Of a DNA stretch of 64,000 nt, positions 1 through 64,000 are shown piece after piece. Location of the stretch: the NCBI RefSeq assembly GCF_017876575.1, contig NZ_JAGIOE010000001.1:1860001-1924000 (forward strand), written 5' to 3'. Source of the DNA: Paeniglutamicibacter psychrophenolicus. Lineage in GTDB: Bacteria; Actinomycetota; Actinomycetes; Actinomycetales; Micrococcaceae. Under the pieces are notes generated by a model that saw only the letters and a list, made by a program, of their open reading frames with translations, searched no databases and had not been told where the DNA came from. Within the stretch, counting starts at the first letter, position 1, and each line of letters begins with the position of its first letter. A program made the position numbers and the translations under genes.

Positions 1-1150
1 TCTCCCCGGGCCGGACCCGCAGGTCGACGCCGCGCAGCGTCGGGACTACGGTGCCGGCCGCGTCGGGGAAACTGAAGTGCACGTTGCGCAGCTCCAGCTC
101 GCCGCGCCCGTTCGCCGGGGTGCGCGGATCCTGCGGGGAGGTGATGGTGTTGGGCGTGTCCATGACCTCGAAGTGGCGGTCCAGGGCGGTCTTGGTGGTC
201 AGCGTCATGCCCAGCAGCATGCCCATGCCTTCGACCGGTCCGGCCAGCACGGTGGCGGTGGCGAAGTAGGCGACCAGGGCGCCGACGCTCAACTCTCCCT
301 GGGCGGTGAGCCAGAGCCCGGCGACCAGGCCAAGGCCCAGGGTGGTTTCGGGGATCGCGACGACGTAGAGCAGGAAGCTGGCCAGGGTCCTGGCCTTGAC
401 GACCTCGGTGTCGCGCAATTGCTTGGCCCGGGAGTTGAAGCCGTCGTACATGTGCCGGCCGCGGCCGAAGGCCTTGATGACGCGGATGCCGTGCACCGAT
501 TCCTCCACCGCGGTGGCCAGGTCCCCGGCCTGGTCCTGGCTCAGCCGGCTGGCCGCGCGGTAGGTGTTGCGGAAGTAGAAGGCCTTGATGCTGATCGGGA
601 TCGCCCCGGCCAGGTAGATGGCGCCGAGCACCCAGCTGGAGGAGAACATCAGCACCAGCCCGGTGATCACCGTGACGGTGGAGACGACCAGCATCAGGGC
701 GCCGAAGGCCAGCCACCGGCGCAGCAGGCTCAAATCCGACATGGAGCGCGAGAGCAGCTGACCGGAGCCCCAGCGTTCGTGGAAGGCGACAGGAAGCTGC
801 TGGAGGTGCTCGTAGAAGCGCACCCGCATCTGGGTTTCGAGGCGGGCGGCGGGGGTGATCACGAATTGCCGGCGCAGGAACACCAGCAGCGCCTCGAGGG
901 CGCCCAGCCCCGCGACAAGGCCCACGGCAAGCCAAACCTCGGAGTCCTTGCCCTCGGGGTGCAGCACGTTGTTCACTAGCCAGGCCAGCACCTGGGGGAT
1001 GGTCAGGGCGACGATGCCTGCGGCCAGCGCACAGAGGAAGCCGAAGAAGAGCCGCGGCAGGATGGGCTTGACGAAGGGGGCGAGCCGGGCAAAGGTCCGG
1101 CCAAGCGTGGGTGTGCCCGCCGCGGGGGCGTGTCCTTGTTGTACTGCCAC
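1..1150 (-). CDS. ABC transporter, permease-ATPase fusion (partial, N-terminal part)
   Basis: This is the N-terminal 383 codons of a fused membrane/ATP-binding ABC exporter. It starts at a GTG at 1150 and runs off the left edge of the window. The first 60 residues are followed by alternating hydrophobic segments (for example FFGFLCALAAGIVALTIPQ), typical of the six-helix ABC membrane domain. Near the edge the sequence reads GELELRNVHFSFPD, the entry strand of the nucleotide-binding domain, so the Walker A motif lies just outside the window. It probably works as a dimer exporting a drug, lipid or peptide; the substrate cannot be told. An alternative start downstream is possible. I derived the frame by hand from the reverse strand. 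Confidence 0.85.
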   Translation of the reverse strand, partial: MAVQQGHAPAAGTPTLGRTFARLAPFVKPILPRLFFGFLCALAAGIVALTIPQVLAWLVNNVLHPEGKDSEVWLAVGLVAGLGALEALLVFLRRQFVITPAARLETQMRVRFYEHLQQLPVAFHERWGSGQLLSRSMSDLSLLRRWLAFGALMLVVSTVTVITGLVLMFSSSWVLGAIYLAGAIPISIKAFYFRNTYRAASRLSQDQAGDLATAVEESVHGIRVIKAFGRGRHMYDGFNSRAKQLRDTEVVKARTLASFLLYVVAIPETTLGLGLVAGLWLTAQGELSVGALVAYFATATVLAGPVEGMGMLLGMTLTTKTALDRHFEVMDTPNTITSPQDPRTPANGRGELELRNVHFSFPDAAGTVVPTLRGVDLRVRPGE

Positions 1151-1239
1151 CGGTGTCCGACCTCAATCCCCGCGCGCCAATTCGCTACTGGGAATACCCT
1201 ACAGTGTGGGGTTGGGATTGTTCAATCAGAGGCGTCGGG

Positions 1240-2193
1240 CTAGTTCCGGGCGGTCAAGGTCAGCAATATTGCTTCCGGAGGGCATGCGATCCGCACCGGG
1301 GCGAAGCGCGAGGTGCCGATGCCCGCGGACACGTTCAGCGGAGCGGTTTTGCCCGCGTGCTCCCACTGGGTCAGCCCGCTGGCGCGCCAGGTCGGCAGGT
1401 CGCAATTGGTCACCAAGGCACCGTATCCCGGGATGCAGACCTGTCCGCCGTGGGTGTGCCCAGCCAGGATCAGGTCGGTGCCCGCGTCGGTGAACGTGTC
1501 CAGCACCCGTTGGTACGGGGCGTGGGTCAGGGCGATCCGCAGGTGGGGAGCGGCGCCGGACGACACCGAGCCGGCCGGCCAGCCGGCGAAACGTTCCAGG
1601 TGCAGGTGCGGGTCATCGACCCCGGTGAAATCCAGGCGCGTGCCGTTCACGGCCATGGAGTGGTTCCGGTTGGTCAGGTTGACCCAGCCGGCGGCACCGA
1701 AGGCGCTGTGCATCTGCTGCCACGGCAATTGGTACTTGGGGGAGTTGCGCGGCACATCCGGGCGCTTGCCCAGGTAGCGCAACGGGTTTTTCAGGCGCGG
1801 CCCGAAGTAGCAGTTCGATCCCGGAACGAAGGCCCCGGGGAACGCCATCAGCGGGCCCAGTGCCTCGAGCAAGGATTCCAAGCCATCCATGTGGCCCAGG
1901 TTGTCACCGGTGTTGATGACCAGGTCGGGCTTCAGCTCCGCCAGAGAGTGCAGCCAGCGACGCTTGAGTTCCTGGTTGGGCACCATGTGGATGTCCGACA
2001 GATGCAGCAGCCGGATAGGGGACGACCCCGGTGGAAGCAGCGCCAGGGACTCCTCCCGGAGGACAAAACGCGTCGTCTGGCCCAGCCCGTAGCCAAAGGC
2101 GATGCCGGCCGAGGCAGTTGCCGCTGCAGCCGCCAAAGCGGCCCCACGCACAGTGCGTGAGACCGCTTCGGCCAGCGAGGTTGGGTTCGCCAT
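1240..2193 (-). CDS. Metallophosphoesterase, calcineurin-like, membrane-anchored
   Basis: A calcineurin-type metallophosphoesterase of about 317 residues. An N-terminal hydrophobic segment (about residues 17-37) probably anchors it in the membrane. Metal-binding motifs appear in order: LSDIH near residue 66, GDN, GSN and a C-terminal GHTHGG. The GSN motif reads GSNC, where I would expect GSND in this subfamily, so one conserved residue may be changed. I chose the ATG at 2193 because it lies 4 nt after the stop of the penicillin-binding protein gene; in-frame starts at 2208 and 2262 would overlap that gene. The pair with the upstream transpeptidase is conserved in actinobacteria (Rv3683 next to ponA2, from memory), which suggests co-transcription and possibly a role in envelope phosphate or lipid metabolism. 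The substrate is unknown. Confidence 0.88.
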   Translation of the reverse strand: MANPTSLAEAVSRTVRGAALAAAAATASAGIAFGYGLGQTTRFVLREESLALLPPGSSPIRLLHLSDIHMVPNQELKRRWLHSLAELKPDLVINTGDNLGHMDGLESLLEALGPLMAFPGAFVPGSNCYFGPRLKNPLRYLGKRPDVPRNSPKYQLPWQQMHSAFGAAGWVNLTNRNHSMAVNGTRLDFTGVDDPHLHLERFAGWPAGSVSSGAAPHLRIALTHAPYQRVLDTFTDAGTDLILAGHTHGGQVCIPGYGALVTNCDLPTWRASGLTQWEHAGKTAPLNVSAGIGTSRFAPVRIACPPEAILLTLTARN

Positions 2194-2197
2194 GGAA

Positions 2198-4522
2198 CTA
2201 GTCACCATTCGTCTTCTTGGGAGGAGTCGGCGTCTTGCCGCTGTTTCCCTTCGGCTTGGCACTCTCGGTTGCCTTCGGCGTTTCAGTGGCCTTGGGCTTT
2301 TCCTCGGTGTCCTTCGGAGCGGAGGACTCGGTCGTTGCCGACTTCGAATCGTCCTTTTCTTCCTTCTTGGGTTCAGGCTTGGGTGCTGCCTTGGCCTTGC
2401 CGAAGGACTTGGCCGGGTACAGGGTACCGACCTGCTTCATGTAGTTGGTCCACAGCGGTGCGGCCCAGGTGCCGGAGTCGGTCCAGGCGCGTGCAACACC
2501 GTCGATGACCTTGCCCTGTGTTTCCAGATTCTGCTGCTTGTCGTAGCGACCAACCCATGCGGCGGAGGACATTCCGGTGGTGTAGCCGACGAACCAGGTC
2601 GAGTTGGCACCGTTGTTGGTACCGGTCTTGCCGGCGATCGGGAGGCTGATTTGGCCCTTGGTGGCCTTCTTGCCGATCTTTTTCATGGTGCCGTTCATGT
2701 CGGCGACAACCTGCGGGCTGATTTCCTGGCGACAGGTGACGGGCTTGACCTTGTAGTCATTGCCTGCCGCGTCGGTCACGGAGGTCAGGGCGCGGTTTTC
2801 GCAGAACTCGCCGTTGTTGGCGAATGCTGCAAATGCGGTGGCCTGTGCCAGCGGGGTGATGCGCGCGGAGCCAATGATGAAGGACGGGTTGGCCGCTGAA
2901 ATCGGGTATGACTCGTTGGTGATTTCGCCGGTCTTTGGATCCTTGTGGTTGTCGTAATCGATCAGGCCCAGGCGTTGGGTGCCCTTGGCGATGTCACACA
3001 GATCCAACTTGGAAGCCTCGGCGACTGTTGCCGTGTTCACGGAGTTGAACAGGCCGTAGTCCACGGTCATCGAGGACGGGTATCCCTTGACAGCATTGTT
3101 GGGGTTCCAGCCTTCACCATTCTTGCCAAGGACTGTGGTGTAACCGCGAGGGAGGCAGGTAGCCTTCCACTTGTAGTTGGCGGGCCACGCACGTTTCGGC
3201 GCGCTGATCCGGTCCCACATGTTGTGGCCGGCCTCGAGCCAGGCCATCGTGGTGTACGGCTTCATCGTCGAGCCGCCCTGGAACCCTCCGGCACCGCCGT
3301 AGGCTTTCTCGACAGCGAAGTTAAAGGTTGTAATCGGGCCCTTGTCCTCGTTCGTGGGGCCAAAGGTCTTGTTCTGGGCCATGGCCAGGATGTTGCCGGT
3401 GCCCGGCTCGACGGTCACGATCGAGGCACCCATGTTCGACTTGTCGTCGGACGGGATCATGCGCTCGGACTGCTTGGCAGCTTCCTTCTGCAGACGCGGA
3501 TCCAGCGTGGTCTTGATCTTCAGGCCCCCGCGGTACAGGAGGTTTTCGCGGTCCTTCTTGGTCTTGCCGAAGGCCGTGTCGGCAGTAACCATTCGGGTCA
3601 CGTAGTCACAGAAGTACGCGGAGTCCTTGGCGGCAATGCAACCGGACTTCAGTTCCTTCGGCTTGATCCCCAGCTTCGTCTTGACGGCCTTGTCGTAGGC
3701 CTTTTTGTCGATGGCACCGGTGCGCAGCATGGCAGCCAGCACGGTGTTGCGACGCTTGAGGCTCCGCTCGGGGTACTTTTGCGGGTTGTAGGCGTTCGGG
3801 AGCTGAACCATGCCGGCTAGCATGGCGGACTGCTGCAGGTTCAGGTCCTTGGCATCCACCGAGTAGAAACGCTGCGCGGCGGCCTGGATCCCGTAGTTGC
3901 GTCCGGAGAACAACACGAGGTTCAGGTAACCCTCAAGGATTTCGTCCTTGGTCATTTCCTTCTCGATGGAGATGGCCAGCTTGGCTTCGCGGGCCTTGTC
4001 CGCAATGTCCTTCGTGCCGGAGATCGTCATCTCGGAGCGATCCACTCCGTTGACGACGTCGGCGTTCACCAGCAGGTTGTTGACGTATTGCTGCGTCAGC
4101 GTGGAAGCGCCCTGCTGGGAGGAAGAGGTGAAGTTGTTGACGGCGGCGCGGGCAATGCCTCGGACATCGACGCCGTTGTGCTCGTAGAAGCGCTCGTCCT
4201 CGATGGAGACGATGGCCTTCTGCATGATCTTGGAAATGTCCTTGAGCTTCACCGGCTGCCGGTTTTCCGAGTAGAACGTGGCGATGGTCGAGCCATCGGA
4301 TGCCAAGACCTTGGAAGGCTGGGCGATCGGCTCTCCCTTGAAGCTGGCCGGCAAAGCGTCAAACACTTCCGCACCTGCGGTAGCGCCGCTGCCGGCAAGG
4401 GAAGCGACGGGGACCATGAGTCCTGCCGCGAGTACGCCACATAAAGCGCTCACCCCAAAGAAGGCAACGATCTTGCCGAGGGTGGTAGCCGTATCAAAAA
4501 AAGGGGACTTTTTAGCTGCCAT
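2198..4522 (-). CDS. ponA: Class A penicillin-binding protein (transglycosylase-transpeptidase)
   Basis: A bifunctional peptidoglycan synthase of 774 residues. After a short cytoplasmic segment and one membrane helix (about residues 15-45) comes a family 51 glycosyltransferase domain with the catalytic EDERFYEHNG motif at 108. The transpeptidase domain carries STMK (Ser418-Lys421), SVN (494-496) and KTG (632-634). The C-terminal 60 residues are a Lys/Pro/Glu/Thr-rich tail, and I see no PASTA domain. The start at 4522 (MAAKKSPFF) is preferred over the longest frame at 4594, which would run through the promoter and into the divergent gene. A -10-like TAAACT lies 7 nt before this ATG on the reverse strand, which fits a leaderless mRNA. 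It acts at the outer face of the membrane in wall assembly. Confidence 0.95.
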   Translation of the reverse strand: MAAKKSPFFDTATTLGKIVAFFGVSALCGVLAAGLMVPVASLAGSGATAGAEVFDALPASFKGEPIAQPSKVLASDGSTIATFYSENRQPVKLKDISKIMQKAIVSIEDERFYEHNGVDVRGIARAAVNNFTSSSQQGASTLTQQYVNNLLVNADVVNGVDRSEMTISGTKDIADKAREAKLAISIEKEMTKDEILEGYLNLVLFSGRNYGIQAAAQRFYSVDAKDLNLQQSAMLAGMVQLPNAYNPQKYPERSLKRRNTVLAAMLRTGAIDKKAYDKAVKTKLGIKPKELKSGCIAAKDSAYFCDYVTRMVTADTAFGKTKKDRENLLYRGGLKIKTTLDPRLQKEAAKQSERMIPSDDKSNMGASIVTVEPGTGNILAMAQNKTFGPTNEDKGPITTFNFAVEKAYGGAGGFQGGSTMKPYTTMAWLEAGHNMWDRISAPKRAWPANYKWKATCLPRGYTTVLGKNGEGWNPNNAVKGYPSSMTVDYGLFNSVNTATVAEASKLDLCDIAKGTQRLGLIDYDNHKDPKTGEITNESYPISAANPSFIIGSARITPLAQATAFAAFANNGEFCENRALTSVTDAAGNDYKVKPVTCRQEISPQVVADMNGTMKKIGKKATKGQISLPIAGKTGTNNGANSTWFVGYTTGMSSAAWVGRYDKQQNLETQGKVIDGVARAWTDSGTWAAPLWTNYMKQVGTLYPAKSFGKAKAAPKPEPKKEEKDDSKSATTESSAPKDTEEKPKATETPKATESAKPKGNSGKTPTPPKKTNGD

Positions 4523-4529
4523 GCCCACT

Positions 4530-4552
4530 AGTTTACAAGGACGCGCTAACGT
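4530..4552. promoter_or_regulatory. Divergent -10 boxes for ponA and the 51-residue gene
   Basis: Only 37 bp separate the two divergent start codons. On the minus strand TAAACT (4530-4535) ends 7 nt before the ponA ATG. On the plus strand TAACGT (4547-4552) ends 7 nt before the ATG at 4560. Both fit the TANNNT -10 pattern with the start codon at or next to +1. No Shine-Dalgarno sequence fits either gene. This is a sequence prediction only. Confidence 0.5.
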
Positions 4553-4559
4553 ATCGGTT

Positions 4560-4715
4560 ATGACCAAATGGGAGTACGCCACTTTGCCACTCATTATTCA
4601 CGCCACAAAGCAGATCCTGGATCAGTGGGGAGACGACGGCTGGGAGCTTGTTGCCGTCGTTCCCGGACCCAATGGAAATGCACCGGTCGCTTACCTCAAG
4701 CGCCCCAAGGCCTAA
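4560..4715 (+). CDS. Small conserved protein, 51 residues
   Basis: A 51-residue acidic protein beginning MTKWEYATLP with a central DQWGDDGWELVAVVP. The pattern (WEY at the N-terminus, then DGWELV) resembles the small DUF4177-like family found in many bacteria, whose function is unknown. I chose the ATG at 4560 because a longer in-frame ORF would run antisense through ponA. A -10 box sits 7 nt upstream, so translation is probably leaderless. It precedes ridA by 21 nt and is likely co-transcribed with it. From memory, mycobacteria carry a similar 51-codon gene beside their RidA homologue, which supports it as real and conserved. Confidence 0.8.
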   Translation: MTKWEYATLPLIIHATKQILDQWGDDGWELVAVVPGPNGNAPVAYLKRPKA

Positions 4716-4736
4716 TCACAGAAACGAGAAATACCC

Positions 4737-5213
4737 ATGCAACAAGAGACTTCTTCAGCAGTGGAGGCACGCCTGGCCGAGCTCGGCCACGCCCTCCCCG
4801 CCGTCGTCGCACCGGTGGCCGCATACGTGCCGGCAACCGTCACCGGCAACCTCGTCTACACCTCGGGTCAGCTGCCGTTTATTAACGGGGAACTCACAGC
4901 CACAGGAAAGGTCGGAGCCGCGGTTTCGGCCGAGGTCGCTGCGGGCCAGGCACAGGCCTGCGCGCTGAACGCACTGGCAGCCATCAAGGACGTCATCGGG
5001 GACCTGGATCGCATTGTCCGCGTGGTCAAGGTCGTTGGCTTCGTTGCCTCGGATCCGTCCTTCACCGGCCAGCCGGCCGTCATCAACGGTGCCTCCGAGT
5101 TCCTTGGTGCCGTGCTTGGTGACAAGGGCGTGCACGCCCGTTCGGCAGTCGGCGTTGCCGCCCTGCCGCTGGACGCCCCGGTCGAGGTTGAACTGATTGT
5201 CGAATTTGCCTAA
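4737..5213 (+). CDS. RidA/YjgF family enamine-imine deaminase
   Basis: A 158-residue RidA (L-PSP) family protein. Features are the N-terminal GNLVYTSGQLPF strand and the C-terminal stretch HARSAVGVAALPLDAPVEVE, which ends with the family's typical hydrophobic-acidic pattern. RidA proteins are cytoplasmic trimers; the best studied hydrolyse reactive 2-aminoacrylate and related enamines released by PLP enzymes. This protein is at the long end for the family (about 130) and lacks an obvious Arg in the usual substrate-binding position, so it may belong to a RidA subgroup of unknown activity. It overlaps the next gene by 17 nt, implying one operon with the NUDIX gene. Confidence 0.9.
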   Translation: MQQETSSAVEARLAELGHALPAVVAPVAAYVPATVTGNLVYTSGQLPFINGELTATGKVGAAVSAEVAAGQAQACALNALAAIKDVIGDLDRIVRVVKVVGFVASDPSFTGQPAVINGASEFLGAVLGDKGVHARSAVGVAALPLDAPVEVELIVEFA

Positions 5214-6186
5214 CCAGCACGACAACAGCGGCCCCGTGAACGAGATTCCCGCGGTGAAACCACGCAATCCGTCCACGGGGCTGCTGCGCCGGCTTTTTGA
5301 CTTGCCGCCGATGCAATATGACGCTGCGGAAAATTGGGTTTCCTATGGAAGCCGCACGCCCCGGGCTGTGCGGCGAGCGTCGTCCGTGGTGCTGATCCGC
5401 GACTCCCCGAAAGGTGTCGAAACTTACCTCGGATACCGTCCCGGTGGTTCTCCGCTCGGGAGTGTCGCCTTTCCCGGCGGCAGTCTGGAGGCCGACGACG
5501 AACATGACATTCCCTGGTACGGGCCGACCCTCTCCGAGTGGTCAAAACGCCTAGGCATCCTTGACCAGCGCCTGGTGCGGGCGCACATCGTGTGTGCCAT
5601 CCGCGAGCTCTTCGAGGAAACCGGTGTGCTTTTGGCAGGCACCGACGAGCTCTCCGTGGTCGAAAACTGCGACAGCGAGGATTGGATGGCCGTGCGCGAG
5701 GCGGTTGCGGGCCAGGACAAGTCGCTTTCGGACGTGTTGGCCAAGCGCGGGCTGGGCCTGCGCACCGATCTGTTGCGGCCGCTGTCGCATTGGATCTCCC
5801 CGAACTTCGCGCTGCGGCGCTTCGACACCCGCTACTTCGCCGCGGCGCTGCCGGTGCGCCAGGAACCGTCGCTCTTGCGCGGCAAGGGGATCTGGGCCAC
5901 CTGGCAGGTGGCCTCCGAGGTCATCGCGCAACGCAACACCACCGCGCTGGGCGACGAAGCGGGTGCACCGGACACCAAGGGCCTGCCCTTGAGCATGGTC
6001 ACCACCCCGGCCGTGGAAGTATTCCTGGAAAAGATGGCCTCCACCCGGGGCACAGTCGCCTACCTGTCGGTGCGGCGGGAACTGAAAAGCTACCATCCCG
6101 AACTCGTCCAGGTGGGCGGGAAATTCTATCTGGATGTCACCACCACGACTGCGGCCGAGGGCGGCGGATTGGGACGCGGCCGTTGA
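5197..6186 (+). CDS. NUDIX hydrolase with insertion in the NUDIX box (NUDT19-like)
   Basis: A 329-residue NUDIX protein. FPGG is at 92-95 and RELFEETGV at 136-144. About 30 extra residues (rich in Asp, Trp and Tyr) separate the two halves of the NUDIX signature, a layout known from NUDT19-type hydrolases. Substrates of that branch include CoA derivatives, but this is not proven here. The TTG at 5197 overlaps ridA; an in-frame GTG at 5236 is a possible later start. In mycobacteria the corresponding position holds a metallo-beta-lactamase-type gene, so this locus has diverged. A strong bidirectional terminator follows the stop. Confidence 0.87.
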   Translation: MSNLPNQHDNSGPVNEIPAVKPRNPSTGLLRRLFDLPPMQYDAAENWVSYGSRTPRAVRRASSVVLIRDSPKGVETYLGYRPGGSPLGSVAFPGGSLEADDEHDIPWYGPTLSEWSKRLGILDQRLVRAHIVCAIRELFEETGVLLAGTDELSVVENCDSEDWMAVREAVAGQDKSLSDVLAKRGLGLRTDLLRPLSHWISPNFALRRFDTRYFAAALPVRQEPSLLRGKGIWATWQVASEVIAQRNTTALGDEAGAPDTKGLPLSMVTTPAVEVFLEKMASTRGTVAYLSVRRELKSYHPELVQVGGKFYLDVTTTTAAEGGGLGRGR

Positions 6187-6242
6187 GCCCCAACTCCTTA
6201 GGCCCGTCGACCCCTGATCCTGGATCGGTGGCCGAAGCTTAA

Positions 6243-6290
6243 ACGGGTGTGGCGGGGTTCCCCTTCGAAGGGGAACCCCGCCACACCCGT
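6243..6290. terminator. Bidirectional terminator: 48-nt perfect palindrome
   Basis: The sequence from 6243 to 6290 is a perfect inverted repeat with its centre at TTCGAA, so a stem of about 22 bp with a tiny loop forms on either strand. It lies between the convergent NUDIX and crp genes. On the plus strand it is followed after a short gap by TTTTGCGTTTTT. It most likely ends transcription from both sides. Confidence 0.85.
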
Positions 6291-6308
6291 TGGTGCACTT
6301 TTGCGTTT

Positions 6309-6986
6309 TTAGCGTGAACGCTGGCGCAAACGCTGGATGTCCAGGATCACGACCGCGCGTGCCTCAAGACGCAACCAGCCACGCTGCACGAACTCGGCCA
6401 GGGCCTTGTTCACGGTTTCGCGCGAGGCGCCCACCAGCTGGGCCAGTTCTTCCTGCGTCAGTTCGTGGGCAACCAGGATGCCGTCCGTTGCCGGACGACC
6501 GAAGCGGTCGGCCAGATCCAGGAGCGCCTTGGCGACACGTCCCGGAACATCGGAGAAGACCAGGTCGGCCAGCGACTCGTTGGTGCGTCGCAGGCGCGAA
6601 GCCAGGGCCTGCAGCAACTGGACCGAAACCTCCGGGCTGGTCAGGATGACCTTGCGCAGGTTTTCGTGACGCAGGCCGGCAAGGCGGGTCTCGGAGACTG
6701 CCGTTGCCGTGGCGTTGCGTGGGCTCGGATCGAACAGTGCCATCTCGCCGAACAATTCGCCCGGGCCGAGGACCGCAATGAGGTTTTCACGTCCATCGGA
6801 AGAGGTGCGGCCCAGCTTGATCTTGCCCGAAACGATGAAGTAGAGCTGGTCGCCCTGGTCACCCTCGCGGAATACCGAAGCACCACGGGACAGATCCACT
6901 TCAGTTAGTTCTTCAGTCAATGCAGAGAACACCTCGTCGCCCAATGAAGCGAAGAGTGGTGCTCGGCGCAGTACCTCGATGTCCAT
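6309..6986 (-). CDS. crp: CRP/FNR family global regulator (Crp/GlxR-like)
   Basis: A 225-residue cAMP-receptor-type regulator. The N-terminal cyclic-nucleotide-binding beta-roll contains the phosphate-binding cassette GELFGEMALFDPSPRNATA. A long helix follows, then a winged helix with LTQEELAQLVGASRETVNKAL as the DNA-recognition unit. I chose the ATG at 6986 (MDIEVLRRAP) because an AGGAGA ribosome-binding site lies just upstream; a further in-frame start at 7001 is less likely. Length and motifs match Crp of mycobacteria and GlxR of corynebacteria, which control carbon metabolism and respiration in response to cAMP. A CRP-like site lies about 60 bp upstream, suggesting autoregulation. Confidence 0.93.
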   Translation of the reverse strand: MDIEVLRRAPLFASLGDEVFSALTEELTEVDLSRGASVFREGDQGDQLYFIVSGKIKLGRTSSDGRENLIAVLGPGELFGEMALFDPSPRNATATAVSETRLAGLRHENLRKVILTSPEVSVQLLQALASRLRRTNESLADLVFSDVPGRVAKALLDLADRFGRPATDGILVAHELTQEELAQLVGASRETVNKALAEFVQRGWLRLEARAVVILDIQRLRQRSR

Positions 6987-7043
6987 AAAATCTCCTGTCA
7001 ACTGTCGTTAGCGCTCACCTAATTGTGCCGTACGGTTGGCCCA

Positions 7044-7059
7044 TGTGACAGCTTCCACA
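7044..7059. promoter_or_regulatory. Predicted CRP operator upstream of crp
   Basis: TGTGACAGCTTCCACA matches the CRP consensus TGTGA-N6-TCACA with one mismatch. It lies 58-73 bp before the crp start codon. A second, weaker motif with two ATGTGG half-sites follows at about 7064-7080. Autoregulation of CRP-family regulators is common; the link here is inferred from position. Confidence 0.55.
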
Positions 7060-7194
7060 CGCCATATGTGGCCAAATGTGGTTAGAATCGCGGGGAACCG
7101 ACGCCGCCCCGACTAGACTCGGGGCAGCGGATAGTGTTTTGGGGCCTTGGTTTGGGTCGTGCGGCACGGTATGAAGAGTGGGAGTCCAAACTGA

Positions 7195-8379
7195 ATGTTG
7201 GGATTGACATGGTTGGACCTGTTGCTCATCGTTTCCTTGATCAGCTTTCTGGCCTCTGGCCTGCGTAAAGGCTTCTTCGTCACGCTCGGAGCCATCATTG
7301 GTTTCCTCGCCGGCGGCATCGCGGCGTTCTACGGAATCCCATTGGTTTCCACCTGGGTGACCAACCCCGGATGGCGAATCTTCTGGATCGTGGCCTCCGG
7401 GTTGATCTTCATCCTCATCGGCCAGGGAATTGGCATGGCCATCGGAGCGAGAATCCGCTTATGGCTGAACTTCCCGGTCCTGAAGTCCTTTGACAGGCTC
7501 CTTGGAGGCCTGGCCAACACCGTCATGGCTGCCCTGGTCATCTCCGCCATCGCCCTTTCGGCCGCCACCATGGGCGTGCCGTGGGTGTCCCAGCAGGTCG
7601 CAGACTCGCGGGTCCTGACGGGAATCCAGAACCTGACCCCGAAGCCGATCACCAACTTCGTCACCCAGGCCCGTGCACAGGTCATGGGCCAGACCATCCC
7701 CGAGCTCCTTGAGCCCTTCGCGCCGAAGGTGCCGATCGCCGTGCCCGAGGCGGAATCGCTGGGTGCAGGTGTTGACGCGGCCGCGGGTTCGGTCGTCAAG
7801 ATCATTGGCACCGCCTACGCCTGCGGCGTGAACCAATCCGGTTCCGGCTTCGTGTTCGCTTCGGACCGCGTGCTGACCAACGCGCACGTGGTGGCCGGGA
7901 TCAGCGAACCGTCGGTGACCACGCAGGACGGGCGCGTACTCTCGGGCAACGTCGTCTACTTCGACTCCGTGGCCGACATCGCCGTGCTTGCGGTGCCGGA
8001 ACTTGGGCTGGATCCGCTGGAGTTCGGCAAGGACCTGGGACGCGGGGACACCGCGGCATTCCTGGGCTTCCCCGGCGGCGGTTCCTTCCGCGCCATGGGT
8101 GCGGTCGTCGAATCGCTGAGCACCATTTCGATCCAGAACATCTACGGAGCCGAACCCACTCCGCTGCGCATCTACCAATTGGCAGGCGATGTCGAGCAGG
8201 GCAACTCCGGTGGGCCGCTGCTCGATTCCTCCGGCAGGGTCGTGGGCATGGTCTTCGCCAAGGCCAAGGGCGGTGCCGAGGTCGGGTACGCGTTGGCGCT
8301 TGACGAGATCAACGCGGCACTGTCCAAGTCTGCTTCCTCCCGCGAACCGGTGCCCACCGGGGCCTGTTCCCCGCACTAA
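7195..8379 (+). CDS. marP: CvpA-domain membrane serine protease, MarP-like
   Basis: A 394-residue protein. Residues 1-125 hold four hydrophobic helices of the CvpA/colicin V production fold. From about 190 follows a chymotrypsin-like protease domain facing outside, with the triad His231 (TNAHVV), Asp261 (DIAVL) and Ser338 (GNSGGPL). Cys210 and Cys391 bracket the protease domain, matching the disulfide known to stabilise M. tuberculosis MarP, which processes peptidoglycan hydrolases and is needed for acid and oxidative stress survival. An equivalent stress role here is an inference. In mycobacteria marP sits beside NUDIX and nth; here those genes are 6 kb away, so the block has been rearranged. 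Confidence 0.93.
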   Translation: MLGLTWLDLLLIVSLISFLASGLRKGFFVTLGAIIGFLAGGIAAFYGIPLVSTWVTNPGWRIFWIVASGLIFILIGQGIGMAIGARIRLWLNFPVLKSFDRLLGGLANTVMAALVISAIALSAATMGVPWVSQQVADSRVLTGIQNLTPKPITNFVTQARAQVMGQTIPELLEPFAPKVPIAVPEAESLGAGVDAAAGSVVKIIGTAYACGVNQSGSGFVFASDRVLTNAHVVAGISEPSVTTQDGRVLSGNVVYFDSVADIAVLAVPELGLDPLEFGKDLGRGDTAAFLGFPGGGSFRAMGAVVESLSTISIQNIYGAEPTPLRIYQLAGDVEQGNSGGPLLDSSGRVVGMVFAKAKGGAEVGYALALDEINAALSKSASSREPVPTGACSPH

Positions 8380-8421
8380 GGGCCATGCCGGGCAGATCCC
8401 GGCCCGGGGAAACGCAGGGGG

Positions 8422-9417
8422 TCAGAGCCAGTGGAGTTCGGCCCCGTGTTGTCCGGTGCGCGCCAGCGGAACCCGGTCCAGGGCCAGGGTGAAGTAGTTG
8501 GTGTCGGTCCCCGCCCTGGTCTGGTTCGCCGCATCCATGAAGAACGACTCGTTGGAGATCCAACGGCAACCCAGCGCTGCGACGGTATCGGCGAAGCGGG
8601 CGCGTTGGGCCTCGTCAAGGTACGCCAGCACGGCCGAGTGCATGACCACCGGCACCGCGTGCTTCGGCGCCGCATCCACCAGGTCGGCGATGCGTTCGTT
8701 CAGGTCCCCGGACAGCAGCAGCGGGGCGCCGGCCGAGGCCTGCAGCGCACCGGCCTTCAGTGCGGCCAACGTCGACAGGGCCGCATCCAGCCGTTCCAGG
8801 CGCTCGTCTTGCCCGGGCCAAACCAGGGCCCGCAGCCACGCCACGGTGTCCGGGTCGGTGCCGTCGAGCGGATTCAAGTCCACCCCTGCCCGCCAGGCGA
8901 TCTCCGGCAGCTGCCGCGGGATCGGGGGATTTCCGGTGGTGGTGCAGCGCAGCAACGGGGACCCGTCCCCGAGCGGCGCGGCCCCGTCGTAGGAATACGA
9001 GTAGAGATCCGGCAGCAGGCACAGGCCCGCGGAGGGACCGACCTCGATCAGCGCCAGCGGCCGCCGTTCCTGGTCAGCCACCATTGCCAGGGCCGGCAGC
9101 AGCGTGGCGCAGCGGGCGGCCTCGTTGGTTTGGGTCGCGTGGGTCATGATGATCGCGCGGACAGCCGGCCAGTGCGCGGCGAGGTACCCTTCCATGGTCC
9201 CGAACGGCTCGTCCGGGCAGCCGTGGAAGCGGGCGGCGGCAAAGACCAGGTTCGGTTGGCGCTTGGGTTCGGGCAGCGCGGAAACCAGGGCCAGCAGCTC
9301 CTGGCTGGAGGCGAGGCCCGTTGCCCATTGGACGTAGAGCTCGCTGTGGCCGGGGAACCATCGGCGTGCGTAGTCACGGTAGATGGATGCGGTGGGTTCC
9401 GTTGCCTGGGTGCTCAC
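8422..9417 (-). CDS. DUF2332 family protein
   Basis: A 331-residue cytoplasmic protein matching the DUF2332 family by overall pattern: an N-terminal RDYARRWFPGHSELY, an internal LIEVGPSAGLCLLPD resembling a nucleotide-binding loop of a methyltransferase-like fold, and a C-terminal CRWISNESF. The family is widespread in actinobacteria and has no established function; the GPSAGLCL loop suggests an S-adenosylmethionine-type Rossmann fold, which is inference. It converges on marP and lies upstream of nothing on its own strand within 40 bp, so it is probably monocistronic. Confidence 0.8.
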   Translation of the reverse strand: MSTQATEPTASIYRDYARRWFPGHSELYVQWATGLASSQELLALVSALPEPKRQPNLVFAAARFHGCPDEPFGTMEGYLAAHWPAVRAIIMTHATQTNEAARCATLLPALAMVADQERRPLALIEVGPSAGLCLLPDLYSYSYDGAAPLGDGSPLLRCTTTGNPPIPRQLPEIAWRAGVDLNPLDGTDPDTVAWLRALVWPGQDERLERLDAALSTLAALKAGALQASAGAPLLLSGDLNERIADLVDAAPKHAVPVVMHSAVLAYLDEAQRARFADTVAALGCRWISNESFFMDAANQTRAGTDTNYFTLALDRVPLARTGQHGAELHWL

Positions 9418-9571
9418 GTTCCTGCCTCACGTCGTCGGATCCAACGGGTGCCTGCAATGCTGGGTTCGTCTCCAGCTTCGCCCGGAACCGCCCCGTGGCT
9501 CAAGGGGGGGCATTTCCGGTGCGACGGGTGCCGGGCACCGACCGGGTGCGGGCAATCCAGCCACCGCGGTC

Positions 9572-9880
9572 TCATCGGCGGGCGCCGCCGGCCAGCCGGT
9601 GCGACTCGGCCAGAAGCTCGGCCAGTTCCACCGGGTCGACGCGTTCGAGCCGCAGAAGCACCAGCAGCGGCGAGCGCTCATGGTGCGGCGTCCAGAAGTA
9701 GATCTCCGGTTCCATGGCCGCGAGCGCCTCACGCTCGGTGGTCTTCACGGTGAGCACGCCGTCCTCCCAGATGCGGGCCAGAAGTGTCTTGGCGAACCAG
9801 GCGGGCCGCTGCCAGCTCAACCTCTCGGTGACGCCGGGAAGGGCCAGGCACAGCCGGCGGACGTCGTCCTCGGTGCTCAT
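9572..9880 (-). CDS. MmcQ/YjbR family DNA-binding-like protein
   Basis: A 102-residue protein of the MmcQ/YjbR family, with the family's CLALPGVTE start, a central WEDGVLTVKTTERE and EIYFWTPHHERSPLLVLLRL. The fold (a CyaY-like double wing) is thought to bind DNA, but no role is established. I prefer the ATG at 9880: a TAGGGT -10-like box ends 6 nt upstream, consistent with leaderless translation. The GTG at 9886 is an alternative adding two residues. It lies 154 bp before DUF2332 on the same strand. Confidence 0.82.
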   Translation of the reverse strand: MSTEDDVRRLCLALPGVTERLSWQRPAWFAKTLLARIWEDGVLTVKTTEREALAAMEPEIYFWTPHHERSPLLVLLRLERVDPVELAELLAESHRLAGGARR

Positions 9881-9932
9881 GGCCACACCCTACCGGCCGG
9901 CCGGCCCCACGCACAGGGGGCCAGGGGCCCGG

Positions 9933-10385
9933 TTACCGGGAGGCGAGGTGGATCAGTTGCTGCACGCCCAGCACGTACCCGTTGACCCCGGCTCCGACAA
10001 TGATGGAGGCCGCGACCGGGGAGATGTAGGAATGGTGGCGGAAGGCCTCGCGCTTGTGGACATTGGAGATGTGCACCTCGATGGCCGGCAGCTGCACCCC
10101 GGAAATGGCGTCGGCCAGCGCCACGGAGGTGTGGGTGAAGGCGCCGGGGTTGATCACGATGCCGGTGACCTGACCGCGGGCCGCGTGGATCGCATCGATC
10201 AGCACGCCCTCGTGGTTGGACTGCAGGAACTCGACCTCGTAGCCGGCCTTCGCGGCGGCGGCGCGGCACAGCTCCTCGACATCCTTCAGGGTCTCGTGCC
10301 CGTAGATCTCCGGTTCCCGGGTGCCCAGGAGGTTCAGGTTCGGGCCGTTGAGGACCAGGATGCGCGCAGGGGTGTTTTCACTCAT
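9933..10385 (-). CDS. aroQ: 3-dehydroquinate dehydratase, type II
   Basis: A 150-residue type II dehydroquinase, the usual length. It shows the N-terminal [18 protein letters not shown] with the catalytic Tyr and Arg, [15 protein letters not shown] in the middle and [17 protein letters not shown] with the catalytic His. The enzyme removes water from 3-dehydroquinate in the shikimate pathway as a cytoplasmic dodecamer. It is not linked to other aro genes here; DAHP synthase, the first step of the pathway, lies 41 kb downstream. TAAGCT ends 6 nt before the ATG on the reverse strand, suggesting leaderless translation. Confidence 0.96.
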
Positions 10386-10454
10386 CCCACCAGCTTAGGC
10401 AGTCGGGGCGGGGCGGGCAGTGGCGGCAAGCCGGGTTTGCGTTAAATGACGCCA

Positions 10455-10492
10455 GCGGGCGGGGGATGGCCAGTGGGCCTTCCCCCGCCCGC
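10455..10492 (-). terminator. Terminator-like hairpin after acs
   Basis: GCGGGCGGGGGA (10455-10466) pairs perfectly with 10481-10492 around a 14-nt loop that can itself pair partly. It lies 15 nt past the acs stop. No clear U-run follows on the minus strand, so it may be a weak or Rho-assisted terminator. Confidence 0.5.
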
Positions 10493-10507
10493 CGGCGGCT
10501 TGCGCGG

Positions 10508-12493
10508 TTACTTCCGCATCGAGTCGGCGATCTGCGTCATCACGGTGTTGTCCGCCAGCGTGGTGGAGTCCCCGACCTCGCGGCCCTCGGCGACGTCCTT
10601 GAGCAGCCGGCGCATGATCTTGCCCGAACGGGTCTTGGGCAACTCCGGGACCACCAGGATGTGGCGCGGCTTGGCGATCGGGCCGATGTCCTTGCCGACG
10701 TGGGCACGCAGCGTCGCGACCACGTCCTCGCCCTCGGCCGGTTCGATCTGCAGGATCACGAATGCGACAACCGCCTCGCCGGTGGTCTCGTCCTTCGCCC
10801 CGACGACCGCGGCCTCGGCCACATACGGGTGGGCGACCAGCGAGGACTCGATCTCGGTGGTGGACAGCCGGTGGCCGGAGACGTTCATGACGTCGTCCAC
10901 CCGGCCCAGCAGCCAGATGTCCCCGTCCTCGTCCTTCTTGGCGCCGTCGCCGGCGAAGTACATGCCCTCGAAGCGGGACCAGTAGGTCTCCTTGTAGCGG
11001 TCCATGTCGCCCCAGATGCCGCGCAGCATGCCCGGCCACGGGTCGCGGATGACCAGGAAGCCGCCCTCGCCGTTGCCTACCGACTGGCCCAGCTCGTCGA
11101 CGACGTCCACGGTGATGCCCGGGACCGGGGTCTGTGCGGAGCCGGGCTTGGTGGCGGTGACGCCGGGCAGCGGGGCGATCATGTGCGCACCGGTCTCGGT
11201 CTGCCACCAGGTGTCCACGATCGGGGTCGGGTGTTCCTTCTTTTCCCCGTTGGCGCCGTTGTTGGAGCCGATGACCTCGCGGTACCACATCCAGGCCTCG
11301 GGGTTGATGGGTTCGCCGACCGAGCCGAGCAGGCGCAGCGAGGACAGGTCGTAGGAGTCCGGGATCTGCCGGCCCCACTTCATGAACGTGCGGATGGCGG
11401 TGGGGGCGGTGTACAGGATGGTCACCCCGTACTTGGCCACGATTTCCCACCAGCGGCCCTGGTGCGGGGAATCCGGGGTGCCCTCGTACATGACCTGAGT
11501 GGCGCCGTTGATCAGCGGGGCGTAGGTGACGTAGGTGTGGCCGGTGACCCAGCCGATGTCGGCGGTGCACCAGAACACGTCGGTCTCCGGGTGCAGGTCG
11601 AAGGTGTCGCGGTGCGTGGCGGCGGCCTGGACCAGGTAGCCGCCGGTGGTGTGGATGATGCCCTTGGGCTTGCCGGTGGTCCCGGAGGTGTAGAGCACGA
11701 AGAGCGGGTGCTCGGATTCATGTCCCACGGCGGTGTGCTCGGTGTCGGCGGTGTCAACGACATCGGACCACCACTTGTCCAGCTTCTCGTTCCAGGCGAC
11801 GTCCTGGCCGTTGCGCTTGACCACCAGCACGTTTTGCACGGTGTGGCCGGGGGCCGCGAGGGCCTCGTCGACGGCCGGCTTCAGGGCCGAGGGCTTGCCG
11901 CGGCGCCAGGTGCCGTCGGCGGTGACCACGAGCTTGGCCTCGGCGTCGTCGACGCGGGAGCGCAGCGCGTCGGCGGAGAAGCCGCCGAAGACCACCGAGT
12001 GGATCGCGCCGATGCGGGCGCAGGCCAGCATCGTGATGACGGCCTCGGGGATCATCGGCAGGTAGACGGCCACGCGGTCGCCCTTGGCCACACCGAGGGA
12101 CTCGAAGGCGTTGGCGGCCTGCTTCACGGCCGTGGTGAGCTGGGAGTAGGTGTAGGAGCGGGTGTCGCCCGGTTCGCCCTCGAAGTGGATGGCGACGCGG
12201 TCGCCGAGCCCGTTCTCGACGTGGCGGTCCAGTGCGTTGTAGGCGGCGTTGACCTTGCCGTCGGCGAACCACTTGGCCACCGGCGCCTCGGACCAGTCCA
12301 GCACCTCGGTGAAGTCGGTGTCCCAGGTCAAGACCTTGCGGGCCGTCTCGGCCCAGTAGCCCAGGCGGTCGGCCTTGGCAGCCTCGTACTGTTCCGGCTT
12401 GCCGATGGCGTTGGCCACGAACTCGGCGCTCGGGGCAAAGGCGCGGGTCTCATGCGAGAGGTTGTCCAGCGTGGGAGTGTGGGTGTCCGACAC
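10508..12493 (-). CDS. acs: Acetyl-CoA synthetase
   Basis: A 661-residue AMP-forming acetate-CoA ligase, full length for the family. Motifs include the nucleotide-binding [19 protein letters not shown] in the acetate-pocket region, and the C-terminal [17 protein letters not shown], whose Lys is the conserved site for inactivating acetylation. It activates acetate to acetyl-CoA in the cytoplasm. The GTG start has a good GGAAGGA ribosome-binding site 8 nt upstream. In actinobacteria acs is often under CRP control; I found no convincing CRP site in the 400 bp upstream. Confidence 0.96.
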
Positions 12494-12915
12494 GGTTTTG
12501 GTCCTTCCAACAACTAAATGGGGTCTGGTGATTCAGGTTACAGCCGCGAAGCCTCCCCGGGTGTGCCCCGTCACAAGTATGACAGTGGAGGGGTGGTGAT
12601 TGTGCGTTGAACGGCAAATGTTCACGCCCAATGGTCGTACGGATCGCGGGATCGCGGGCCCCGGAATCCTGCCCGGGAACGGCTCCGGGTGGGTGTCGTG
12701 CGGGACACCGGAGGGGGCGTTGGCCAACGATGGCGTAACACCAGCGGTATTCGCGGTGCGCCGAATCGCGCGCGTTGGACTGCGGCGCGGATAGGGTTGT
12801 AGCTAGCCTTGCCTTTAAGGTGCAACCGGTCGAAGCGCACGCCCAATGGGTACGCGTCGACCGGTCGCCGATGCAGGGCCAAGGAAGCAACACGAACAAG
12901 AAGCGGGGTCTTCAC
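12494..12915. other. Gene-free region between acs and the membrane protein gene
   Basis: 422 bp without a convincing gene. Short frames here have no start signal and poor codon use. A TAGGGT -10-like box occurs near 12790. The palindromic-looking stretch near 12600-12720 gave no clear operator. It probably holds the divergent promoters and a 5' leader of about 100 nt for the gene at 12916. Confidence 0.5.
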
Positions 12916-14637
12916 ATGGACAAGGTGCATACCAAGGCAGAGGGTTCGACGCGCGGGCGCACGCCCAAGGCGGTTTTGGGGCCGCTGACGACGCGCGACG
13001 GGTTCGTCATCCTCGGCGGGGTGCTGGTGCTGGTGGGTTCGCTGGTCCCGATCCCGTGGACCAAGACCGTCTCGGTGAACATGTGGATCTTCCCGGGCCT
13101 GCCCTTCCACCTGCTGGTCTCGCTGCTGCTGCCGCTGCTGGTTGCCGCCGGGTTCACCTGGCGACGGCTCACCGGACGCACCCGGGTGCGCATCGGGTCG
13201 CTGAGCCTTGACCAGGCCGGATCGGTCGTGTCGCTGTTTGCCGCCGCCTACTTCTTCAACTCCTACGTGGCGTCCATGTCCCCGGCCTACCTCATCGGGC
13301 TCATCGGGGCACTGGCCATGATCGCCGGCACGACGCTGGCCAGCTACCTCGGGGCCTTCCGCCGCGACTTCGTTCCCGGCGGCGAAACCGTGCTGGGTTC
13401 AGACGTCCTGGCATCGGCACCTCCTGCCGCGAAACCGTCAGCTGCCACCGCATCGACCGAGTCCGAAAGCTTCGGCGCCAGCAGCGCCGGTGCCCCGGCA
13501 ACCTCGGCCACCTCGACCAGCCACGCCGCGAACCGCCCGGGCATGCCGGTGACGGGCAAGGACGAGGTGCGCCGCGAGGTCGCACCCGTTGCGGTTCCGG
13601 CACAGGATGCCAACGCTTCCGCTTCCGCTTCCGCTTCCGCGGCCGCCTCGTCCGCAGCTTCCGCCCCGGTTACGGCATCGGCCACCGGCGCAACGGCAGG
13701 CGCCACGGATAGCGCAGCGAACAAGACCGACCACGCGCCGTTCACGAAGGATGCCGACCAGGTTTCGGCCTCCGGGTCCAACTCGTCCGACACCGACGCA
13801 CCGGAGCCGGACAAGAACACACCTCCGGAATCCGCCAAGGAAGCCTCCGTCGTCGATGAAGCCCGGGCCGAGGAGTCGGAGAGCGTACCGGAATCGGGCA
13901 CCGCCAAGTCCGCGGAACCGTCCGAGGCTGCCGATGCCGCACAGGCCACGGAAGCCGGCCCCAAGCCATCGACCGGCAACAACGAGGACCCGGACGCCGA
14001 GGCGGAGCCCGGCACAAGTGACGGCAAGGCTGCTGAAGTGAAGGACTCCAAGCCCGAGGCCGAAGCTGCGTCGACCCGGAAGCCGGAACCGGCTGCCCCT
14101 GCCCCGAACGATCGCGGCAAGGACGACTCCGAACCCGGCCGGGACCTCGCGAACGCCGCAGGCCACCAGGGGAAGGCGAACGAAGCCGCCGCTGAGGCGA
14201 AGCCCGCCGAGGCATCCAAACCTGCTGCCGTCGACCTTGCTGCCGCTGAATCCGGCGTCCCGGCCGCCGGGAACCCGAACCCGGCAACCATGGCCGTCCC
14301 GCGGACCGGCGACATCAAGGCCACCGCCGCGCTCTCGCGCACCGAGATTGACGCGCACCGCGCCGCCGCCGAGCACGCCAAGGCCGAGGCCGAGTCCTCC
14401 TTCGGGGCCCGGGCCGAGGTTGCCGCGGCCGATCCGGAGCCCGCCAGCTTCTGGTTCGCCCTGAACCACTCGCGCCCGGTCTTCCACCCGGTCAACGGCA
14501 CCATGCTCGCGACGCTGAACCCCGGCAAGTGGATCCTGTGCCTGGAGGACCGCGGCACCGAATACCTCATCAACCTCGCCGAGGGCCGCCCCGCGGTGCT
14601 GCGCGACCTCGACGACCTGCAATTCCCGGACAAGTAG
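12916..14637 (+). CDS. Membrane protein with four N-terminal helices and a long disordered segment
   Basis: A 573-residue protein that I cannot assign to a named family. Residues 29-47, 61-81, 101-118 and 124-146 are predicted membrane helices. From about 155 to 480 the sequence is low in complexity, rich in Ala, Ser, Glu, Pro and Lys, and almost certainly disordered. The last 80 residues are again structured (ASFWFALNHSRPVF, then PGKWILCLEDRG and AVLRDLDDLQFPD). The ATG at 12916 is chosen over a longer frame from 12775 that adds unlikely sequence; no strong ribosome-binding site is visible. It overlaps nothing and ends 2 nt before nth, so the two are co-transcribed. In mycobacteria a thioredoxin-like membrane protein occupies this position, but no CXXC is seen here. 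Confidence 0.85.
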   Translation: MDKVHTKAEGSTRGRTPKAVLGPLTTRDGFVILGGVLVLVGSLVPIPWTKTVSVNMWIFPGLPFHLLVSLLLPLLVAAGFTWRRLTGRTRVRIGSLSLDQAGSVVSLFAAAYFFNSYVASMSPAYLIGLIGALAMIAGTTLASYLGAFRRDFVPGGETVLGSDVLASAPPAAKPSAATASTESESFGASSAGAPATSATSTSHAANRPGMPVTGKDEVRREVAPVAVPAQDANASASASASAAASSAASAPVTASATGATAGATDSAANKTDHAPFTKDADQVSASGSNSSDTDAPEPDKNTPPESAKEASVVDEARAEESESVPESGTAKSAEPSEAADAAQATEAGPKPSTGNNEDPDAEAEPGTSDGKAAEVKDSKPEAEAASTRKPEPAAPAPNDRGKDDSEPGRDLANAAGHQGKANEAAAEAKPAEASKPAAVDLAAAESGVPAAGNPNPATMAVPRTGDIKATAALSRTEIDAHRAAAEHAKAEAESSFGARAEVAAADPEPASFWFALNHSRPVFHPVNGTMLATLNPGKWILCLEDRGTEYLINLAEGRPAVLRDLDDLQFPDK

Positions 14638-14639
14638 GC

Positions 14640-15425
14640 ATGGCACGCGAAGAGACGGCGCTGGGGCGCAAGCGCCGGGCGCGGAAGATCAACCGGATCC
14701 TGGCCGAGACCTACCCGTACGCGGTCGCGGAACTGGACTTCACCAACGCCTTCGAGCTGCTGGTGGCCACGGTGCTCTCGGCCCAGACCACCGACGTGCG
14801 GGTCAACGCGATCACCCCGGCGCTCTTTGCCGCCTACCCCGATCCGCTGGCCATGAGCCAGGCCGAGCCCGCGGCGCTGCAGGAGCTGATCCGTTCCACC
14901 GGGTTCTTCCGCGCCAAGGCGAACTCGCTGCTGGCCCTGTCCACCCGGATCGTCGACGAATACGACGGGGAGGTGCCCGGGCGGCTCGAGGACCTCATCA
15001 CGCTGGCCGGGGTGGGGCGCAAGACAGCCAACGTGGTGCTCGGCAACGCGTTCGGGGTCCCGGGGATCACCGTGGACACCCACTTCATCCGCCTCGCGAG
15101 GCGCTTTGGCTGGACGAGCGAAACGGACCCGGTGAAGATCGAGCACGAGGTCGGTGCGCTCTTCGAGCCGGCGGACTGGACCATGCTCAGCCACCGGGTG
15201 GTCTTCCACGGCCGGCGCATCTGCCTGGCCCGCAAGCCCGCCTGCGGCGCCTGCCCGCTGACCACGCTCTGCCCCGCCTACGGGGAGGGCGAGACCGACG
15301 AGGCCAAGGCCGCCAAGCTGCTCAAGTACGAACTGGCGCCGGGCCGCGGGGAACTGCTGGAAAAGATGCGCGCCGGGGCCACCCGCCGCGAGCTGCGCGC
15401 GCAAGGATACGGACTGGAAGCATGA
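14640..15425 (+). CDS. nth: Endonuclease III
   Basis: A 261-residue base-excision DNA glycosylase/AP lyase. The helix-hairpin-helix LAGVGRKTANVVL contains catalytic Lys128, and catalytic Asp146 follows in VDTHF. The iron-sulfur loop Cys195-X6-Cys202-X2-Cys205-X5-Cys211 is intact. It removes oxidised pyrimidines. The ATG at 14640 lies just after the preceding gene, and its own stop overlaps the next start by 4 nt (ATGA), so nth and the NUDIX gene are translationally coupled. A C-terminal extension of about 45 residues is rich in Arg and Glu. Confidence 0.96.
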   Translation: MAREETALGRKRRARKINRILAETYPYAVAELDFTNAFELLVATVLSAQTTDVRVNAITPALFAAYPDPLAMSQAEPAALQELIRSTGFFRAKANSLLALSTRIVDEYDGEVPGRLEDLITLAGVGRKTANVVLGNAFGVPGITVDTHFIRLARRFGWTSETDPVKIEHEVGALFEPADWTMLSHRVVFHGRRICLARKPACGACPLTTLCPAYGEGETDEAKAAKLLKYELAPGRGELLEKMRAGATRRELRAQGYGLEA

Positions 15426-16138
15426 GCGTACGCACGGAATTGCTGGAGATGATCGCGGCCAAGGCGCACCTGGTGGGCAACGGAATCCAGGACGCGACGA
15501 AGATGCCCGAGACCTGGGTGTTCAACCCGCTGGACCCCGAAACGGCCAGGCACGCGGCGGTGCTGATCCTCTTCGGGCGGCTCGACGACGTGCCGGCGAC
15601 CAGCGCGGTGAAGTCGGTGCACGAGGATTTGGACGTGCTCTTCGTGACCCGGGCGGACACGCTGCGCAAGCACGCCGGGCAGGTCGCCTTCCCCGGCGGC
15701 AAGGTCGACCCGGAGGATCAGGACGCGATCGCCGCGGCCCTGCGCGAGGCCCGCGAGGAGACCGGGCTCGACCCCGACGGGGTGGAGATCCTGGGCGTGC
15801 TGCCAGATACGGAGCTGCCCATCACCAACTTCATCGTCACCCCGGTCATCGGCTGGTGGCACGCGCCCTCGGAGGTTTTCGTGGTGGACACCGCGGAGTC
15901 CTCCACGGTCTTCCGCGCGCCGGTGGCCGACCTGCTGGATCCCGCCCGCCGGGTCTCCTCGGTGATCGAGCGCGACGGGCGGCGCTTCTCCGCACCGGCC
16001 TTCGACGTGGACGGCGGTTTCATCTGGGGCTTCACCGGGATCCTGATGGACCGGATCTTCAACGACCTGGGCTGGACCGTGCCCTGGGACGAGGGCCGCG
16101 AGGTCTCGATCCAGGTCGGCGGGCGTCGGAACCCCTGA
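15422..16138 (+). CDS. NUDIX hydrolase, CoA pyrophosphatase type
   Basis: A 238-residue NUDIX hydrolase with the combined signature LRKHAGQVAFPGGKVD followed by REAREETGLD, the hallmark of the CoA pyrophosphatase (UPF0035) group. These enzymes cleave CoA or oxidised CoA to phosphopantetheine and 3',5'-ADP. It overlaps nth by 4 nt. The nth-NUDIX pair is conserved in mycobacteria (Rv3674c/Rv3672c, from memory), next to marP. The pairing of a DNA repair glycosylase with a nucleotide-cleaning enzyme hints at oxidative damage control, which is inference. Confidence 0.9.
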   Translation: MSVRTELLEMIAAKAHLVGNGIQDATKMPETWVFNPLDPETARHAAVLILFGRLDDVPATSAVKSVHEDLDVLFVTRADTLRKHAGQVAFPGGKVDPEDQDAIAAALREAREETGLDPDGVEILGVLPDTELPITNFIVTPVIGWWHAPSEVFVVDTAESSTVFRAPVADLLDPARRVSSVIERDGRRFSAPAFDVDGGFIWGFTGILMDRIFNDLGWTVPWDEGREVSIQVGGRRNP

Positions 16139-16147
16139 GGCAACCGG

Positions 16148-17863
16148 CTATTTGGCCTGGTCGTAGGAATCGACGATGACCGCGGTGACCGGGAAGTCCA
16201 CGGGGATCTTCCCGAAGAGCAGCTCGGAGGCGGACCTGGCCGACTCGTGCACCAGATCCACCACGGTGCGGGCCTGCGCCGCCGGGACGTGCAGCATGAT
16301 CTCGTCGTGCAGGAAAAACACCAACTCGCCGGTGTCCACCCCGGCCGCCTTGCCCGCGTTCATCCTCCGGCGCAGCTCGCCCATCCAGCACAGCGCCCAC
16401 TCCGCGGCGGTGCCCTGGACGATGAAGTTGCGGGTGAAGCGCCCGCGCGAGCGGCCCTCGGCCTCCACCGCGCGCTGCTCGGCCTCCGTGGAGGCGCGCG
16501 ACCTGGACTTCAGCCACCCTTCGGGTGCCTCTGGGGTTCCGCGGCCCAGGAACGTTGAAACGCCCGCCCCGGCCTCGCCCTGTGCCGCGGCCCATTCGAC
16601 CAGGCCCACGGCCTTGGGGTAGGTGGCCTTGAGCTTGGGCATCAGCCGGCCGGATTCGCCGCTGGTGGCCCCGTACATCGCCCCGAGCATCGCGACCTTG
16701 GCGTGCGCCCGGTCCCCGCCGAACCCTGCATCGGCAATCCCCTGGTACAGGTCCCGGGCCGTTGCGGCCGCCGCGAGCGCGGTGTCGCGCGAGAGCGCGG
16801 CCAGGATCCGCGGCTCCAGCTGCGCGGCATCTGCGACCACCAGCACCTTGCCGGGATCGGCGCGCACGGCCGAGCGGACCTGGTGCGGGATCTGCAGCGC
16901 CCCGCCGCCGTGGGACGCCCAGCGACCGGTGACCACCCCGCCGACGATGTATTCGGGGCGGAAACGCCCCCCATGCACCCAGCGGTCCACCCAGGCGTAG
17001 CCGTTGGCGGTGGCCAGCCGGGCGATCTTCTTGTAGGCCAGCAGCGGCTCGATGACCGGGTGCTTGATCTCCGTCAGCTCCCAGGCCCGCGTGTTGGCCA
17101 CCGCGATGCCCGCCCGGTTCATGGCCTTGAGCAGCTCGGCCGGGGAATCGGGGTTCAGCGTCGGGGCATCGAGCAGGGCGCGGAGTTGCCCGGCCAGTTC
17201 CTCCATGCGCGGCGGACGCACCCCGGCCGGAACGCGCTCACCCAGCGCCTCGTGCAGCAGCCGGTGGTGCTCTTCCACGTCCCAGGGCACCCCGGCGTGG
17301 GTCATTTCCGCGGCGATCAGCGCCCCGGCGGACTCGGCCGCCAGCAGCAGGCCCAGCCGGGCCCCGCGCTCGGAATCCGGCACCGCGGCACGCTGGGCCA
17401 GGAACTCGGCGAGCACGTTTTCCAGCGCGCCGGTGCTGTCCTTGGGCTCGGAAAACAGCTCGCCCTGGTTCTCCGGAACCCGTGCAGGCGGCAAGAGGTG
17501 TGCCGGGGCGGCGTTGGCCGGATCCGCTTCCCGGCCGATGGCCGTCAGGTATTCCCCTGGCACCGCATAGGGCGCGTTGCGCAGGATGGCGCGGACCAGC
17601 CGCACATCGTGGGCGCGTTCGATGCGCACGCCGGCGGCCAGCAGCCCCGGGTACCAGGCGTGCACCGAGTCGAAGACCCAGCGCGGCCGCCGCGTGGCCT
17701 CCAGCTCCGCGACCACGGCTGGAAGCTGGTTGCCGTAGACCTGCACGGGCGGGATGAGCGCGGTGCCTTCCGCGTCGACCAATTGGACCACCGCGGTGGC
17801 GGAACCGGCTTCGGGTTCGGGCTGGGAGATGGAGTGGGTGGCCACTACCGCAAATTGCTGCAC
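16148..17863 (-). CDS. Family A DNA polymerase with degenerate 3'-5' exonuclease domain
   Basis: A 571-residue protein annotated in actinobacteria as bifunctional 3'-5' exonuclease/DNA polymerase. Polymerase motif A reads VVADAAQLEPRILA, motif B KVAMLGAMYGATSGESGRLM, and motif C FFLHDEIMLHVP, so the core carboxylates are present. It is much shorter than PolA (about 900): the 5'-nuclease domain is absent, and the N-terminal 180 residues lack the DxE of an active proofreading exonuclease. The start is the GTG/ATG region near 17863. It probably acts in repair or is an accessory polymerase; no processive role is likely. It ends 9 nt from the NUDIX gene, convergent, and is divergent from the Tad operon. 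Confidence 0.85.
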   Translation of the reverse strand: MQQFAVVATHSISQPEPEAGSATAVVQLVDAEGTALIPPVQVYGNQLPAVVAELEATRRPRWVFDSVHAWYPGLLAAGVRIERAHDVRLVRAILRNAPYAVPGEYLTAIGREADPANAAPAHLLPPARVPENQGELFSEPKDSTGALENVLAEFLAQRAAVPDSERGARLGLLLAAESAGALIAAEMTHAGVPWDVEEHHRLLHEALGERVPAGVRPPRMEELAGQLRALLDAPTLNPDSPAELLKAMNRAGIAVANTRAWELTEIKHPVIEPLLAYKKIARLATANGYAWVDRWVHGGRFRPEYIVGGVVTGRWASHGGGALQIPHQVRSAVRADPGKVLVVADAAQLEPRILAALSRDTALAAAATARDLYQGIADAGFGGDRAHAKVAMLGAMYGATSGESGRLMPKLKATYPKAVGLVEWAAAQGEAGAGVSTFLGRGTPEAPEGWLKSRSRASTEAEQRAVEAEGRSRGRFTRNFIVQGTAAEWALCWMGELRRRMNAGKAAGVDTGELVFFLHDEIMLHVPAAQARTVVDLVHESARSASELLFGKIPVDFPVTAVIVDSYDQAK

Positions 17864-18017
17864 GGTTCATTCTCGCAGTTCCCGGCGTGCACGTACCGGT
17901 CCGCCCCTCCGCCGGGGCGCCTTCCCGCACACGCCGGCCGGCGCCCGCGGGCGGTTGTCCGTTCCCCGGCCACCGGGGGCTTCACCGGGACAGCGCCGAG
18001 GGACCACGCTGGATGGC

Positions 18018-19271
18018 ATGAATGAACAGAGAAGATTTGTGGCCCGGCTGCCCGGGGCCGACCCGCGAAACCTGCAGCTTCCGGCGCTGCGGGCGGCCCG
18101 GGCGCAGGCACGGACCCCATCGCCGGATGCCGCCCCGGTGCCCTCGACCCCCGACGCGTCGGTGAACCCTGCCGCGGTGGTGAACCTCAACCTGCCGGTG
18201 ATCCCTGCCGGGAACCGGCCGGCGGAACTGGCCCGCTGCATCCTGTTCAGCCGCGACGTGGAGCTGGCGCAGGTGCTGGCCGCGGTCGCCGTGGGAGCCG
18301 GGGTGCAGCTGCTGCCGTGCCGGGACGCCGCACGGGTGGCCGAACACCGCGACGAGGTGATCCTGGTGGGGCAGGACTGCGTCGCGGAAATCGATGCCAG
18401 GCTTGCCGCCTCCACGCTGGTGCTCACCGGCCGGGAGGAGCACCAGGACGTGCTGTGGCGTGCTGCCGCCACCTGCCCCGGGGCCCGGGTGGCGGTGCTG
18501 CCGCAGGCCGCCGCATGGCTGGGCGAATACCTCGGGGAGCTGGGCCTGCATTCGGGGCGCGCCCACACCACCATCGTTGCCGGGGCCGGCGGCGGGGCGG
18601 GGACCTCGACCTTTGCCGCCCTGCTGGCCGCGACGGCCACGCTGGACGGGCACCGGACGTTGCTGCTGGATGCCGACCCGCACTCGCCCGGGCTCTGGCC
18701 GGTGCTGCGGGCCCGCGAACCGGACGGCCTGGGCTGGGAGGACCTGCAGCACGCCCGCGGCCAGCTTTCCCCGGGCCAGCTCGCCGAGATCCTCCCGCTG
18801 TCGGCGGGCACCGCGGTGCTCTCCTGGGTGCGGAACCCGGGCTGCTTCACGCCCTCCGAGGCCCTGCTCACCGAGGTGCTGGCCGCCTCCCGGCGTATCT
18901 ACGAACGCATCGTGATCGACGCCGGACACCTCACCGGGGTCCCCGCGTCCATGGCCGCGCTGGCCAACACCCGGCTGCTGCTGCTATCCGCGCGGCCCGG
19001 GAACGGAGCGGCGGGAACCGCGGCGCGGCTGGGGGAGCACGCCGCGAACTGGCGGCTGGTCCTCACCGGGAAGCTGGCCTCCGGGACGGACACCCGAGCC
19101 CTTGCCCTGCTCACCGGCGTGGAGCTGGGCGGGTACTTCGCCCCGGCCCGGCGCATCGAACGATGCGCGGCGGACGGGGCGCTGATGAACGCGCTGGCGC
19201 ACCGCCCGCTGCGCCGCGCGGTCGCCAGGCTCGGCGGCCAACCCGATACGGCCCTGGGGCAGGCGGCATGA
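18018..19271 (+). CDS. TadZ/CpaE-like, septum-site (Ssd) type P-loop protein
   Basis: A 417-residue MinD/ParA-like protein, first gene of the Tad operon. The N-terminal half (about residues 40-180) resembles a receiver-like domain. The ATPase half begins with AGAGGGAGTSTFA, a deviant Walker A without the expected Lys, followed by LLLDADPHSPGLWPVL, the Walker A'/Mg region. Without the Lys it may bind nucleotide poorly, as noted for mycobacterial Ssd (Rv3660c). TadZ proteins place the Tad machine at a cell pole. The ATG at 18018 is chosen because longer frames run into the divergent polymerase gene. It overlaps tadA by 4 nt (ATGA). Confidence 0.85.
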   Translation: MNEQRRFVARLPGADPRNLQLPALRAARAQARTPSPDAAPVPSTPDASVNPAAVVNLNLPVIPAGNRPAELARCILFSRDVELAQVLAAVAVGAGVQLLPCRDAARVAEHRDEVILVGQDCVAEIDARLAASTLVLTGREEHQDVLWRAAATCPGARVAVLPQAAAWLGEYLGELGLHSGRAHTTIVAGAGGGAGTSTFAALLAATATLDGHRTLLLDADPHSPGLWPVLRAREPDGLGWEDLQHARGQLSPGQLAEILPLSAGTAVLSWVRNPGCFTPSEALLTEVLAASRRIYERIVIDAGHLTGVPASMAALANTRLLLLSARPGNGAAGTAARLGEHAANWRLVLTGKLASGTDTRALALLTGVELGGYFAPARRIERCAADGALMNALAHRPLRRAVARLGGQPDTALGQAA

Positions 19272-20527
19272 GCACCCCGGAACCGACGGGAAACCCGGCA
19301 GCCACCGGCACGCCGGCGCGAAGCCCCGCCCGTGGAAGGCGGCGCTGGGCGGCCGCGGCACCCGTGCAGGCCCGGGCCGCCGACCCGAGGGTGCTCGAGG
19401 AGATCCGCAGCCGGGCAATGGACACGGCCGGCGGTCTCACCGAGATCGACCTGGCCGCCGCGGTGCGCGCCTCGGGCAGCGTGATGGGGGCCGCTTCCAG
19501 CACCGAGATGCTGCGCAGCCTCAGCGATGACATCCACGGGCTCGGGGTCCTCGAACGTCTCGCCCAGGTACCGGGCACCACCGACATCCTCATCGACGCC
19601 ACCGGCCGGGTATGGGTCGACGGCAGGGCCGGGCTGCACGCCTCCGAGCTGGAGTTCACCGACCCGGCAGCGATCCGCGCGCTGGCGGTGCGCCTGGCCG
19701 CCGCCGGGGGACGGCGGCTGGACGACGCCGCTCCCTTCGTCGATGTGTCGCTGGGCAACTACCGCATCCACGCGGTGCTGCCCCCGATTTCCACCGGCGG
19801 CCCGCTGCTGTCCATCCGCATCAAGTCCAACAGCAACCAGAAGCTGGACACCCTGGTCACCGACCCGGACTGGCTCGCGGCCCTGGAGGCCGTCGTCGCG
19901 GCGAAATTGAACTTCCTGGTCTCCGGCGGCACCGGGGCAGGCAAGACCACCCTGCTGGCCGCGATGCTGGGGCGGGTGCCGGGAAACCAGCGGATCATCG
20001 TGGTCGAGGACTCCGCGGAGCTCGCCCCTTCCCACCCGCACCTGGTCGGGCTGCAGGCGCGCGGCGGCAACGTCGAGGGCGCCGGCGAAATCGGGTTGCA
20101 GGCCCTGGTGCGCCAGGCGCTGCGCATGCGCCCGGACCGGCTGGTGGTCGGGGAATGCCGGGGAGCGGAGGTGCGCGAGTTCCTCGGCGCCATGAACACC
20201 GGGCACGAGGGGGCCGCCGGCACGCTGCACGCCAACTCCGTGGCGGCGGTTCCCGCACGGCTCGCGGCGATGGGCGCACTGGCGTCCATGGACGCCGCGG
20301 CCACCGCGCTGCAGGCGGCCAGCGCCCTGGATGTGCTCATCCATGTGCGGCGGGACCCCGCCACCGGGGCCAGGGCGCCGGTCCAGCTGGGCCGGCTGGT
20401 CCTCACCGATGCCGGGACGCTGGCGGTGCACCTGATCCACGAACAGGGCTCCGATTCCGTCGACCCCGATGCCCTGGCGTGGTTCCGCTCCCGCCTTGGG
20501 GCCGCCGGGGAAACGAGCCCGTGGTGA
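19268..20527 (+). CDS. tadA: TadA/CpaF secretion ATPase
   Basis: A 419-residue type II/IV secretion ATPase that powers pilus assembly or secretion at the inner face of the membrane. Walker A is GGTGAGKTT at 220-228, the Asp-box is IIVVEDSAEL and the Walker B region is RMRPDRLVVGECRGAEV, with the His box in TGHEGAAGTLHANS. The first 45 residues are a Pro/Ala/Arg-rich extension. Start ATG overlaps the tadZ stop, and its stop overlaps the next start, so the operon is tightly coupled. Confidence 0.93.
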   Translation: MSTPEPTGNPAATGTPARSPARGRRRWAAAAPVQARAADPRVLEEIRSRAMDTAGGLTEIDLAAAVRASGSVMGAASSTEMLRSLSDDIHGLGVLERLAQVPGTTDILIDATGRVWVDGRAGLHASELEFTDPAAIRALAVRLAAAGGRRLDDAAPFVDVSLGNYRIHAVLPPISTGGPLLSIRIKSNSNQKLDTLVTDPDWLAALEAVVAAKLNFLVSGGTGAGKTTLLAAMLGRVPGNQRIIVVEDSAELAPSHPHLVGLQARGGNVEGAGEIGLQALVRQALRMRPDRLVVGECRGAEVREFLGAMNTGHEGAAGTLHANSVAAVPARLAAMGALASMDAAATALQAASALDVLIHVRRDPATGARAPVQLGRLVLTDAGTLAVHLIHEQGSDSVDPDALAWFRSRLGAAGETSPW

Positions 20528-21294
20528 GCCCGGCCCTCGCCGTCCTGGCCGTGTTGCTGGCAGGTGCCGCCCCCTGGCTGTGGCTCGGCGGCGGGAACGC
20601 CGGGGGCCGGCGGCTGCCGATGCCGCCCGGTCGCCCGGGGAGCCAGCCACACGATGCCCCCGCCGGCAGGCCATCGCGCCGCACCCTGCGCACCCGCCGC
20701 GAACGCACCAACCACGCGGCCGACACCGAGGAATACGCGAAGTTCCTGCGCCAGCTCGCCGCGCTGCTGCGTGCCGGGACCGGCCCTGCCGCCGCCTTCG
20801 GGCTGCTCGCCGAGCTCTGGGCCCAGGGCACCACCGGCACCGCAAACGACCTGTGCTCCGGGGCAAGCCGCGCACTGGCCCAGGTGCACACCGGCGGAAC
20901 GCTGCAGCAGGGCCTGGCTGCCCACGCCGCCACCCACCCGGGCAACCGGCGGCTGTGGACGCGGCTGGCCTGGTGCCTGGCGATCTGCGAGGAATCCGGG
21001 GCGGCGCTCGCGGAGCTGCTCGACACCCTGGCCGAGGACGCGGAAACCGCCGCCGACATGCACCGGGCCCTGCACTCCGCGCTCGCCGGACCGCGCGCCA
21101 CCAGCAGGCTGCTGACCTTCCTGCCCGGAATCGGGCTGGGCCTGGGCCAGCTGCTGGGCATCAACCCGCTGGCGGTCCTCACCACGCATCCCGCCGGGCG
21201 CATCGCGCTGGTGGCAGGTGCCTGCCTGTGGCTGGGCAACCGCTTCTGGTGCGGCAGGATGCTGCGAGCCATCACCAACAAGGTGCCCTCGTGA
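20524..21294 (+). CDS. tadB: TadB-like membrane platform protein
   Basis: A 256-residue membrane protein with a GTG start overlapping tadA by 4 nt. One helix at the N-terminus, a cytoplasmic domain (YAKFLRQLAALLRAGTGPAAAFGLL, then ICEESGAALAELLDTLAEDAE) of the type II secretion F (GspF) fold, and two helices near the C-terminus. TadB and TadC form the inner-membrane platform on which TadA acts. The protein is shorter than typical TadB (about 300), as is usual for actinobacterial Tad loci. Another 4-nt overlap links it to tadC. Confidence 0.85.
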   Translation: MSPALAVLAVLLAGAAPWLWLGGGNAGGRRLPMPPGRPGSQPHDAPAGRPSRRTLRTRRERTNHAADTEEYAKFLRQLAALLRAGTGPAAAFGLLAELWAQGTTGTANDLCSGASRALAQVHTGGTLQQGLAAHAATHPGNRRLWTRLAWCLAICEESGAALAELLDTLAEDAETAADMHRALHSALAGPRATSRLLTFLPGIGLGLGQLLGINPLAVLTTHPAGRIALVAGACLWLGNRFWCGRMLRAITNKVPS

Positions 21295-21878
21295 TTCCCG
21301 CACTTCTCGCGGTGCTCCTGGCCGGTGCCGCGGTGTGGATCTTCACCGGTGCCGGGTCCCTGCCGCGGGGCCGGTCCAGGGACCGGTCCGCGTCCGCTCT
21401 CCTGCAGCGCAGCGGCGCGCCGGCCCCGGCCGGTGCCGCTGCCGGTTCCGGCGCCGAAGGCCCCGCGGAACCACTTCCGCTGGTGCTGGAAATGTGCGCC
21501 ACGCTGCTCGAATCCGGGCTGCCGATCCGCTCGGTGCTGCGGATCATCGGCACCAACGTCCCTGGGTACGCCTCGCTGCTGCTGGTCTCCCGCGCACTGG
21601 ACCTGAACGTCGGATGGGAGCGCGCCTGGGGCCGGGGTGCGGGGCCGGCACGCGAACTGGAGCAGGCGCTGCGCCTGACCCGGCTCTCCGGCGCCCCGGC
21701 AGCTGCCCTGCTGCGTTCGGCCGCGGCCTCCGCCCGCAAGCGCGGTGTCCGGGAGGCCGAGGCCCGCGGCGCCGAGTTCGGGATCAAGCTGGTGATCCCG
21801 CTGGGGCTCTGCGCGCTGCCGGCCTTCATCTGCCTCGGCGTGGTGCCCGTGGTGATCTCCCTGCTCCCGAGCTTCTAG
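21291..21878 (+). CDS. tadC: TadC-like membrane platform protein
   Basis: A 195-residue membrane protein with a GTG start. It has one N-terminal helix, a small cytoplasmic GspF-type domain (LPLVLEMCATLLESGLPIRSV, then RKRGVREAEARGAEFGIK), and a C-terminal hydrophobic hairpin ending in VPVVISLLPSF. It is expected to pair with TadB. The segment between the first helix and the domain is a Pro/Ala/Gly-rich linker. The following 216 bp before the pilin gene hold no gene; the pilin may have its own promoter there or be made from a processed operon mRNA. Confidence 0.83.
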   Translation: MIPALLAVLLAGAAVWIFTGAGSLPRGRSRDRSASALLQRSGAPAPAGAAAGSGAEGPAEPLPLVLEMCATLLESGLPIRSVLRIIGTNVPGYASLLLVSRALDLNVGWERAWGRGAGPARELEQALRLTRLSGAPAAALLRSAAASARKRGVREAEARGAEFGIKLVIPLGLCALPAFICLGVVPVVISLLPSF

Positions 21879-22094
21879 CCTCCCCGCACCTTCCGGCACC
21901 GGGCAGACGCCGGCGCGCCTGCCGCCCAAGCCGCCCGCCGCCGGTTATCCCCAGCCCGCACCAGCCCCGGCCAAGGGCCAGGGGCCGACGCCCACACTCG
22001 AAGTGGGAGCCGCACGCCACACCCCCGTGGCGGCACGCGGAGCAACCCGCAGTTCCAGGAGCAACCACACAACGACCGAACAAAGGACAAGAAC

Positions 22095-22319
22095 ATGGAC
22101 AACCACATGACCGACGCAGCACCCGGACACATCGACCTGCATCGGGGCACCGAGCCGACTCCCGCGGCACTGGCCGACGAGGAAGGCAGCACCACCGCCG
22201 AATTCGCCATCGTCACCCTGGCCGCGGTGGCCTTCGCCGGGCTGCTGGTGAGCATCCTCTCCAGCGGCGACGTGCGCGGATTGCTGATGGGCCTGATCCG
22301 CCAGGCCCTGTCCTTCTAG
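22095..22319 (+). CDS. Pilin-like protein, DUF4244 (Flp position)
   Basis: A 74-residue protein matching DUF4244, the small pilin-like protein of actinobacterial Tad loci. A charged 31-residue leader precedes Gly31-Ser32, the expected prepilin cleavage site; Glu sits at mature position 5 (Glu36), followed by one hydrophobic helix FAIVTLAAVAFAGLLVSIL. That layout matches type IV pilin-like processing and N-terminal packing. It is probably the major fibre subunit. No ribosome-binding site beyond an AGGACAAG stretch is seen. A second ATG occurs at residue 5. Confidence 0.88.
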   Translation: MDNHMTDAAPGHIDLHRGTEPTPAALADEEGSTTAEFAIVTLAAVAFAGLLVSILSSGDVRGLLMGLIRQALSF

Positions 22320-22336
22320 CCGGAGGCGGGCGCGCC

Positions 22337-22681
22337 ATGGCCAGGCATTCGCAAGCCGGTTCCGCCACCGCCGAGGTGGCGGTGCTGCTGCCCGCGGTGG
22401 CCATCTTGTTGGCCGTGGTCGCCGGGGCCGGTGCCGTGGGCGGCCAGCAGGTTCGCATCCAGCAGGCCGCCAGTGCCGCGGCCCGGGAACTGGCCCGCGG
22501 GACCTTGGCCTCCGAGGCCATCGGCACCGCCCACCGCATTGCCGGGGACCGGATCAGCGTGAGCACCGGCGAATCCGGCGGCTACGGGCACGTGGTCATC
22601 CGGGCCGCGGTGGACCTGCCGCTGCTCGGGGACATCGAATTGCGGGCCGAAGCCAATGCACGCACGGAGCAGCAGCCATGA
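22337..22681 (+). CDS. TadE-like pilin-like protein
   Basis: A 114-residue protein with a very short leader. Gly8-Ser9 is a prepilin-type cleavage site with Glu13 at mature position 5, then the helix VAVLLPAVAILLAVVAGAGAV and an outside domain of about 75 residues. TadE-like minor pilins share this layout. It begins 17 nt after the DUF4244 gene and overlaps the next gene by 4 nt. Equivalent to Rv3655c in position (from memory). Confidence 0.87.
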   Translation: MARHSQAGSATAEVAVLLPAVAILLAVVAGAGAVGGQQVRIQQAASAAARELARGTLASEAIGTAHRIAGDRISVSTGESGGYGHVVIRAAVDLPLLGDIELRAEANARTEQQP

Positions 22682-23085
22682 GCCGGACCACGTCTCCGGC
22701 CCAGGACCGGCGCCAACGCGGCAGCGGCACAGTGCTGATGCTCGCGGTGGTGTGCGTGGCCGTGCTGGGGCTGGCGGCGGTGCTGATGTTCAGCGCGGTC
22801 TCCAACGCCGGGGCCAAGGCAGGCACGGCGGCGGACCTGGCGGCACTGGCTGCCGCGGACGCCGCCCGCCAGCTGTTGCCCGGGGACCCGTGCGCCGTAG
22901 CCGCTGCAACCGCCGCCGCGAACGATGCAACCCTGGACGGCTGCACGCGGCAGGGCCCGGGCGGTCAGATCGTGACGGTGCGTGTCCAGGTGCCGGTGTC
23001 CCCGGTGGGCTGGCTGCCGCCGCTGACCCGGGCGCACTCGGTGGCCCGGGCCGGGCCGCCGCCGCAACCCTGGCGCGGCGATTGA
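22678..23085 (+). CDS. TadE-like protein of the helicase/secretion neighbourhood (Rv3654c-like)
   Basis: A 135-residue protein with a 15-residue basic leader, Gly15-Ser16, and the helix TVLMLAVVCVAVLGLAAVLMF. Unlike its two neighbours it lacks Glu at mature position 5 (Leu20 instead). The outside part contains a pair of Cys (CAVAAATAAANDATLDGC) that could form a disulfide. It matches the small TadE-like family always found next to the DECH/DEAH helicase in actinobacteria. It is the last gene of the Tad operon and converges on the helicase after 34 bp. Confidence 0.85.
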   Translation: MSRTTSPAQDRRQRGSGTVLMLAVVCVAVLGLAAVLMFSAVSNAGAKAGTAADLAALAAADAARQLLPGDPCAVAAATAAANDATLDGCTRQGPGGQIVTVRVQVPVSPVGWLPPLTRAHSVARAGPPPQPWRGD

Positions 23086-23119
23086 TCGCCGCGGCGGGCA
23101 CCGCGGGCGGCCGGGCCGG

Positions 23120-25465
23120 CTATCCCAGGGGGAGCGGCCCGGCCGCCCGTTGCGCTTCGGACAGGATCGCGGAAAGCAGGCGCACGGCCCCGGCCTTGTC
23201 CAGCGGGTTGTTCTTGTTCCCGCACTTGGGGGACTGCACGCAGGAGGGGCAGCCGGTGGCGCATTCGCAGGCGGCAATCGCATCCCGGGTGGCGGCCAGC
23301 CAGGTGCGTGCCGCCTCGAAGCCGCGCTCGGCGAAACCGGCACCGCCCGGGTGCCCGTCGTACACGAAAATCGTCGGCATCCCGGTGTCCATGTGCAGCG
23401 CCGTGGACACCCCGCCGATGTCCCACCTGTCGCTGGAGGCCACCAGCGGCAGCAGCCCGATGGCCGCGTGTTCGGCCGCATGCAGCGACCCGGGGAATTC
23501 CTCCGGGGTGATCCCGGCGGCCAGCAACCGGGTCTCGGGGATGGTGAACCACACGGACTTGGTGTGCAGGTCCCGGGCCTCCAGCTCCAGCGGCTCCTCG
23601 GAGAGGATCTCGTTGCTCATCACCGACTTGCGCTGGAAGGACACCACCTGGGTGGTCACCACCACGTCGCCGAAGTTCGCGGTGATCGGCCCCCACGCCA
23701 CCGAGCGGTCGCAAGTGACGACCTCGACCGTGGTGATGTCCCGGGCCTGGGTGTAGAAATCCGGGTTGGCGCGGGTGACCATGACGCAGTGGTCGGTTTC
23801 GTTCAGCTCGTCGACCACATAGGTGGCGCCCTGGTGCACGTAGATGGCCCCGTCGTGCGCCTGGTAGTGCGTCTGCGGGGAGTCCATGGTGCCCAGCAGC
23901 GCGCCGGTGTCGGATTCGATGATGCTCACCGGCCCGCCGCCGTCGCCGCGCAGCTTCACCATGGAGGCTGCGTGCTCGGGGTGCGTCCAGAACCAGCCGG
24001 CCGGGCGGCGGCGCAGGAACCCGCGTTCCACCAGCGAGTCCAGCAGCCCGTGGGCGCTGGGCCCGAAGGCCGCCAGGTCCTCGGTGCGCAGCGGCAGTTC
24101 CTCGGCTGCGGCGCACAGGTGCCCGGAGAGCACATAGGGGTTTTCCGGGTCGAAGACGGTGGCCTCGACCCCGGCCTCGAAGATCGCCTCGGGGTGGTTG
24201 ACCAGGTAGGTGTCCAGCGGGTCGTCGCTGGCCACCAGCACCGCCAGCGAGTCCTGCCCGGCTCGCCCTGCCCGCCCGATCTGCTGGAAAAACGAGGCGC
24301 GGGTCCCGGGCCAGCCGGCGACCAGCACCGCGTCGAGCCCGGCCACGTCGATGCCCAGTTCCAGTGCCGAGGTGGAGGCGACCCCCAGCAGGGTTCCGTC
24401 GCGCAGCGCATTCTCCAGCTCCCGGCGCTCGGCGGGAAGGTAGCCGGAGCGGTAGGCCGCCACCCGGTCGGGGAGCGAGGGGTGGACCTGGTCCACCATC
24501 GAGCGGGTGATCGTGGCGATGGTTTCGGCCCCGCGCCGCGACTTGATGAATGCCAGGGTCCGCACGTGGGAGCAGACCAGGTTCGCCAAAAGGTTCGAGG
24601 TCTCGGCGATGACGGTGCGCCGGGTAGGTGCGCCGTTCTCCCCGTGCAGCTCGGTCAGCGGCGGCTCCCACAGCGCAATGGTCACCGAGCCCTTGGGGGA
24701 GAAGTCGTTGGTGACCTCGGTGGCCGGGGCGCCGATGAGCCTGGAGAAGGAGGCGGCCGGGTCGGCACTGGTTGCCGAGGCCCCGATGAACACCGGGTTG
24801 GCCCCGTAATGCGCGCAGATCCGGCGCAGGCGCCGTAGCAGGTTGGCGATATTGGAGCCGAAGACCCCGCGGTATGAGTGGGCTTCGTCGATGATCACGA
24901 ATTTCAGCCGGCGCAGCACCCGCGCCCACCAGGTGTGGTTGGGCAGGATCCCGAAGTGCAGCATATCGGGGTTGGAGAGGATGAAGTTCGAGTGGTCGCG
25001 GATCCAGCGCCGGGCCGAGACCTCGGTGTCCCCGTCGTAGCTGGCAGCCCGCACGGTGGGCAGCCGGTAGCCCTCGATCGCCTTGAGCTGGTCGGCGGCC
25101 AGGGCCTTGGTGGGTGCCAGGTAGAGCACCGTGGCGTCGTTGGGGACCAGGCTGGCCTGGTTCTGCAGGGCCGAGGTGTGGATCGCGTTCAGGGCCGGAA
25201 GCTGGTAGGCCAGCGACTTGCCCGAGGCGGTGCCGGTGGCCACGATGGTGTTGCTGCCCTCGAATGCGAGGTTGGCGGCTTGCACCTGGTGCAGCCACGG
25301 GGAGGCCACGCCCGTGCGTTCGAAGGCGGTTTGCACTTCGGGGTGCACCCAGTTGGGCCACGGGCCGGGCAGCGCGTCCCTGGCCTCGATGATCCGGGAA
25401 TGGAGCAGCGCCTGGGGAGTTGGCCCGTGGCCCAGCAAGGCGATCTGTTCCGAATAAGCGTTCAC
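23120..25465 (-). CDS. DEAD/DEAH-box helicase with C-terminal DUF1998-type zinc domain
   Basis: A 781-residue superfamily 2 helicase. Walker A is ATGTASGKS (76-84), DEAH lies near 198, and SAT (GASATSAD) and QIGRAGRAG complete the core motifs. The C-terminus carries a four-Cys cluster, CECATGCPSCVQSPKCG, as in DUF1998/MrfA-type helicases that remove DNA cross-links or unwind 3'-5'. In actinobacteria this gene is tied to the Tad locus (TIGR names 'helicase/secretion neighbourhood'), but no functional link is known. The GTG at 25465 is the likely start. A strong hairpin follows the neighbouring GNAT gene, so the helicase is probably transcribed alone. Confidence 0.93.
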   Translation of the reverse strand: MNAYSEQIALLGHGPTPQALLHSRIIEARDALPGPWPNWVHPEVQTAFERTGVASPWLHQVQAANLAFEGSNTIVATGTASGKSLAYQLPALNAIHTSALQNQASLVPNDATVLYLAPTKALAADQLKAIEGYRLPTVRAASYDGDTEVSARRWIRDHSNFILSNPDMLHFGILPNHTWWARVLRRLKFVIIDEAHSYRGVFGSNIANLLRRLRRICAHYGANPVFIGASATSADPAASFSRLIGAPATEVTNDFSPKGSVTIALWEPPLTELHGENGAPTRRTVIAETSNLLANLVCSHVRTLAFIKSRRGAETIATITRSMVDQVHPSLPDRVAAYRSGYLPAERRELENALRDGTLLGVASTSALELGIDVAGLDAVLVAGWPGTRASFFQQIGRAGRAGQDSLAVLVASDDPLDTYLVNHPEAIFEAGVEATVFDPENPYVLSGHLCAAAEELPLRTEDLAAFGPSAHGLLDSLVERGFLRRRPAGWFWTHPEHAASMVKLRGDGGGPVSIIESDTGALLGTMDSPQTHYQAHDGAIYVHQGATYVVDELNETDHCVMVTRANPDFYTQARDITTVEVVTCDRSVAWGPITANFGDVVVTTQVVSFQRKSVMSNEILSEEPLELEARDLHTKSVWFTIPETRLLAAGITPEEFPGSLHAAEHAAIGLLPLVASSDRWDIGGVSTALHMDTGMPTIFVYDGHPGGAGFAERGFEAARTWLAATRDAIAACECATGCPSCVQSPKCGNKNNPLDKAGAVRLLSAILSEAQRAAGPLPLG

Positions 25466-25515
25466 CGCTTCATTGTGGCATCACCGGGCACCGGCCCGTG
25501 GCCAAGTGAAAAAGA

Positions 25516-25551
25516 AAGTGGTGGGCCTCGCATCAGCGAGGCCCACCACTT
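25516..25551. terminator. Hairpin terminator, 16-bp perfect stem
   Basis: AAGTGGTGGGCCTCGC (25516-25531), a 4-nt ATCA loop, and the exact complement to 25551. It lies between the GNAT gene, whose transcript it should end on the minus strand, and the helicase. An A-run on the left side (25508-25516) becomes a U-run for minus-strand RNA. Confidence 0.8.
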
Positions 25552-25569
25552 CGAGGTGCCGGAGGCTGC

Positions 25570-26238
25570 TTAGGCTTCCTGCTTGCCTTCAAAAAGTACG
25601 ACGTTGCCCAGGTTGGTCCAGCCCAGGGACTTGTACAGCTGCTGCCCGTCGATGCTGGCGATCAGCAGGCCTTCCTCGACGTCGTGTTCCAGGGCCAGGG
25701 AGACCAGGGCGCGCATGGTCAGGCTGCCCAGGCCGCGGCGCCGGAATTCCGGGGCCGTGATGATGCGGTCGAAGATGGCGTAGCCGTTGACGGCGGAAAC
25801 GTGGCCGCTGGCCGCAACGACTTCCGGGTCCTCGACCGGGTGGATGGACACATAGGCGTGCGTCTGGTCGCGTTCGATCTGGAAGGCGAAGCCATCGGCC
25901 GGACGTGGTTCCTCGACATCGTGGCCGCCCATCGCCGTGACCATCAGGACCTCGTCGGAATTGAGCACGTTGAGCCCTGCCGCCCGGGCGGCATCGATCA
26001 GGGTCGAGGTTTCGTCGGCGAATGCCGTCAGGCGACGCTTGGGATGCTTGTGGAGCGTCTCCGCGACGGCCACCAATTCTTCGTTGGAAGGCTCGTAAAT
26101 GACGTATTCCCAGTCACCCGAGGTGTCATGGCGCAGGGCTGCATGGACGCGGCCCTCGTGCCTGCTCTCGTAGCCCCGTGCACCGGCCCAGCCAGATACC
26201 CATGTACCGATTAGTTCATCGCTTGCAGTAGATCCCAT
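25570..26238 (-). CDS. GNAT family N-acetyltransferase
   Basis: A 222-residue acetyltransferase. The acetyl-CoA binding loop is FRRRGLGSLTMRALVSLALE, followed by the GLLIASIDGQQLYKSLGW motif at the C-terminus, typical of the GNAT fold. An N-terminal 100-residue extension contains an Asp/Glu-rich helical part. The substrate is unknown. TAGGGT ends 6 nt before the ATG at 26238, predicting leaderless translation and supporting this start. It is divergent from trhO, with 137 bp between starts. Confidence 0.88.
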   Translation of the reverse strand: MGSTASDELIGTWVSGWAGARGYESRHEGRVHAALRHDTSGDWEYVIYEPSNEELVAVAETLHKHPKRRLTAFADETSTLIDAARAAGLNVLNSDEVLMVTAMGGHDVEEPRPADGFAFQIERDQTHAYVSIHPVEDPEVVAASGHVSAVNGYAIFDRIITAPEFRRRGLGSLTMRALVSLALEHDVEEGLLIASIDGQQLYKSLGWTNLGNVVLFEGKQEA

Positions 26239-26375
26239 GTTCCGACCCTACCCCGTGTACTGCCTACCTGGCGTCCATTTAGGGGAACTGTTGCAAGCTT
26301 GAAACACTGCGTTAACCAGGTGATCACTGCCACCTCACGTGCGCCGCATGGGTTTTAGGCCATACCCTTAAGAGC

Positions 26376-27296
26376 GTGTCGCAGAACCGAATTGTCTTGT
26401 ATTACGCCTTTGTCCCGATTGCCGATCCCGAGGCCGTGCGCCTATGGCAGCGTGCCTTGCTGGAGAGGTGGGGCCTGCGTGGCCGCATCATCATCTCCAA
26501 GGACGGCATCAACGGAACGGTCGGGGGTGGCATCAAGGAAGTCAAGAAGTATGTGAAGGCCACCCGGGAGTATCCGGCGTTCAAGAAAATGGACATCAAG
26601 TGGTCGGAAGGCTCGGCCGAGGACTTCCCCCGGATATCGGTCAAGGTCCGTGACGAAGTGGTTTCCTTTGGTGCCCCCGGCGAGCTGGAAGTCGATGAAA
26701 ACGGTGTGGTCGGCGGCGGTGTCCACCTCAAGCCCGAGGCACTGCACGAGCTGGTGGAGTCCAAGAAGGCCGCCGGCCAGGAGGTCCTGTTCTTCGACGG
26801 CCGCAACGCCTTTGAGGCGCAGATCGGCAAATTCAAGAACGCGATCGTGCCCGAGGTTGAAACCACCCACGACTTCATCGCCGAGATCGAGTCGGGCAAG
26901 TACGACGGGATGAAGGACCAGCCGATTGTCACCTATTGCACCGGCGGCATCCGCTGCGAGGTGCTCTCGGCACTGATGGTCAAGCGCGGCTTCACCGAGG
27001 TCTACCAGATGCAGGGCGGCATCGTTCGCTACGGGGAAACCTACGGGGACAAGGGACTGTGGGAAGGATCACTGTATGTCTTCGACAAGCGCATGCACAT
27101 GGAGTTCAGCGACGACGCCGTGACCATCGGCAAATGCGTGTGCTGCGAGGCACCGACGAACAAGTTCGAGAACTGTTCGAACCTCTCCTGCCGGAACCTG
27201 CGACTCTTCTGCGCCGAATGCGCCGCGACCGACGAACTGCGCCAGTGCCCCGACTGCGTCGGCACCGTCGTCGAGCTCGAGACAGCCCAGCAGTAG
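26376..27296 (+). CDS. trhO: tRNA uridine(34) hydroxylase, rhodanese-domain (TrhO)
   Basis: A 306-residue UPF0176/TrhO protein. The N-terminal UPF0176 domain (residues 1-95) precedes a rhodanese domain with the active-site loop [10 protein letters not shown], where Cys188 is the expected catalytic residue. A C-terminal cluster [14 protein letters not shown] plus CAEC and CPDC may bind zinc. TrhO makes 5-hydroxyuridine at tRNA position 34 in an oxygen-dependent reaction. The GTG start lies 7 nt after TACCCT, a -10-like box, so it is probably leaderless. Confidence 0.92.
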
Positions 27297-27325
27297 CGGC
27301 GACTACGCCGATCCAGGAGTCGATG

Positions 27326-27367
27326 ATGGGCCGGGTTCGAGGGAATATTCCCTTGACCTCGGCCCAT
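27326..27367. terminator. Imperfect bidirectional hairpin between trhO and pucR
   Basis: An inverted repeat with arms of about 19 nt (27326-27344 and 27349-27367) around an ATAT loop, with one mismatch and two G-U pairs. It lies in the 96-bp gap between convergent genes. No U-run follows. Confidence 0.5.
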
Positions 27368-27392
27368 ATGCCTATCCAGATGCCCCGGCGGA

Positions 27393-29000
27393 TCAGCTTT
27401 CTTGGTCGCGGACACCGAGCCGGTACAAGGTGACGGCCAAGTGCAACGACGTCATGGTATCGGCGTCCGTTAGTTCGTGGCCCAGCACCTTTTCTATCCG
27501 GCGCATCCGTGCATAGACGCTTGGCCGGCTTAGATGCAGGGCCCGGGATATTTCGGTGACGCTGCCATTGGTCTGGAGATACGTTTCGATGAAGTCGAGG
27601 TACTCCGGCTCATCCAGAAACGGAGCCAGTTGATCGTGCAAGTAGGTCCGTGTCTCTTCCAAGTCGAGCAGCTGTTGCATGAGCCAACGGAAGCCAAGGT
27701 CGCCGGCGCGGTGATAGGACGCCGAAGAATGATCCATCGATGAAGCCGAATGGGCAACACGGCAGGCGTCATCAAGTCCGCCAAGCGCGGCGGCCCCCAG
27801 TTCACTGCTTCCCGTGCCCACACCCATCGTCCAGGTGAGATTTCTGTTGAATGGATCCAGCGCCCGCCCGATCCTCAAATGGAGCTCGGCAAGTGTGCCT
27901 TCAAGGTCTGCCGATGGGGACAGGCAAAGTACGATACCGGCTTCGCTTTTGCCCAATACACAGGCAAATGCGCGATGCGGCGCATCAAGCAGGGCGCGCT
28001 GAAGCGTTGCGACCACGGAATGAACGTCTTGTGCTGCGTCTGATGACACTGCGCGGGCGCTTGGTTTGAAATTGACGGCGATCGGGACGAACTGGTCAAC
28101 CGATTTAGCGCCGAGCATTCGAGCGCGCAGGGTCAAGCCATTTTCATCCGGCGAGTCACCGGAACGAGCGTCCTTGATCAAAAGCGCCAGGGAACCCTGC
28201 CTCAGTAACGCGATGTCTTCGGGGCCGTTGGGAAGCATTGCACCCAGAACCGTGGCGATGTCCTCGAGGACCCGGGAGGCGCGCAGGTTCCCGGCACCCA
28301 CCGGTGTGACCAGCTGCCCCAGGCTCCGTCCGTGGATCACCACCGGGTACACCAGCCAAGTGGCTTCCCCGACCGTGCGAGCCCCGGTTCCGAGGCCTTT
28401 CGGCATGGCTGGTGCTGCCGTGAAGCGGCGAATCTGTTTGGGGCTCAGGCCCCGTTGCAGGACAACACCGGACTCCGAATCCTCGAGGACCAGCGGTTCA
28501 TCCAGCGTGTCCGCAATGGTTGAGAACATTTCCCGCAAGTCCAGGTGGGCAGCGGCGGTGGATGACAAGAAACTTGATACAGCATCGACGCCGCTCAAAC
28601 CTCGGGCAGCCGAGTAGATCAGGCTGTGGACGGTTTCGGTGATTTCCACGAAACGAGCCCGGTCATCGAGAAGCACGACGGGCAACGGGGCGGTCTCTGC
28701 CGCCACGGCCAGGCATTTCTTGACTTCGGGCACATCGGAGAGAAACGAAAAAATCACGCCCGCAGCACCGGCCTCGGCGAGACCTTCCAAGAACGTCTTG
28801 GTTGCTTCAAGCGAAGTGGTCAGGCACAAGCCGGAGCTGAGAATCAGTTCGCCGCCCTCCAACAATCCCGACAAGTCCGCGGACTCGGTCAGGTGGATAC
28901 CCAGCACGGGTGAATCAAGGAGATGCGCCTGGCCGAGAACCTGCGGGTGAACGTCATTGACCGCCGCGAACCCGAGGATCCGGCGAATGGTTAGGGCCAT
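27393..29000 (-). CDS. PucR family transcriptional regulator
   Basis: A 535-residue PucR-type regulator. The N-terminal ligand-sensing domain (residues 1-125) starts with MALTIRRILG and contains GGELILSSGL. A middle GGDEF-like domain spans roughly 290-420. The C-terminal helix-turn-helix lies in TNGSVTEISRALHLSRPSVY. PucR proteins control purine or other nitrogen-compound catabolism, usually acting on a neighbouring divergent operon. Here the neighbour is the NCS1 permease/ADH/ALDH/ureohydrolase cassette, so it likely senses the imported compound or a product. The gap between the divergent starts contains inverted repeats that could be its operator. Confidence 0.9.
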   Translation of the reverse strand: MALTIRRILGFAAVNDVHPQVLGQAHLLDSPVLGIHLTESADLSGLLEGGELILSSGLCLTTSLEATKTFLEGLAEAGAAGVIFSFLSDVPEVKKCLAVAAETAPLPVVLLDDRARFVEITETVHSLIYSAARGLSGVDAVSSFLSSTAAAHLDLREMFSTIADTLDEPLVLEDSESGVVLQRGLSPKQIRRFTAAPAMPKGLGTGARTVGEATWLVYPVVIHGRSLGQLVTPVGAGNLRASRVLEDIATVLGAMLPNGPEDIALLRQGSLALLIKDARSGDSPDENGLTLRARMLGAKSVDQFVPIAVNFKPSARAVSSDAAQDVHSVVATLQRALLDAPHRAFACVLGKSEAGIVLCLSPSADLEGTLAELHLRIGRALDPFNRNLTWTMGVGTGSSELGAAALGGLDDACRVAHSASSMDHSSASYHRAGDLGFRWLMQQLLDLEETRTYLHDQLAPFLDEPEYLDFIETYLQTNGSVTEISRALHLSRPSVYARMRRIEKVLGHELTDADTMTSLHLAVTLYRLGVRDQES

Positions 29001-29008
29001 TTACAGAG

Positions 29009-29038
29009 TGTAACAGCGTGAAAAAGCAAGTGGTTACA
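29009..29038. promoter_or_regulatory. Candidate PucR operator, inverted repeats
   Basis: TGTAAC (29009-29014) and GTTACA (29033-29038) form an inverted repeat just before the pucR start. The first half also pairs with TTTACA at 29001-29006. No known PucR consensus was used; support is position and symmetry only. Confidence 0.4.
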
Positions 29039-29257
29039 GTATTTCTGTTGTGCGGATCACACGTCTCGGACGAGCATGTAGGTAATGACTTTCAGAGCAG
29101 AAGTCGCCCGGATCGCCATCTGATTCGACGCCATTTCTGGTCATTTCGGTTATTTTCCCCAGGCTCCGCATGCGTGCGGACAAAGCACGCCCGAGAACCG
29201 ACTGCGCATCGAATGAGCCGTTGGTTTTCAGGTGAGATAACGAAGGATCGACAGAAA

Positions 29258-29455
29258 ATGAAGAGCACTAACGATTCTGAAGTCCAATGCCCCGAAATGG
29301 GCATTCAGGAATTCGAGGCAGAACGTGATCGTGTGTGTGACGATTTCGCAGCCCACGAATTGGCAAAGCAGCCCGGGCAGCTTGGACGGATGGAGTACAT
29401 CTTCGTAGGCCTCCTGCTGACCGTCAGTTTTGCCCTGGTCTTGTTGATTCAGTAA
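29258..29455 (+). CDS. Small single-helix membrane protein upstream of NCS1 permease
   Basis: A 65-residue protein of unknown function. Residues 1-44 are acidic and hydrophilic (EFEAERDRVCDDFAAHELA), and a C-terminal membrane helix YIFVGLLLTVSFALVLLIQ ends the protein. The ATG at 29258 is chosen because GAAGGA lies 8 nt upstream and a longer frame from 29018 adds atypical Cys- and His-rich sequence. It precedes the permease by 59 bp on the same strand and is probably in the same operon. Its size and position recall small accessory subunits of other transporters (for example DUF4212 with solute-sodium symporters), but NCS1 permeases are not known to need one. Confidence 0.65.
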   Translation: MKSTNDSEVQCPEMGIQEFEAERDRVCDDFAAHELAKQPGQLGRMEYIFVGLLLTVSFALVLLIQ

Positions 29456-29514
29456 GCAAGATCCGCTTTCCACCATCCCGAAATATTGGCGCAAACGATC
29501 ACATAGGAATCCCG

Positions 29515-30942
29515 ATGGACTACACCGTTGAAGCAGAACGAGGAAGAGCCCCCTTGCCGCCGGCCAAGCGGCTATGGGGCTTCTGGGAATACACATGGGC
29601 CAACGCGGCCCTGGCGATTGCCACTTGGGGTTTCCTCATCGGTGGTTCGCTTGCGCTGATTGTCGATGTCAAGCACGGGCTGCTGGCGATTGTCCTGGGC
29701 AACGTCCTGGGCGTCCTGCTGGTGGGCCTCGCTGTCTCCATCAGCGCCGGCAAGTATGGAACCGAGCAATACACCTTCCTGCGCAGCGTCTTCGGCCACA
29801 ACGGCAGCCGACTGATCTACACGATCGCCATGGTCCTGTTGACCGTCGGATGGCTGGTTGTCCTGGGCACGATGTTCGGCCGGTCCATCGATTCGGCGAT
29901 CAGCGTCATCGGCAACAAAGAACCGGATCCAAACGCCGGGTACATCTACCTCATCACGATCGTTGCCATCGCGCTGACGGCCTACATCGTCGCCAAGGGA
30001 CCGACCTCGATCAAGGTCTTCAACACGATCGTCGCCCCGGCATTGATCCTGGTCATGGGGTTCATGATCTGGCTGTTCCTTTCGGATTCCTCGCTTGCGG
30101 ATATCTTGGCTCTTGACGCCCTGGCAAGGCCGTTTGATTCCAATGCCGTGAACTTCATGATTGCCGTGGAGATCAACATCGCGGCGGGATTCTCCTGGTG
30201 GCCGTACATCGGTAACCTGTCCCGCATCACCAAGAACGAGCGCACCGCATTCTGGCCCAACCTGATCGGCATCGGATTCGCCGCTAGCCTCGGTGAGGCA
30301 GTGGGCCTGATCGGAGCCATCAAGTACGGAAATGCCGACCCGACGCAGTGGATGGCGGAAACCGGTGGGGTTTGGCTGAGCGCCATCGTGCTGGTGTTCA
30401 TCGCCTTCGCAAACATCACCAGCATGGCAAACATCCTCTACACGGCCATCGTTGGGCTCCGGCAAATGTTCGGCGCATTGTTCAAAAACGTTTCCTGGGA
30501 ATGGCTTGTCGCGGGGTTCTGCGTGGTTCCCGTGATCGTCATGTTCGCCATCCCCGGACTCTACGACGGCTTCATGACCTTCCTGGTCTGGACCGCCGCC
30601 ATCTACAGCGCACTGACCGGGATCATGATCGTCGACTACTTCTTCCTGCGCCACCAGAAGGTCGACCTGAAGAACCTTTTCATCGAGGGCAAATCCTCCA
30701 TCTACTACTTCACCGGCGGCTACAACGTCGCGGCCCTGGCCGCAACGGTGATCGGCATTGCCATCTTCACCATCACCTTCAACCCGCTGACTTTCGAGCA
30801 CACCGGGTACTTCCGGTACACCACCGCCTCGCTGCTTGCAGCGTTGGCTGCGGGACTCTGCTACTGGCTTCTGTCCGTATTGATCATCATTCCCCGGGGG
30901 CTTGGCGGATACCGCGCCGTTCCCGAAAAAGCACACCACTAG
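29515..30942 (+). CDS. NCS1 family permease (nucleobase/hydantoin/allantoin type)
   Basis: A 475-residue transporter with about 12 membrane helices, opening with RLWGFWEYTWANAALAIATW, a pattern typical of NCS1 helix 1. The KYGTEQYTFLRSVFG loop and NIAAGFSWWPYIGNLSRI in the middle are further NCS1 features. Members carry cytosine, purines, allantoin, hydantoins or thiamine with a proton or sodium ion. The substrate here is unknown; the ureohydrolase in the same operon suggests a guanidino, ureido or related compound. The operon reading order is small protein, permease, ADH, ALDH, ureohydrolase. Confidence 0.9.
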   Translation: MDYTVEAERGRAPLPPAKRLWGFWEYTWANAALAIATWGFLIGGSLALIVDVKHGLLAIVLGNVLGVLLVGLAVSISAGKYGTEQYTFLRSVFGHNGSRLIYTIAMVLLTVGWLVVLGTMFGRSIDSAISVIGNKEPDPNAGYIYLITIVAIALTAYIVAKGPTSIKVFNTIVAPALILVMGFMIWLFLSDSSLADILALDALARPFDSNAVNFMIAVEINIAAGFSWWPYIGNLSRITKNERTAFWPNLIGIGFAASLGEAVGLIGAIKYGNADPTQWMAETGGVWLSAIVLVFIAFANITSMANILYTAIVGLRQMFGALFKNVSWEWLVAGFCVVPVIVMFAIPGLYDGFMTFLVWTAAIYSALTGIMIVDYFFLRHQKVDLKNLFIEGKSSIYYFTGGYNVAALAATVIGIAIFTITFNPLTFEHTGYFRYTTASLLAALAAGLCYWLLSVLIIIPRGLGGYRAVPEKAHH

Positions 30943-30954
30943 GAGCAGAACATC

Positions 30955-31968
30955 ATGACCGAAACAATGCTGGCCGCTTACTACACCGAAGACAACAGCC
31001 CGCTGGAAATCCGCGAAACCGCTATCCCGCAGCCGGGCAAGGGCGAGGTCCTCATCAAGATGGAAAGCTGCGGCGTCTGCCACACCGACGTGCACTTCTG
31101 GAAGGGCGAAGACGAGCTTCCCCGCCCGAAGCCGGCCATCCTGGGCCACGAGGGCGTCGGTTCCATCGTTGCCGTTGGCGACGACGTGGACCTCACCACC
31201 GGTGAGCGCGTTGGCGTCGGCTTCGTATACTCCGCATGCGGCAACTGCCGCGAATGCCGCAAGGGCCTGGAAACCTACTGCCAGAACTCCCAAGCAACCG
31301 GCGTCCACGTCGATGGCTGCTTCGCCCAGTACATTGTCGCCCCGGCCGAATGGGTCACCCACATCCCGGGTGAGCTTTCCTCCGAAGACGCCTGCCCGCT
31401 GCTGTGCGCCGGGGTCACCGCCTACAGCGCGGTGCGCAAGGCCGGCATCGAACCGGGCTCCGTGGTGGTGGTCTTCGGACTCGGCGGCCTGGGCCAGTAC
31501 GCAATCCAGTTCGCCCGCCTCTTCGGTGCCAAGGTTGTTGGCATCGACCTGGATCCGAAGAAGCTGGAAACCGCCAAGCGCCTGGGTGCCCACGCAGCCT
31601 ACGCACCGGGAGAGGAAGCCGAAAAGGCCATCCACGAACTCGGCGGCGCCGATGCACTGCTCAGCTTCGCACCCTCGCCGCAGGTCTTCCGCAACATGTT
31701 CACCCTGGCGGCCCCGACCGCGCGCTTCATCCAGGTGGCACTGCCGAACAACCCGTTCACCTTCAAGGCTGCGGAACTGATCGACCTGGGCATCACCATC
31801 ATCGGCAGCGCCGACGGAACCCGCCTGGAACGCGACCAGGTCATGCAGCTTGCCAAGGACGGCCTGGTGGAGTCGAACGTGGAAACCATGGATTTCGGCA
31901 ACATCAACGAAGCCTTCCGTCGCCTGGAAGCCGGCGACGCCGAAGGCCGCCTGGTGGTCCAGTTCTAG
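30955..31968 (+). CDS. Zinc-dependent alcohol dehydrogenase
   Basis: A 337-residue medium-chain dehydrogenase. Catalytic zinc ligands are in CGVCHTDVHF (Cys42) and GHEGVG. The structural zinc site is CGNCRECRKGLETYC. The NAD-binding GLGGLGQYAIQFARLFGAK is intact, with Asp in VGIDLD suggesting NAD rather than NADP. It is 12 nt downstream of the permease with an AGGAG ribosome-binding site. With the next gene it could oxidise an alcohol to an acid via the aldehyde. The alcohol is unknown. Confidence 0.93.
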   Translation: MTETMLAAYYTEDNSPLEIRETAIPQPGKGEVLIKMESCGVCHTDVHFWKGEDELPRPKPAILGHEGVGSIVAVGDDVDLTTGERVGVGFVYSACGNCRECRKGLETYCQNSQATGVHVDGCFAQYIVAPAEWVTHIPGELSSEDACPLLCAGVTAYSAVRKAGIEPGSVVVVFGLGGLGQYAIQFARLFGAKVVGIDLDPKKLETAKRLGAHAAYAPGEEAEKAIHELGGADALLSFAPSPQVFRNMFTLAAPTARFIQVALPNNPFTFKAAELIDLGITIIGSADGTRLERDQVMQLAKDGLVESNVETMDFGNINEAFRRLEAGDAEGRLVVQF

Positions 31969-32032
31969 TTCTTCCCAGCTTCACCGCCGCATAGACACCA
32001 TGTTTCCAACACCAAACCGAGAGGGGCTTCAG

Positions 32033-33544
32033 ATGAGCTTCGTCAGCGCTGAAACCTACTTTGACACCTACCAGGTCCCTGCCTCCGTCCGTTCATTCCT
32101 GGAACGGTCGCACAAGCTGTTTATCGACGGCGCCTGGGTGGATTCTTCCGACGGCGCCACGGTGCCCGTCATCGAACCTTCCACCACCCACACGATTTCC
32201 AGCATTGCGGCCGCCACGGTACTCGACCTGGACACTGCGGTTTCCGCGGCCCGCCGCGAATTCGATGGTGGCTCCTGGAGCCAGCTGACCCCGCTGGAAC
32301 GCGAGGGCCTGCTGCACAAGCTCGCCGACCTGATCGAGGCGAACACCCAAGAGCTGGCCCTTCTTGAATCGATCGACGTGGGCAAGCCCCTGGCCGAGGC
32401 CGAGATGGATATCCAGGGCACCATCGACACCTACCGCTACTTCGCCGGCTGGGCCTCGAAGATCTCGGGCCGCAGCGGCGAAGCCGCAAGCCTTCCCGGT
32501 GACTACGTGACCTACACCCGCAAGGAACCGGTCGGCGTCGTCGGCGTCATCGTTCCGTGGAACTTCCCGCTGCAGACCCTGGCCTGGAAGCTCGGCGCGG
32601 CCCTGGCCGCGGGTTGCACCACCGTGGTGAAGCCACCGGAGATCACCTCATTGACCACCCTTCGGTTCGCCGAATTGGTCAGCGAGGCCGGCATTCCCGG
32701 CGGCGTTGTCAACATCCTCACCGGCAAGGGCTCGGTTGTTGGCGCCGCACTGGCCGGGCACAAGGGCATCGACAAGGTGACCTTCACCGGCTCGACCCCC
32801 ACCGGCAAGTCCGTGGGCCACGCGGCACTGGACAACATGACCCGGATGACCCTGGAACTCGGCGGCAAGTCCCCGGTCCTGGTCTTCGCCGATTCGGACC
32901 TGGACAAGGCGGTCGAGGAGGTCGCCTTCGGCATCTTCTTCAACGCCGGCCAGATCTGCGATGCCGGCTCCCGCCTCTACGTCGAGGACGCAATCTACGA
33001 CGAGTTCATGGGCAAGCTCGTGGAAAACGCCAAGAGCTGGGTCATCGGCCCGGGCCTCGACTCGGAAAGCACCATCGGCCCGGTCGTGTCCGAAAGCCAG
33101 TGCAACTCGGTGATGGGCTACATCCAGACCGGCATCGAGGAGGGCGCCACCCTGCTGTGCGGCGGCAATCGCGTGGATCGCACCGGCTACTTCATCGAGC
33201 CGACCATCTTCGGCGACTGCAACAACCGGATGACGATCGTCCAGGAAGAGATCTTCGGCCCGGTGCTCGTTGCCCAGCGCTTCACCACCGAGGAGCAGGC
33301 CATCGAACTGGCAAATGACAGCCAGTACGGCCTGGCAGCCACGATCTACTCGCAGAACCTGAACCGCGTGCACCGCCTGTCCAAGGTGCTCAAGGCCGGT
33401 TCGGTGTATGTGAATGCGCAGAGCTCCATCGACCCGGCCATGCCGTTCGGCGGATTCAAGAACTCCGGCTTCGGCCGCGACCTGGGCCCGGAGCAGCTCG
33501 ATTCGGTGACCGAAACCAAGACCGTATGGATCACGCTGTCCTAA
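32033..33544 (+). CDS. Aldehyde dehydrogenase, NAD(P)-dependent
   Basis: A 503-residue aldehyde dehydrogenase. PWNFPLQTLAWKLG forms the cofactor-binding start, Glu275 lies in LELGGKSP and the catalytic Cys309 in FFNAGQICDAGS. The Rossmann FTGSTPTGKSVG is present. It resembles betaine-aldehyde or aminobutyraldehyde dehydrogenases in length and motifs. I chose the ATG at 32033 after the GAGAGGGG stretch; the ATG at 32000 is a possible longer start. It would oxidise the aldehyde made by the adjacent alcohol dehydrogenase. Confidence 0.94.
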   Translation: MSFVSAETYFDTYQVPASVRSFLERSHKLFIDGAWVDSSDGATVPVIEPSTTHTISSIAAATVLDLDTAVSAARREFDGGSWSQLTPLEREGLLHKLADLIEANTQELALLESIDVGKPLAEAEMDIQGTIDTYRYFAGWASKISGRSGEAASLPGDYVTYTRKEPVGVVGVIVPWNFPLQTLAWKLGAALAAGCTTVVKPPEITSLTTLRFAELVSEAGIPGGVVNILTGKGSVVGAALAGHKGIDKVTFTGSTPTGKSVGHAALDNMTRMTLELGGKSPVLVFADSDLDKAVEEVAFGIFFNAGQICDAGSRLYVEDAIYDEFMGKLVENAKSWVIGPGLDSESTIGPVVSESQCNSVMGYIQTGIEEGATLLCGGNRVDRTGYFIEPTIFGDCNNRMTIVQEEIFGPVLVAQRFTTEEQAIELANDSQYGLAATIYSQNLNRVHRLSKVLKAGSVYVNAQSSIDPAMPFGGFKNSGFGRDLGPEQLDSVTETKTVWITLS

Positions 33545-33579
33545 CACGCTAGACGCTGGATTTTTGAAGGAGAAGTACA

Positions 33580-34527
33580 TTGGTAGATTTCACGCCCGTC
33601 GGCCCCGTTGCGGCCACCGAGGTCCCGCGCTATGCGGGGCTGGGGACATTCGCCCGGCTCCCGCAATTGGGGGCGGTACCCGACTATGACGTGGCCATCG
33701 TCGGGATTCCGTTTGACGGCGGGAGCTCGTTCAGGCCGGGTGCCCGTTTTGGCCCTTCGGCGGTGCGCGAAGCCTCGCGGCTGCTACGGCCCGGGTACCA
33801 CGTTGAACTGGCAACGACTCCGGTCGAACGCCTCCAATTCGTCGATGCCGGAGACATCGCCTGCACCCCCTACGACAACAACAAGGCGGTAAGCCAGATC
33901 CAGGAACAGGCCACGAACCTCGTGGCCAAGGGCAAGACCGTGATTGCCATCGGCGGCGACCACACCATCGCGCTGCCGATGATCAGGGCGACCTCCGCCG
34001 TCCACGGCCCTGTTGCGTTGCTGCACTTCGACGCCCACCTGGATACCTGGGACACCTACTTCGGCGAGGAAATCACCCACGGAACGATGTTCCGCCGGGC
34101 CTTCGAAGAGGGCCTGTTGATTGAAGACCGCTCCATGCACGTAGGCATCCGCGGTCCGGTCTATGACACGGACGACTTCCTGAACGACCACGAGTTCGGA
34201 TTCCAGATCATCCGTTGTTCCGATATCGACAAGATCGGACCGCTGGGTACCATCGAGCGAATCAAGGAACGTATCGGCGATCTTCCGGTCTACCTGTCGA
34301 TCGATATCGATGTGCTTGACCCCGCATTTGCGCCGGGGACCGGCACCCCGGAAATGGGTGGCATGTACTCGCGGGAAATGCTGCAGATACTGCGCGGGCT
34401 GAAGGGTCTCAATATCGTTGGCGCCGATGTGGTCGAGATTGCGCCGGCCTACGACCACGCCGATGTGACGTCGCTGGCCGCGGCCACCATCGTATTCGAG
34501 ATGATGGCCCTGCTGACCGCCGAATAG
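33580..34527 (+). CDS. speB: Agmatinase-family ureohydrolase
   Basis: A 315-residue ureohydrolase. Manganese ligands are in GGDHTI, HFDAHLDTWD and SIDIDVLDPAFAPGTGTPE. The enzyme splits a guanidino group to release urea and an amine. Agmatinase, guanidinobutyrase and guanidinopropionase cannot be told apart by eye, so the symbol is only a family label. A TTG start follows a strong GAAGGAG ribosome-binding site. It is the last gene of the operon, and a hairpin terminator follows. Confidence 0.9.
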   Translation: MVDFTPVGPVAATEVPRYAGLGTFARLPQLGAVPDYDVAIVGIPFDGGSSFRPGARFGPSAVREASRLLRPGYHVELATTPVERLQFVDAGDIACTPYDNNKAVSQIQEQATNLVAKGKTVIAIGGDHTIALPMIRATSAVHGPVALLHFDAHLDTWDTYFGEEITHGTMFRRAFEEGLLIEDRSMHVGIRGPVYDTDDFLNDHEFGFQIIRCSDIDKIGPLGTIERIKERIGDLPVYLSIDIDVLDPAFAPGTGTPEMGGMYSREMLQILRGLKGLNIVGADVVEIAPAYDHADVTSLAAATIVFEMMALLTAE

Positions 34528-34551
34528 CGGCCATCCATTTGCGCGCATGAC

Positions 34552-34592
34552 AAAAGCAGTGCCTTCGCCATTGCGGCGATGGCACTGCTTTT
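34552..34592 (+). terminator. Terminator after the ureohydrolase
   Basis: AAAAGCAGTGCC (34552-34563) pairs with GGCACTGCTTTT (34581-34592); the loop contains a second small pairing, TCGCC/GGCGA. The stem is A-rich on the left and T-rich on the right, a classic intrinsic terminator. Confidence 0.85.
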
Positions 34593-34749
34593 GCGTGTGC
34601 GCCATTCTGGCAATGCCCGACGCCGCCCCAAGAATTCGGGAAATCCGGGGTCCGCGTTGGTTGGAAAACCTTTGTCGGGTGGCTCAAGGAGGCAACCATT
34701 CCGATTCGTTGCGAATTCCCGGCCCAGTGTCCGGTGTAATGATCAGCAC

Positions 34750-36597
34750 CTAGAACAGGCGTGGTTCAGGGGTGCGCCAGTAGGTGTTGCGCCTCGGTTT
34801 TTGTTCGGGGTCCATGAACTTGGGCAGGATGACCGAGAAGAGACCGTCGTCGTCGCGGACGACCTTGAAGAGCCCGGCATGGAAGCCATGGTGGGCGTCG
34901 GGACAGCAGGGGGCCCCGAGGTGGATCGCGGTCCTGCCGCCGTCGGCGTAGAAATCAAAATGGTGGATCTCGAGGTGTTCGGGCGGAACCGCGCAGCCTG
35001 GCATGATGCATCCTCCGTAGAGGGCAATGATGGCCGCGCGCATGTAGTCGGGAAAGAATCGTTCCTCCTGGCCGAGGTCCAGGATCCGGGATTTTCCGTT
35101 GAGGGTCATGGGCACGGCTCCGCCGTTGCACAGGGCCTGGCGCAATTCCGCCGGTGTCAGTTTTTGGCCATGGCTGGTGATGCCGTGGGTGTCGGCCAGT
35201 CCGCGCAGTTCGTCCAGGGTCGCAACGATGAAGGTCGTTGGGGAGGGTATGCCGATGGTTTTCTTCCTGGTGCGTGGTTGGCCGGCCGCCCGGATGAGGT
35301 TGACCAGTCCCTGAAGGTGTCGTTGCGGCGGGGTGAGCCCGTCGCCTCCATGGGCGGTGGCGTTCAGTGTTCCTGGATCGAATCGCCCGCCGCCGACCGT
35401 GGTGGTTCCGTTGCCGGCGAAGAGGCTACCGGGATTGCCCAGGCCCTCGGGATCCAGCGACAGCTTCCGGATGGTGTCCGGGTCGGTGAGCGGGGCGCCG
35501 GTGGCGGGGTCGGTGAGGAAATCTGGGAACCCCGAGCTGGTGCCGGGCTGGCCGTTGGAACCGTTGGAACCGTTGGAACCGTTGGAACCGTTGGAACCGT
35601 TGGTCCCGGCGTCGTTGGCCGTGGCGGGCGCGCCTGCACCGGTGCCTGTTGTCGTGATGGTGGCCAGTGCCTGGGCGAGCAGCCCGTCGCGGTCACCGGC
35701 CTTGGTCTTCGGGTTGTCGGTGCTGGCGCACAGGGCCAGCAGGGCCTCGGTGTCCCGCGGCATGGTGCGCAGCAGGAACTCGCCGACGCCGCCGGTGGTG
35801 CCGCGGTAGAACAGTCCGGTCTTGGCCCGCAGGATCTCCTCGGGGATCTCCTTGGGTCCCTTTTCGAGGGAAGTTTGGATCCCGGCCAGCAGCTTCGCGG
35901 TGGTGCGGGGATCCTGGGTGCGCACGGACTCGGCGACCTGGTCCTCCAGCTCCCCGGCCAACCGCGCTGGTTCGGGGCGCTGGTTGATGTGCGGGGCGAG
36001 TTCCTCCAGCTTCCGTGCTGCGGCCCCGATCTGGCCGGGGTCGGCGGTCCCGTTGGCCAGGTCCCGTGCCAATACCGGGAACTTCGGCGGGGTCGGAGCT
36101 CCGTCGTGGTCGGTGCCCGGCAGCAGCCGATCGGTCGAACGCATCCGTTCGCGGGCCACGAAGAAGTTGATGTGCAGCAAGCCGGTGAGCATCGCGGTGG
36201 TGTCCTTGAAGACCGGCCTCCCGGTGGGGACCGTGGCCGGATCCTCCGGCAAGAGCACCGTCCCCTCCACATAGGGGGCCGGGTTGTCGTGGATGGCGGT
36301 GATCCTGGTGAAGGTCTCTTGCGGGAGCTCGTGGGCCAGGGTGCGGCGTGCGGTCTCGGCGGCCAGCAGCTGGGTGTGCACGGCGGTGCGGTGCGAGTCC
36401 TCGGCAAGCTGGGCGAACAGCACTGCCTGCACGGGGGACTTGGTGCGTGCGGCAATGCTACGGCCCAGGTCCCTGACCAGGGCCTGGGCCTCGAGCAGGG
36501 CGCGCAGTTCATCGTCCGGCGACACGTGGTGTCCCGGGGCGCCGCGGGTGCCCGCGGTGAGTTCGATGAACCGGTCCGTTTCCATGTCCACCAGCAT
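34750..36597 (-). CDS. DUF222/HNH endonuclease domain protein
   Basis: A 615-residue protein of the DUF222-HNH type common in Arthrobacter relatives and mycobacteria (13E12-repeat-like). The N-terminal DUF222 part holds the helical ALLEAQALVRDLGRS region; the C-terminal HNH region reads GGCIMPGCAVPPEHLEIHH with further His and Cys to GAPCCPDAHHGFHAG. Residues around 333-348 are five NGS units, an Asn-Gly-Ser linker built by a 9-bp repeat. DNA cleavage is expected from the HNH motif, but the role (mobile-element-derived nuclease or resident protein) is unknown. Confidence 0.85.
   Translation of the reverse strand: MLVDMETDRFIELTAGTRGAPGHHVSPDDELRALLEAQALVRDLGRSIAARTKSPVQAVLFAQLAEDSHRTAVHTQLLAAETARRTLAHELPQETFTRITAIHDNPAPYVEGTVLLPEDPATVPTGRPVFKDTTAMLTGLLHINFFVARERMRSTDRLLPGTDHDGAPTPPKFPVLARDLANGTADPGQIGAAARKLEELAPHINQRPEPARLAGELEDQVAESVRTQDPRTTAKLLAGIQTSLEKGPKEIPEEILRAKTGLFYRGTTGGVGEFLLRTMPRDTEALLALCASTDNPKTKAGDRDGLLAQALATITTTGTGAGAPATANDAGTNGSNGSNGSNGSNGSNGQPGTSSGFPDFLTDPATGAPLTDPDTIRKLSLDPEGLGNPGSLFAGNGTTTVGGGRFDPGTLNATAHGGDGLTPPQRHLQGLVNLIRAAGQPRTRKKTIGIPSPTTFIVATLDELRGLADTHGITSHGQKLTPAELRQALCNGGAVPMTLNGKSRILDLGQEERFFPDYMRAAIIALYGGCIMPGCAVPPEHLEIHHFDFYADGGRTAIHLGAPCCPDAHHGFHAGLFKVVRDDDGLFSVILPKFMDPEQKPRRNTYWRTPEPRLF
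35554..35607. repeat. 9-bp tandem repeat inside the DUF222/HNH gene
   Basis: Five perfect copies of GTTGGAACC (35554-35598) and a sixth variant copy GTTGGTCCC. In the minus-strand gene it encodes an Asn-Gly-Ser run. Copy number may vary by slippage without frameshift because the unit is a multiple of 3. Confidence 0.9.
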
Positions 36598-36645
36598 GCG
36601 CCGAACCGGGGTGCCGCGGGGGCGGTCGCAGGAATCTGTGGATAA

Positions 36646-37134
36646 CTATTTTTCCGGGACCGGATGTCGGGGGACCACCGGCACCAGCAGGCAGGAATTG
36701 ATGGTCGCGGCCCGGCTGCGCGCCCCGGCGTCCTCGGCGGGGTCGCGGAACCATGAGCGCAGGGCGGGGTTGCGTGCCTTCTCGCGTCGACGCGCCTCGT
36801 CGATGGCCGCGCGTGCCGCCCACCAGCCCGGGCCGTCCTGGATGCGGGCGGTGCTTTGCGACGCCACGGACCTGTTTGTCCCGAAGCCGATCCCGAATCG
36901 GCAGTCGCTGTCCTCCGGCAGGGCCAGGCGCAGCATCAAGGTGGCGCGCAGTGCGTCGGGGACGGCCTGGAACTCGTCACCGACCGTGGCTTCCCAGTCT
37001 TCAAGCGCAGTGACATGGCTGGCGATGTCGGTGAAGGCGGATTCAATGGTGCGTTGGCTGGCCTCGCGGTCATCATGCGAGCGCGAACCGACGATGTCCA
37101 TGATCACCGGCACGACGGTTGGGGTGGGGCTCAT
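36646..37134 (-). CDS. SatD-like family protein
   Basis: A 162-residue protein resembling the SatD family (named from streptococci). It begins with VIMDIVGSRSHDDREASQ and contains ATVGDEFQAVPDALRATL. The two segments, D-I-V-G-S and V-G-D-E-F, resemble the metal-binding and catalytic-loop motifs of class III nucleotidyl cyclases, which suggests a reduced cyclase-like fold; that is my inference. No membrane helices. No SatE-type membrane partner is visible next to it. Its neighbours are the HNH gene downstream and GNAT upstream on the same strand, 46-60 bp apart. Confidence 0.65.
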   Translation of the reverse strand: MSPTPTVVPVIMDIVGSRSHDDREASQRTIESAFTDIASHVTALEDWEATVGDEFQAVPDALRATLMLRLALPEDSDCRFGIGFGTNRSVASQSTARIQDGPGWWAARAAIDEARRREKARNPALRSWFRDPAEDAGARSRAATINSCLLVPVVPRHPVPEK

Positions 37135-37193
37135 GACCCGAGTACAGAACCAATATCGTTCCAGAAATAAGTGTCTGGCCTATGTCTCGGGGG

Positions 37194-37778
37194 TCATGAG
37201 GTGGCGGATTCGGCCGGCCACATGCCGACGGCCCCGTCGCCGGGGGAAGCCATTTCGCGTTCCGTGTGGAAAGCCCGCAGGCCGCGGGCCTGGTAGTTGG
37301 CGATGGCGGTCGGTCCGTCCAGGGTGCAGGTTTGCACCCAGACCCGCGACACTGCGCCGAAGCCTTCGAAGCGTGTATCCAGGTCCCACGCCCGGGAAAT
37401 CCCCTCGGTCAGCAACGCGCCGCCCAGGCCCCGGCCGATGCAATGGGGGAACAGGCCGAAATACGCGATCTCGACCTCGGTCGCACCACCCTGGGCGCGT
37501 CCCGCCAGTTCGATGTAACCGCCCGGTGCCCCGTCGACGTAAAGCACATGTGTTTCGGTGCCCGGGGCCAGCAACAGCGATTCCCACGCGCTGCGGGTCA
37601 GAGCCAGGCGGTCGGCCCAGTTCCATCCGCTGCCCACGCCCCGGTAGAGGAACTTGCTGAATTCCGGGGTGATCGCCTCGACCCGTTCGATCCTCGCCCC
37701 GTCCGGCAGGGCCCGCCCGGAAGGGACCAGTTCGTCGGGGGAAAGCTGCTGCAGATGCGTGGTGGTGACTTCAATCAT
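37194..37778 (-). CDS. GNAT family N-acetyltransferase
   Basis: A 194-residue acetyltransferase. The acetyl-CoA loop is PHCIGRGLGGALLTEGISRAW, and QARGLRAFHTERE at the end is typical of GNAT C-termini. The start at 37778 is favoured over longer frames that run antisense through the methyltransferase gene. TATCAT ends 7 nt before this ATG on the reverse strand and supports leaderless translation from it; an ATG at 37787 overlaps that box. Substrate unknown. Divergent from the methyltransferase gene, 58 bp apart. Confidence 0.87.
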   Translation of the reverse strand: MIEVTTTHLQQLSPDELVPSGRALPDGARIERVEAITPEFSKFLYRGVGSGWNWADRLALTRSAWESLLLAPGTETHVLYVDGAPGGYIELAGRAQGGATEVEIAYFGLFPHCIGRGLGGALLTEGISRAWDLDTRFEGFGAVSRVWVQTCTLDGPTAIANYQARGLRAFHTEREMASPGDGAVGMWPAESATS

Positions 37779-37836
37779 GGCTTCCATGATAGGCAAGGCG
37801 GTGCCCGGCTTTGGCGACGTCGATAGACTGTGAGGC
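37779..37836. promoter_or_regulatory. Divergent promoters of GNAT and methyltransferase genes
   Basis: On the plus strand TAGACT (37824-37829) lies 7 nt before the GTG at 37837. On the minus strand TATCAT lies 7 nt before the ATG at 37778. Both suggest leaderless transcripts within a 58-bp gap. Confidence 0.5.
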
Positions 37837-39450
37837 GTGACTTCCACCATTGATTTTGCCCAGGTTCCCGATGCCCCCCGCAGCGACGATGCCGCGCTCC
37901 TGGATCGGTTTGCCACCGACCTGCGGGCGGCCGGATACGGGCACGAGTCCATCACCGAGTTCCTGGGCGAGGTCGCCCACGAGGCGTTGATGCGCGATGC
38001 ACTCGTCCCGGCACTGCGCCGCATCTCCTCGCTGCCGGAGCCCAGCGCGCTGGGGACCATGCTCGGGCTGTTCATGCTGGGAACCGATGCGGGGCACGAC
38101 GAGCTCGCCGCCGCGTTCGAGGCCACGGGAATCGACGGGCTGTTGCGGCTCGATGCCATCGAACCGTCCGACGGAGGCAAGGGACGGTGGCGGGCCAAGA
38201 TCGACCTGCGCCCGCACGCCTCGGATGCCGACGCCGAGCTCTGGGTCGCCAGCGACCTCGGCGCCCACCAGCGCCAGGGGGTGCTGCGCCACGACCACGT
38301 GCTGGGCATCGGCCAGGCCTCGTTGACCCTGGCACAGACCACCATCCGCCCGCAGGTGGACACCGCCCTGGACCTGGGCACCGGCTGCGGGATCCAGGCC
38401 TTCCACCTGCTGTCCCACGCCAGCAAGGTCGTAGCCACCGACATCTCGTCCCGCGCCCTGGGCTTCACCCGCTTCAACCTGTTGCTGAACCACCGGGCGC
38501 TGGGCATCGACCCGGGGAACCTCGCCGCACGCGTCGAGCTGCGCCTGGGCTCCCTGCTCGAGCCGGTGGAGGGCGAGCGCTTCGACCTGGTGGTTTCCAA
38601 CCCGCCATTCGTCATCACCCCGCGACCCGAGGGCCAAGACGACGCCGAGCGCTTCACCTACCGCGACGGCGGGATGCCCGGGGACACCCTGGTGGCAACC
38701 CTGGTGCGTTCGATCCCCGGGATCCTGAACCCCGGGGGCAGCGCGCAGATGCTCGCCAACTGGGAAATCACCGCCGCGGCATCCGAGGGGGAGGAACCGC
38801 AGTGGAGCGACGGCCCTCGCTCCTGGCTCACCGCAGACACCGAGGCGTGGTTCATCCAACGCGAGGCGGTCAGCCCCACGCAGTACGCCGAGACCTGGCT
38901 TCGCGATGCCTCGCAGGGGCGGGATCCGAAGGAGTTCGCCCTGCAGTACGGCGCGTACCTGGATGACTTCGCCTCGCGCAATGTCGCAGCCATCGGGTTC
39001 GGCATGGTGTGGCTGCGCCGCCCGGTGGCCGGGAGCGCCGGAATCGGGAGGCTCTTCGAGTCCATCGGCTACCCCATCGAGCAACCAGTTGGCCCGTACC
39101 TGGGCCGCGACATCGCCGTGGCCGACGAGCTGGAGTCTCGGGACGTGGGCGCCCTGCACCTGGTGGTGGCCGAGGACGTCACCGAGGAACGCCACCAGCG
39201 TCCGGGCGCCGAGCATCCGGGCGTGATCTTGTTACGCCAAGGTGCCGGATTGCGGCGGACCGAAATACTTGACACCGCCCTGGCCGGCTTCGTTTCCGCC
39301 TGCGACGGGGATCTGGATGTATCGTCCCTAGTCGGTGCGCTGGAGTCGCTGATTGCCCCGGGCGATCCGGAGTTTTCCGCAAGGCTTTATGAAGGGGTCG
39401 TTCGGCTAATTAAGCGTGGCTTCCTTTTGGAGATGCGAAACAACCGCTAA
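37837..39450 (+). CDS. Class I SAM-dependent methyltransferase, HemK/PrmA-like
   Basis: A 537-residue protein with an extra N-terminal domain of about 170 residues. The SAM motif is ALDLGTGCGIQAFHLL, and the catalytic NPPF in LVVSNPPFVIT marks an N5-glutamine or nucleobase-type methyltransferase. A further 220-residue C-terminal domain follows. The target is unknown. This protein is typically found upstream of topA in Arthrobacter relatives. GTG start, 7 nt after TAGACT. Confidence 0.87.
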   Translation: MTSTIDFAQVPDAPRSDDAALLDRFATDLRAAGYGHESITEFLGEVAHEALMRDALVPALRRISSLPEPSALGTMLGLFMLGTDAGHDELAAAFEATGIDGLLRLDAIEPSDGGKGRWRAKIDLRPHASDADAELWVASDLGAHQRQGVLRHDHVLGIGQASLTLAQTTIRPQVDTALDLGTGCGIQAFHLLSHASKVVATDISSRALGFTRFNLLLNHRALGIDPGNLAARVELRLGSLLEPVEGERFDLVVSNPPFVITPRPEGQDDAERFTYRDGGMPGDTLVATLVRSIPGILNPGGSAQMLANWEITAAASEGEEPQWSDGPRSWLTADTEAWFIQREAVSPTQYAETWLRDASQGRDPKEFALQYGAYLDDFASRNVAAIGFGMVWLRRPVAGSAGIGRLFESIGYPIEQPVGPYLGRDIAVADELESRDVGALHLVVAEDVTEERHQRPGAEHPGVILLRQGAGLRRTEILDTALAGFVSACDGDLDVSSLVGALESLIAPGDPEFSARLYEGVVRLIKRGFLLEMRNNR

Positions 39451-39461
39451 AGTTTTTTTAT

Positions 39462-40106
39462 ATGAGCCAGAACACTTCCCCGGGACCGGGTGCCAGCAGC
39501 CCTGGCCTGTCACCGGCGCCGCCCCAGCCGGTGTCCATCAGCGACCCGCAAGCCATCCGGGCCCTCGCCCACGAGGCGCGGTTGACGGTGCTCGAGGAAC
39601 TCTTCGCCTCGCAGTCCACGCGCACCGCCACCGAGCTGGCCACGCGCTGCGAATTGACCCCCAGCGCCATGAGCTACCACCTGCGCGCCTTGGAGAAATA
39701 CGGCTACGTGGTCCGCGCCGCCAGCGAGGGCGACGGACGTGAGCGCCGGTGGAAGGCGGCCGGCAGCCAGCTCGTGCTCGGCTCGCTCTCGGATTCCACC
39801 TCCGCGAAGAACGCCTACCTGAACGTGCAGCTCAACGCGTTCCGCGAACGGCTCTCCGCGGAGATCGCCCGCCGTGACAAAGAACGCAGGGAAGGCAAGG
39901 CACCGGAGCCGGACCGCGCCCCGGTGCTGACCACCGGGGTGGTCTTCCTCTCGGAATCCCAGCGCAAGGAATTCATCGCCAAGGTCTACGACCTGCTCTA
40001 TGAATACGAGGCCCTGGCCGAACCCGAGGCCCGCGGCGTGGACGGGGACCGGCTCTACTACATGCTTTCCTTCCTGCCCGAAATCCGCGACGGCCAGGTC
40101 CGCTGA
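39462..40106 (+). CDS. ArsR-like winged-helix regulator
   Basis: A 214-residue DNA-binding protein. Residues 25-105 are a winged helix of the ArsR type (RALAHEARLTVLEEL, then LTPSAMSYHLRALEKYGYV). A C-terminal domain of about 100 residues, with FRERLSAEIARRDKERR, may sense a ligand or dimerise; no metal-binding Cys pair is visible. TAAAGT ends 8 nt before the ATG, which suggests leaderless translation and a promoter overlapping the end of the methyltransferase gene. Targets unknown. Confidence 0.85.
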   Translation: MSQNTSPGPGASSPGLSPAPPQPVSISDPQAIRALAHEARLTVLEELFASQSTRTATELATRCELTPSAMSYHLRALEKYGYVVRAASEGDGRERRWKAAGSQLVLGSLSDSTSAKNAYLNVQLNAFRERLSAEIARRDKERREGKAPEPDRAPVLTTGVVFLSESQRKEFIAKVYDLLYEYEALAEPEARGVDGDRLYYMLSFLPEIRDGQVR

Positions 40107-40191
40107 CACCACGCGGCACGGGCGGGAAAACGGGGTCCCGGAGTCGCTGCTTGCCTTGGGGCGCAAAAATACGGCTAACCTAGAGCAGGGA

Positions 40192-40275
40192 ATGTGCTGT
40201 GCGCCCACTTTGGTGCACCACTGGTTGCTAATAGGAGTGCTGTGCCCGCCAAGGCCAAGGAAAAGACCGGAATGA
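40192..40275 (+). CDS. Possible short upstream ORF overlapping the topA start
   Basis: An ORF of 27 codons beginning MCCAPTLVHHWLL, out of frame with topA and overlapping its first 34 nt. A TAACCT -10-like box lies 10 nt upstream, so the ATG would sit close to the transcript start. It contains two Cys directly after the start. Codon use is not strongly biased. It may be chance; if translated, it could couple or compete with topA translation. Confidence 0.25.
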   Translation: MCCAPTLVHHWLLIGVLCPPRPRKRPE

Positions 40276-43025
40276 AACTCGTGATCGTGGAGTCCCCGGC
40301 TAAAAGCAAGTCGATCGCCAAGTACCTGGGCGACGGCTTTGAAGTCGATGCCTCGGTGGGGCACATCCGCGATCTGGCGCAACCCGCCGATCTGCCCGCG
40401 GAGATGAAGAAGGGCCCCTACGGCAAGTTCGCCGTGGACGTCGAGAACGACTTCGACCCCTACTACGTCGTGTACCCGGACAAGAAGAAGCGGGTCGCCG
40501 AACTCAAGGCCAAGCTCAAGGGCGCCGACGCGCTCTATCTCGCAACAGATGCGGACCGCGAGGGCGAAGCCATCGCGTGGCACCTGCTCGAGGTGCTCAA
40601 GCCCAAGGTCCCGGTGTACCGCATGGCGTTCACCGAGATCACCCAAGAGGGCATCAACCGTGCCATGGAGAACATCCGGGAGCTGGACACCGACCTGGTC
40701 AACGCCCAGGAAACCCGCCGCGTGCTCGACCGCCTCTACGGCTACGAGATCTCCCCGGTGCTCTGGCGCAAGGTGGCCCGCGGCCTGTCCGCCGGACGCG
40801 TGCAGTCGGTGGCAACCCGCCTGGTCGTCGAACGCGAACGCGAACGCATGGCCTTCCGCAGCGCCTCCTACTGGGACCTGACCGGAACCTTCGCCACGTC
40901 CAACGGCGAATCCTTCGGCGCGAAGCTCTCCTCCGTCGACGGGGCCCGCGTGGCCACCGGCCGCGACTTCACCGACCGCGGCGAGCTGAAGACCCCCAAG
41001 ACCGGCTCCGTCGCGCACCTGGACGAGGCCAAGGCACAGGCCCTGTCCGCCGGTTTGGCCGATGCGGACTTCGCCGTCACCAACGTCGACGAGAAGCCCT
41101 ACACCCGCCGTCCGGCAGCGCCCTTCACCACCTCGACGCTGCAGCAGGAAGCAAGCCGCAAGCTGCGCTGGAGTTCGAAGTCCACCATGCAGGTCGCCCA
41201 GCGCCTGTATGAAAACGGCTACATCACCTACATGCGTACCGACTCGGTGTTCCTGTCCAACGAGGCGGTCAACGCCGCACGCAAGCAGGCCGCCGAACTC
41301 TACGGATCCGAATCCGTACCGGCCTCCCCGCGGCTCTACAAGGCCAAGTCCGGATCCGCGCAGGAGGCCCACGAGGCCATCCGCCCGGCCGGCGACTCCT
41401 TCCGCCGCCCCGCCACCGTGCGCGCCCAGCTTTCGGCCGACGAGTTCAAGCTCTACGAGCTGATCTGGAAGCGCACCGTCGCCTCGCAGATGGCCGACGC
41501 CAAGGGCTTCACGGCCACCATCAAGCTGGCCGGCACGGCAACCACCGGGCAGGTCGCGGAATTCTCCGCCTCCGGCACCGTGATCACCTTCCGCGGGTTC
41601 ATGGCAGCCTACGAGGAGGGCCGCGACGCAGCCCGCGAGGCCGAGGCCGCGGAGGCGGCCGAGGAGGCACGCCTGCCGCAGCTGAAGGTCGACGACGCAC
41701 TGGCCGGCACCGGCATCGACGCCATCGGGCACACCACTTCCCCGCCGGCACGCTACACCGAGGCCTCGATCGTCGCGGAGCTGGAGGCCCGGGAGATCGG
41801 GCGCCCCTCGACCTTCGCACCGACCATCTCCACCATCATGGACCGCGGCTACGTGACCAAGCGCGGAGGCGCCCTGGTGCCCAGCTGGATCGCGTTCTCC
41901 GTGATCCGCCTGCTGGAGGAGCACTTCGGCAAGTACGTCGACTACGACTTCACCGCGCGCCTGGAAGACGACCTGGACGAGATCGCCCACGGCCAGAAGG
42001 GCCGCACCGCCTGGCTGAAGGACTTCTACTTCGGCTCGCCCGAGACCGGGCAGGTCGGCCTGGAATCGGTGGTCAACAACCTCGGCGACATCGACGCCCG
42101 CGCCATCAACTCCATCGAGATCGCCCCGGGCATCGTGCTGCGCGTGGGCAAGTTCGGCCCGTACCTGGAAAAGCCGCTGCCGGCCGACGCCCCCGAGGGC
42201 ACCGACCCGCAGCGCGCCAACGTGCCCGAGGACCTGGCCCCGGACGAGCTCACCGCCGAGAAGGCCATCGAGCTGATGGAGACCCAGGGCCCGAGTGAGC
42301 GCGTGCTGGGCACCGACCCGGAGACCGGGCGCACCATCGTGGCCAAGGACGGGCGCTACGGCACCTACGTCACCGAGGTCATCGTGGAGCCCACGGCCGA
42401 GGAACTGGCCGCCATGCCGGTGGAGTACTACAAGAACGGCAAGCCCAAGCCGCCGAAGAAGCCGGTCAAGGCCAAGCCGCGCACCGGTTCGCTGTTCAGC
42501 TCGATGACCGTGGAAACCGTCACGCTCGAGGAAGCACTGCGGCTGATCTCGCTGCCGCGCGTGCTGGGCGTGGACGCCGAGGGCGTGGAGATCACCGTGC
42601 AGAACGGCCGCTTCGGGCCCTACCTGAAGAAGGGCACCGACTCGCGCTCCATCGGCTCCGAGGAGGAGATCTTCACGATCACCCTCGAGGAGGCGCTGGC
42701 GATCTACTCGACGCCCAAGGTCCGTGGCGCCCGTGCCGCGGTGCCGCCGCTGGCCGAGTTCGGCGTGGACCCGGTCTCGGAGAAGAACATCGTGGTCAAG
42801 GAGGGACGCTTCGGTGCCTACATCACCGACGGCGTCACCAACATCACGATCCCGCGCGACACCACCCTGGAGGAGCTGACCCGGGAGAAGGCCATCGAGC
42901 TGCTCGCCGACAAGCGGGCCCGCGGTCCGGTCAAGCGCACCTCCGCGGCCAAGGCGCCGGCGAAGAAGGCACCGGCGAAAAAGGCCCCGGCCAAAAAGCC
43001 GGCGGCCAAGAAGACCGGCAACTAG
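40242..43025 (+). CDS. topA: DNA topoisomerase I
   Basis: A 927-residue type IA topoisomerase. Toprim is VIVESPAKSKSIAKYLG with Glu in the first motif; the catalytic Tyr lies in ITYMRTDSVFLS (about residue 330). The C-terminus has repeats of the topoisomerase C-terminal domain (for example NGRFGPYLKKG) and a Lys/Ala-rich tail of about 25 residues, as in other actinobacterial TopA proteins. It relaxes negative supercoils. I chose the GTG at 40242 with AGGAG 5 nt upstream over a longer frame from 40194. Confidence 0.97.
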   Translation: MPAKAKEKTGMKLVIVESPAKSKSIAKYLGDGFEVDASVGHIRDLAQPADLPAEMKKGPYGKFAVDVENDFDPYYVVYPDKKKRVAELKAKLKGADALYLATDADREGEAIAWHLLEVLKPKVPVYRMAFTEITQEGINRAMENIRELDTDLVNAQETRRVLDRLYGYEISPVLWRKVARGLSAGRVQSVATRLVVERERERMAFRSASYWDLTGTFATSNGESFGAKLSSVDGARVATGRDFTDRGELKTPKTGSVAHLDEAKAQALSAGLADADFAVTNVDEKPYTRRPAAPFTTSTLQQEASRKLRWSSKSTMQVAQRLYENGYITYMRTDSVFLSNEAVNAARKQAAELYGSESVPASPRLYKAKSGSAQEAHEAIRPAGDSFRRPATVRAQLSADEFKLYELIWKRTVASQMADAKGFTATIKLAGTATTGQVAEFSASGTVITFRGFMAAYEEGRDAAREAEAAEAAEEARLPQLKVDDALAGTGIDAIGHTTSPPARYTEASIVAELEAREIGRPSTFAPTISTIMDRGYVTKRGGALVPSWIAFSVIRLLEEHFGKYVDYDFTARLEDDLDEIAHGQKGRTAWLKDFYFGSPETGQVGLESVVNNLGDIDARAINSIEIAPGIVLRVGKFGPYLEKPLPADAPEGTDPQRANVPEDLAPDELTAEKAIELMETQGPSERVLGTDPETGRTIVAKDGRYGTYVTEVIVEPTAEELAAMPVEYYKNGKPKPPKKPVKAKPRTGSLFSSMTVETVTLEEALRLISLPRVLGVDAEGVEITVQNGRFGPYLKKGTDSRSIGSEEEIFTITLEEALAIYSTPKVRGARAAVPPLAEFGVDPVSEKNIVVKEGRFGAYITDGVTNITIPRDTTLEELTREKAIELLADKRARGPVKRTSAAKAPAKKAPAKKAPAKKPAAKKTGN

Positions 43026-43064
43026 CCGCACGCGGCAAGGGGCCACACACATGAGGATGACACC

Positions 43065-44090
43065 ATGAGGCTGGGCGTACTGGATATCGGGTCGAACACT
43101 GTTCACCTGTTGCTGGTCGACGCATATCCGGGCGCCCGGCCGGTGCCCTTCGCCTCGCACAAGCGCCCGCTCTCGCTGGTCGCCTACCTGGACGAGCACG
43201 GGGCGATCACCCAGGCCGGCCAGGACGAGCTGCTGGACTTCGTGCACGAGGCCGCGCAGTTCGCGATCAACCACCACGCGGAGGACCTGTTGGCCTTCTG
43301 CACCTCGGCGATCCGCGAATCGGCCAACGGCGAGGCCGTCCTGGCCCGGGTCGTGGCCGAGACCGGGGTGAAGCTGACCGAGCTGACCGGTGAGCAGGAG
43401 GCCGGGATGACGTACTACGCGGTGCGCCGCTGGTTCGGCTGGAGCTCGGATTCACTGCTGAACCTGGACATGGGCGGCGGCTCCTTCGAGCTCGCCCTGG
43501 GCCAGGACGAATTCCCCACCGTGGCCCATTCGGTGCCGCTGGGCGCCGGAAGGCTGACCCGCGACTGGCTGGAGGCGGACCCGCCCTCGATCAAGGACGT
43601 CAAGGCGTTGCGCCACCACGTCCGCGAGGTGCTGGCCGAGCCGGTGGCCGAGCTGCGCCAGTTCGGCAAGCCGACCATGGTCACCGGCACCTCGAAGACC
43701 TTCAGGTCGCTGGCCCGGATCACCGGGGCCGCCCCGTCCGCGGAAGGGCCCTACGTCAAGCGGGTGCTGCGCGCCGAGTCGCTGAAGCTCTGGACCAACC
43801 GGCTCACGGCGATGAACTGGGAGGAGCGTTCCGAGCTTCCGGGGGTCTCGGCGATCCGTGCCCCGCAGCTGCTGGCCGGTGCCATCGTGGCGCTGGAGGC
43901 GATGAACGCGATGAAGGTCAAGAGCCTGCGGATCTGTCCGTGGGCGCTGCGCGAGGGATTGATGCTGCGTAGGTTCGACCACGTCCTGTTTGACTCCACC
44001 GCTCCGCTCAGTAGTAGCGTGGGTGTCGGAGAGGTGGCACTGGGACAATCATCGGTATTGTCGATGTCCCAGGGCAGCAACGTTCTGTAG
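43065..44090 (+). CDS. ppx: Ppx/GppA family phosphatase (exopolyphosphatase-like)
   Basis: A 341-residue member of the exopolyphosphatase/guanosine pentaphosphatase family. It opens with the actin-like [19 protein letters not shown] and contains [15 protein letters not shown], the second phosphate loop. It removes terminal phosphates from polyphosphate or pppGpp. Start has a GAGGA ribosome-binding site. With the sugar isomerase and proC it forms a conserved actinobacterial cluster (Rv0496, Rv0498 and Rv0500, from memory). It is 39 nt after topA. Confidence 0.92.
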
Positions 44091-44114
44091 CGAAAGACAA
44101 GGGGCACAGGATCC

Positions 44115-44954
44115 ATGGTCGAGTCAGGCACGGGCGCCAAGGCCCCGATCCCGGTGGCGCTTTCCAGCGCATCGGTCTACCCGCTGAATGTCCACGACGC
44201 CTTCGCGGTGTCCAACGACCTGGGCTACGACGGCGTCGAGGTGCTGGTCACCGGGAACCAGGTGTCGCAGGACGCGATGGCGCTGAACCGGCTGGCCGAA
44301 CGCTACGAGCAGCCGGTCATGGCCATCCACGCCCCCACGCTGCTGCTGACCCAGCAGGTCTGGGGGACCGCGTGGAACAAGATCGAATCCGCCGCCGCGA
44401 TGGCCGTGCAGGTCGGCTGCGACGTCGTGGTGGCCCACCCGCCGTTCCGCTGGCAGGGCACCTACGCCACCGAGTTCGCCACCGGCATCCGCCGCATCAT
44501 GGAGGAGTACGGGGTGAAGATCGCGGTGGAAAACATGTACCCGTGGCGGGCCCGGGGCCGCGAGGCCAAGATGTACCTGCCGCACTGGAACCCGGTCCCC
44601 GAACCCTACGAGTTCGTCACCTGGGACTTCTCGCACTCGGCGATCGCCGACATGGACTCGGCGGTGGCCTTCCGCGACCTGGGCCGGCGGCTGACCCACG
44701 TGCACCTGTGCGACGGGCTGAACAACGGCAAGGACGAGCACCTGGTGCCCGGCCGCGGCACCCAGCCGGTCATCGAGGCCATCGAGTACCTGCGCGACTC
44801 GGACTGGGACGGGGTGGTGGCCGTGGAGGTCTCCACGCGCAAGGCCAAGGGCGCCGGGGAGCGCGAGGCCTGGCTGGGCGAGACCCTCGAGTTCGCCCGG
44901 AGGCACCTGGCCCCGGCCAACGAGGGCGCCGCCTCGGGAACCCACTCGAACTAG
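44115..44954 (+). CDS. Sugar phosphate isomerase/epimerase family (TIM barrel)
   Basis: A 279-residue AP-endonuclease-2-like TIM-barrel protein. Metal-ligand-containing strands include IAVENMYPWRARG, YEFVTWDFSHSAIADMDS, THVHLCDG and GVVAVEVSTRKAKGAG. Such proteins isomerise or epimerise sugars, but this actinobacterial subgroup has no known substrate. It begins 24 nt after ppx and is followed by proC, suggesting one transcript. Confidence 0.87.
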   Translation: MVESGTGAKAPIPVALSSASVYPLNVHDAFAVSNDLGYDGVEVLVTGNQVSQDAMALNRLAERYEQPVMAIHAPTLLLTQQVWGTAWNKIESAAAMAVQVGCDVVVAHPPFRWQGTYATEFATGIRRIMEEYGVKIAVENMYPWRARGREAKMYLPHWNPVPEPYEFVTWDFSHSAIADMDSAVAFRDLGRRLTHVHLCDGLNNGKDEHLVPGRGTQPVIEAIEYLRDSDWDGVVAVEVSTRKAKGAGEREAWLGETLEFARRHLAPANEGAASGTHSN

Positions 44955-45010
44955 GCGCCGCACGCCGGCAAACCGGCCGGGCCGGGCGCCGGACGTGGAA
45001 CAATGGGCAG

Positions 45011-45871
45011 ATGACTTCCGTGCTTTCGACTTCCGCCCTGGCCGCCAACAGACTTGCCTTCCTGGGCACCGGATCCATGAACGGGGCGGTGCTGCGCGGC
45101 ATCATCGCCACCGGCTACAGCCCGGCGGCGATCGTCGCGACGTTGCGCAGCAATGCCAAGGCCCACGACCTGCGCGCCGAGACCGGGGTCACGGTCCTGG
45201 TCGGGGAACACGACCCGGAAGCCAACCGCAACGCCGCCAGGGGAGCCGACATCGTCTTCCTGGGTGTCAAGCCCGTGGGCATCGCCGCCCTGTGCGACGA
45301 GATCAGGGACGTGCTCAAGCCCACCGCCGTGGTCGTCTCGGTGGCCGCCGCCATCACGATCGAGATGATCGCCGCCCACCTGGCCCCTGGCCAGCCCGTG
45401 GTCCGCTCCATGCCCAACACCCCGCTGAAGGTGGGCGCCGGCGCCGTGGGCCTCAGCGCCGGGGAGACAGTCACGGAAGCCGCACTGGCCGCGGTCGCCA
45501 ACCTGTTTGCCGGCTCCGGGGTGGTGCACGTGGTGCCCGAGTCCCAGCAGGACGCCGTCTCGGCAGTCAGCGGTTCCGGGCCGGCCTACGTGTTCTACCT
45601 GGTCGAGGCCATGGCCGCGGCCGGGGTCGAGCTGGGCCTGGATGCGGCGCTGGCCACCGACCTGGCCCGCGCCACCGTTGCCGGGGCCGGGAAAATGCTC
45701 TCCGATGCGCAGGCCGATCCCTCCGCCCTGCGCCAGGGCGTGACCAGCCCCAACGGCACCACCGAGCAGGCCATTGCCACCTTCGACAAGGAGGGCCTGC
45801 CGGGAATCATTGCCCGCGGGGCCGCCGCCGCTGCGGCCCGCGCCGCGGCCATCACCCGGGAACTGGCCTAG
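45011..45871 (+). CDS. proC: Pyrroline-5-carboxylate reductase
   Basis: A 286-residue NADPH-dependent reductase for the last step of proline synthesis. The Rossmann LAFLGTGSMNGAVLRGI is at the N-terminus, and the family signature near the C-terminus covers SGSGPAYVFYLVEAM and GVTSPNGTTEQAI. The ATG at 45011 is chosen over a long frame overlapping the isomerase gene. A hairpin terminator follows 9 nt after the stop. Confidence 0.95.
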   Translation: MTSVLSTSALAANRLAFLGTGSMNGAVLRGIIATGYSPAAIVATLRSNAKAHDLRAETGVTVLVGEHDPEANRNAARGADIVFLGVKPVGIAALCDEIRDVLKPTAVVVSVAAAITIEMIAAHLAPGQPVVRSMPNTPLKVGAGAVGLSAGETVTEAALAAVANLFAGSGVVHVVPESQQDAVSAVSGSGPAYVFYLVEAMAAAGVELGLDAALATDLARATVAGAGKMLSDAQADPSALRQGVTSPNGTTEQAIATFDKEGLPGIIARGAAAAAARAAAITRELA

Positions 45872-45879
45872 GACAAACA

Positions 45880-45925
45880 AAAGTTCCCCCTGCCTGCGTG
45901 TTCACGCAGCGGCAAGGGGAACTTT
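45880..45925. terminator. Bidirectional terminator between proC and ktrA
   Basis: AAAGTTCCCC (45880-45889) pairs with GGGGAACTTT (45916-45925). Inside, CTGCCTGCGTG pairs imperfectly with CACGCAGCGGCA. T- and A-rich ends on both sides suit both convergent genes. Confidence 0.8.
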
Positions 45926-45976
45926 CCACTTCCCGCCGCGGCCCGGGACCGGGGCGGCACCGGTGCGTCGGTGGCC

Positions 45977-46648
45977 TTAGGGCCGGGCGGCGAAGCGCTC
46001 GAGCAGGTCCACGTGCCCGGAGACGATCAGCACGTCGCGCCGGGTGACCTTGGTGTCGGGCTGGGCGTAGGTGAAGTCCTCGCCCGGGGACTTGACCCCC
46101 ACCACGGTGATCCCGTACTTGGAGCGCACCTGGGACTCGGCCAGCGTGAAGCCCTGGGTTTCCTTCGGCGGGTACATCTTCACGATCGCAAAGCCGTCGT
46201 CGAACTCGATGAAGTCAAGCATCCGCCCGCCCACCAGGTGCGCGGCGCGGACCCCGGCGTCGGCCTCCGGGTAGATCACGTGGTTGGCGCCGATGCGGGT
46301 GAGGATCTTGCCGTGCGATGGCGTGATCGCCTTGACCCACAGGTGCTCGATGCCCAGGTCCACCAGGTTCACGGTGATCAGCACGGAGGACTCGATCGAG
46401 GTGCCCACGCCCACGACGGCGGAGGTGAACTCCTGGGCGCCGAGCTGGCGCAGCGCATCGATGTTGGTCGCGTCGGCCTCCACCACGTGGGTGAGCACCG
46501 AAGCCCACTTCTGCACCAGTTCCTGGTTGCGTTCGATGGCCAGCACCTCGCGTCCCTGCTTGACCAGTTGCTCGGCCACGGAGGCGCCGAAGCGGCCCAG
46601 CCCGATGACCAGCACCGGGGCGTTGTGGTCCGTGTTCTTCTCAGCCAA
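45977..46648 (-). CDS. ktrA: KtrA/TrkA potassium uptake regulator (RCK protein)
   Basis: A 223-residue RCK protein. The NAD(H)/ATP-binding VLVIGLGRFGASVAEQL heads a Rossmann domain with ERNQEL; the C-terminal half (about 140-220) is a TrkA-C ligand-binding domain. It gates the KtrB channel from the cytoplasmic side. The TTG start at 46648 overlaps the end of ktrB by 8 nt, so expression is coupled. Confidence 0.93.
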   Translation of the reverse strand: MAEKNTDHNAPVLVIGLGRFGASVAEQLVKQGREVLAIERNQELVQKWASVLTHVVEADATNIDALRQLGAQEFTSAVVGVGTSIESSVLITVNLVDLGIEHLWVKAITPSHGKILTRIGANHVIYPEADAGVRAAHLVGGRMLDFIEFDDGFAIVKMYPPKETQGFTLAESQVRSKYGITVVGVKSPGEDFTYAQPDTKVTRRDVLIVSGHVDLLERFAARP

Positions 46649-48080
46649 TGATGGGCCTCTCTTCGGGGAAGTGGTAGAGCTGGTTGCGTTGGCGCAGGGT
46701 CAGCGCCGCCGCAAGGGTAATCGTACCGATTCGGCCGGCAAACATCAGCGCGGAGAGCACATACTTGCCCGCCGGCGGCAATTCGGCCGACAGGTTGGTG
46801 CTCAGCCCCACGGTAGCGAAGGCCGAGATCGACTCGAACAGCGCCCGCGAGAGCGAGGTCCCGGAAATCACCAGCAGCGAGGCGGTCGCCAGCATCACCA
46901 GCGTGGCGCCCAGGACGATGACCGAGATGGCCACGCGCATGGTGCCCTCGGGGATGCGCCGGCCGAAGGCGCGCACGTCGGTGTCGCCGCGGGCCTCGGC
47001 GAAGATCGCCAGGAACATCACCGCGATGGTGGTGACCTTGATGCCGCCGGCCGTGGAGGCCGAGCCGCCGCCGGCGAACATCAGCGCGTTGGACAGCAGC
47101 ATCGTCACCTGGTGCATCTCGCCCTGCTCCACCAGGTTGAACCCGCCCGAGCGGGTCATCACCGAGGCGAATACCGAGTGGATGACCTTGTCGCCGTCGG
47201 ACATGTAGCCGATGGTGTCCGGGTTGGTCCATTCGGCCGCGGCCCACAGCAGCGCCCCGGCCACCAGCAGGATGCCGGTGACCAGCAGGGTCAGCTTGGC
47301 GTGCAGCGACCACTTGCGCGTGTTGAAGCGGTGGGCCAGCAGCACCATCAGCACCGGGAAGCCCAGCGAGCCCAGGAAGACCCCGAGCATCAGCGGGACC
47401 AGGATCCACAGGTCCGTCTCGTAGGGGACCAGCCCGTCGGAGTGCGGCGTGAACCCGGCATTGTTGAAGGAAGAGACGGAGTAGAAGATCCCGTGCCACA
47501 CGGCCTCGCCCACCGGTTCGCCCAGGATCAAAAAGCGCGGGACCAGCATCAGGGCCAGCGCGATCTCGATGGCGACCGAGGTGGTGATCACGATGCGCAG
47601 CAGCGAACCGACCTCGCCCAGGGTGGAGGCGGCGGAGGTGTTCATGGAGTTCTGCGCCATCAGCTTCCCGCGCACGCCCAGCCGCTTGGACACCGCCAGC
47701 GAGAGCACCGAGGCCAGGGTCAGGATCCCCAACCCGCCGACGAACACCGCGATGATCATCACCAGCTGGCCGAAGAACGACCAGTGGGTGGCGGTGGAGA
47801 CGACGGTCAGCCCGGTGACGCAGACCGCGGAGACCGCGGTGAACAGGGCGTCGTAGAAGGGCGTGGGTTCGCCGATCGCCGAGGACACCGGCAGCGCCAG
47901 CAGGGAGGTGAACAGCGAGATCACGATGACGAAGGTGAACAGGGCCAGGCGCGCGGGGGAGCGGACGGTGAAGTCCGAGACCAGCGCCCGCCACTGGCCC
48001 ACGCGCGTGCGCCATCTGGCCGGTGCGCCGGATTCGGCGCCGGCCCGTCGTGCTGGTTCGGAAAAGGGAGGCGTTCCCAT
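46641..48080 (-). CDS. ktrB: KtrB/TrkH potassium transporter
   Basis: A 479-residue membrane protein with four repeated helix-pore-helix units. Pore sequences are CVTGLTVVST, SVSSFNNAGF, MTRSGGFN and SAFATVGLS, each with the conserved Gly of the selectivity filter. The ATG at 48080 is chosen because longer frames extend antisense through acuC. It forms the channel of a KtrAB potassium uptake system, driven by membrane potential and sodium. The Ktr genes diverge from acuC, with 189 bp between them. Confidence 0.93.
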   Translation of the reverse strand: MGTPPFSEPARRAGAESGAPARWRTRVGQWRALVSDFTVRSPARLALFTFVIVISLFTSLLALPVSSAIGEPTPFYDALFTAVSAVCVTGLTVVSTATHWSFFGQLVMIIAVFVGGLGILTLASVLSLAVSKRLGVRGKLMAQNSMNTSAASTLGEVGSLLRIVITTSVAIEIALALMLVPRFLILGEPVGEAVWHGIFYSVSSFNNAGFTPHSDGLVPYETDLWILVPLMLGVFLGSLGFPVLMVLLAHRFNTRKWSLHAKLTLLVTGILLVAGALLWAAAEWTNPDTIGYMSDGDKVIHSVFASVMTRSGGFNLVEQGEMHQVTMLLSNALMFAGGGSASTAGGIKVTTIAVMFLAIFAEARGDTDVRAFGRRIPEGTMRVAISVIVLGATLVMLATASLLVISGTSLSRALFESISAFATVGLSTNLSAELPPAGKYVLSALMFAGRIGTITLAAALTLRQRNQLYHFPEERPIIG

Positions 48081-48269
48081 GTGTATAGCTCGGCTCCAAG
48101 ACTTGGACATCTTCGGTGCGGAAGCCCTGCCCCGCAAGCTCCCACAATAAACCATGCCGCCACGGGTTCCGCCGGGGAACGGCGCGACGCGCGGCCCCGG
48201 GGTGGGAAGGGCGGTGCGCCGCGGGTGTCTTGACGCACACCGAGCTCGCCGATCGCGTAGCCTGAGTGT

Positions 48270-49472
48270 GTGTTTGCCGTAAATGCGCCCGTGCCCCCGA
48301 CCCAGGTGATCTGGAGCGAGCAGATGATGGCCTACCGCTTCAGCGAGACCCATCCGATGCACCCGATCCGGCTCGAACTCACCGCCCGACTCTGTGCGGA
48401 CCTGGGCCTCTTCGCCCGTGCCAACCTCACGCTGGTCCAGCCCGGGATCGCCACCGACGAGCAGCTGGCCGCGGTGCACGATGCCGACTACATCGCAGCC
48501 GTCCACCGGGTCAGCGCCCATCCGGAGGTGCCCGACGAGGCCCGCGGGCTGGGCACCGAGGACAACCCCGCCTACGCCGGGATCCACGAGGCCAGCGCCC
48601 GGCTGGCCGGCGGATCGCTGGCAGCGGCCGAGGCGATCCTTGGACAGAAGGCCCTGCACGTGGTGAACTTCGGCGGCGGCATGCACCACGCCGCCGCGGG
48701 CAAGGCCAGCGGCTTCTGCATCTACAACGACGCCGCCCTGGCCATCCAGCGGTTGCTCGACGGCGGGGTGAAAAAGGTCCTGTACATCGACGTGGACGCG
48801 CACCACGGGGACGGGACCCAATCCATTTTCTGGAACGACCCGCGGGTCATGACCATATCGATCCACGAATCCGGGATGTCGCTGTTCCCCGGCACCGGGT
48901 ACGCCAACGAGATCGGCGGGCCCGACGCGCAGGGAACCGCGGTGAACGTGGCCGTTCCCGCGCGCACCACCGATGCCGCCTGGCTGCGCGCCTTCCACGC
49001 GGTCGTCCCGCAGCTGGCTGCCGCCTTCGCCCCGGAGGTCATCGTCTCGCAGCACGGCTGCGACGGGCACCGCGACGACGACCTGTCCAACCTGCGCCTG
49101 ACCATCGATGCCCAGCGGCAAAACGCGCTGGACATCGCCGAGCTGGCGGCCCGGCACTGCGAGGGCCGCTGGATCGCCACCGGCGGAGGGGGCTACAACA
49201 CCGCCTCGGTGGTTCCGCGGGCCTGGAGCCACCTGGTGGCCATCGCCTCGGGCAAGCCGGTGCCGCTGGCCACGCCCGTGCCGCGCCAATGGCGCGACTA
49301 CGTGCTCGAACGCTACGGGGTCCGCACCCCCGAATCCATGGGTGACAACGCCGAACTGTGGTGGCGTTCCTGGGAGGTCGGCTACGACCCGGCGGACCCG
49401 GTGGACCGCACCATCATGGCCACCCGCAAGGAGATCTTCCCGCTTTTCGGGCTGGACCCCTGGTTCGATTAG
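48270..49472 (+). CDS. acuC: AcuC-type histone deacetylase-like protein
   Basis: A 400-residue arginase/deacetylase-fold protein. Metal- and substrate-binding motifs are VVNFGGGMHHAA, YIDVDAHHGDGTQ and STVSQHGCDGHR-like VIVSQHGCDGHRDD, with a C-terminal GGGGYN. AcuC removes acetyl groups from proteins, including acetyl-CoA synthetase in Bacillus, where it reactivates Acs. Here acs is 36 kb away. The GTG start lies 6 nt after TAGCCT, consistent with a leaderless mRNA. Overlapping GTGTGTG triplets leave the exact start uncertain by a codon or two. Confidence 0.92.
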   Translation: MFAVNAPVPPTQVIWSEQMMAYRFSETHPMHPIRLELTARLCADLGLFARANLTLVQPGIATDEQLAAVHDADYIAAVHRVSAHPEVPDEARGLGTEDNPAYAGIHEASARLAGGSLAAAEAILGQKALHVVNFGGGMHHAAAGKASGFCIYNDAALAIQRLLDGGVKKVLYIDVDAHHGDGTQSIFWNDPRVMTISIHESGMSLFPGTGYANEIGGPDAQGTAVNVAVPARTTDAAWLRAFHAVVPQLAAAFAPEVIVSQHGCDGHRDDDLSNLRLTIDAQRQNALDIAELAARHCEGRWIATGGGGYNTASVVPRAWSHLVAIASGKPVPLATPVPRQWRDYVLERYGVRTPESMGDNAELWWRSWEVGYDPADPVDRTIMATRKEIFPLFGLDPWFD

Positions 49473-49518
49473 GGCAGCCCAAGATGCCAACGCACGTATA
49501 TGCAGATAGGGTTATGCG

Positions 49519-49971
49519 GTGGCTCATGATGATATTTTCTCCGCGCTGGCAGACCCCACCCGGCGCCGGTTGCTCGAGGCCCTGCGCGAGGATTCGTGCT
49601 CGGTCGGTTCCCTGGTCGAGGCGTTGGGTGTTTCCCAGCCGACCGTATCCAAGCACCTGAAGGTGTTGCGCGAGGCCGGGCTGGTCTCGATGCGCGCCGA
49701 CGGGCAGCGCCGCTACTACGCCCTGGAACCTGCGACGTTCCTTGAACTGGAGACCTGGCTGCACCGATACCTGCCTCCGGCCCCGGCCTTGTCCCTGGTT
49801 CCGGAGCATTACCCGGAGCAGGGTGCCGGATCGCACGAGGTCGCCAGCCAGGCGACGGTGGCGGCCGCACAGCTGGGGCGCACCGTCGGTCGCGGCCTGG
49901 AACAGGTCACCGGCCGCGCCCAGGATTTCCTCGAGCGGTTCCCCAAGCCGAAGTTCGGCAGAAAGCGCTAG
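49519..49971 (+). CDS. ArsR family regulator
   Basis: A 150-residue ArsR-type winged helix with IFSALADPTRRRLLEALRE, then GVSQPTVSKHLKVLREAGLV. There is no CXC metal box, so it probably responds to something other than metals. The C-terminal 50 residues are an unusual amphipathic stretch rich in Val, Ala, Arg and Gln. The GTG start has no clear ribosome-binding site. It is 47 bp after acuC and 187 bp before gdhA; target unknown. Confidence 0.87.
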   Translation: MAHDDIFSALADPTRRRLLEALREDSCSVGSLVEALGVSQPTVSKHLKVLREAGLVSMRADGQRRYYALEPATFLELETWLHRYLPPAPALSLVPEHYPEQGAGSHEVASQATVAAAQLGRTVGRGLEQVTGRAQDFLERFPKPKFGRKR

Positions 49972-50155
49972 CCGCACCCCCAATTGCTGCGCGCCATCGT
50001 AGGGCTAGAGGCAAAAACGTTACGCGGGCGTGGTTCCATGATTACGCCCGGGTTGTGCCACCGTGCGCTACCCGTGTCATTCTCTAATGCGGGGCAGCGT
50101 TGCCAGTCATGGCGGTCGCGTGCCCTCGTGCCTGCCCCAAGTGATGAGGAGATAA

Positions 50156-51502
<1,347 letters not shown>

Positions 51503-51534
51503 CAAGCTCCGCAGCGGCCGTCGCACGAGGCACC

Positions 51535-51600
51535 AAGGCCGGGACCGGCAAGCACGAACGCCCAGGGGTTCTGCTTGCCGGCCCGGCCTTTTGCGTTTTT
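51535..51600 (+). terminator. Terminator after gdhA
   Basis: AAGGCCGGGACCGGCAAGCA (51535-51554) pairs with TGCTTGCCGGCCCGGCCTT (51572-51590) with one bulge. TTTTGCGTTTTT follows immediately. Strong intrinsic terminator. Confidence 0.9.
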
Positions 51601-51635
51601 GAGACGTAATGTTTCGCCGGGTCCCGGTGCCGGGT

Positions 51636-51665
51636 TTGTGCTTTTCGAGGACCCGGGGGTACATT
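51636..51665 (+). promoter_or_regulatory. Promoter of the aroF leader
   Basis: A -35-like TTGTGC (51636-51641), an 18-nt spacer, and a -10 TACATT (51660-51665). The leader-peptide ATG is 7 nt further on, so transcription would start at about the start codon. This explains the lack of a Shine-Dalgarno sequence before the leader peptide. Confidence 0.6.
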
Positions 51666-51672
51666 TTCAACC

Positions 51673-51732
51673 ATGACTAATCGTTGGTATGCGTATTTTG
51701 TGTCGGCTCTGGAGGGGCCTAAGACGCGATAA
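51673..51732 (+). CDS. Aromatic leader peptide (aroF attenuator)
   Basis: A 19-codon ORF encoding MTNRWYAYFVSALEGPKTR. The block Trp5-Tyr6-Ala7-Tyr8-Phe9 packs codons for all three aromatic amino acids into five positions. It sits 99 nt before the DAHP synthase start and 8 nt after a promoter -10 box. A ribosome short of charged aromatic tRNA would stall at 51685-51699. It is too short for standard gene finders. I read it directly; translation is unproven. Confidence 0.75.
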   Translation: MTNRWYAYFVSALEGPKTR

Positions 51733-51759
51733 TTTCGCATACCCACCTTCAGAGCCGAC

Positions 51760-51790
51760 AAGGGCCGCAAGCTATTGCTTGCCGGCCCTT
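51760..51790 (+). terminator. Attenuator terminator before aroF
   Basis: AAGGGCCGCAAGC (51760-51772), a TATT loop, then GCTTGCCGGCCCTT (51777-51790), pairing fully except one bulged base. CGCTATTT follows, a weak U-tract. It lies between the leader peptide and the gene. An alternative pairing of 51762-51775 with ATAGCGGCCC (51804-51813) would break this stem. Confidence 0.65.
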
Positions 51791-51830
51791 CGCTATTTCC
51801 AAGATAGCGGCCCTGGAGGAATACGGAGAC

Positions 51831-53012
51831 GTGTCAGCGGGGGCCGCATTGAAACCAATGGGCCCCGCCAAGACGCGCAGGGCCGAAACCGAAAGGCCCC
51901 CAACCATGAGCATCGCAGTCGCCACCGAGTCCCAGCAACGCGCAAACACCAATGAACGCGTGCTGGGCATCACCGAACTTCCCACCCCCGCCGAGCTGGT
52001 CGCCGAACTTCCCGTGGGAGATGCCCAGGGATACCGGATCATGCGGGCCCGGCAGGAAGTCCGCGCCGTGCTCTCCGGCCTCGATGAGCGCCTACTGGTC
52101 ATCATTGGCCCCTGCTCGATCCACGACCCGATTTCCGGGCTTGAATACGCCACCAGGCTCGCCGCAGCGGCCAGGGAGCACGAAGGCGAGCTGCTGGTGG
52201 TGATGCGCAGCTACTTCGAAAAGCCGCGGACCACAGTGGGCTGGAAAGGCCTGGTCAACGACCCGCACCTGGATGGCAGCCACGACATGGCCGCTGGGCT
52301 TCGTGCCGCGCGCGAGTTCATGCTCGCGGCCAGCAACCTGGGGCTGCCGCTGGCCACCGAATTCCTGGAACCGCTCAGCGCCCAGTACCTTGCCGACGTG
52401 ATCAGCTGGGGAGCCATCGGCGCCCGAACCACCGAAAGCCAGACCCACCGCCAACTGGTCTCAGGACTATCGATGCCCGTGGGATTCAAGAACGGCACCG
52501 ACGGATCGGTACAGGTCGCGATCGACGCCTGCCAGGCCGCCGGCGCCCCGCAGTCGTTCATGGGAATCAGCGACGAGGGACGCACCGCCATCGTGCAGAC
52601 CGCAGGAAACCAGGACGCACACCTGATCCTGCGTGGTGGCGCGGACGGACCCAACTTCGCCGCGGAACCGGTGGCCAAGGCCTCGGCAGCCATGGAAAGC
52701 GCCGGCATGAACCCGCGGGTGATCGTCGATGCCTCCCACGCGAACTCGGGCAAGTCCCACGTACGCCAGGGCGAGGTCATTGCGGAATTGGCCGCCCGGA
52801 TTGCCGCAGGTGACCAAAAGATTGCAGGAATCATGGCCGAAAGCTTCCTGGTCCCGGGTGCCCAGAAGCATGACCCGGACACCGTGGCGGCGGGCTCCGA
52901 CGTGCTCTCGGGGCTGACCTACGGCCAGTCCGTCACCGATGCTTGCATGGGCTGGGACGCCAGCGCGGAACTGCTCCAGACCTTGGCAGCTGCGGTGCGC
53001 GCAGCACGCTAG
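51831..53012 (+). CDS. aroF: DAHP synthase (3-deoxy-7-phosphoheptulonate synthase), AroF type
   Basis: The first enzyme of the shikimate pathway, type I. Motifs include VIIGPCSIHDP, YFEKPRTTVGWKG, GVxxAR-like GAIGARTTESQTHR and DASHANSGKSHVRQ. The strong GGAGGA at 51815-51820 points to the GTG at 51831, giving 393 residues, but the first 25 residues are unlike the family; the ATG at 51906 would give a usual 368. The DNA between the two starts can form a 13-bp hairpin (51837-51868). Expression is probably attenuated by the leader peptide. It condenses erythrose 4-phosphate with phosphoenolpyruvate and is usually inhibited by aromatic amino acids. Confidence 0.94.
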   Translation: MSAGAALKPMGPAKTRRAETERPPTMSIAVATESQQRANTNERVLGITELPTPAELVAELPVGDAQGYRIMRARQEVRAVLSGLDERLLVIIGPCSIHDPISGLEYATRLAAAAREHEGELLVVMRSYFEKPRTTVGWKGLVNDPHLDGSHDMAAGLRAAREFMLAASNLGLPLATEFLEPLSAQYLADVISWGAIGARTTESQTHRQLVSGLSMPVGFKNGTDGSVQVAIDACQAAGAPQSFMGISDEGRTAIVQTAGNQDAHLILRGGADGPNFAAEPVAKASAAMESAGMNPRVIVDASHANSGKSHVRQGEVIAELAARIAAGDQKIAGIMAESFLVPGAQKHDPDTVAAGSDVLSGLTYGQSVTDACMGWDASAELLQTLAAAVRAAR

Positions 53013-53214
53013 CGGTTGTGCACGCCTGTTTGCCCCGAGCCGGGACTATGGCCTACGCATTGTTGCACGTCGCGCAGTTCACATTGGCCCCGCGAGCCAC
53101 TAAAGTGTGACATAAGAACATAGGGTATCTTGGGGTGTTGGCGTGGGCAAGGAACACTCCCTAGTTTGCGCCAAGGCATGACTGCTATGTGAATATTGTC
53201 AGGAGAATCAGGGA

Positions 53215-53427
53215 ATGGTCGAATCGCAAAACTTTGCCAACGCGCGTTTCATGACGGTGGCCGAGGTTGCCGAGGTGATGCGCGTGTCAAAGATGACCGT
53301 CTACCGCCTCGTTCACGCCGGTGATTTGCCGGCCGTTCGATTCGGTCGTTCCTACCGGGTGCCCGAGAGCGCAGTGCAGGAATACCTGCGAGCGGCCGGG
53401 TTCGGGCGGGACTCCAGCACTGGCTAG
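53215..53427 (+). CDS. bldC: BldC-like MerR-type DNA-binding protein
   Basis: A 70-residue helix-turn-helix protein: FMTVAEVAEVMRVSKMTVYRL, then VRFGRSYRVPESAVQEYL. It closely matches BldC of streptomycetes and the mycobacterial homologue, small MerR-like proteins that bind DNA as head-to-tail oligomers and control development or vegetative growth. A good AGGAGAATC ribosome-binding site precedes the ATG. BldC and bS22 stand together in many actinobacteria. The 200 bp upstream hold a promoter-like TATCTT near 53130. Confidence 0.93.
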   Translation: MVESQNFANARFMTVAEVAEVMRVSKMTVYRLVHAGDLPAVRFGRSYRVPESAVQEYLRAAGFGRDSSTG

Positions 53428-53571
53428 CGCCGACGGTTTTCATGAGTGGTCAGAATCCGCTCTGGAAGCAGGTAATCTGTTAAGGAACGTTTAACGTCCC
53501 GTTGGCTATTCTGGTGCTTTGGTGCCGAAGAAGTAGTAGTCGGCAATCGAATCAGTTTGTGAGGAACCATT

Positions 53572-53670
53572 ATGGGCTCTGTTATTAAGAAGCGCCGCAA
53601 GCGTATGGCCAAGAAGAAGCACCGTAAATTGCTTCGTAAGACCCGTCACCAGCGTCGTAATAAGAAGTAA
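53572..53670 (+). CDS. Ribosomal protein bS22
   Basis: A 32-residue, very basic protein beginning MGSVIKKRRKRMAKKKHRKL, matching bS22, the small-subunit protein first seen in mycobacterial ribosomes and related to mitochondrial AURKAIP1. It is below the size limit of usual gene finders. A GAGGA site lies 6 nt upstream of the ATG. A strong terminator follows 36 nt after the stop. Confidence 0.95.
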   Translation: MGSVIKKRRKRMAKKKHRKLLRKTRHQRRNKK

Positions 53671-53706
53671 ATGCCGGCTCCGGGCTTGCCCGGAATCGAG
53701 CATGTG

Positions 53707-53746
53707 AAAAGGTGCGGTTTCCCTTCAGGGGGAACCGCACCTTTTT
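53707..53746. terminator. Terminator after bS22
   Basis: AAAAGGTGCGGTTTCCC (53707-53723), a TTCA loop, then GGGGGAACCGCACCTTTTT to 53745. Perfect stem with U-tract on both strands; it also serves the convergent HAD gene. Confidence 0.9.
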
Positions 53747-53786
53747 GCATGTCATGGAGTTCGCCGCGGACCCGGCGGACGGGGCC

Positions 53787-54602
53787 TCAGGGGCGGCGGC
53801 GAAGCGCACCAACGCTGCGCCACAAGCCCCATAGCGCGCCCGAGACCCCGGCAGCCTTCAGGCCAAAGGTCGCGGCCCTGCGACCGGTCCGAAAATCGTA
53901 AATTGGCCAGTTTTGCTCCCTGGCATGGCGGCGAAGCCTGCCGTCCGGATTGATCGCCACGGGGTGGCCAACAGCCTCCAACAGGGGGATGTCGTTGTGG
54001 GAGTCGCTGTACCCCCAGCATTCGGCCAGATCCAACCCCTTTTCCCGGGCAAGGTCCTGGACCGCGACGGCCTTCGCCGCCCCGTGCAGGATCTCGCCGA
54101 CCAGGCGGCCGGTGTAGACACCTTCGACATGTTCCACGCTGGTTCCAAGCGCTCCGCTGAGGCCCAGCCGCCGGGCCATGACCGTTGCAACCTCCAGCGG
54201 CGTGGCGGTGACAAGCCAGACCTGGCGCCCTGCGTGCATGTGCTGGTCGGCGATGGCGCGGGTGCCGGGCCAGATTTTCGACTCAATGAACTCGTCATAA
54301 ATTTCATCCCCGAGCGCAACCATGTCCGCCACGGAGAACCCCGAAGCCAGCAAAAGCGCGCGGTCACGGATGGCGTGGATGTCACCGAGGTTTTCTCCCC
54401 GGGTCACGAACCGCAGCTGGTGAAGGGCAAACCACGCTACCTCGCGCAAGGTAAAAGCCCGGCGTTGGTACATTTTCCGGGCAACCGCATACAACGATGC
54501 GCCACGCATCATGGTGTTGTCGACGTCAAAAAAGGCGGCCGCCGTGCTGGATATCACCGGCTCTTGCCCAAGGTGGGACACGGGAAAAGGGTTGGAGGGC
54601 AT
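53787..54602 (-). CDS. HAD-IB family phosphatase (SerB1-like)
   Basis: A 271-residue HAD phosphatase. Motif I is FFDVDNTMM with the nucleophile Asp and acid/base Asp, motif II is LVTAT, and motif III/IV is GYSDSHNDIPLL. An acidic-free C-terminal tail of 50 residues follows. It is like mycobacterial SerB1-type proteins; the substrate is uncertain and may be a lipid or serine phosphate. The ATG at 54602 is supported by TACACT 6 nt upstream (minus strand) and by the divergent glutaredoxin gene. Confidence 0.88.
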   Translation of the reverse strand: MPSNPFPVSHLGQEPVISSTAAAFFDVDNTMMRGASLYAVARKMYQRRAFTLREVAWFALHQLRFVTRGENLGDIHAIRDRALLLASGFSVADMVALGDEIYDEFIESKIWPGTRAIADQHMHAGRQVWLVTATPLEVATVMARRLGLSGALGTSVEHVEGVYTGRLVGEILHGAAKAVAVQDLAREKGLDLAECWGYSDSHNDIPLLEAVGHPVAINPDGRLRRHAREQNWPIYDFRTGRRAATFGLKAAGVSGALWGLWRSVGALRRRP

Positions 54603-54651
54603 CCGCCCAGTGTATTGCAATCTTTTTTCACCGGAGCTGTAGCGTTGGATC
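54603..54651. promoter_or_regulatory. Divergent promoters of HAD and glutaredoxin genes
   Basis: TACACT (minus strand, 54609-54614) lies 6 nt before the HAD ATG; TAGCGT (plus strand, 54640-54645) lies 6 nt before the glutaredoxin ATG. Both are leaderless layouts in a 49-bp gap. Confidence 0.5.
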
Positions 54652-54906
54652 ATGAGCAGTGTGCAGACCCCTCGAGAGATCAAGTTGTTGGTTCGTTCCG
54701 GATGCCATTTGTGCCTCGCCGCGGCGAAGACCGTCGAAGAGGTCACCAGCAGGATGGGATATGCGTGGCAGAGCGTTGACATCGACCAGGACCCGGAACT
54801 CCTGGCACAGCACTCGGAAGAAGTCCCGGTGCTGTTGGTGGACGGACGGGTTCGGGACTTCTGGGTGATAGACGCCCAGCGACTTGAGTCCTTGTTGTCC
54901 GGATAG
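54652..54906 (+). CDS. Glutaredoxin-like protein
   Basis: An 84-residue thioredoxin-fold protein with the redox motif Cys18-His-Leu-Cys21 (RSGCHLCLAA) and a cis-Pro in VPVLLVDG. It resembles the DUF836/glutaredoxin-like proteins next to rex and serB1 in actinobacteria. In cells that use mycothiol it may be a mycoredoxin-like thiol exchanger, though mycoredoxins normally carry CxxC with Tyr. The start is leaderless by position. Confidence 0.87.
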   Translation: MSSVQTPREIKLLVRSGCHLCLAAAKTVEEVTSRMGYAWQSVDIDQDPELLAQHSEEVPVLLVDGRVRDFWVIDAQRLESLLSG

Positions 54907-54982
54907 CGTCGAGGCCAGCAGCAGGCCGCCCAAGTGAAACCCCGCGGCGGTGAAGCGGCCCGAACGGACCGGTTGGGACGTC

Positions 54983-55759
54983 ATGAACTCATCAAAGGAA
55001 TCGAGCCAGAACCCCATGTCCATTGAGCACCACCCCGCAGACAGCGACGTGAACGTATCTGCCGACGGCTTCCAGATCGCTGAGGACCTCGGGCCCGGAA
55101 TGGAGCAAGGCCAGCCGCCGACCGGTTCGCTGGCCAGGATCCTTCCGGAGGCGACCCTGGCTCGATTGACGCAGTACCTGCGGGCGCTGAACGCGATGCA
55201 GGCCCGCGGCGCGGAACGCACTTCCTCGGGTGTCCTGGCCGCAGAGGCGGGGGTCAACCCCGCCATCCTCCGCAAGGATCTGTCCCTGCTGGGGTCGTAC
55301 GGGACCCGCGGGGTGGGCTACGTGGTGACCGAACTGACCGAACACATTTCAAAGGCCATGGGCCTGATGCAGCATTGGCGTGTTGCCATCATCGGCGCCG
55401 GCAACCTGGGCCGGGCGCTATCGGGATATGGGGGATTCAGGAGCCGAGGATTTGAAATCGTGGCGCTGCTGGATTCCGCACCAGAGGTTATCGGCACCGC
55501 GGTAGGGGACCTGGAGGTCCAAGACATTGCCGACCTGGACCAGATTCTCGAAGCCACCGATGCCAACATTGCGGTGCTCTCCGTTCCCGGCGCCGCCGCC
55601 CAGGACCTGTGCGACAAGCTGGTGGGCCGTGGCGTGCGCAGCATCCTGAGCTTTGCCCCGGTGGTCCTGCAGGTGCCGTCCGGAGTGAACCTGCGCAAGG
55701 TCGATCTGGCCACCGAACTCCAGATCCTGGCCTACCACGCACAGAACCTGGGTTCCTAG
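54983..55759 (+). CDS. rex: Redox-sensing repressor Rex
   Basis: A 258-residue NADH/NAD+ sensor. The N-terminal winged helix has the recognition helix GVNPAILRKDLSLLGSYGTRG, and the Rossmann domain IIGAGNLGRALSGYGGFRSRG binds NADH. At high NADH it leaves DNA and switches on respiratory genes. The ATG at 54983 is chosen over a GTG at 54950. Rex lies one gene upstream of the cytochrome c maturation genes, which fits a redox link, though I see no Rex box here. Confidence 0.95.
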   Translation: MNSSKESSQNPMSIEHHPADSDVNVSADGFQIAEDLGPGMEQGQPPTGSLARILPEATLARLTQYLRALNAMQARGAERTSSGVLAAEAGVNPAILRKDLSLLGSYGTRGVGYVVTELTEHISKAMGLMQHWRVAIIGAGNLGRALSGYGGFRSRGFEIVALLDSAPEVIGTAVGDLEVQDIADLDQILEATDANIAVLSVPGAAAQDLCDKLVGRGVRSILSFAPVVLQVPSGVNLRKVDLATELQILAYHAQNLGS

Positions 55760-55800
55760 TCTCCAGCGGCCGCTTGCACAACGGCGCCGGTGCCAACAAA

Positions 55801-55848
55801 AATGGTCCGCGGGAGCCAGCCGCCACCGGCTGATTCCCACGGACCATT
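55801..55848. terminator. Terminator between rex and the Pro/Gln-rich gene
   Basis: AATGGTCCGCGGGA (55801-55814) pairs with TTCCCACGGACCATT (55834-55848) with one mismatch; the loop carries an inner CAGCC/GGCTG stem. A-rich upstream sequence suits the minus-strand gene. Confidence 0.8.
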
Positions 55849-55865
55849 CGCAATCAATGAGCGGT

Positions 55866-56639
55866 TTAGCGGTATCCCGCGGCGCGTGCCGCACGGCGGG
55901 CGGCAATGTACTGGCTTGACGGGCGCAACCAGGCGAAGACAACGCCAACGACGCCAAGCACGACCGACAGCAGGATCAGTAGGCCGCTTCCGAGGCTCAA
56001 GAGCGAGAGCGCGGCAAGGATGGTGGCGAAGATGCGTGCCACGTTGCTTCCCTTGCGGACCATGAATGCAATCAGCACGTAGATGCCCAGGAAGACCAGG
56101 GCGACGATGAGCACGGTCGTCTGGATAGCGGGAAGCATCCCCACGACGTCGTCGAGGGTCAGCCCGGATGCCTTTAGCTGGTCTTCCATGCCCGGCATGG
56201 CACCGAGCTCGCTGCTCAGCGTTGCCGAGTTCAGGTTGAAGATCGAGGTGACAAAGCCGATGGCAAAGACCACACCGGCTGCCAGGATGGCCCAGAACGA
56301 CGTGTCCAGTTCCTTGGGGCGGTGCGTTGGCATCTGGGGTGCCGCAAAGTTGCCCTGCGGCGGCACCGGGAAGCCGCCCGGGTACGGCTGCTGGCCGTAG
56401 GGCGAGGGGGCTTGCGGAGGCTGCTGGCCATAGGGGTTGTTGGCGGGTGGCTGCTGGCCGTACGGGTTGGGGTTCTGCCCGTAGGGGTTGGGCTGCTGGG
56501 CGCCATACTGCGGCGGCTGGCCATAGGGCGGCTGGCCGGCGGCGTTCGGATCCTGCGGTGCACGCTGCCCGTACTGCGGCGGGTTCGGTTCGCCCGACGG
56601 CGGCTTCGGGTTCTGGGGATCATTTTCAGGGGTAGACAT
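55866..56639 (-). CDS. Pro/Gln/Tyr-rich membrane protein
   Basis: A 257-residue protein of no recognised family. Residues 1-110 are a low-complexity Pro/Gln/Tyr/Asn segment with PYGQ repeats (PNPYGQNPNPYGQQPP and similar). Four membrane helices follow: about 116-138, 167-190, 196-212 and 220-240. Such tails occur on many actinobacterial envelope proteins. Its role is unknown. A ribosome-binding site AAGGAGCAGG precedes the ATG. Confidence 0.85.
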   Translation of the reverse strand: MSTPENDPQNPKPPSGEPNPPQYGQRAPQDPNAAGQPPYGQPPQYGAQQPNPYGQNPNPYGQQPPANNPYGQQPPQAPSPYGQQPYPGGFPVPPQGNFAAPQMPTHRPKELDTSFWAILAAGVVFAIGFVTSIFNLNSATLSSELGAMPGMEDQLKASGLTLDDVVGMLPAIQTTVLIVALVFLGIYVLIAFMVRKGSNVARIFATILAALSLLSLGSGLLILLSVVLGVVGVVFAWLRPSSQYIAARRAARAAGYR

Positions 56640-56910
56640 AACCTGCTCCTTTTGGTGGAAAACTACGGCTTACCCCTCACGATATAGGGTGCGGTTTCCA
56701 TTTTGACCCTCCCTAAGGATGGTTTTTCGTGGCATTTGGACGATTTGTCCAACGAGGTGGCAAAGCCCGGGGCATTTGCGGTGCTGATTGCGGCCGGACT
56801 TGTACGGGTTGTAGAAATTGAAGCTGTTTCCCCGCGCTTTCCGGTCGGTGCAAGGGCAAAGTCACGTTTGCGGTTTAGGTATCGGAACAAAGTTTTGAGA
56901 CACTTAACCC
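56640..56910. other. Intergenic region before the cytochrome c maturation operon
   Basis: 271 bp between divergent genes. A short frame at 56703-56957 has no support. A GACACT box lies 6 nt before the ATG at 56911. No operator was recognised. Confidence 0.45.
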
Positions 56911-57573
56911 ATGTCGACTGCTACCGTTCACCTTCTGCGTCATGGCGAAGTGTATAACCCGGACAGGGTCCTTTACGGTCGGCTACCGGAGTTCCACCTT
57001 TCCGATCTTGGTCACCAAATGGCCGACCGCGCTGCGGAGTACTTCACCGCGCAGCGAAATGCGGGAGCCAACATCACGCATTTGGTCTCCTCCCCGCTTG
57101 TGCGGGCACAGGAAACGGCCGAACCGACTTCCAAGGCGTTGGGCCTGGAAATCGTGACCGATGACCGGATCATCGAGGCTGCGAACCGCTTCGAGGGACT
57201 GTCGCAGATCAAGAACCGGCTGAAGGAACCAAAGTACTGGTCCTATGTCGTTAATCCTTTTCGTCCATCCTGGGGGGAGCCCTACCGGGACCAGGTGGCA
57301 CGAATGATGACCGCCATTGTTGAACACCGCGATCGAGCGGTTGAACTTGGCGGCCGTGGAGCCGAAGCCATTTTGGTCAGCCACCAGCTGCCGATCTGGG
57401 TAACGCGCCGCTCTGCCGAGGGCAAGGCCCTGTGGCATGACCCGCGGAAACGCGAGTGCACTCTCACCTCCGTGACTAGCCTGGACTTTGAAGGTGAAAG
57501 TCTGGTCGCAGTCCGTTATGCAGAACCTAGCGTGGACCTCTTGGCCAACGCTGCGAACATCCCTGGAGCTTGA
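56911..57573 (+). CDS. Histidine phosphatase (phosphoglycerate mutase family)
   Basis: A 220-residue branch 1 histidine phosphatase. The catalytic LLRHGEVYNP carries the nucleophilic His, and VSHQLPIW carries the second His. The family includes phosphoglycerate mutases and many other phosphatases, so the substrate is open. It lies first in the cluster with the cytochrome c maturation genes (as in mycobacteria, Rv0525-Rv0529, from memory). It stops 4 nt before the TlpA gene. Confidence 0.9.
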   Translation: MSTATVHLLRHGEVYNPDRVLYGRLPEFHLSDLGHQMADRAAEYFTAQRNAGANITHLVSSPLVRAQETAEPTSKALGLEIVTDDRIIEAANRFEGLSQIKNRLKEPKYWSYVVNPFRPSWGEPYRDQVARMMTAIVEHRDRAVELGGRGAEAILVSHQLPIWVTRRSAEGKALWHDPRKRECTLTSVTSLDFEGESLVAVRYAEPSVDLLANAANIPGA

Positions 57574-57577
57574 GATC

Positions 57578-58204
57578 ATGACCGATCCCATCTCGGCCCA
57601 AGCACAGCGCTTGGGCCGACGTACATTCTTGCGCGCAGCCTTGATTGGTGCTGCCGTGCTGCCGCTGGCCGCATGCGTTGGCGACGAGGATCCCCTGGCC
57701 AAGCAGGCCCGCGAGGGCAACAACAAGAATTACATCGCCGGTGACGGCTCCGTGCAGGAATACGGTCCGGAGTCGCGTACGGCACCGGTGGAGATCCAGG
57801 CCGTTGCCTACGACGGAACCAAGATCGATTCGGCCGACTGGGCCGACCAGGCGACCGTCCTGAACTTCTGGTACGCGGCTTGTGCCCCGTGCCGCATCGA
57901 GGCACCGCACATGGTTGAACTCAGCAAGGAGTTCAAGGGCAAGGTCGAATTCATCGGGATCAACGTGCGCGACGAGAAGGAAGCCGCCGAGGCATTCGAG
58001 CGCACCTTCGGCATCAAGTACCCCTCGATCCAGGACACCCAGGGTGCGATCCAGCTGGCGATGACCAAATACGTCCCGCTCAAGGCCGTGCCCACCACGC
58101 TGGTGCTGGACAAACAGGGCCGGGTCTCGGCGCGCATCCTCGGAGTCGCCGAGAAACCAACGCTCAAGGCACTGATCAATACGGCTCTGACCGAGTCGTT
58201 GTGA
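57578..58204 (+). CDS. TlpA/ResA-like thiol-disulfide lipoprotein
   Basis: A 208-residue secreted thioredoxin. An N-terminal Arg-Arg signal segment leads to the lipobox LAAC with lipidated Cys33. The redox site is Cys102-Ala-Pro-Cys105 (WYAACAPCRIEAP). It keeps apocytochrome c cysteines reduced outside the membrane for haem attachment. The ATG at 57578 is chosen over a longer frame overlapping the phosphatase gene. It overlaps ccdA by 4 nt. Confidence 0.92.
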   Translation: MTDPISAQAQRLGRRTFLRAALIGAAVLPLAACVGDEDPLAKQAREGNNKNYIAGDGSVQEYGPESRTAPVEIQAVAYDGTKIDSADWADQATVLNFWYAACAPCRIEAPHMVELSKEFKGKVEFIGINVRDEKEAAEAFERTFGIKYPSIQDTQGAIQLAMTKYVPLKAVPTTLVLDKQGRVSARILGVAEKPTLKALINTALTESL

Positions 58205-58995
58205 TCAACCCCGTGCTGGCCGGCGCCTTGATGCTGCCGGCCCAAGGTAACCAGTTTGCCGAGATCGTCCAGGACGGATCGCTGATTCTCGCTGTCCCCG
58301 TGGCCATCCTGGCAGGCCTCGTTTCATTCTTGTCGCCCTGCGTACTGCCACTGGTGCCGGGGTACCTGGGTTACGTCACCGGCCTTTCCGGCGCCGATCT
58401 CGCCGAGCAGAAACGCGGCCGCATGGTCGCCGGAATCGGCCTGTTCATCCTCGGATTCACGGTTGTCTTCATGCTCGCCGGTGTGCTCTTTTCACAGATC
58501 GCCGGGTGGATGATCTACAAGGGTGCGTGGGTCACGCAGCTCTTGGGCCTCGTGGTGATCTTCATGGGCATAGTCTTCATGGGGAAGTTCTCCTTCATGC
58601 AGCGAGAGGCCAAGATACACCGCAAGCCACCGGCGGGCCTCTGGGGGGCCCCTGTCCTGGGTCTGACCTTCGGATTGGGATGGGCGCCATGCATCGGCCC
58701 GACGCTGGCCGCTGTGTTGGCGATGAGCTCCGGCGTGGATCCGAATCCGGGCAAGGGTGCACTGCTGACTTTCTTCTACTGCATGGGACTGGGACTGCCG
58801 TTCCTCTTTATCGCCATGGCAATACGCCGCGGCATGGGAGCCATGCAATTCTTCCGTCGACACCAGTTGGCGATCATGCGCTTCGGCGGCGGCATGTTGA
58901 TTCTTCTGGGAATCCTGATGGCCACGGGCCTGTGGGGTACCTGGGTTACGCAATTGCAGGATTGGTTCACCAATGAGATCAGGTTGCCCATCTAA
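58201..58995 (+). CDS. ccdA: CcdA-like thiol-disulfide transporter
   Basis: A 264-residue membrane protein with six helices. The active Cys pair is in FLSPCVLPLVPGYLGYVTG and GLGWAPCIGPTLAAV, the standard CcdA positions. It carries reducing power across the membrane to the TlpA-like protein. GTG start overlapping the preceding gene (GTGA); it ends one base into the resB start (TAATG). Confidence 0.94.
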   Translation: MINPVLAGALMLPAQGNQFAEIVQDGSLILAVPVAILAGLVSFLSPCVLPLVPGYLGYVTGLSGADLAEQKRGRMVAGIGLFILGFTVVFMLAGVLFSQIAGWMIYKGAWVTQLLGLVVIFMGIVFMGKFSFMQREAKIHRKPPAGLWGAPVLGLTFGLGWAPCIGPTLAAVLAMSSGVDPNPGKGALLTFFYCMGLGLPFLFIAMAIRRGMGAMQFFRRHQLAIMRFGGGMLILLGILMATGLWGTWVTQLQDWFTNEIRLPI

Positions 58996-60614
58996 TGGCG
59001 AATAATGACATGAAAAAAGACGTAGCGGTCCCGGCCCTTGGGTTCGTTGGCATGCTGCGCTGGGCCTGGACCCAGCTGACCAGCATGAAAACGGCGCTCT
59101 TCCTGCTGCTGCTCCTGGCGGTGGCTGCGGTGCCCGGGTCGCTCTTCCCCCAGCGTTCGGTGAATCCGGAGCAGGTGACCATCTACCTGACCAACAAGCC
59201 AACCGCCGGCGAATGGCTGGACCGCTTCCAGCTCTTTGACGTGTACTCCTCGGTGTGGTTCTCGGCGATCTACATGTTGCTGTTTGTCTCGCTGATCGGT
59301 TGCATCCTGCCGCGCGTGAAAAAGCATGCGAAGGCGTTGCGCACCCCGCCGCCGCGCACTCCCTCGAGGTTGAACCGCCTGCCGCAAAACGGCACCATCG
59401 AGATCCAGTCCGCGTCGGACTCCGGCCTCAGCGACGCGGAAATCGCCAGGCAGGCCGCGGCGCTCTTGAAGAAGCGCGGCTACCGGTCCGAAGCCCGTAT
59501 CGAGGGTTCGACCCCGTCGGTGGGTGCCGAGCGCGGATATATCCGTGAAATCGGCAACCTGCTGTTCCACATATCCCTGGTGGGGCTCTTGGCCTCGGTG
59601 GGCATCGGCGGTGCCTTCGGGTACAACGGGCAACGCGTCCTGGTAGAGGGCGAGACATTCGTGAACTCGCTGGTTTCCTACGATTCGTTCAAGCCCGGCA
59701 CCTTCTTCAAGGAAGACTCCCTGGACCCGTATTCGGTGAAGCTCGACAAGTTCAACATCACCTTCGACCGCGAATCGACGACCCACTTCGGCCAGCCGAT
59801 CGACTTCACCGCGGAGGTCGAAACCCGCCGCAGCCCGGATGCCGAACCCCAGAAGGAAACGATCCGGGTCAACCATCCGCTGCGCATCGATGGCGCGGAC
59901 ATGTACCTGGTCGGCAACGGCTATGCACCGGTGGTCACCGTCCGTGACGGCGCAGGAAACGTTGCGTTCAGCGGACCGGTGGTGTCGGTGCCCCAGGACG
60001 GCATGTACACCTCGCTGATGGTGATCAAGGCTCCCGACGCCAAGCCGGACCAGCTGGGCTTCCAGGGCTTCCTGCTGCCCACCGCGATGACGGACGAGAC
60101 GGGGTTCGCGATTTCCGGGGACCCCAACGCCATCAACCCGCAATTGCAGCTGAACTCGTACTACGGAAACCTGGGACTGGACGACGGCAATCCGCAAAAC
60201 GTCTACGTTCTTGAAACCGACGCCCTGAAGGAACTGAACAACCGAAACCTCGACACCGGGGGCATCGTGCTGTCGGCAGGACAGACCTACAAGCTGCCGG
60301 ACGGCAAGGGAAGCATTTCCTTTGACGGACTCAAGCGCTTTATCGGCGTGGACATCGCCTACGACCCGAGCAAGCGCCCCGTGGCGATCTTTGCAGCGCT
60401 TTCGCTGCTGGGACTGGGCATCTCACTGTTCACTGCTCGACGCCGTGCCTGGGTGAAGGTCAAGACCTCGGTTGACGGATCGGGCCGTGAAGAGCGGATA
60501 ATCGAATACGGATTGCTGGCCCGCGGTGAAGACCACGGACTTGAATCCGAAGCCAAGGAGCTGCGCAAGCTTCTTGAGCAGCAGTGGCCCGCCGTTGAGC
60601 GAGCCGGAGTCTAG
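58995..60614 (+). CDS. resB: Cytochrome c biogenesis protein ResB
   Basis: A 539-residue ResB protein of the system II cytochrome c maturation pathway. Helices are near residues 30-50, 85-105 and 190-215, with a large outside domain and a last helix near 475-495 (VAIFAALSLLGLGISLF). ResB and CcsB carry haem across the membrane and join it to apocytochrome c. It overlaps ccdA by 1 nt and is followed by ccsB after 8 nt. Confidence 0.94.
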   Translation: MANNDMKKDVAVPALGFVGMLRWAWTQLTSMKTALFLLLLLAVAAVPGSLFPQRSVNPEQVTIYLTNKPTAGEWLDRFQLFDVYSSVWFSAIYMLLFVSLIGCILPRVKKHAKALRTPPPRTPSRLNRLPQNGTIEIQSASDSGLSDAEIARQAAALLKKRGYRSEARIEGSTPSVGAERGYIREIGNLLFHISLVGLLASVGIGGAFGYNGQRVLVEGETFVNSLVSYDSFKPGTFFKEDSLDPYSVKLDKFNITFDRESTTHFGQPIDFTAEVETRRSPDAEPQKETIRVNHPLRIDGADMYLVGNGYAPVVTVRDGAGNVAFSGPVVSVPQDGMYTSLMVIKAPDAKPDQLGFQGFLLPTAMTDETGFAISGDPNAINPQLQLNSYYGNLGLDDGNPQNVYVLETDALKELNNRNLDTGGIVLSAGQTYKLPDGKGSISFDGLKRFIGVDIAYDPSKRPVAIFAALSLLGLGISLFTARRRAWVKVKTSVDGSGREERIIEYGLLARGEDHGLESEAKELRKLLEQQWPAVERAGV

Positions 60615-60622
60615 GAGACCGA

Positions 60623-61651
60623 ATGGAAAACAACATGCCCACGATCAACGTGGCCTTGGGTCAGTACAGCGACCTGTTCATGTTGCTTGCCGCAATTGTC
60701 TACGCATCGGCCTTCGTGGCGTTCGCGTGGGATCTTGCGAAGTCAAGCAAGCTAATCCAGGAAATCGACGCCGCGACGCTTGCTTCGGAAAAGAAGGTCC
60801 TCGTCGCGGCCGGCGCCGTGGGAACACCACCGCCAAGTGGCGCGGAAAATGAGCTGGTCAATGACTCCATGACCTACACGGCCACCTCAGCCAAGCGCAT
60901 GGCGGCCAAGGTTGCGGTCTCCCTGACCTGGCTTGGTGTGCTGTTGCAGGGCTTTGCCGTGGTCGCCCGCGGCATTGCTGCCGGCCGGGTGCCGTGGGGC
61001 AACATGTATGAGTTCCTGTCCACCGGTTCCTTCCTGGTGGCCCTCGTGTTCTCGCTCGTGTTGCTGAAGAAGGACCTGCGCTTCATGGGCACCTTCGTTA
61101 TCGGCCTTGTCACCGTGATGCTGTGTGGCGCCACCATGGGCTTTCCCACACCGGTCGCACACCTGGTGCCCGCCCTGCAGAGCTACTGGCTGATCATTCA
61201 TGTGTCCATTGCCGTGCTGGCCTCGTCGTTGTTCACCATCACCTTCGCGATGAACGTGCTCCAGCTGGTCCAGCACGCGCGGATGGATTCGCTGGCCGCG
61301 GGCAAGCCGGACAAGTTGCAGTTCATGCGGCTGGTCCCCGGTGCCGCTCCCTTGGAAAACTTCGCCTACCGCATCAATGCGGTGGCGTTCGTGATGTGGA
61401 CCTTCACCGTGATGGCCGGCGCCATCTGGGCCGAAGCCGCCTGGGGCCGTTACTGGGGCTGGGACACCAAGGAAGTGTGGAGCTTCGTGATCTGGGTTGT
61501 CTACGCCGGCTACCTGCACGCCCGTGCAACCGGCGGCTGGACAGGTGCCCGCTCGGCATGGCTGAGCATCATCGGCTACCTGTGCATCGTCTTCAACTTC
61601 ACCGTTGTGAATATCTACTTCAACGGACTACACTCCTACGCGGGCCTGTAA
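60623..61651 (+). CDS. ccsB: Cytochrome c biogenesis protein CcsB/ResC
   Basis: A 342-residue membrane protein with about eight helices. The haem-handling WWD motif is in WGRYWGWDTKEVWSFVIWVV, with conserved His (for example IIHVSIAV and YLHARATGG) as haem ligands. It is the partner of ResB. The operon ends with a hairpin 20 nt after the stop. Confidence 0.95.
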   Translation: MENNMPTINVALGQYSDLFMLLAAIVYASAFVAFAWDLAKSSKLIQEIDAATLASEKKVLVAAGAVGTPPPSGAENELVNDSMTYTATSAKRMAAKVAVSLTWLGVLLQGFAVVARGIAAGRVPWGNMYEFLSTGSFLVALVFSLVLLKKDLRFMGTFVIGLVTVMLCGATMGFPTPVAHLVPALQSYWLIIHVSIAVLASSLFTITFAMNVLQLVQHARMDSLAAGKPDKLQFMRLVPGAAPLENFAYRINAVAFVMWTFTVMAGAIWAEAAWGRYWGWDTKEVWSFVIWVVYAGYLHARATGGWTGARSAWLSIIGYLCIVFNFTVVNIYFNGLHSYAGL

Positions 61652-61670
61652 AGACCCCACGCTTTACCTG

Positions 61671-61706
61671 GTGGCCCCGTACCCGCATTTGCGGGTGCGG
61701 GGCCAC
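61671..61706 (+). terminator. Terminator after ccsB
   Basis: GTGGCCCCGTACCCGC (61671-61686), an ATTT loop and GCGGGTGCGGGGCCAC to 61706, with one G-U pair. TGTTGCG follows; strong stem, weak U-tract. Confidence 0.8.
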
Positions 61707-61789
61707 TGTTGCGTTAACCGGCCCGTCGAGGGCCCGCTGGCAGCCTTGGGCCAAGAAGCCGGGACCGCACTGCGAGGGGAGCTCGACAG

Positions 61790-62194
61790 ATGAAGATCGT
61801 CCGAGACAGCACGGGATTCATTCACGAAACAGCGGCAGACCGATACCTGGTCACCAACGCCGTCGCGCACGACCCCACGTACCTGCTGACGGAGGTCTTC
61901 GAGGCTCGCGGCTCCGAGTGGCATCCGCTGGTGTGTGCACCGTTCGACGACCAGCGGGTCGCTGCCTGCCTCGAGCTCATCGGCAGCGATGGGGTCCGGT
62001 CGGAGCTGCCGCTGCCGCAGGGGCTGCCCGAACCCGTGGGCAGGGAACCGGGGACAAGCTGGGTGCAATACCGGAGGCAACGAATCGCCGTGTGGGGACC
62101 TGGGTACTCGTTGTGGCAACGGCTGCGACACAGGGTAACCGGTTGGCACCCGGACATCGGGTCGCACACGACCGTTAATGGCGCGACTTTGTGA
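61790..62194 (+). CDS. Conserved hypothetical protein, 134 residues
   Basis: A 134-residue protein of unknown function with no signal peptide or membrane helix. It is rich in Trp and acidic residues (for example TYLLTEVFEARGSEWHPL). The ATG at 61790 has GGGAG 7 nt upstream. It lies alone between the terminator of ccsB and the tRNA gene, in the same direction. A domain of unknown function is likely; I do not recognise it. Confidence 0.6.
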   Translation: MKIVRDSTGFIHETAADRYLVTNAVAHDPTYLLTEVFEARGSEWHPLVCAPFDDQRVAACLELIGSDGVRSELPLPQGLPEPVGREPGTSWVQYRRQRIAVWGPGYSLWQRLRHRVTGWHPDIGSHTTVNGATL

Positions 62195-62358
62195 TCGATG
62201 TCACGACCGAGTGCGCGTGAATATCATGCGCTTCGAGTCGAATGGTGCGAAATATCCATCGAATTCGGGCCCAAATTGCCGCGATTCGGGTGGACTGCGC
62301 TTGATTCGGCACCCGATTAGGATGCTGGGCAAACCACTGTTACTGTTGTATTTACCGA

Positions 62359-62432
<74 letters not shown>

Positions 62433-62435
62433 CAA

Positions 62436-62476
62436 AGAAGAAGCTCTTGTCCCAGACCCGGGACAAGGGCTTCTTG
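62436..62476 (+). terminator. Terminator after tRNA-Met
   Basis: AAGAAGC-TCTTGTCCC pairs with GGGACAAGGGCTTCTT across a short AGACCC loop with one small internal mismatch. TTGCATT follows. Confidence 0.8.
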
Positions 62477-62763
62477 CATTTCCGGGATAAGCGGGGCCCT
62501 GCCTGCTGCAATGCCCCCGCACCTCACAGCGCCTGCCAAGCGAGCATGGCTCGATGCTCCCGGCTCCGCCTTGCGGCCCGTCGGCACCGCGGAAGCCCGG
62601 ATGGTGACCGCCGGAAACGGAGCGGCGTTCCGAGATGAATCAAGAATCTCTTGCTCAAAATGAATTCTCGATGCTAGGCTCGGCGTTTGTTGGTCATTGA
62701 ATATGGTCGACTTAATCTAGATCCCGATCCATGGGAAACCGCCTGAACTGAAGGGAAAGAACC
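62477..62763. other. Gene-free region before the rtcB leader
   Basis: 287 bp with no convincing gene; a 63-codon frame at 62447-62638 has atypical composition and no start signal. The right half contains the predicted rtcB promoter. Confidence 0.45.
62651..62680 (+). promoter_or_regulatory. Predicted promoter of rtcB leader
   Basis: TTGCTC (62651-62656), 18-nt spacer, TAGGCT (62675-62680). It is AT-rich compared with its surroundings. The transcript would carry a leader of about 300 nt before the rtcB start. Confidence 0.45.
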
Positions 62764-62862
62764 GTGTTGAATCTGCAAATGACTCACGCAAGCGCTCTAT
62801 CCCTGCGCGTTTTCAATCGCCAGTACAAGCAAGAACCAAGCCGTCGGTTGCCCCGCGCATAG
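62764..62862 (+). CDS. Short leader ORF before rtcB
   Basis: A 32-codon ORF from GTG (MLNLQMTHASALSLRVFNRQ and on), basic towards the end (PSRRLPRA). GAAGGGA lies 7-8 nt upstream, a good ribosome-binding site. A terminator-like hairpin follows 28 nt after its stop, and rtcB begins 123 nt after the stop. The layout matches attenuator or uORF control. No aromatic or single-amino-acid run is present. Confidence 0.5.
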   Translation: MLNLQMTHASALSLRVFNRQYKQEPSRRLPRA

Positions 62863-62888
62863 ACTTCTGCACGCCAGCAGCAAGCCAA

Positions 62889-62930
62889 GCCCCGCAACCA
62901 CACAATGGTTCGGGGTTACTTTTTTGGATC
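62889..62930 (+). terminator. Terminator-like hairpin between leader ORF and rtcB
   Basis: The stretch AAGCCCCGCAACCA pairs with TGGTTCGGGGTT with two bulges, a short loop CACAA between, and then ACTTTTTT. It would end transcription about 55 nt before rtcB, so rtcB would need readthrough or a second promoter. Confidence 0.6.
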
Positions 62931-62984
62931 CGATCGTTTCCCCGAACCTTTCTAGCTTTGCCGTGAATCCCCGCAGCAAGGAAA

Positions 62985-64000
62985 ATGACACCAGAAAGTG
63001 AAATCGTGGAGACCATCAACAGCCGGCTCAAGAACTGGGCATCCATCCTGGATGAGAAAACCCGGGAGCAGGCCATCACCGCCTCGAAGATGGCGTTCAT
63101 CTTCCCCCACTTGGCATTGATGCCCGATGCCCACCTTGGCAAGGGAGCAACCGTCGGGTCCGTCATCCCCACCCTGGGAGCCATCATTCCCGCAGCGGTC
63201 GGGGTGGATATCGGTTGCGGCATGATCGCCGTGAAGACCCAGTACACCGCACGCCAGCTGCCCAAGGACCGCAAGCCGCTGCGTGAGGACATCGAACGCG
63301 CCATTCCACTCTCGGCGGGCAAGTACAACCGCAAGGTCGTAGCCACCGCGGTGCCACGCATCACCGAGCTCAAGGACCTTGCGGATCGGGCAGGCTTCGA
63401 CCCGGCAAGCTACGCGGGAAACTGGGAACTGCAGCTGGGGTCGCTCGGCTCGGGAAACCACTTCATTGAGGTCTCCCTGGACGAGGACGACAACGTGTGG
63501 CTGTTCCTGCACTCAGGCTCCCGCGGGGTGGGGAACCGGATCGCCACCAAGCACATCAAGGTTGCCCAGCAGGTCGCCAAGAAGTACTGGATCGAGCTTC
63601 CCGACCCTGACCTTGCTTACCTGGTGGAGGGGACCGAGGAATTCGATGCCTACATCCGGGAACTGCGGTGGGCGCAGCATTTCGCCCTGCTCAACCGCGA
63701 GGAAATGATGGACCGGGTCATCCGCCAGTTCAGTGAATGGGTTGGGGGAGAGGTGCGGGAAATCGAGCGGATCAACTGCCACCACAACTTCACCGAGAAG
63801 GAAACGCACTTCGGCAAGTCGGTGTGGCTCTCGCGCAAGGGGGCCATCCGGGCCCGCGAGGGGGATCCGGGGCTGATCCCCGGGTCCATGGGCACTGCAT
63901 CCTACGTGGTCGTCGGTAAGGGCAATATCGTGGCGCTGGATTCCTCGCCACACGGTGCCGGACGGGAATACTCGCGTTCGGCAGCCCGCAAGACCTTCAG
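62985..64000 (+). CDS. rtcB: RNA-splicing ligase RtcB (partial, C-terminus outside window)
   Basis: The first 338 codons of RtcB; the usual length is about 400, so the end lies beyond the window. PDAHLGKG, VDIGCGM with Mn-binding Cys78, SGNHF, FLHSGSRG, CHHNF and GSMGTASYV cover the metal and active-site residues; the guanylylated His should lie just past the edge. RtcB joins RNA 3'-phosphate and 5'-hydroxyl ends with GTP. AAGGA precedes the ATG. A leader with a short ORF and hairpin lies upstream. Confidence 0.95.
   Translation, partial: MTPESEIVETINSRLKNWASILDEKTREQAITASKMAFIFPHLALMPDAHLGKGATVGSVIPTLGAIIPAAVGVDIGCGMIAVKTQYTARQLPKDRKPLREDIERAIPLSAGKYNRKVVATAVPRITELKDLADRAGFDPASYAGNWELQLGSLGSGNHFIEVSLDEDDNVWLFLHSGSRGVGNRIATKHIKVAQQVAKKYWIELPDPDLAYLVEGTEEFDAYIRELRWAQHFALLNREEMMDRVIRQFSEWVGGEVREIERINCHHNFTEKETHFGKSVWLSRKGAIRAREGDPGLIPGSMGTASYVVVGKGNIVALDSSPHGAGREYSRSAARKTF

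What the first reader, a model, noticed from the sequence alone, without database searches (positions are those of the whole stretch)
51636..51830. Candidate ribosome-mediated attenuator with a Trp-Tyr-Ala-Tyr-Phe leader peptide in front of DAHP synthase
Seen: promoter-like boxes, a 19-codon ORF with W5 Y6 Y8 F9, then stems. GGTATGCG (51686-51693) pairs with CGCATACC (51736-51743). TGTCGGCTCTGGAGG (51701-51715) pairs 14 of 15 with CCTTCAGAGCCGACA (51746-51760). A terminator-like stem follows at 51760-51790, and ATAGCGGCCC (51804-51813) can pair with its left arm. Several of these pairings exclude each other. A single leader testing all three aromatic amino acids before the pathway's entry enzyme is an elegant design. 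Known: attenuators of this kind control trp operons, and I recall an aroF leader in Corynebacterium glutamicum. The arrangement here appears to have its own architecture.
Basis: partly seen in the sequence, partly recalled or inferred. Interest (0 to 1): 0.82.

Follow-up and report, generated by a model that had tools for sequence, protein, structure and literature searches.

The report
Aromatic-sensing leader before DAHP synthase
In front of the gene for the first enzyme of aromatic amino acid synthesis lies a tiny gene with Trp, Tyr and Phe codons and RNA segments that can pair in competing ways, probably a switch that raises enzyme production when these amino acids run short.

Summary
A 19-codon ORF (51673-51732, MTNRWYAYFVSALEGPKTR) precedes a type I DAHP synthase, and the stems are where stated. 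Of 115 family genomes with this enzyme (295 searched), 109 carry an upstream ORF with exact WYAYF; six are variants or frameshifts. TAnnnT ends 6-9 nt before the leader ATG in 115 of 115, so the leader is probably leaderless. The conserved core is an exclusive choice: R (51746-51760) pairs with L inside the ORF (51701-51715) or with M (51809-51819), a downstream copy of L. Both helices, hairpin T and small hairpin H2 show compensatory changes. Modelled stalls at W5 and Y6 give L:R, a ribosome at the stop gives R:M; Y8 and F9 depend on the footprint assumed. L:R, with a Phe codon nearly always 5 nt before it, recurs across much of class Actinomycetes; R:M there is less certain. Unexpected: the Tyr and Phe sensor codons are almost always UAU and UUU, nearly unused in the downstream aroF genes, although this genome has one tRNA for each. 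The output is unsettled: T forms in both modelled states in 11 of 15 genera, and masking of the aroF start is supported in 7 of 15.

The parts
51635..51640 (+). -35-like TTTGTG
   Evidence: TTTG conserved around -37 to -34 from the leader ATG in the pooled table of 115 leaders
51660..51665 (+). -10-like TACATT, 7 nt before the leader ATG, so the transcript probably starts at the ATG (leaderless; inference)
   Evidence: TAnnnT ending 6-9 nt before ATG in 115 of 115 leaders
51673..51732 (+). leader ORF MTNRWYAYFVSALEGPKTR
51685..51699 (+). sensor codons TGG TAT GCG TAT TTT (W5 Y6 A7 Y8 F9)
   Evidence: near-invariant in 112 tabulated leaders; UAU/UUU bias
51701..51715 (+). arm L, inside the ORF; its GGCTC starts 5 nt after the Phe codon
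   Evidence: partly conserved
51746..51760 (+). arm R, partner of L or of M; starts 16 nt after the first base of the stop codon
51761..51789 (+). hairpin T with T-enriched tail to about 51800
   Evidence: 6 of 8 counted pairs show two-sided changes; tail
51791..51809 (+). small hairpin H2 (51791-51796 with 51804-51809)
   Evidence: two-sided changes in 3 of 4 counted pairs in the family alignment, where this genus is out of register; pairing here read by eye
51809..51819 (+). arm M, downstream copy of L, alternative partner of R (51746-51756), one C-A mismatch in this genus
51841..51847 (+). arm X, can pair with 51807-51813 (M:X, H3)
   Evidence: M:X better than shuffles, z below -1 in 15 of 15 genera
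51891..51899 (+). presumed ribosome binding region of aroF, can pair with X or locally (H4)
   Evidence: X with the start region better than shuffles in 7 of 15 genera
51906..53012 (+). aroF, type I 3-deoxy-7-phosphoheptulonate (DAHP) synthase
   Evidence: TIGR00034 460 bits

Best explanation
A ribosome-mediated attenuator for DAHP synthase. Transcription starts at the leader ATG and a ribosome loads on the leaderless 5' end. If charged tRNA-Trp, -Tyr or -Phe is short, the ribosome stalls at W5-F9, just upstream of arm L; L then pairs with R, M stays free and pairs with X, and aroF is expressed. If aromatic amino acids are plentiful, the ribosome runs over L to the stop codon; R, just outside the ribosome there, pairs with M around hairpins T and H2, X is released, and expression falls, in some genera by X masking the aroF start region. 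T with its T-rich tail probably slows or partly terminates RNA polymerase so the choice is made before M appears. Shown here: anatomy, conservation, compensatory changes, exclusivity in modelled states. Inferred: start site, translation, stalling, direction, output, role of T.
For: Leader motif in all 115 family loci, six of them variants or frameshifts. L:R paired in 99.0% of cells with two-sided changes in 2 of 13 pairs; R:M 90.5%, with U-A to C-G changes in 10 rows; T and H2 covary. R pairing downstream of T in the stop state 0.77 against 0.44 for shuffled downstream sequence, above the shuffle median in 109 of 115 and above all ten shuffles in 77. States, mean over 115, 7-nt pad: L:R 0.93-0.94 for stalls at W5, Y6, Y8 and 0.79 at F9; at the stop L:R 0.00, R:M 0.77. 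The last sensor codon sits 5 nt before L: Phe in 112 of 115 family loci; looser pattern 37 of 42 named and 21 of 28 class loci, control inside the gene 0 of 42. R begins 14-23 nt after the first base of the stop codon in 115 loci (in L157 the stop position was assumed), so a ribosome at the stop leaves R free. Outside the class, L057 folds as L:R antiterminator against a U-tailed terminator.
Against: With 12 nt past the A site, stalls at Y8 (L:R 0.36, R:M 0.47) and F9 (0.03, 0.72) no longer give mainly L:R; F9 fails already with 10 nt (0.14), and in the window's own sequence with 7 nt (0.24). Opening energy of the aroF start does not differ between states: 106 leaders, mean 0.19 kcal/mol, 41 rise and 39 fall by more than 0.5. 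In genus alignments, g8 keeps the start-region hairpin when R is masked, g10 then pairs M with the start region, and g24 shows no R:M in the consensus. X with the start region is better than shuffles in 7 of 15 genera. Outside the family R:M is beyond shuffles (z below -2) in only 9 of 24 loci. No expression data. The default without a ribosome would be ON, unlike E. coli trp (recalled).
Confidence: 0.5

Rival explanations
1. Same switch, opposite wiring: a ribosome stalled at Y8/F9 masks L, R pairs with M and aroF is ON; after release L:R plus M:X form and it is OFF, as in the 1:2, 2:3, 3:4 scheme of trp.
For: With a 12-nt footprint, F9 gives R:M 0.72 and L:R 0.03; M:X is better than shuffles in 15 of 15 genera; in g10 free M pairs with the aroF start region; Phe limitation is the reported signal in C. 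glutamicum (PMC11802643).
Against: Stalls at W5 and Y6, as conserved as F9, leave L:R at 0.93 or more with every footprint tried; a ribosome at the stop would also give R:M; I saw no U-run after M:X, and its best partner reached the start region in a minority of loci in 13 of 15 genera.
Confidence: 0.23
2. T is the regulated intrinsic terminator and the switch is classical transcription attenuation.
For: T fraction 0.42 in the 12 nt at the end of T against 0.18 background; a Mycobacterium version (L019) is called terminator-like by the scan; control in C. glutamicum is described as transcriptional.
Against: T forms at 0.98 or more in both states in 11 of 15 genera; R:M can only form after RNA polymerase has passed T; I found no conserved helix overlapping T; the scan flags T neither here nor in L101.
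Confidence: 0.2
3. The leader peptide itself is a nascent-chain sensor that arrests the ribosome in response to a metabolite.
For: Peptide nearly invariant within the family.
Against: The constraint includes third codon positions; class-wide the motif changes to YWRF, RYPYF, WYRRF, YRWF, keeping aromatic codons and the L arm rather than a peptide.
Confidence: 0.04
4. The R:M/T/H2 junction is a ligand-binding riboswitch and the ORF is secondary.
For: Compact junction with short linkers in the family alignments.
Against: No Rfam match; leader ORF and promoter geometry as conserved as the junction; R shared with an arm inside the ORF.
Confidence: 0.03

Closest known systems
Corynebacterium glutamicum AroR leader of aroF (cg1129; Neshat et al. 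2014, not read; seen through passages of PMC11802643, PMC4046766 and PMC3890552)
   Same: Leader peptide with aromatic residues before a DAHP synthase of an actinobacterium; said to respond to Phe limitation.
   Different: Phe-Tyr-Phe, no Trp mentioned; Tyr said to have no effect. Its RNA was not available here, so L, R, T, M could not be compared.
E. coli trp/phe/his ribosome-mediated transcription attenuators (details recalled)
   Same: Sensor codons in a short ORF; a ribosome decides between exclusive RNA helices.
   Different: Here no U-tailed terminator was found among the exclusive helices; the hairpin with a T-rich tail lies outside the competition; probably leaderless ORF; three amino acids in one cluster.
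trp attenuators of Corynebacterium and Streptomyces; leuA LEU element (PMC1262725, first part read)
   Same: Actinobacterial amino acid leaders with complementary segments that take part in more than one helix.
   Different: Trp or Leu; that paper reports no conserved structures upstream of genes of other amino acid pathways.
ilvB-II motif of Corynebacterium (PMC10272879, abstract and passages)
   Same: Conserved uORF in an actinobacterial biosynthetic leader with alternative stems.
   Different: Branched-chain residues; its stem P2 is followed by uridines and takes part in the switch.

Membership tests
Ribosome-mediated transcription attenuator (trp type) | Short leader ORF rich in codons of the pathway's products | tested here: met
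   109 of 115 exact WYAYF, six variants or frameshifts; that it is translated was not tested
Ribosome-mediated transcription attenuator (trp type) | Mutually exclusive helices whose choice depends on ribosome position | tested here: met
   Covariation and constrained folds in the family; Y8 and F9 depend on the footprint assumed
Ribosome-mediated transcription attenuator (trp type) | One of the exclusive helices is an intrinsic terminator with a U-run | tested here: not met
   No U-run seen after R:M or M:X; T has a T-rich tail but no conserved competing helix was found
Ribosome-mediated transcription attenuator (trp type) | Expression rises on starvation for the sensed amino acid | not testable with these tools
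   needs experiment
C. glutamicum AroR/aroF attenuator | Leader with aromatic codons before a DAHP synthase gene | tested here: met
C. glutamicum AroR/aroF attenuator | Phe-Tyr-Phe leader | tested here: not met
   WYAYF here; FYF as reported in PMC4046766
C. glutamicum AroR/aroF attenuator | Shared RNA arms L, R, T, M | not tested
Any Rfam 15 RNA family (T-box, leader and riboswitch families included) | Match at gathering score in the leader | tested here: not met

The most novel reading that the evidence does not exclude
An undescribed RNA switch, spread over much of class Actinomycetes, that gates entry into the shikimate pathway by reading how fast single tRNAs decode wobble codons: the sensor codons are UAU and UUU, almost unused in the aroF genes, with one tRNA each in this genome, so sensitivity would come from wobble decoding or anticodon modification rather than from competition between isoacceptors; the ribosome on a leaderless ORF toggles R between L and M, and control falls after T, mainly on translation.
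Probability: 0.27. Interest if true: 0.75.

Novelty: new variant of a known kind. Interest (0 to 1): 0.6.

Why it matters
DAHP synthase is the tap of aromatic metabolism, and C. glutamicum is a production host. A widely shared leader gives a control point and a candidate RNA family. The codon bias makes a clean test possible: published theory explains codon choice in attenuators by selective charging of isoacceptors (PMC1183508, passages), which should not apply where one tRNA reads both codons (one tRNA-Tyr and one tRNA-Phe gene in this genome). Swapping UAU for UAC would show whether decoding speed itself is part of the signal.

Tried and rejected
Rejected or weakened. (1) Masking of the aroF start as a general output: opening energy does not shift consistently, X with the start region is better than shuffles in 7 of 15 genera, and genera g8 and g10 fold against it. 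(2) T as the switched terminator: forms in both states in 11 of 15 genera; lower in g7, g21, g23; in g18 the script took too long a hairpin for T and ended it beyond M, so its T and R:M values (0.0, 0.02) are not usable. (3) Local hairpin L0 inside the ORF: 91.7% paired but no covariation. (5) Start at GTG 51831: absent in some of the genus (by eye). (6) Low G+C for a leaderless 5' end as the cause of UAU/UUU: other codons of the same windows are T-ending only as CGT, 16 of 135. (7) Dead ends: Rfam with permissive filters; paper searches beyond C. glutamicum. (8) A covariance model was considered and not built.

What was dropped. Alignment A1 holds 75 of the 115 leaders (quota per genus, identical ones dropped) plus L005, L011, L012; frameshifted L141 and L157 were left out. 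In A1 genus g1 is one column out of register at T and H2, several g24 rows at M, and L098 at M, which lowers the counts (and of T). In one search the number of pair types does not exceed shuffles (62 of 500 reach it). One search dropped 9 of 115 whose R or stop did not fit its patterns; one search dropped 1; one search tabulated 112 of 115. In one search L241 was scanned over the wrong stretch; rescanned, still a miss.

Full report
Observation. The region folds far better than shuffled sequence (z -7.1). No Rfam family matches it at gathering score; four weak permissive matches look like chance.

Conservation of the leader. In the family, 115 of 295 genomes searched have this DAHP synthase at E 1e-100 or better. 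I read the upstream region of all 115 (loci). 109 have an ORF with exact WYAYF; of the six others two are WYSYF, one each WQAYF, WYAYL and WYANF, and L157 has the motif but a frameshift after it. L141, counted among the 109, is also frameshifted after the motif, with the RNA arms kept. All 115 have TAnnnT ending 6 to 9 nt before the leader ATG; no Shine-Dalgarno consensus stands out in the pooled position table, though single leaders were not scanned for one. The leader is therefore probably translated from a leaderless end. The 18-base sensor stretch occurs once in the window's genome, allowing two mismatches. In an order-wide draw 30 of 396 genomes match it within two mismatches; the 20 exact matches are all in family f1 and the inexact ones were not followed.

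RNA anatomy. The part of the leader just after the Phe codon is arm L; after the stop comes R, a hairpin T with a T-rich tail, a small hairpin H2, then M, a second copy of L. L:R and R:M exclude each other. On 78 aligned leaders L:R is paired in 99.0% of cells and R:M in 90.5%; slid versions of the two whole structures (L:R with T; R:M with T and H2) fall to 37-61% and 37-53%. L:R shows U-A to C-G changes in 17 rows; R:M shows U-A to C-G changes in 10 rows, in genera g7, g8 and g18; in L011 L, R and M change together. T and H2 have two-sided changes in 6 of 8 and 3 of 4 pairs. These counts are of sequences, not independent events. Shuffling only the region downstream of T lowers R pairing with it from 0.77 to 0.44; the real value exceeds all ten shuffles in 77 of 115 genomes and their median in 109.

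Ribosome states. Everything up to a chosen distance past the A site was held single-stranded. With 7 nt, stalls at W5, Y6 and Y8 leave L:R (0.93-0.94) and a ribosome at the stop gives R:M (0.77). Y8 falls to 0.79 with 10 nt and 0.36 with 12; F9 gives 0.79, 0.14 and 0.03 with 7, 10 and 12 nt, and 0.24 with 7 nt in the window's own leader (first version). I favour the small value because the Phe codon sits 5 nt before the arm, a spacing like that between a -1 frameshift site and its stem (recalled); this is an inference. R begins 14 to 23 nt after the first base of the stop codon, 96 of 115 at 16 to 18, so a ribosome at the stop leaves R free.

Output. M:X is better than shuffles in 15 of 15 genera (mean z -1.9) and X with the aroF start region in 7 of 15 (mean -0.8); five genera are single genomes. 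Alifold of eight genus alignments without L gives R:M with T in seven (not g24); with R masked, several free or re-pair M with X, but g8 keeps its start-region hairpin and g10 pairs M with the start region. The modelled opening energy of the aroF start does not differ between states: mean 0.19 kcal/mol, 41 of 106 up and 39 down by more than 0.5. T forms in both states at 0.98 or more in 11 of 15 genera. I therefore commit to the exclusive switch, to its direction with moderate confidence, and leave transcription or translation open.

Beyond the family. Of 42 loci that I took as actinobacterial from the titles of the 80 best named relatives, 37 have an aromatic codon, up to two others, a Phe codon, 5 nt and a G+C arm; the misses are L020, L031, L053, L054, L074; the same pattern inside the gene occurs in 0 of 42. 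Several of the 42 are Micrococcaceae and overlap the first set. In 24 loci outside the family duplexes L:R (-23 to -39 kcal/mol) and R:M (-17 to -42) were computed; against 60 shuffles each, L:R has z below -2 in 20 of 24, R:M below -1 in 17 and below -2 in 9, and near zero in L025, L036, L039, L047, L056. So L:R is class-wide on this evidence, R:M only in part (clear in Dietzia L010, L016, L037, in L044 and L011). In a class-wide draw 37 of 197 genomes have the enzyme at 1e-60; 28 of the 35 not already seen were read, 21 have the pattern, and the 7 misses are all family f35. Outside the class, L057 (Chloroflexi), L062 and L071 (Myxococcota), L054 (Rubrobacter) and L053 (an Actinobacteria MAG) carry aromatic leaders with U-tailed hairpins; I regard these as different RNAs.

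Sensor codons. In 112 tabulated family leaders every Tyr codon is UAU (223 of 223) and 110 of 111 Phe codons are UUU, against UAU 2 of 158 and UUU 4 of 216 in 30 aroF genes of the family. In 47 leaders from elsewhere in the class (some from near-identical strains) UAU is 58 of 61 and UUU 45 of 48, against 3 of 199 and 7 of 339 in the first 900 nt of their aroF genes. Other codons in the same windows end in T only as CGT, 16 of 135. All 58 tRNA places of the window's genome were read: one tRNA-Tyr (GUA), one tRNA-Phe (GAA, one gene seen in three overlapping loci) and one tRNA-Trp gene. Selective charging of isoacceptors, the published reason for codon choice in attenuators (PMC1183508, passages), would not explain the bias; slow wobble decoding is my proposal, untested.

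Literature. In the listings seen, the only leader in print before a DAHP synthase was that of C. glutamicum aroF (FYF; named AroR in PMC11802643): passages of PMC11802643, PMC4046766 and PMC3890552. Neshat et al. 2014 was not read. Searches were (20 of 37 listed; 12 of 70 listed), 55 and 56, plus on codon choice (10 of 26 listed); other listed papers were not opened. PMC1262725 (first of three parts read) states that no conserved structures were seen upstream of genes of other amino acid pathways in Actinobacteria. PMC4833913 and PMC2965389 have no occurrence of aroF or aroG in the main text. PMC10272879 was seen as abstract and passages.

Verdict. Real and conserved; a new variant of ribosome-mediated attenuation, not shown to be a classical transcription attenuator.

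Noticed in passing
51535-51600: Inverted repeat AAGGCCGGG..CCGGCCTT with tail TTTTGCGTTTTT after the NADP-specific glutamate dehydrogenase gene (50159-51502), a likely terminator whose T-run is interrupted, like the tail of T.
   Followed up: no
51815-51831: GGAGG inside M followed by an in-frame GTG at 51831 would extend DAHP synthase by 25 residues; absent in some of the genus.
   Followed up: partly
L141 and L157 upstream regions: Two leaders with a one-base insertion or deletion after the Phe codon that keeps the RNA arms but changes the reading frame.
   Followed up: no
L057, L062, L071, L053, L054 upstream of the match: Aromatic leader peptides (YYGYWYFF, FFWFGYW, FEFWFGYW, FYERFYYR, FHERFYYRF) with U-tailed hairpins before DAHP synthase in a Dehalococcoidia MAG, two Myxococcota MAGs, an Actinobacteria MAG and a Rubrobacter MAG.
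   Followed up: partly
L020, L031 and the seven f35 loci (L231, L233, L236, L241, L245, L251, L255): Actinobacterial loci, seven of them one family, that have the enzyme but not the leader pattern.
   Followed up: no
G000:C1:3689075-3690367: The genome also has a type II DAHP synthase (PF01474).
   Followed up: no
54950-55759: Redox-sensing repressor Rex.
   Followed up: no
62359-62433: tRNA-Met gene.
   Followed up: no
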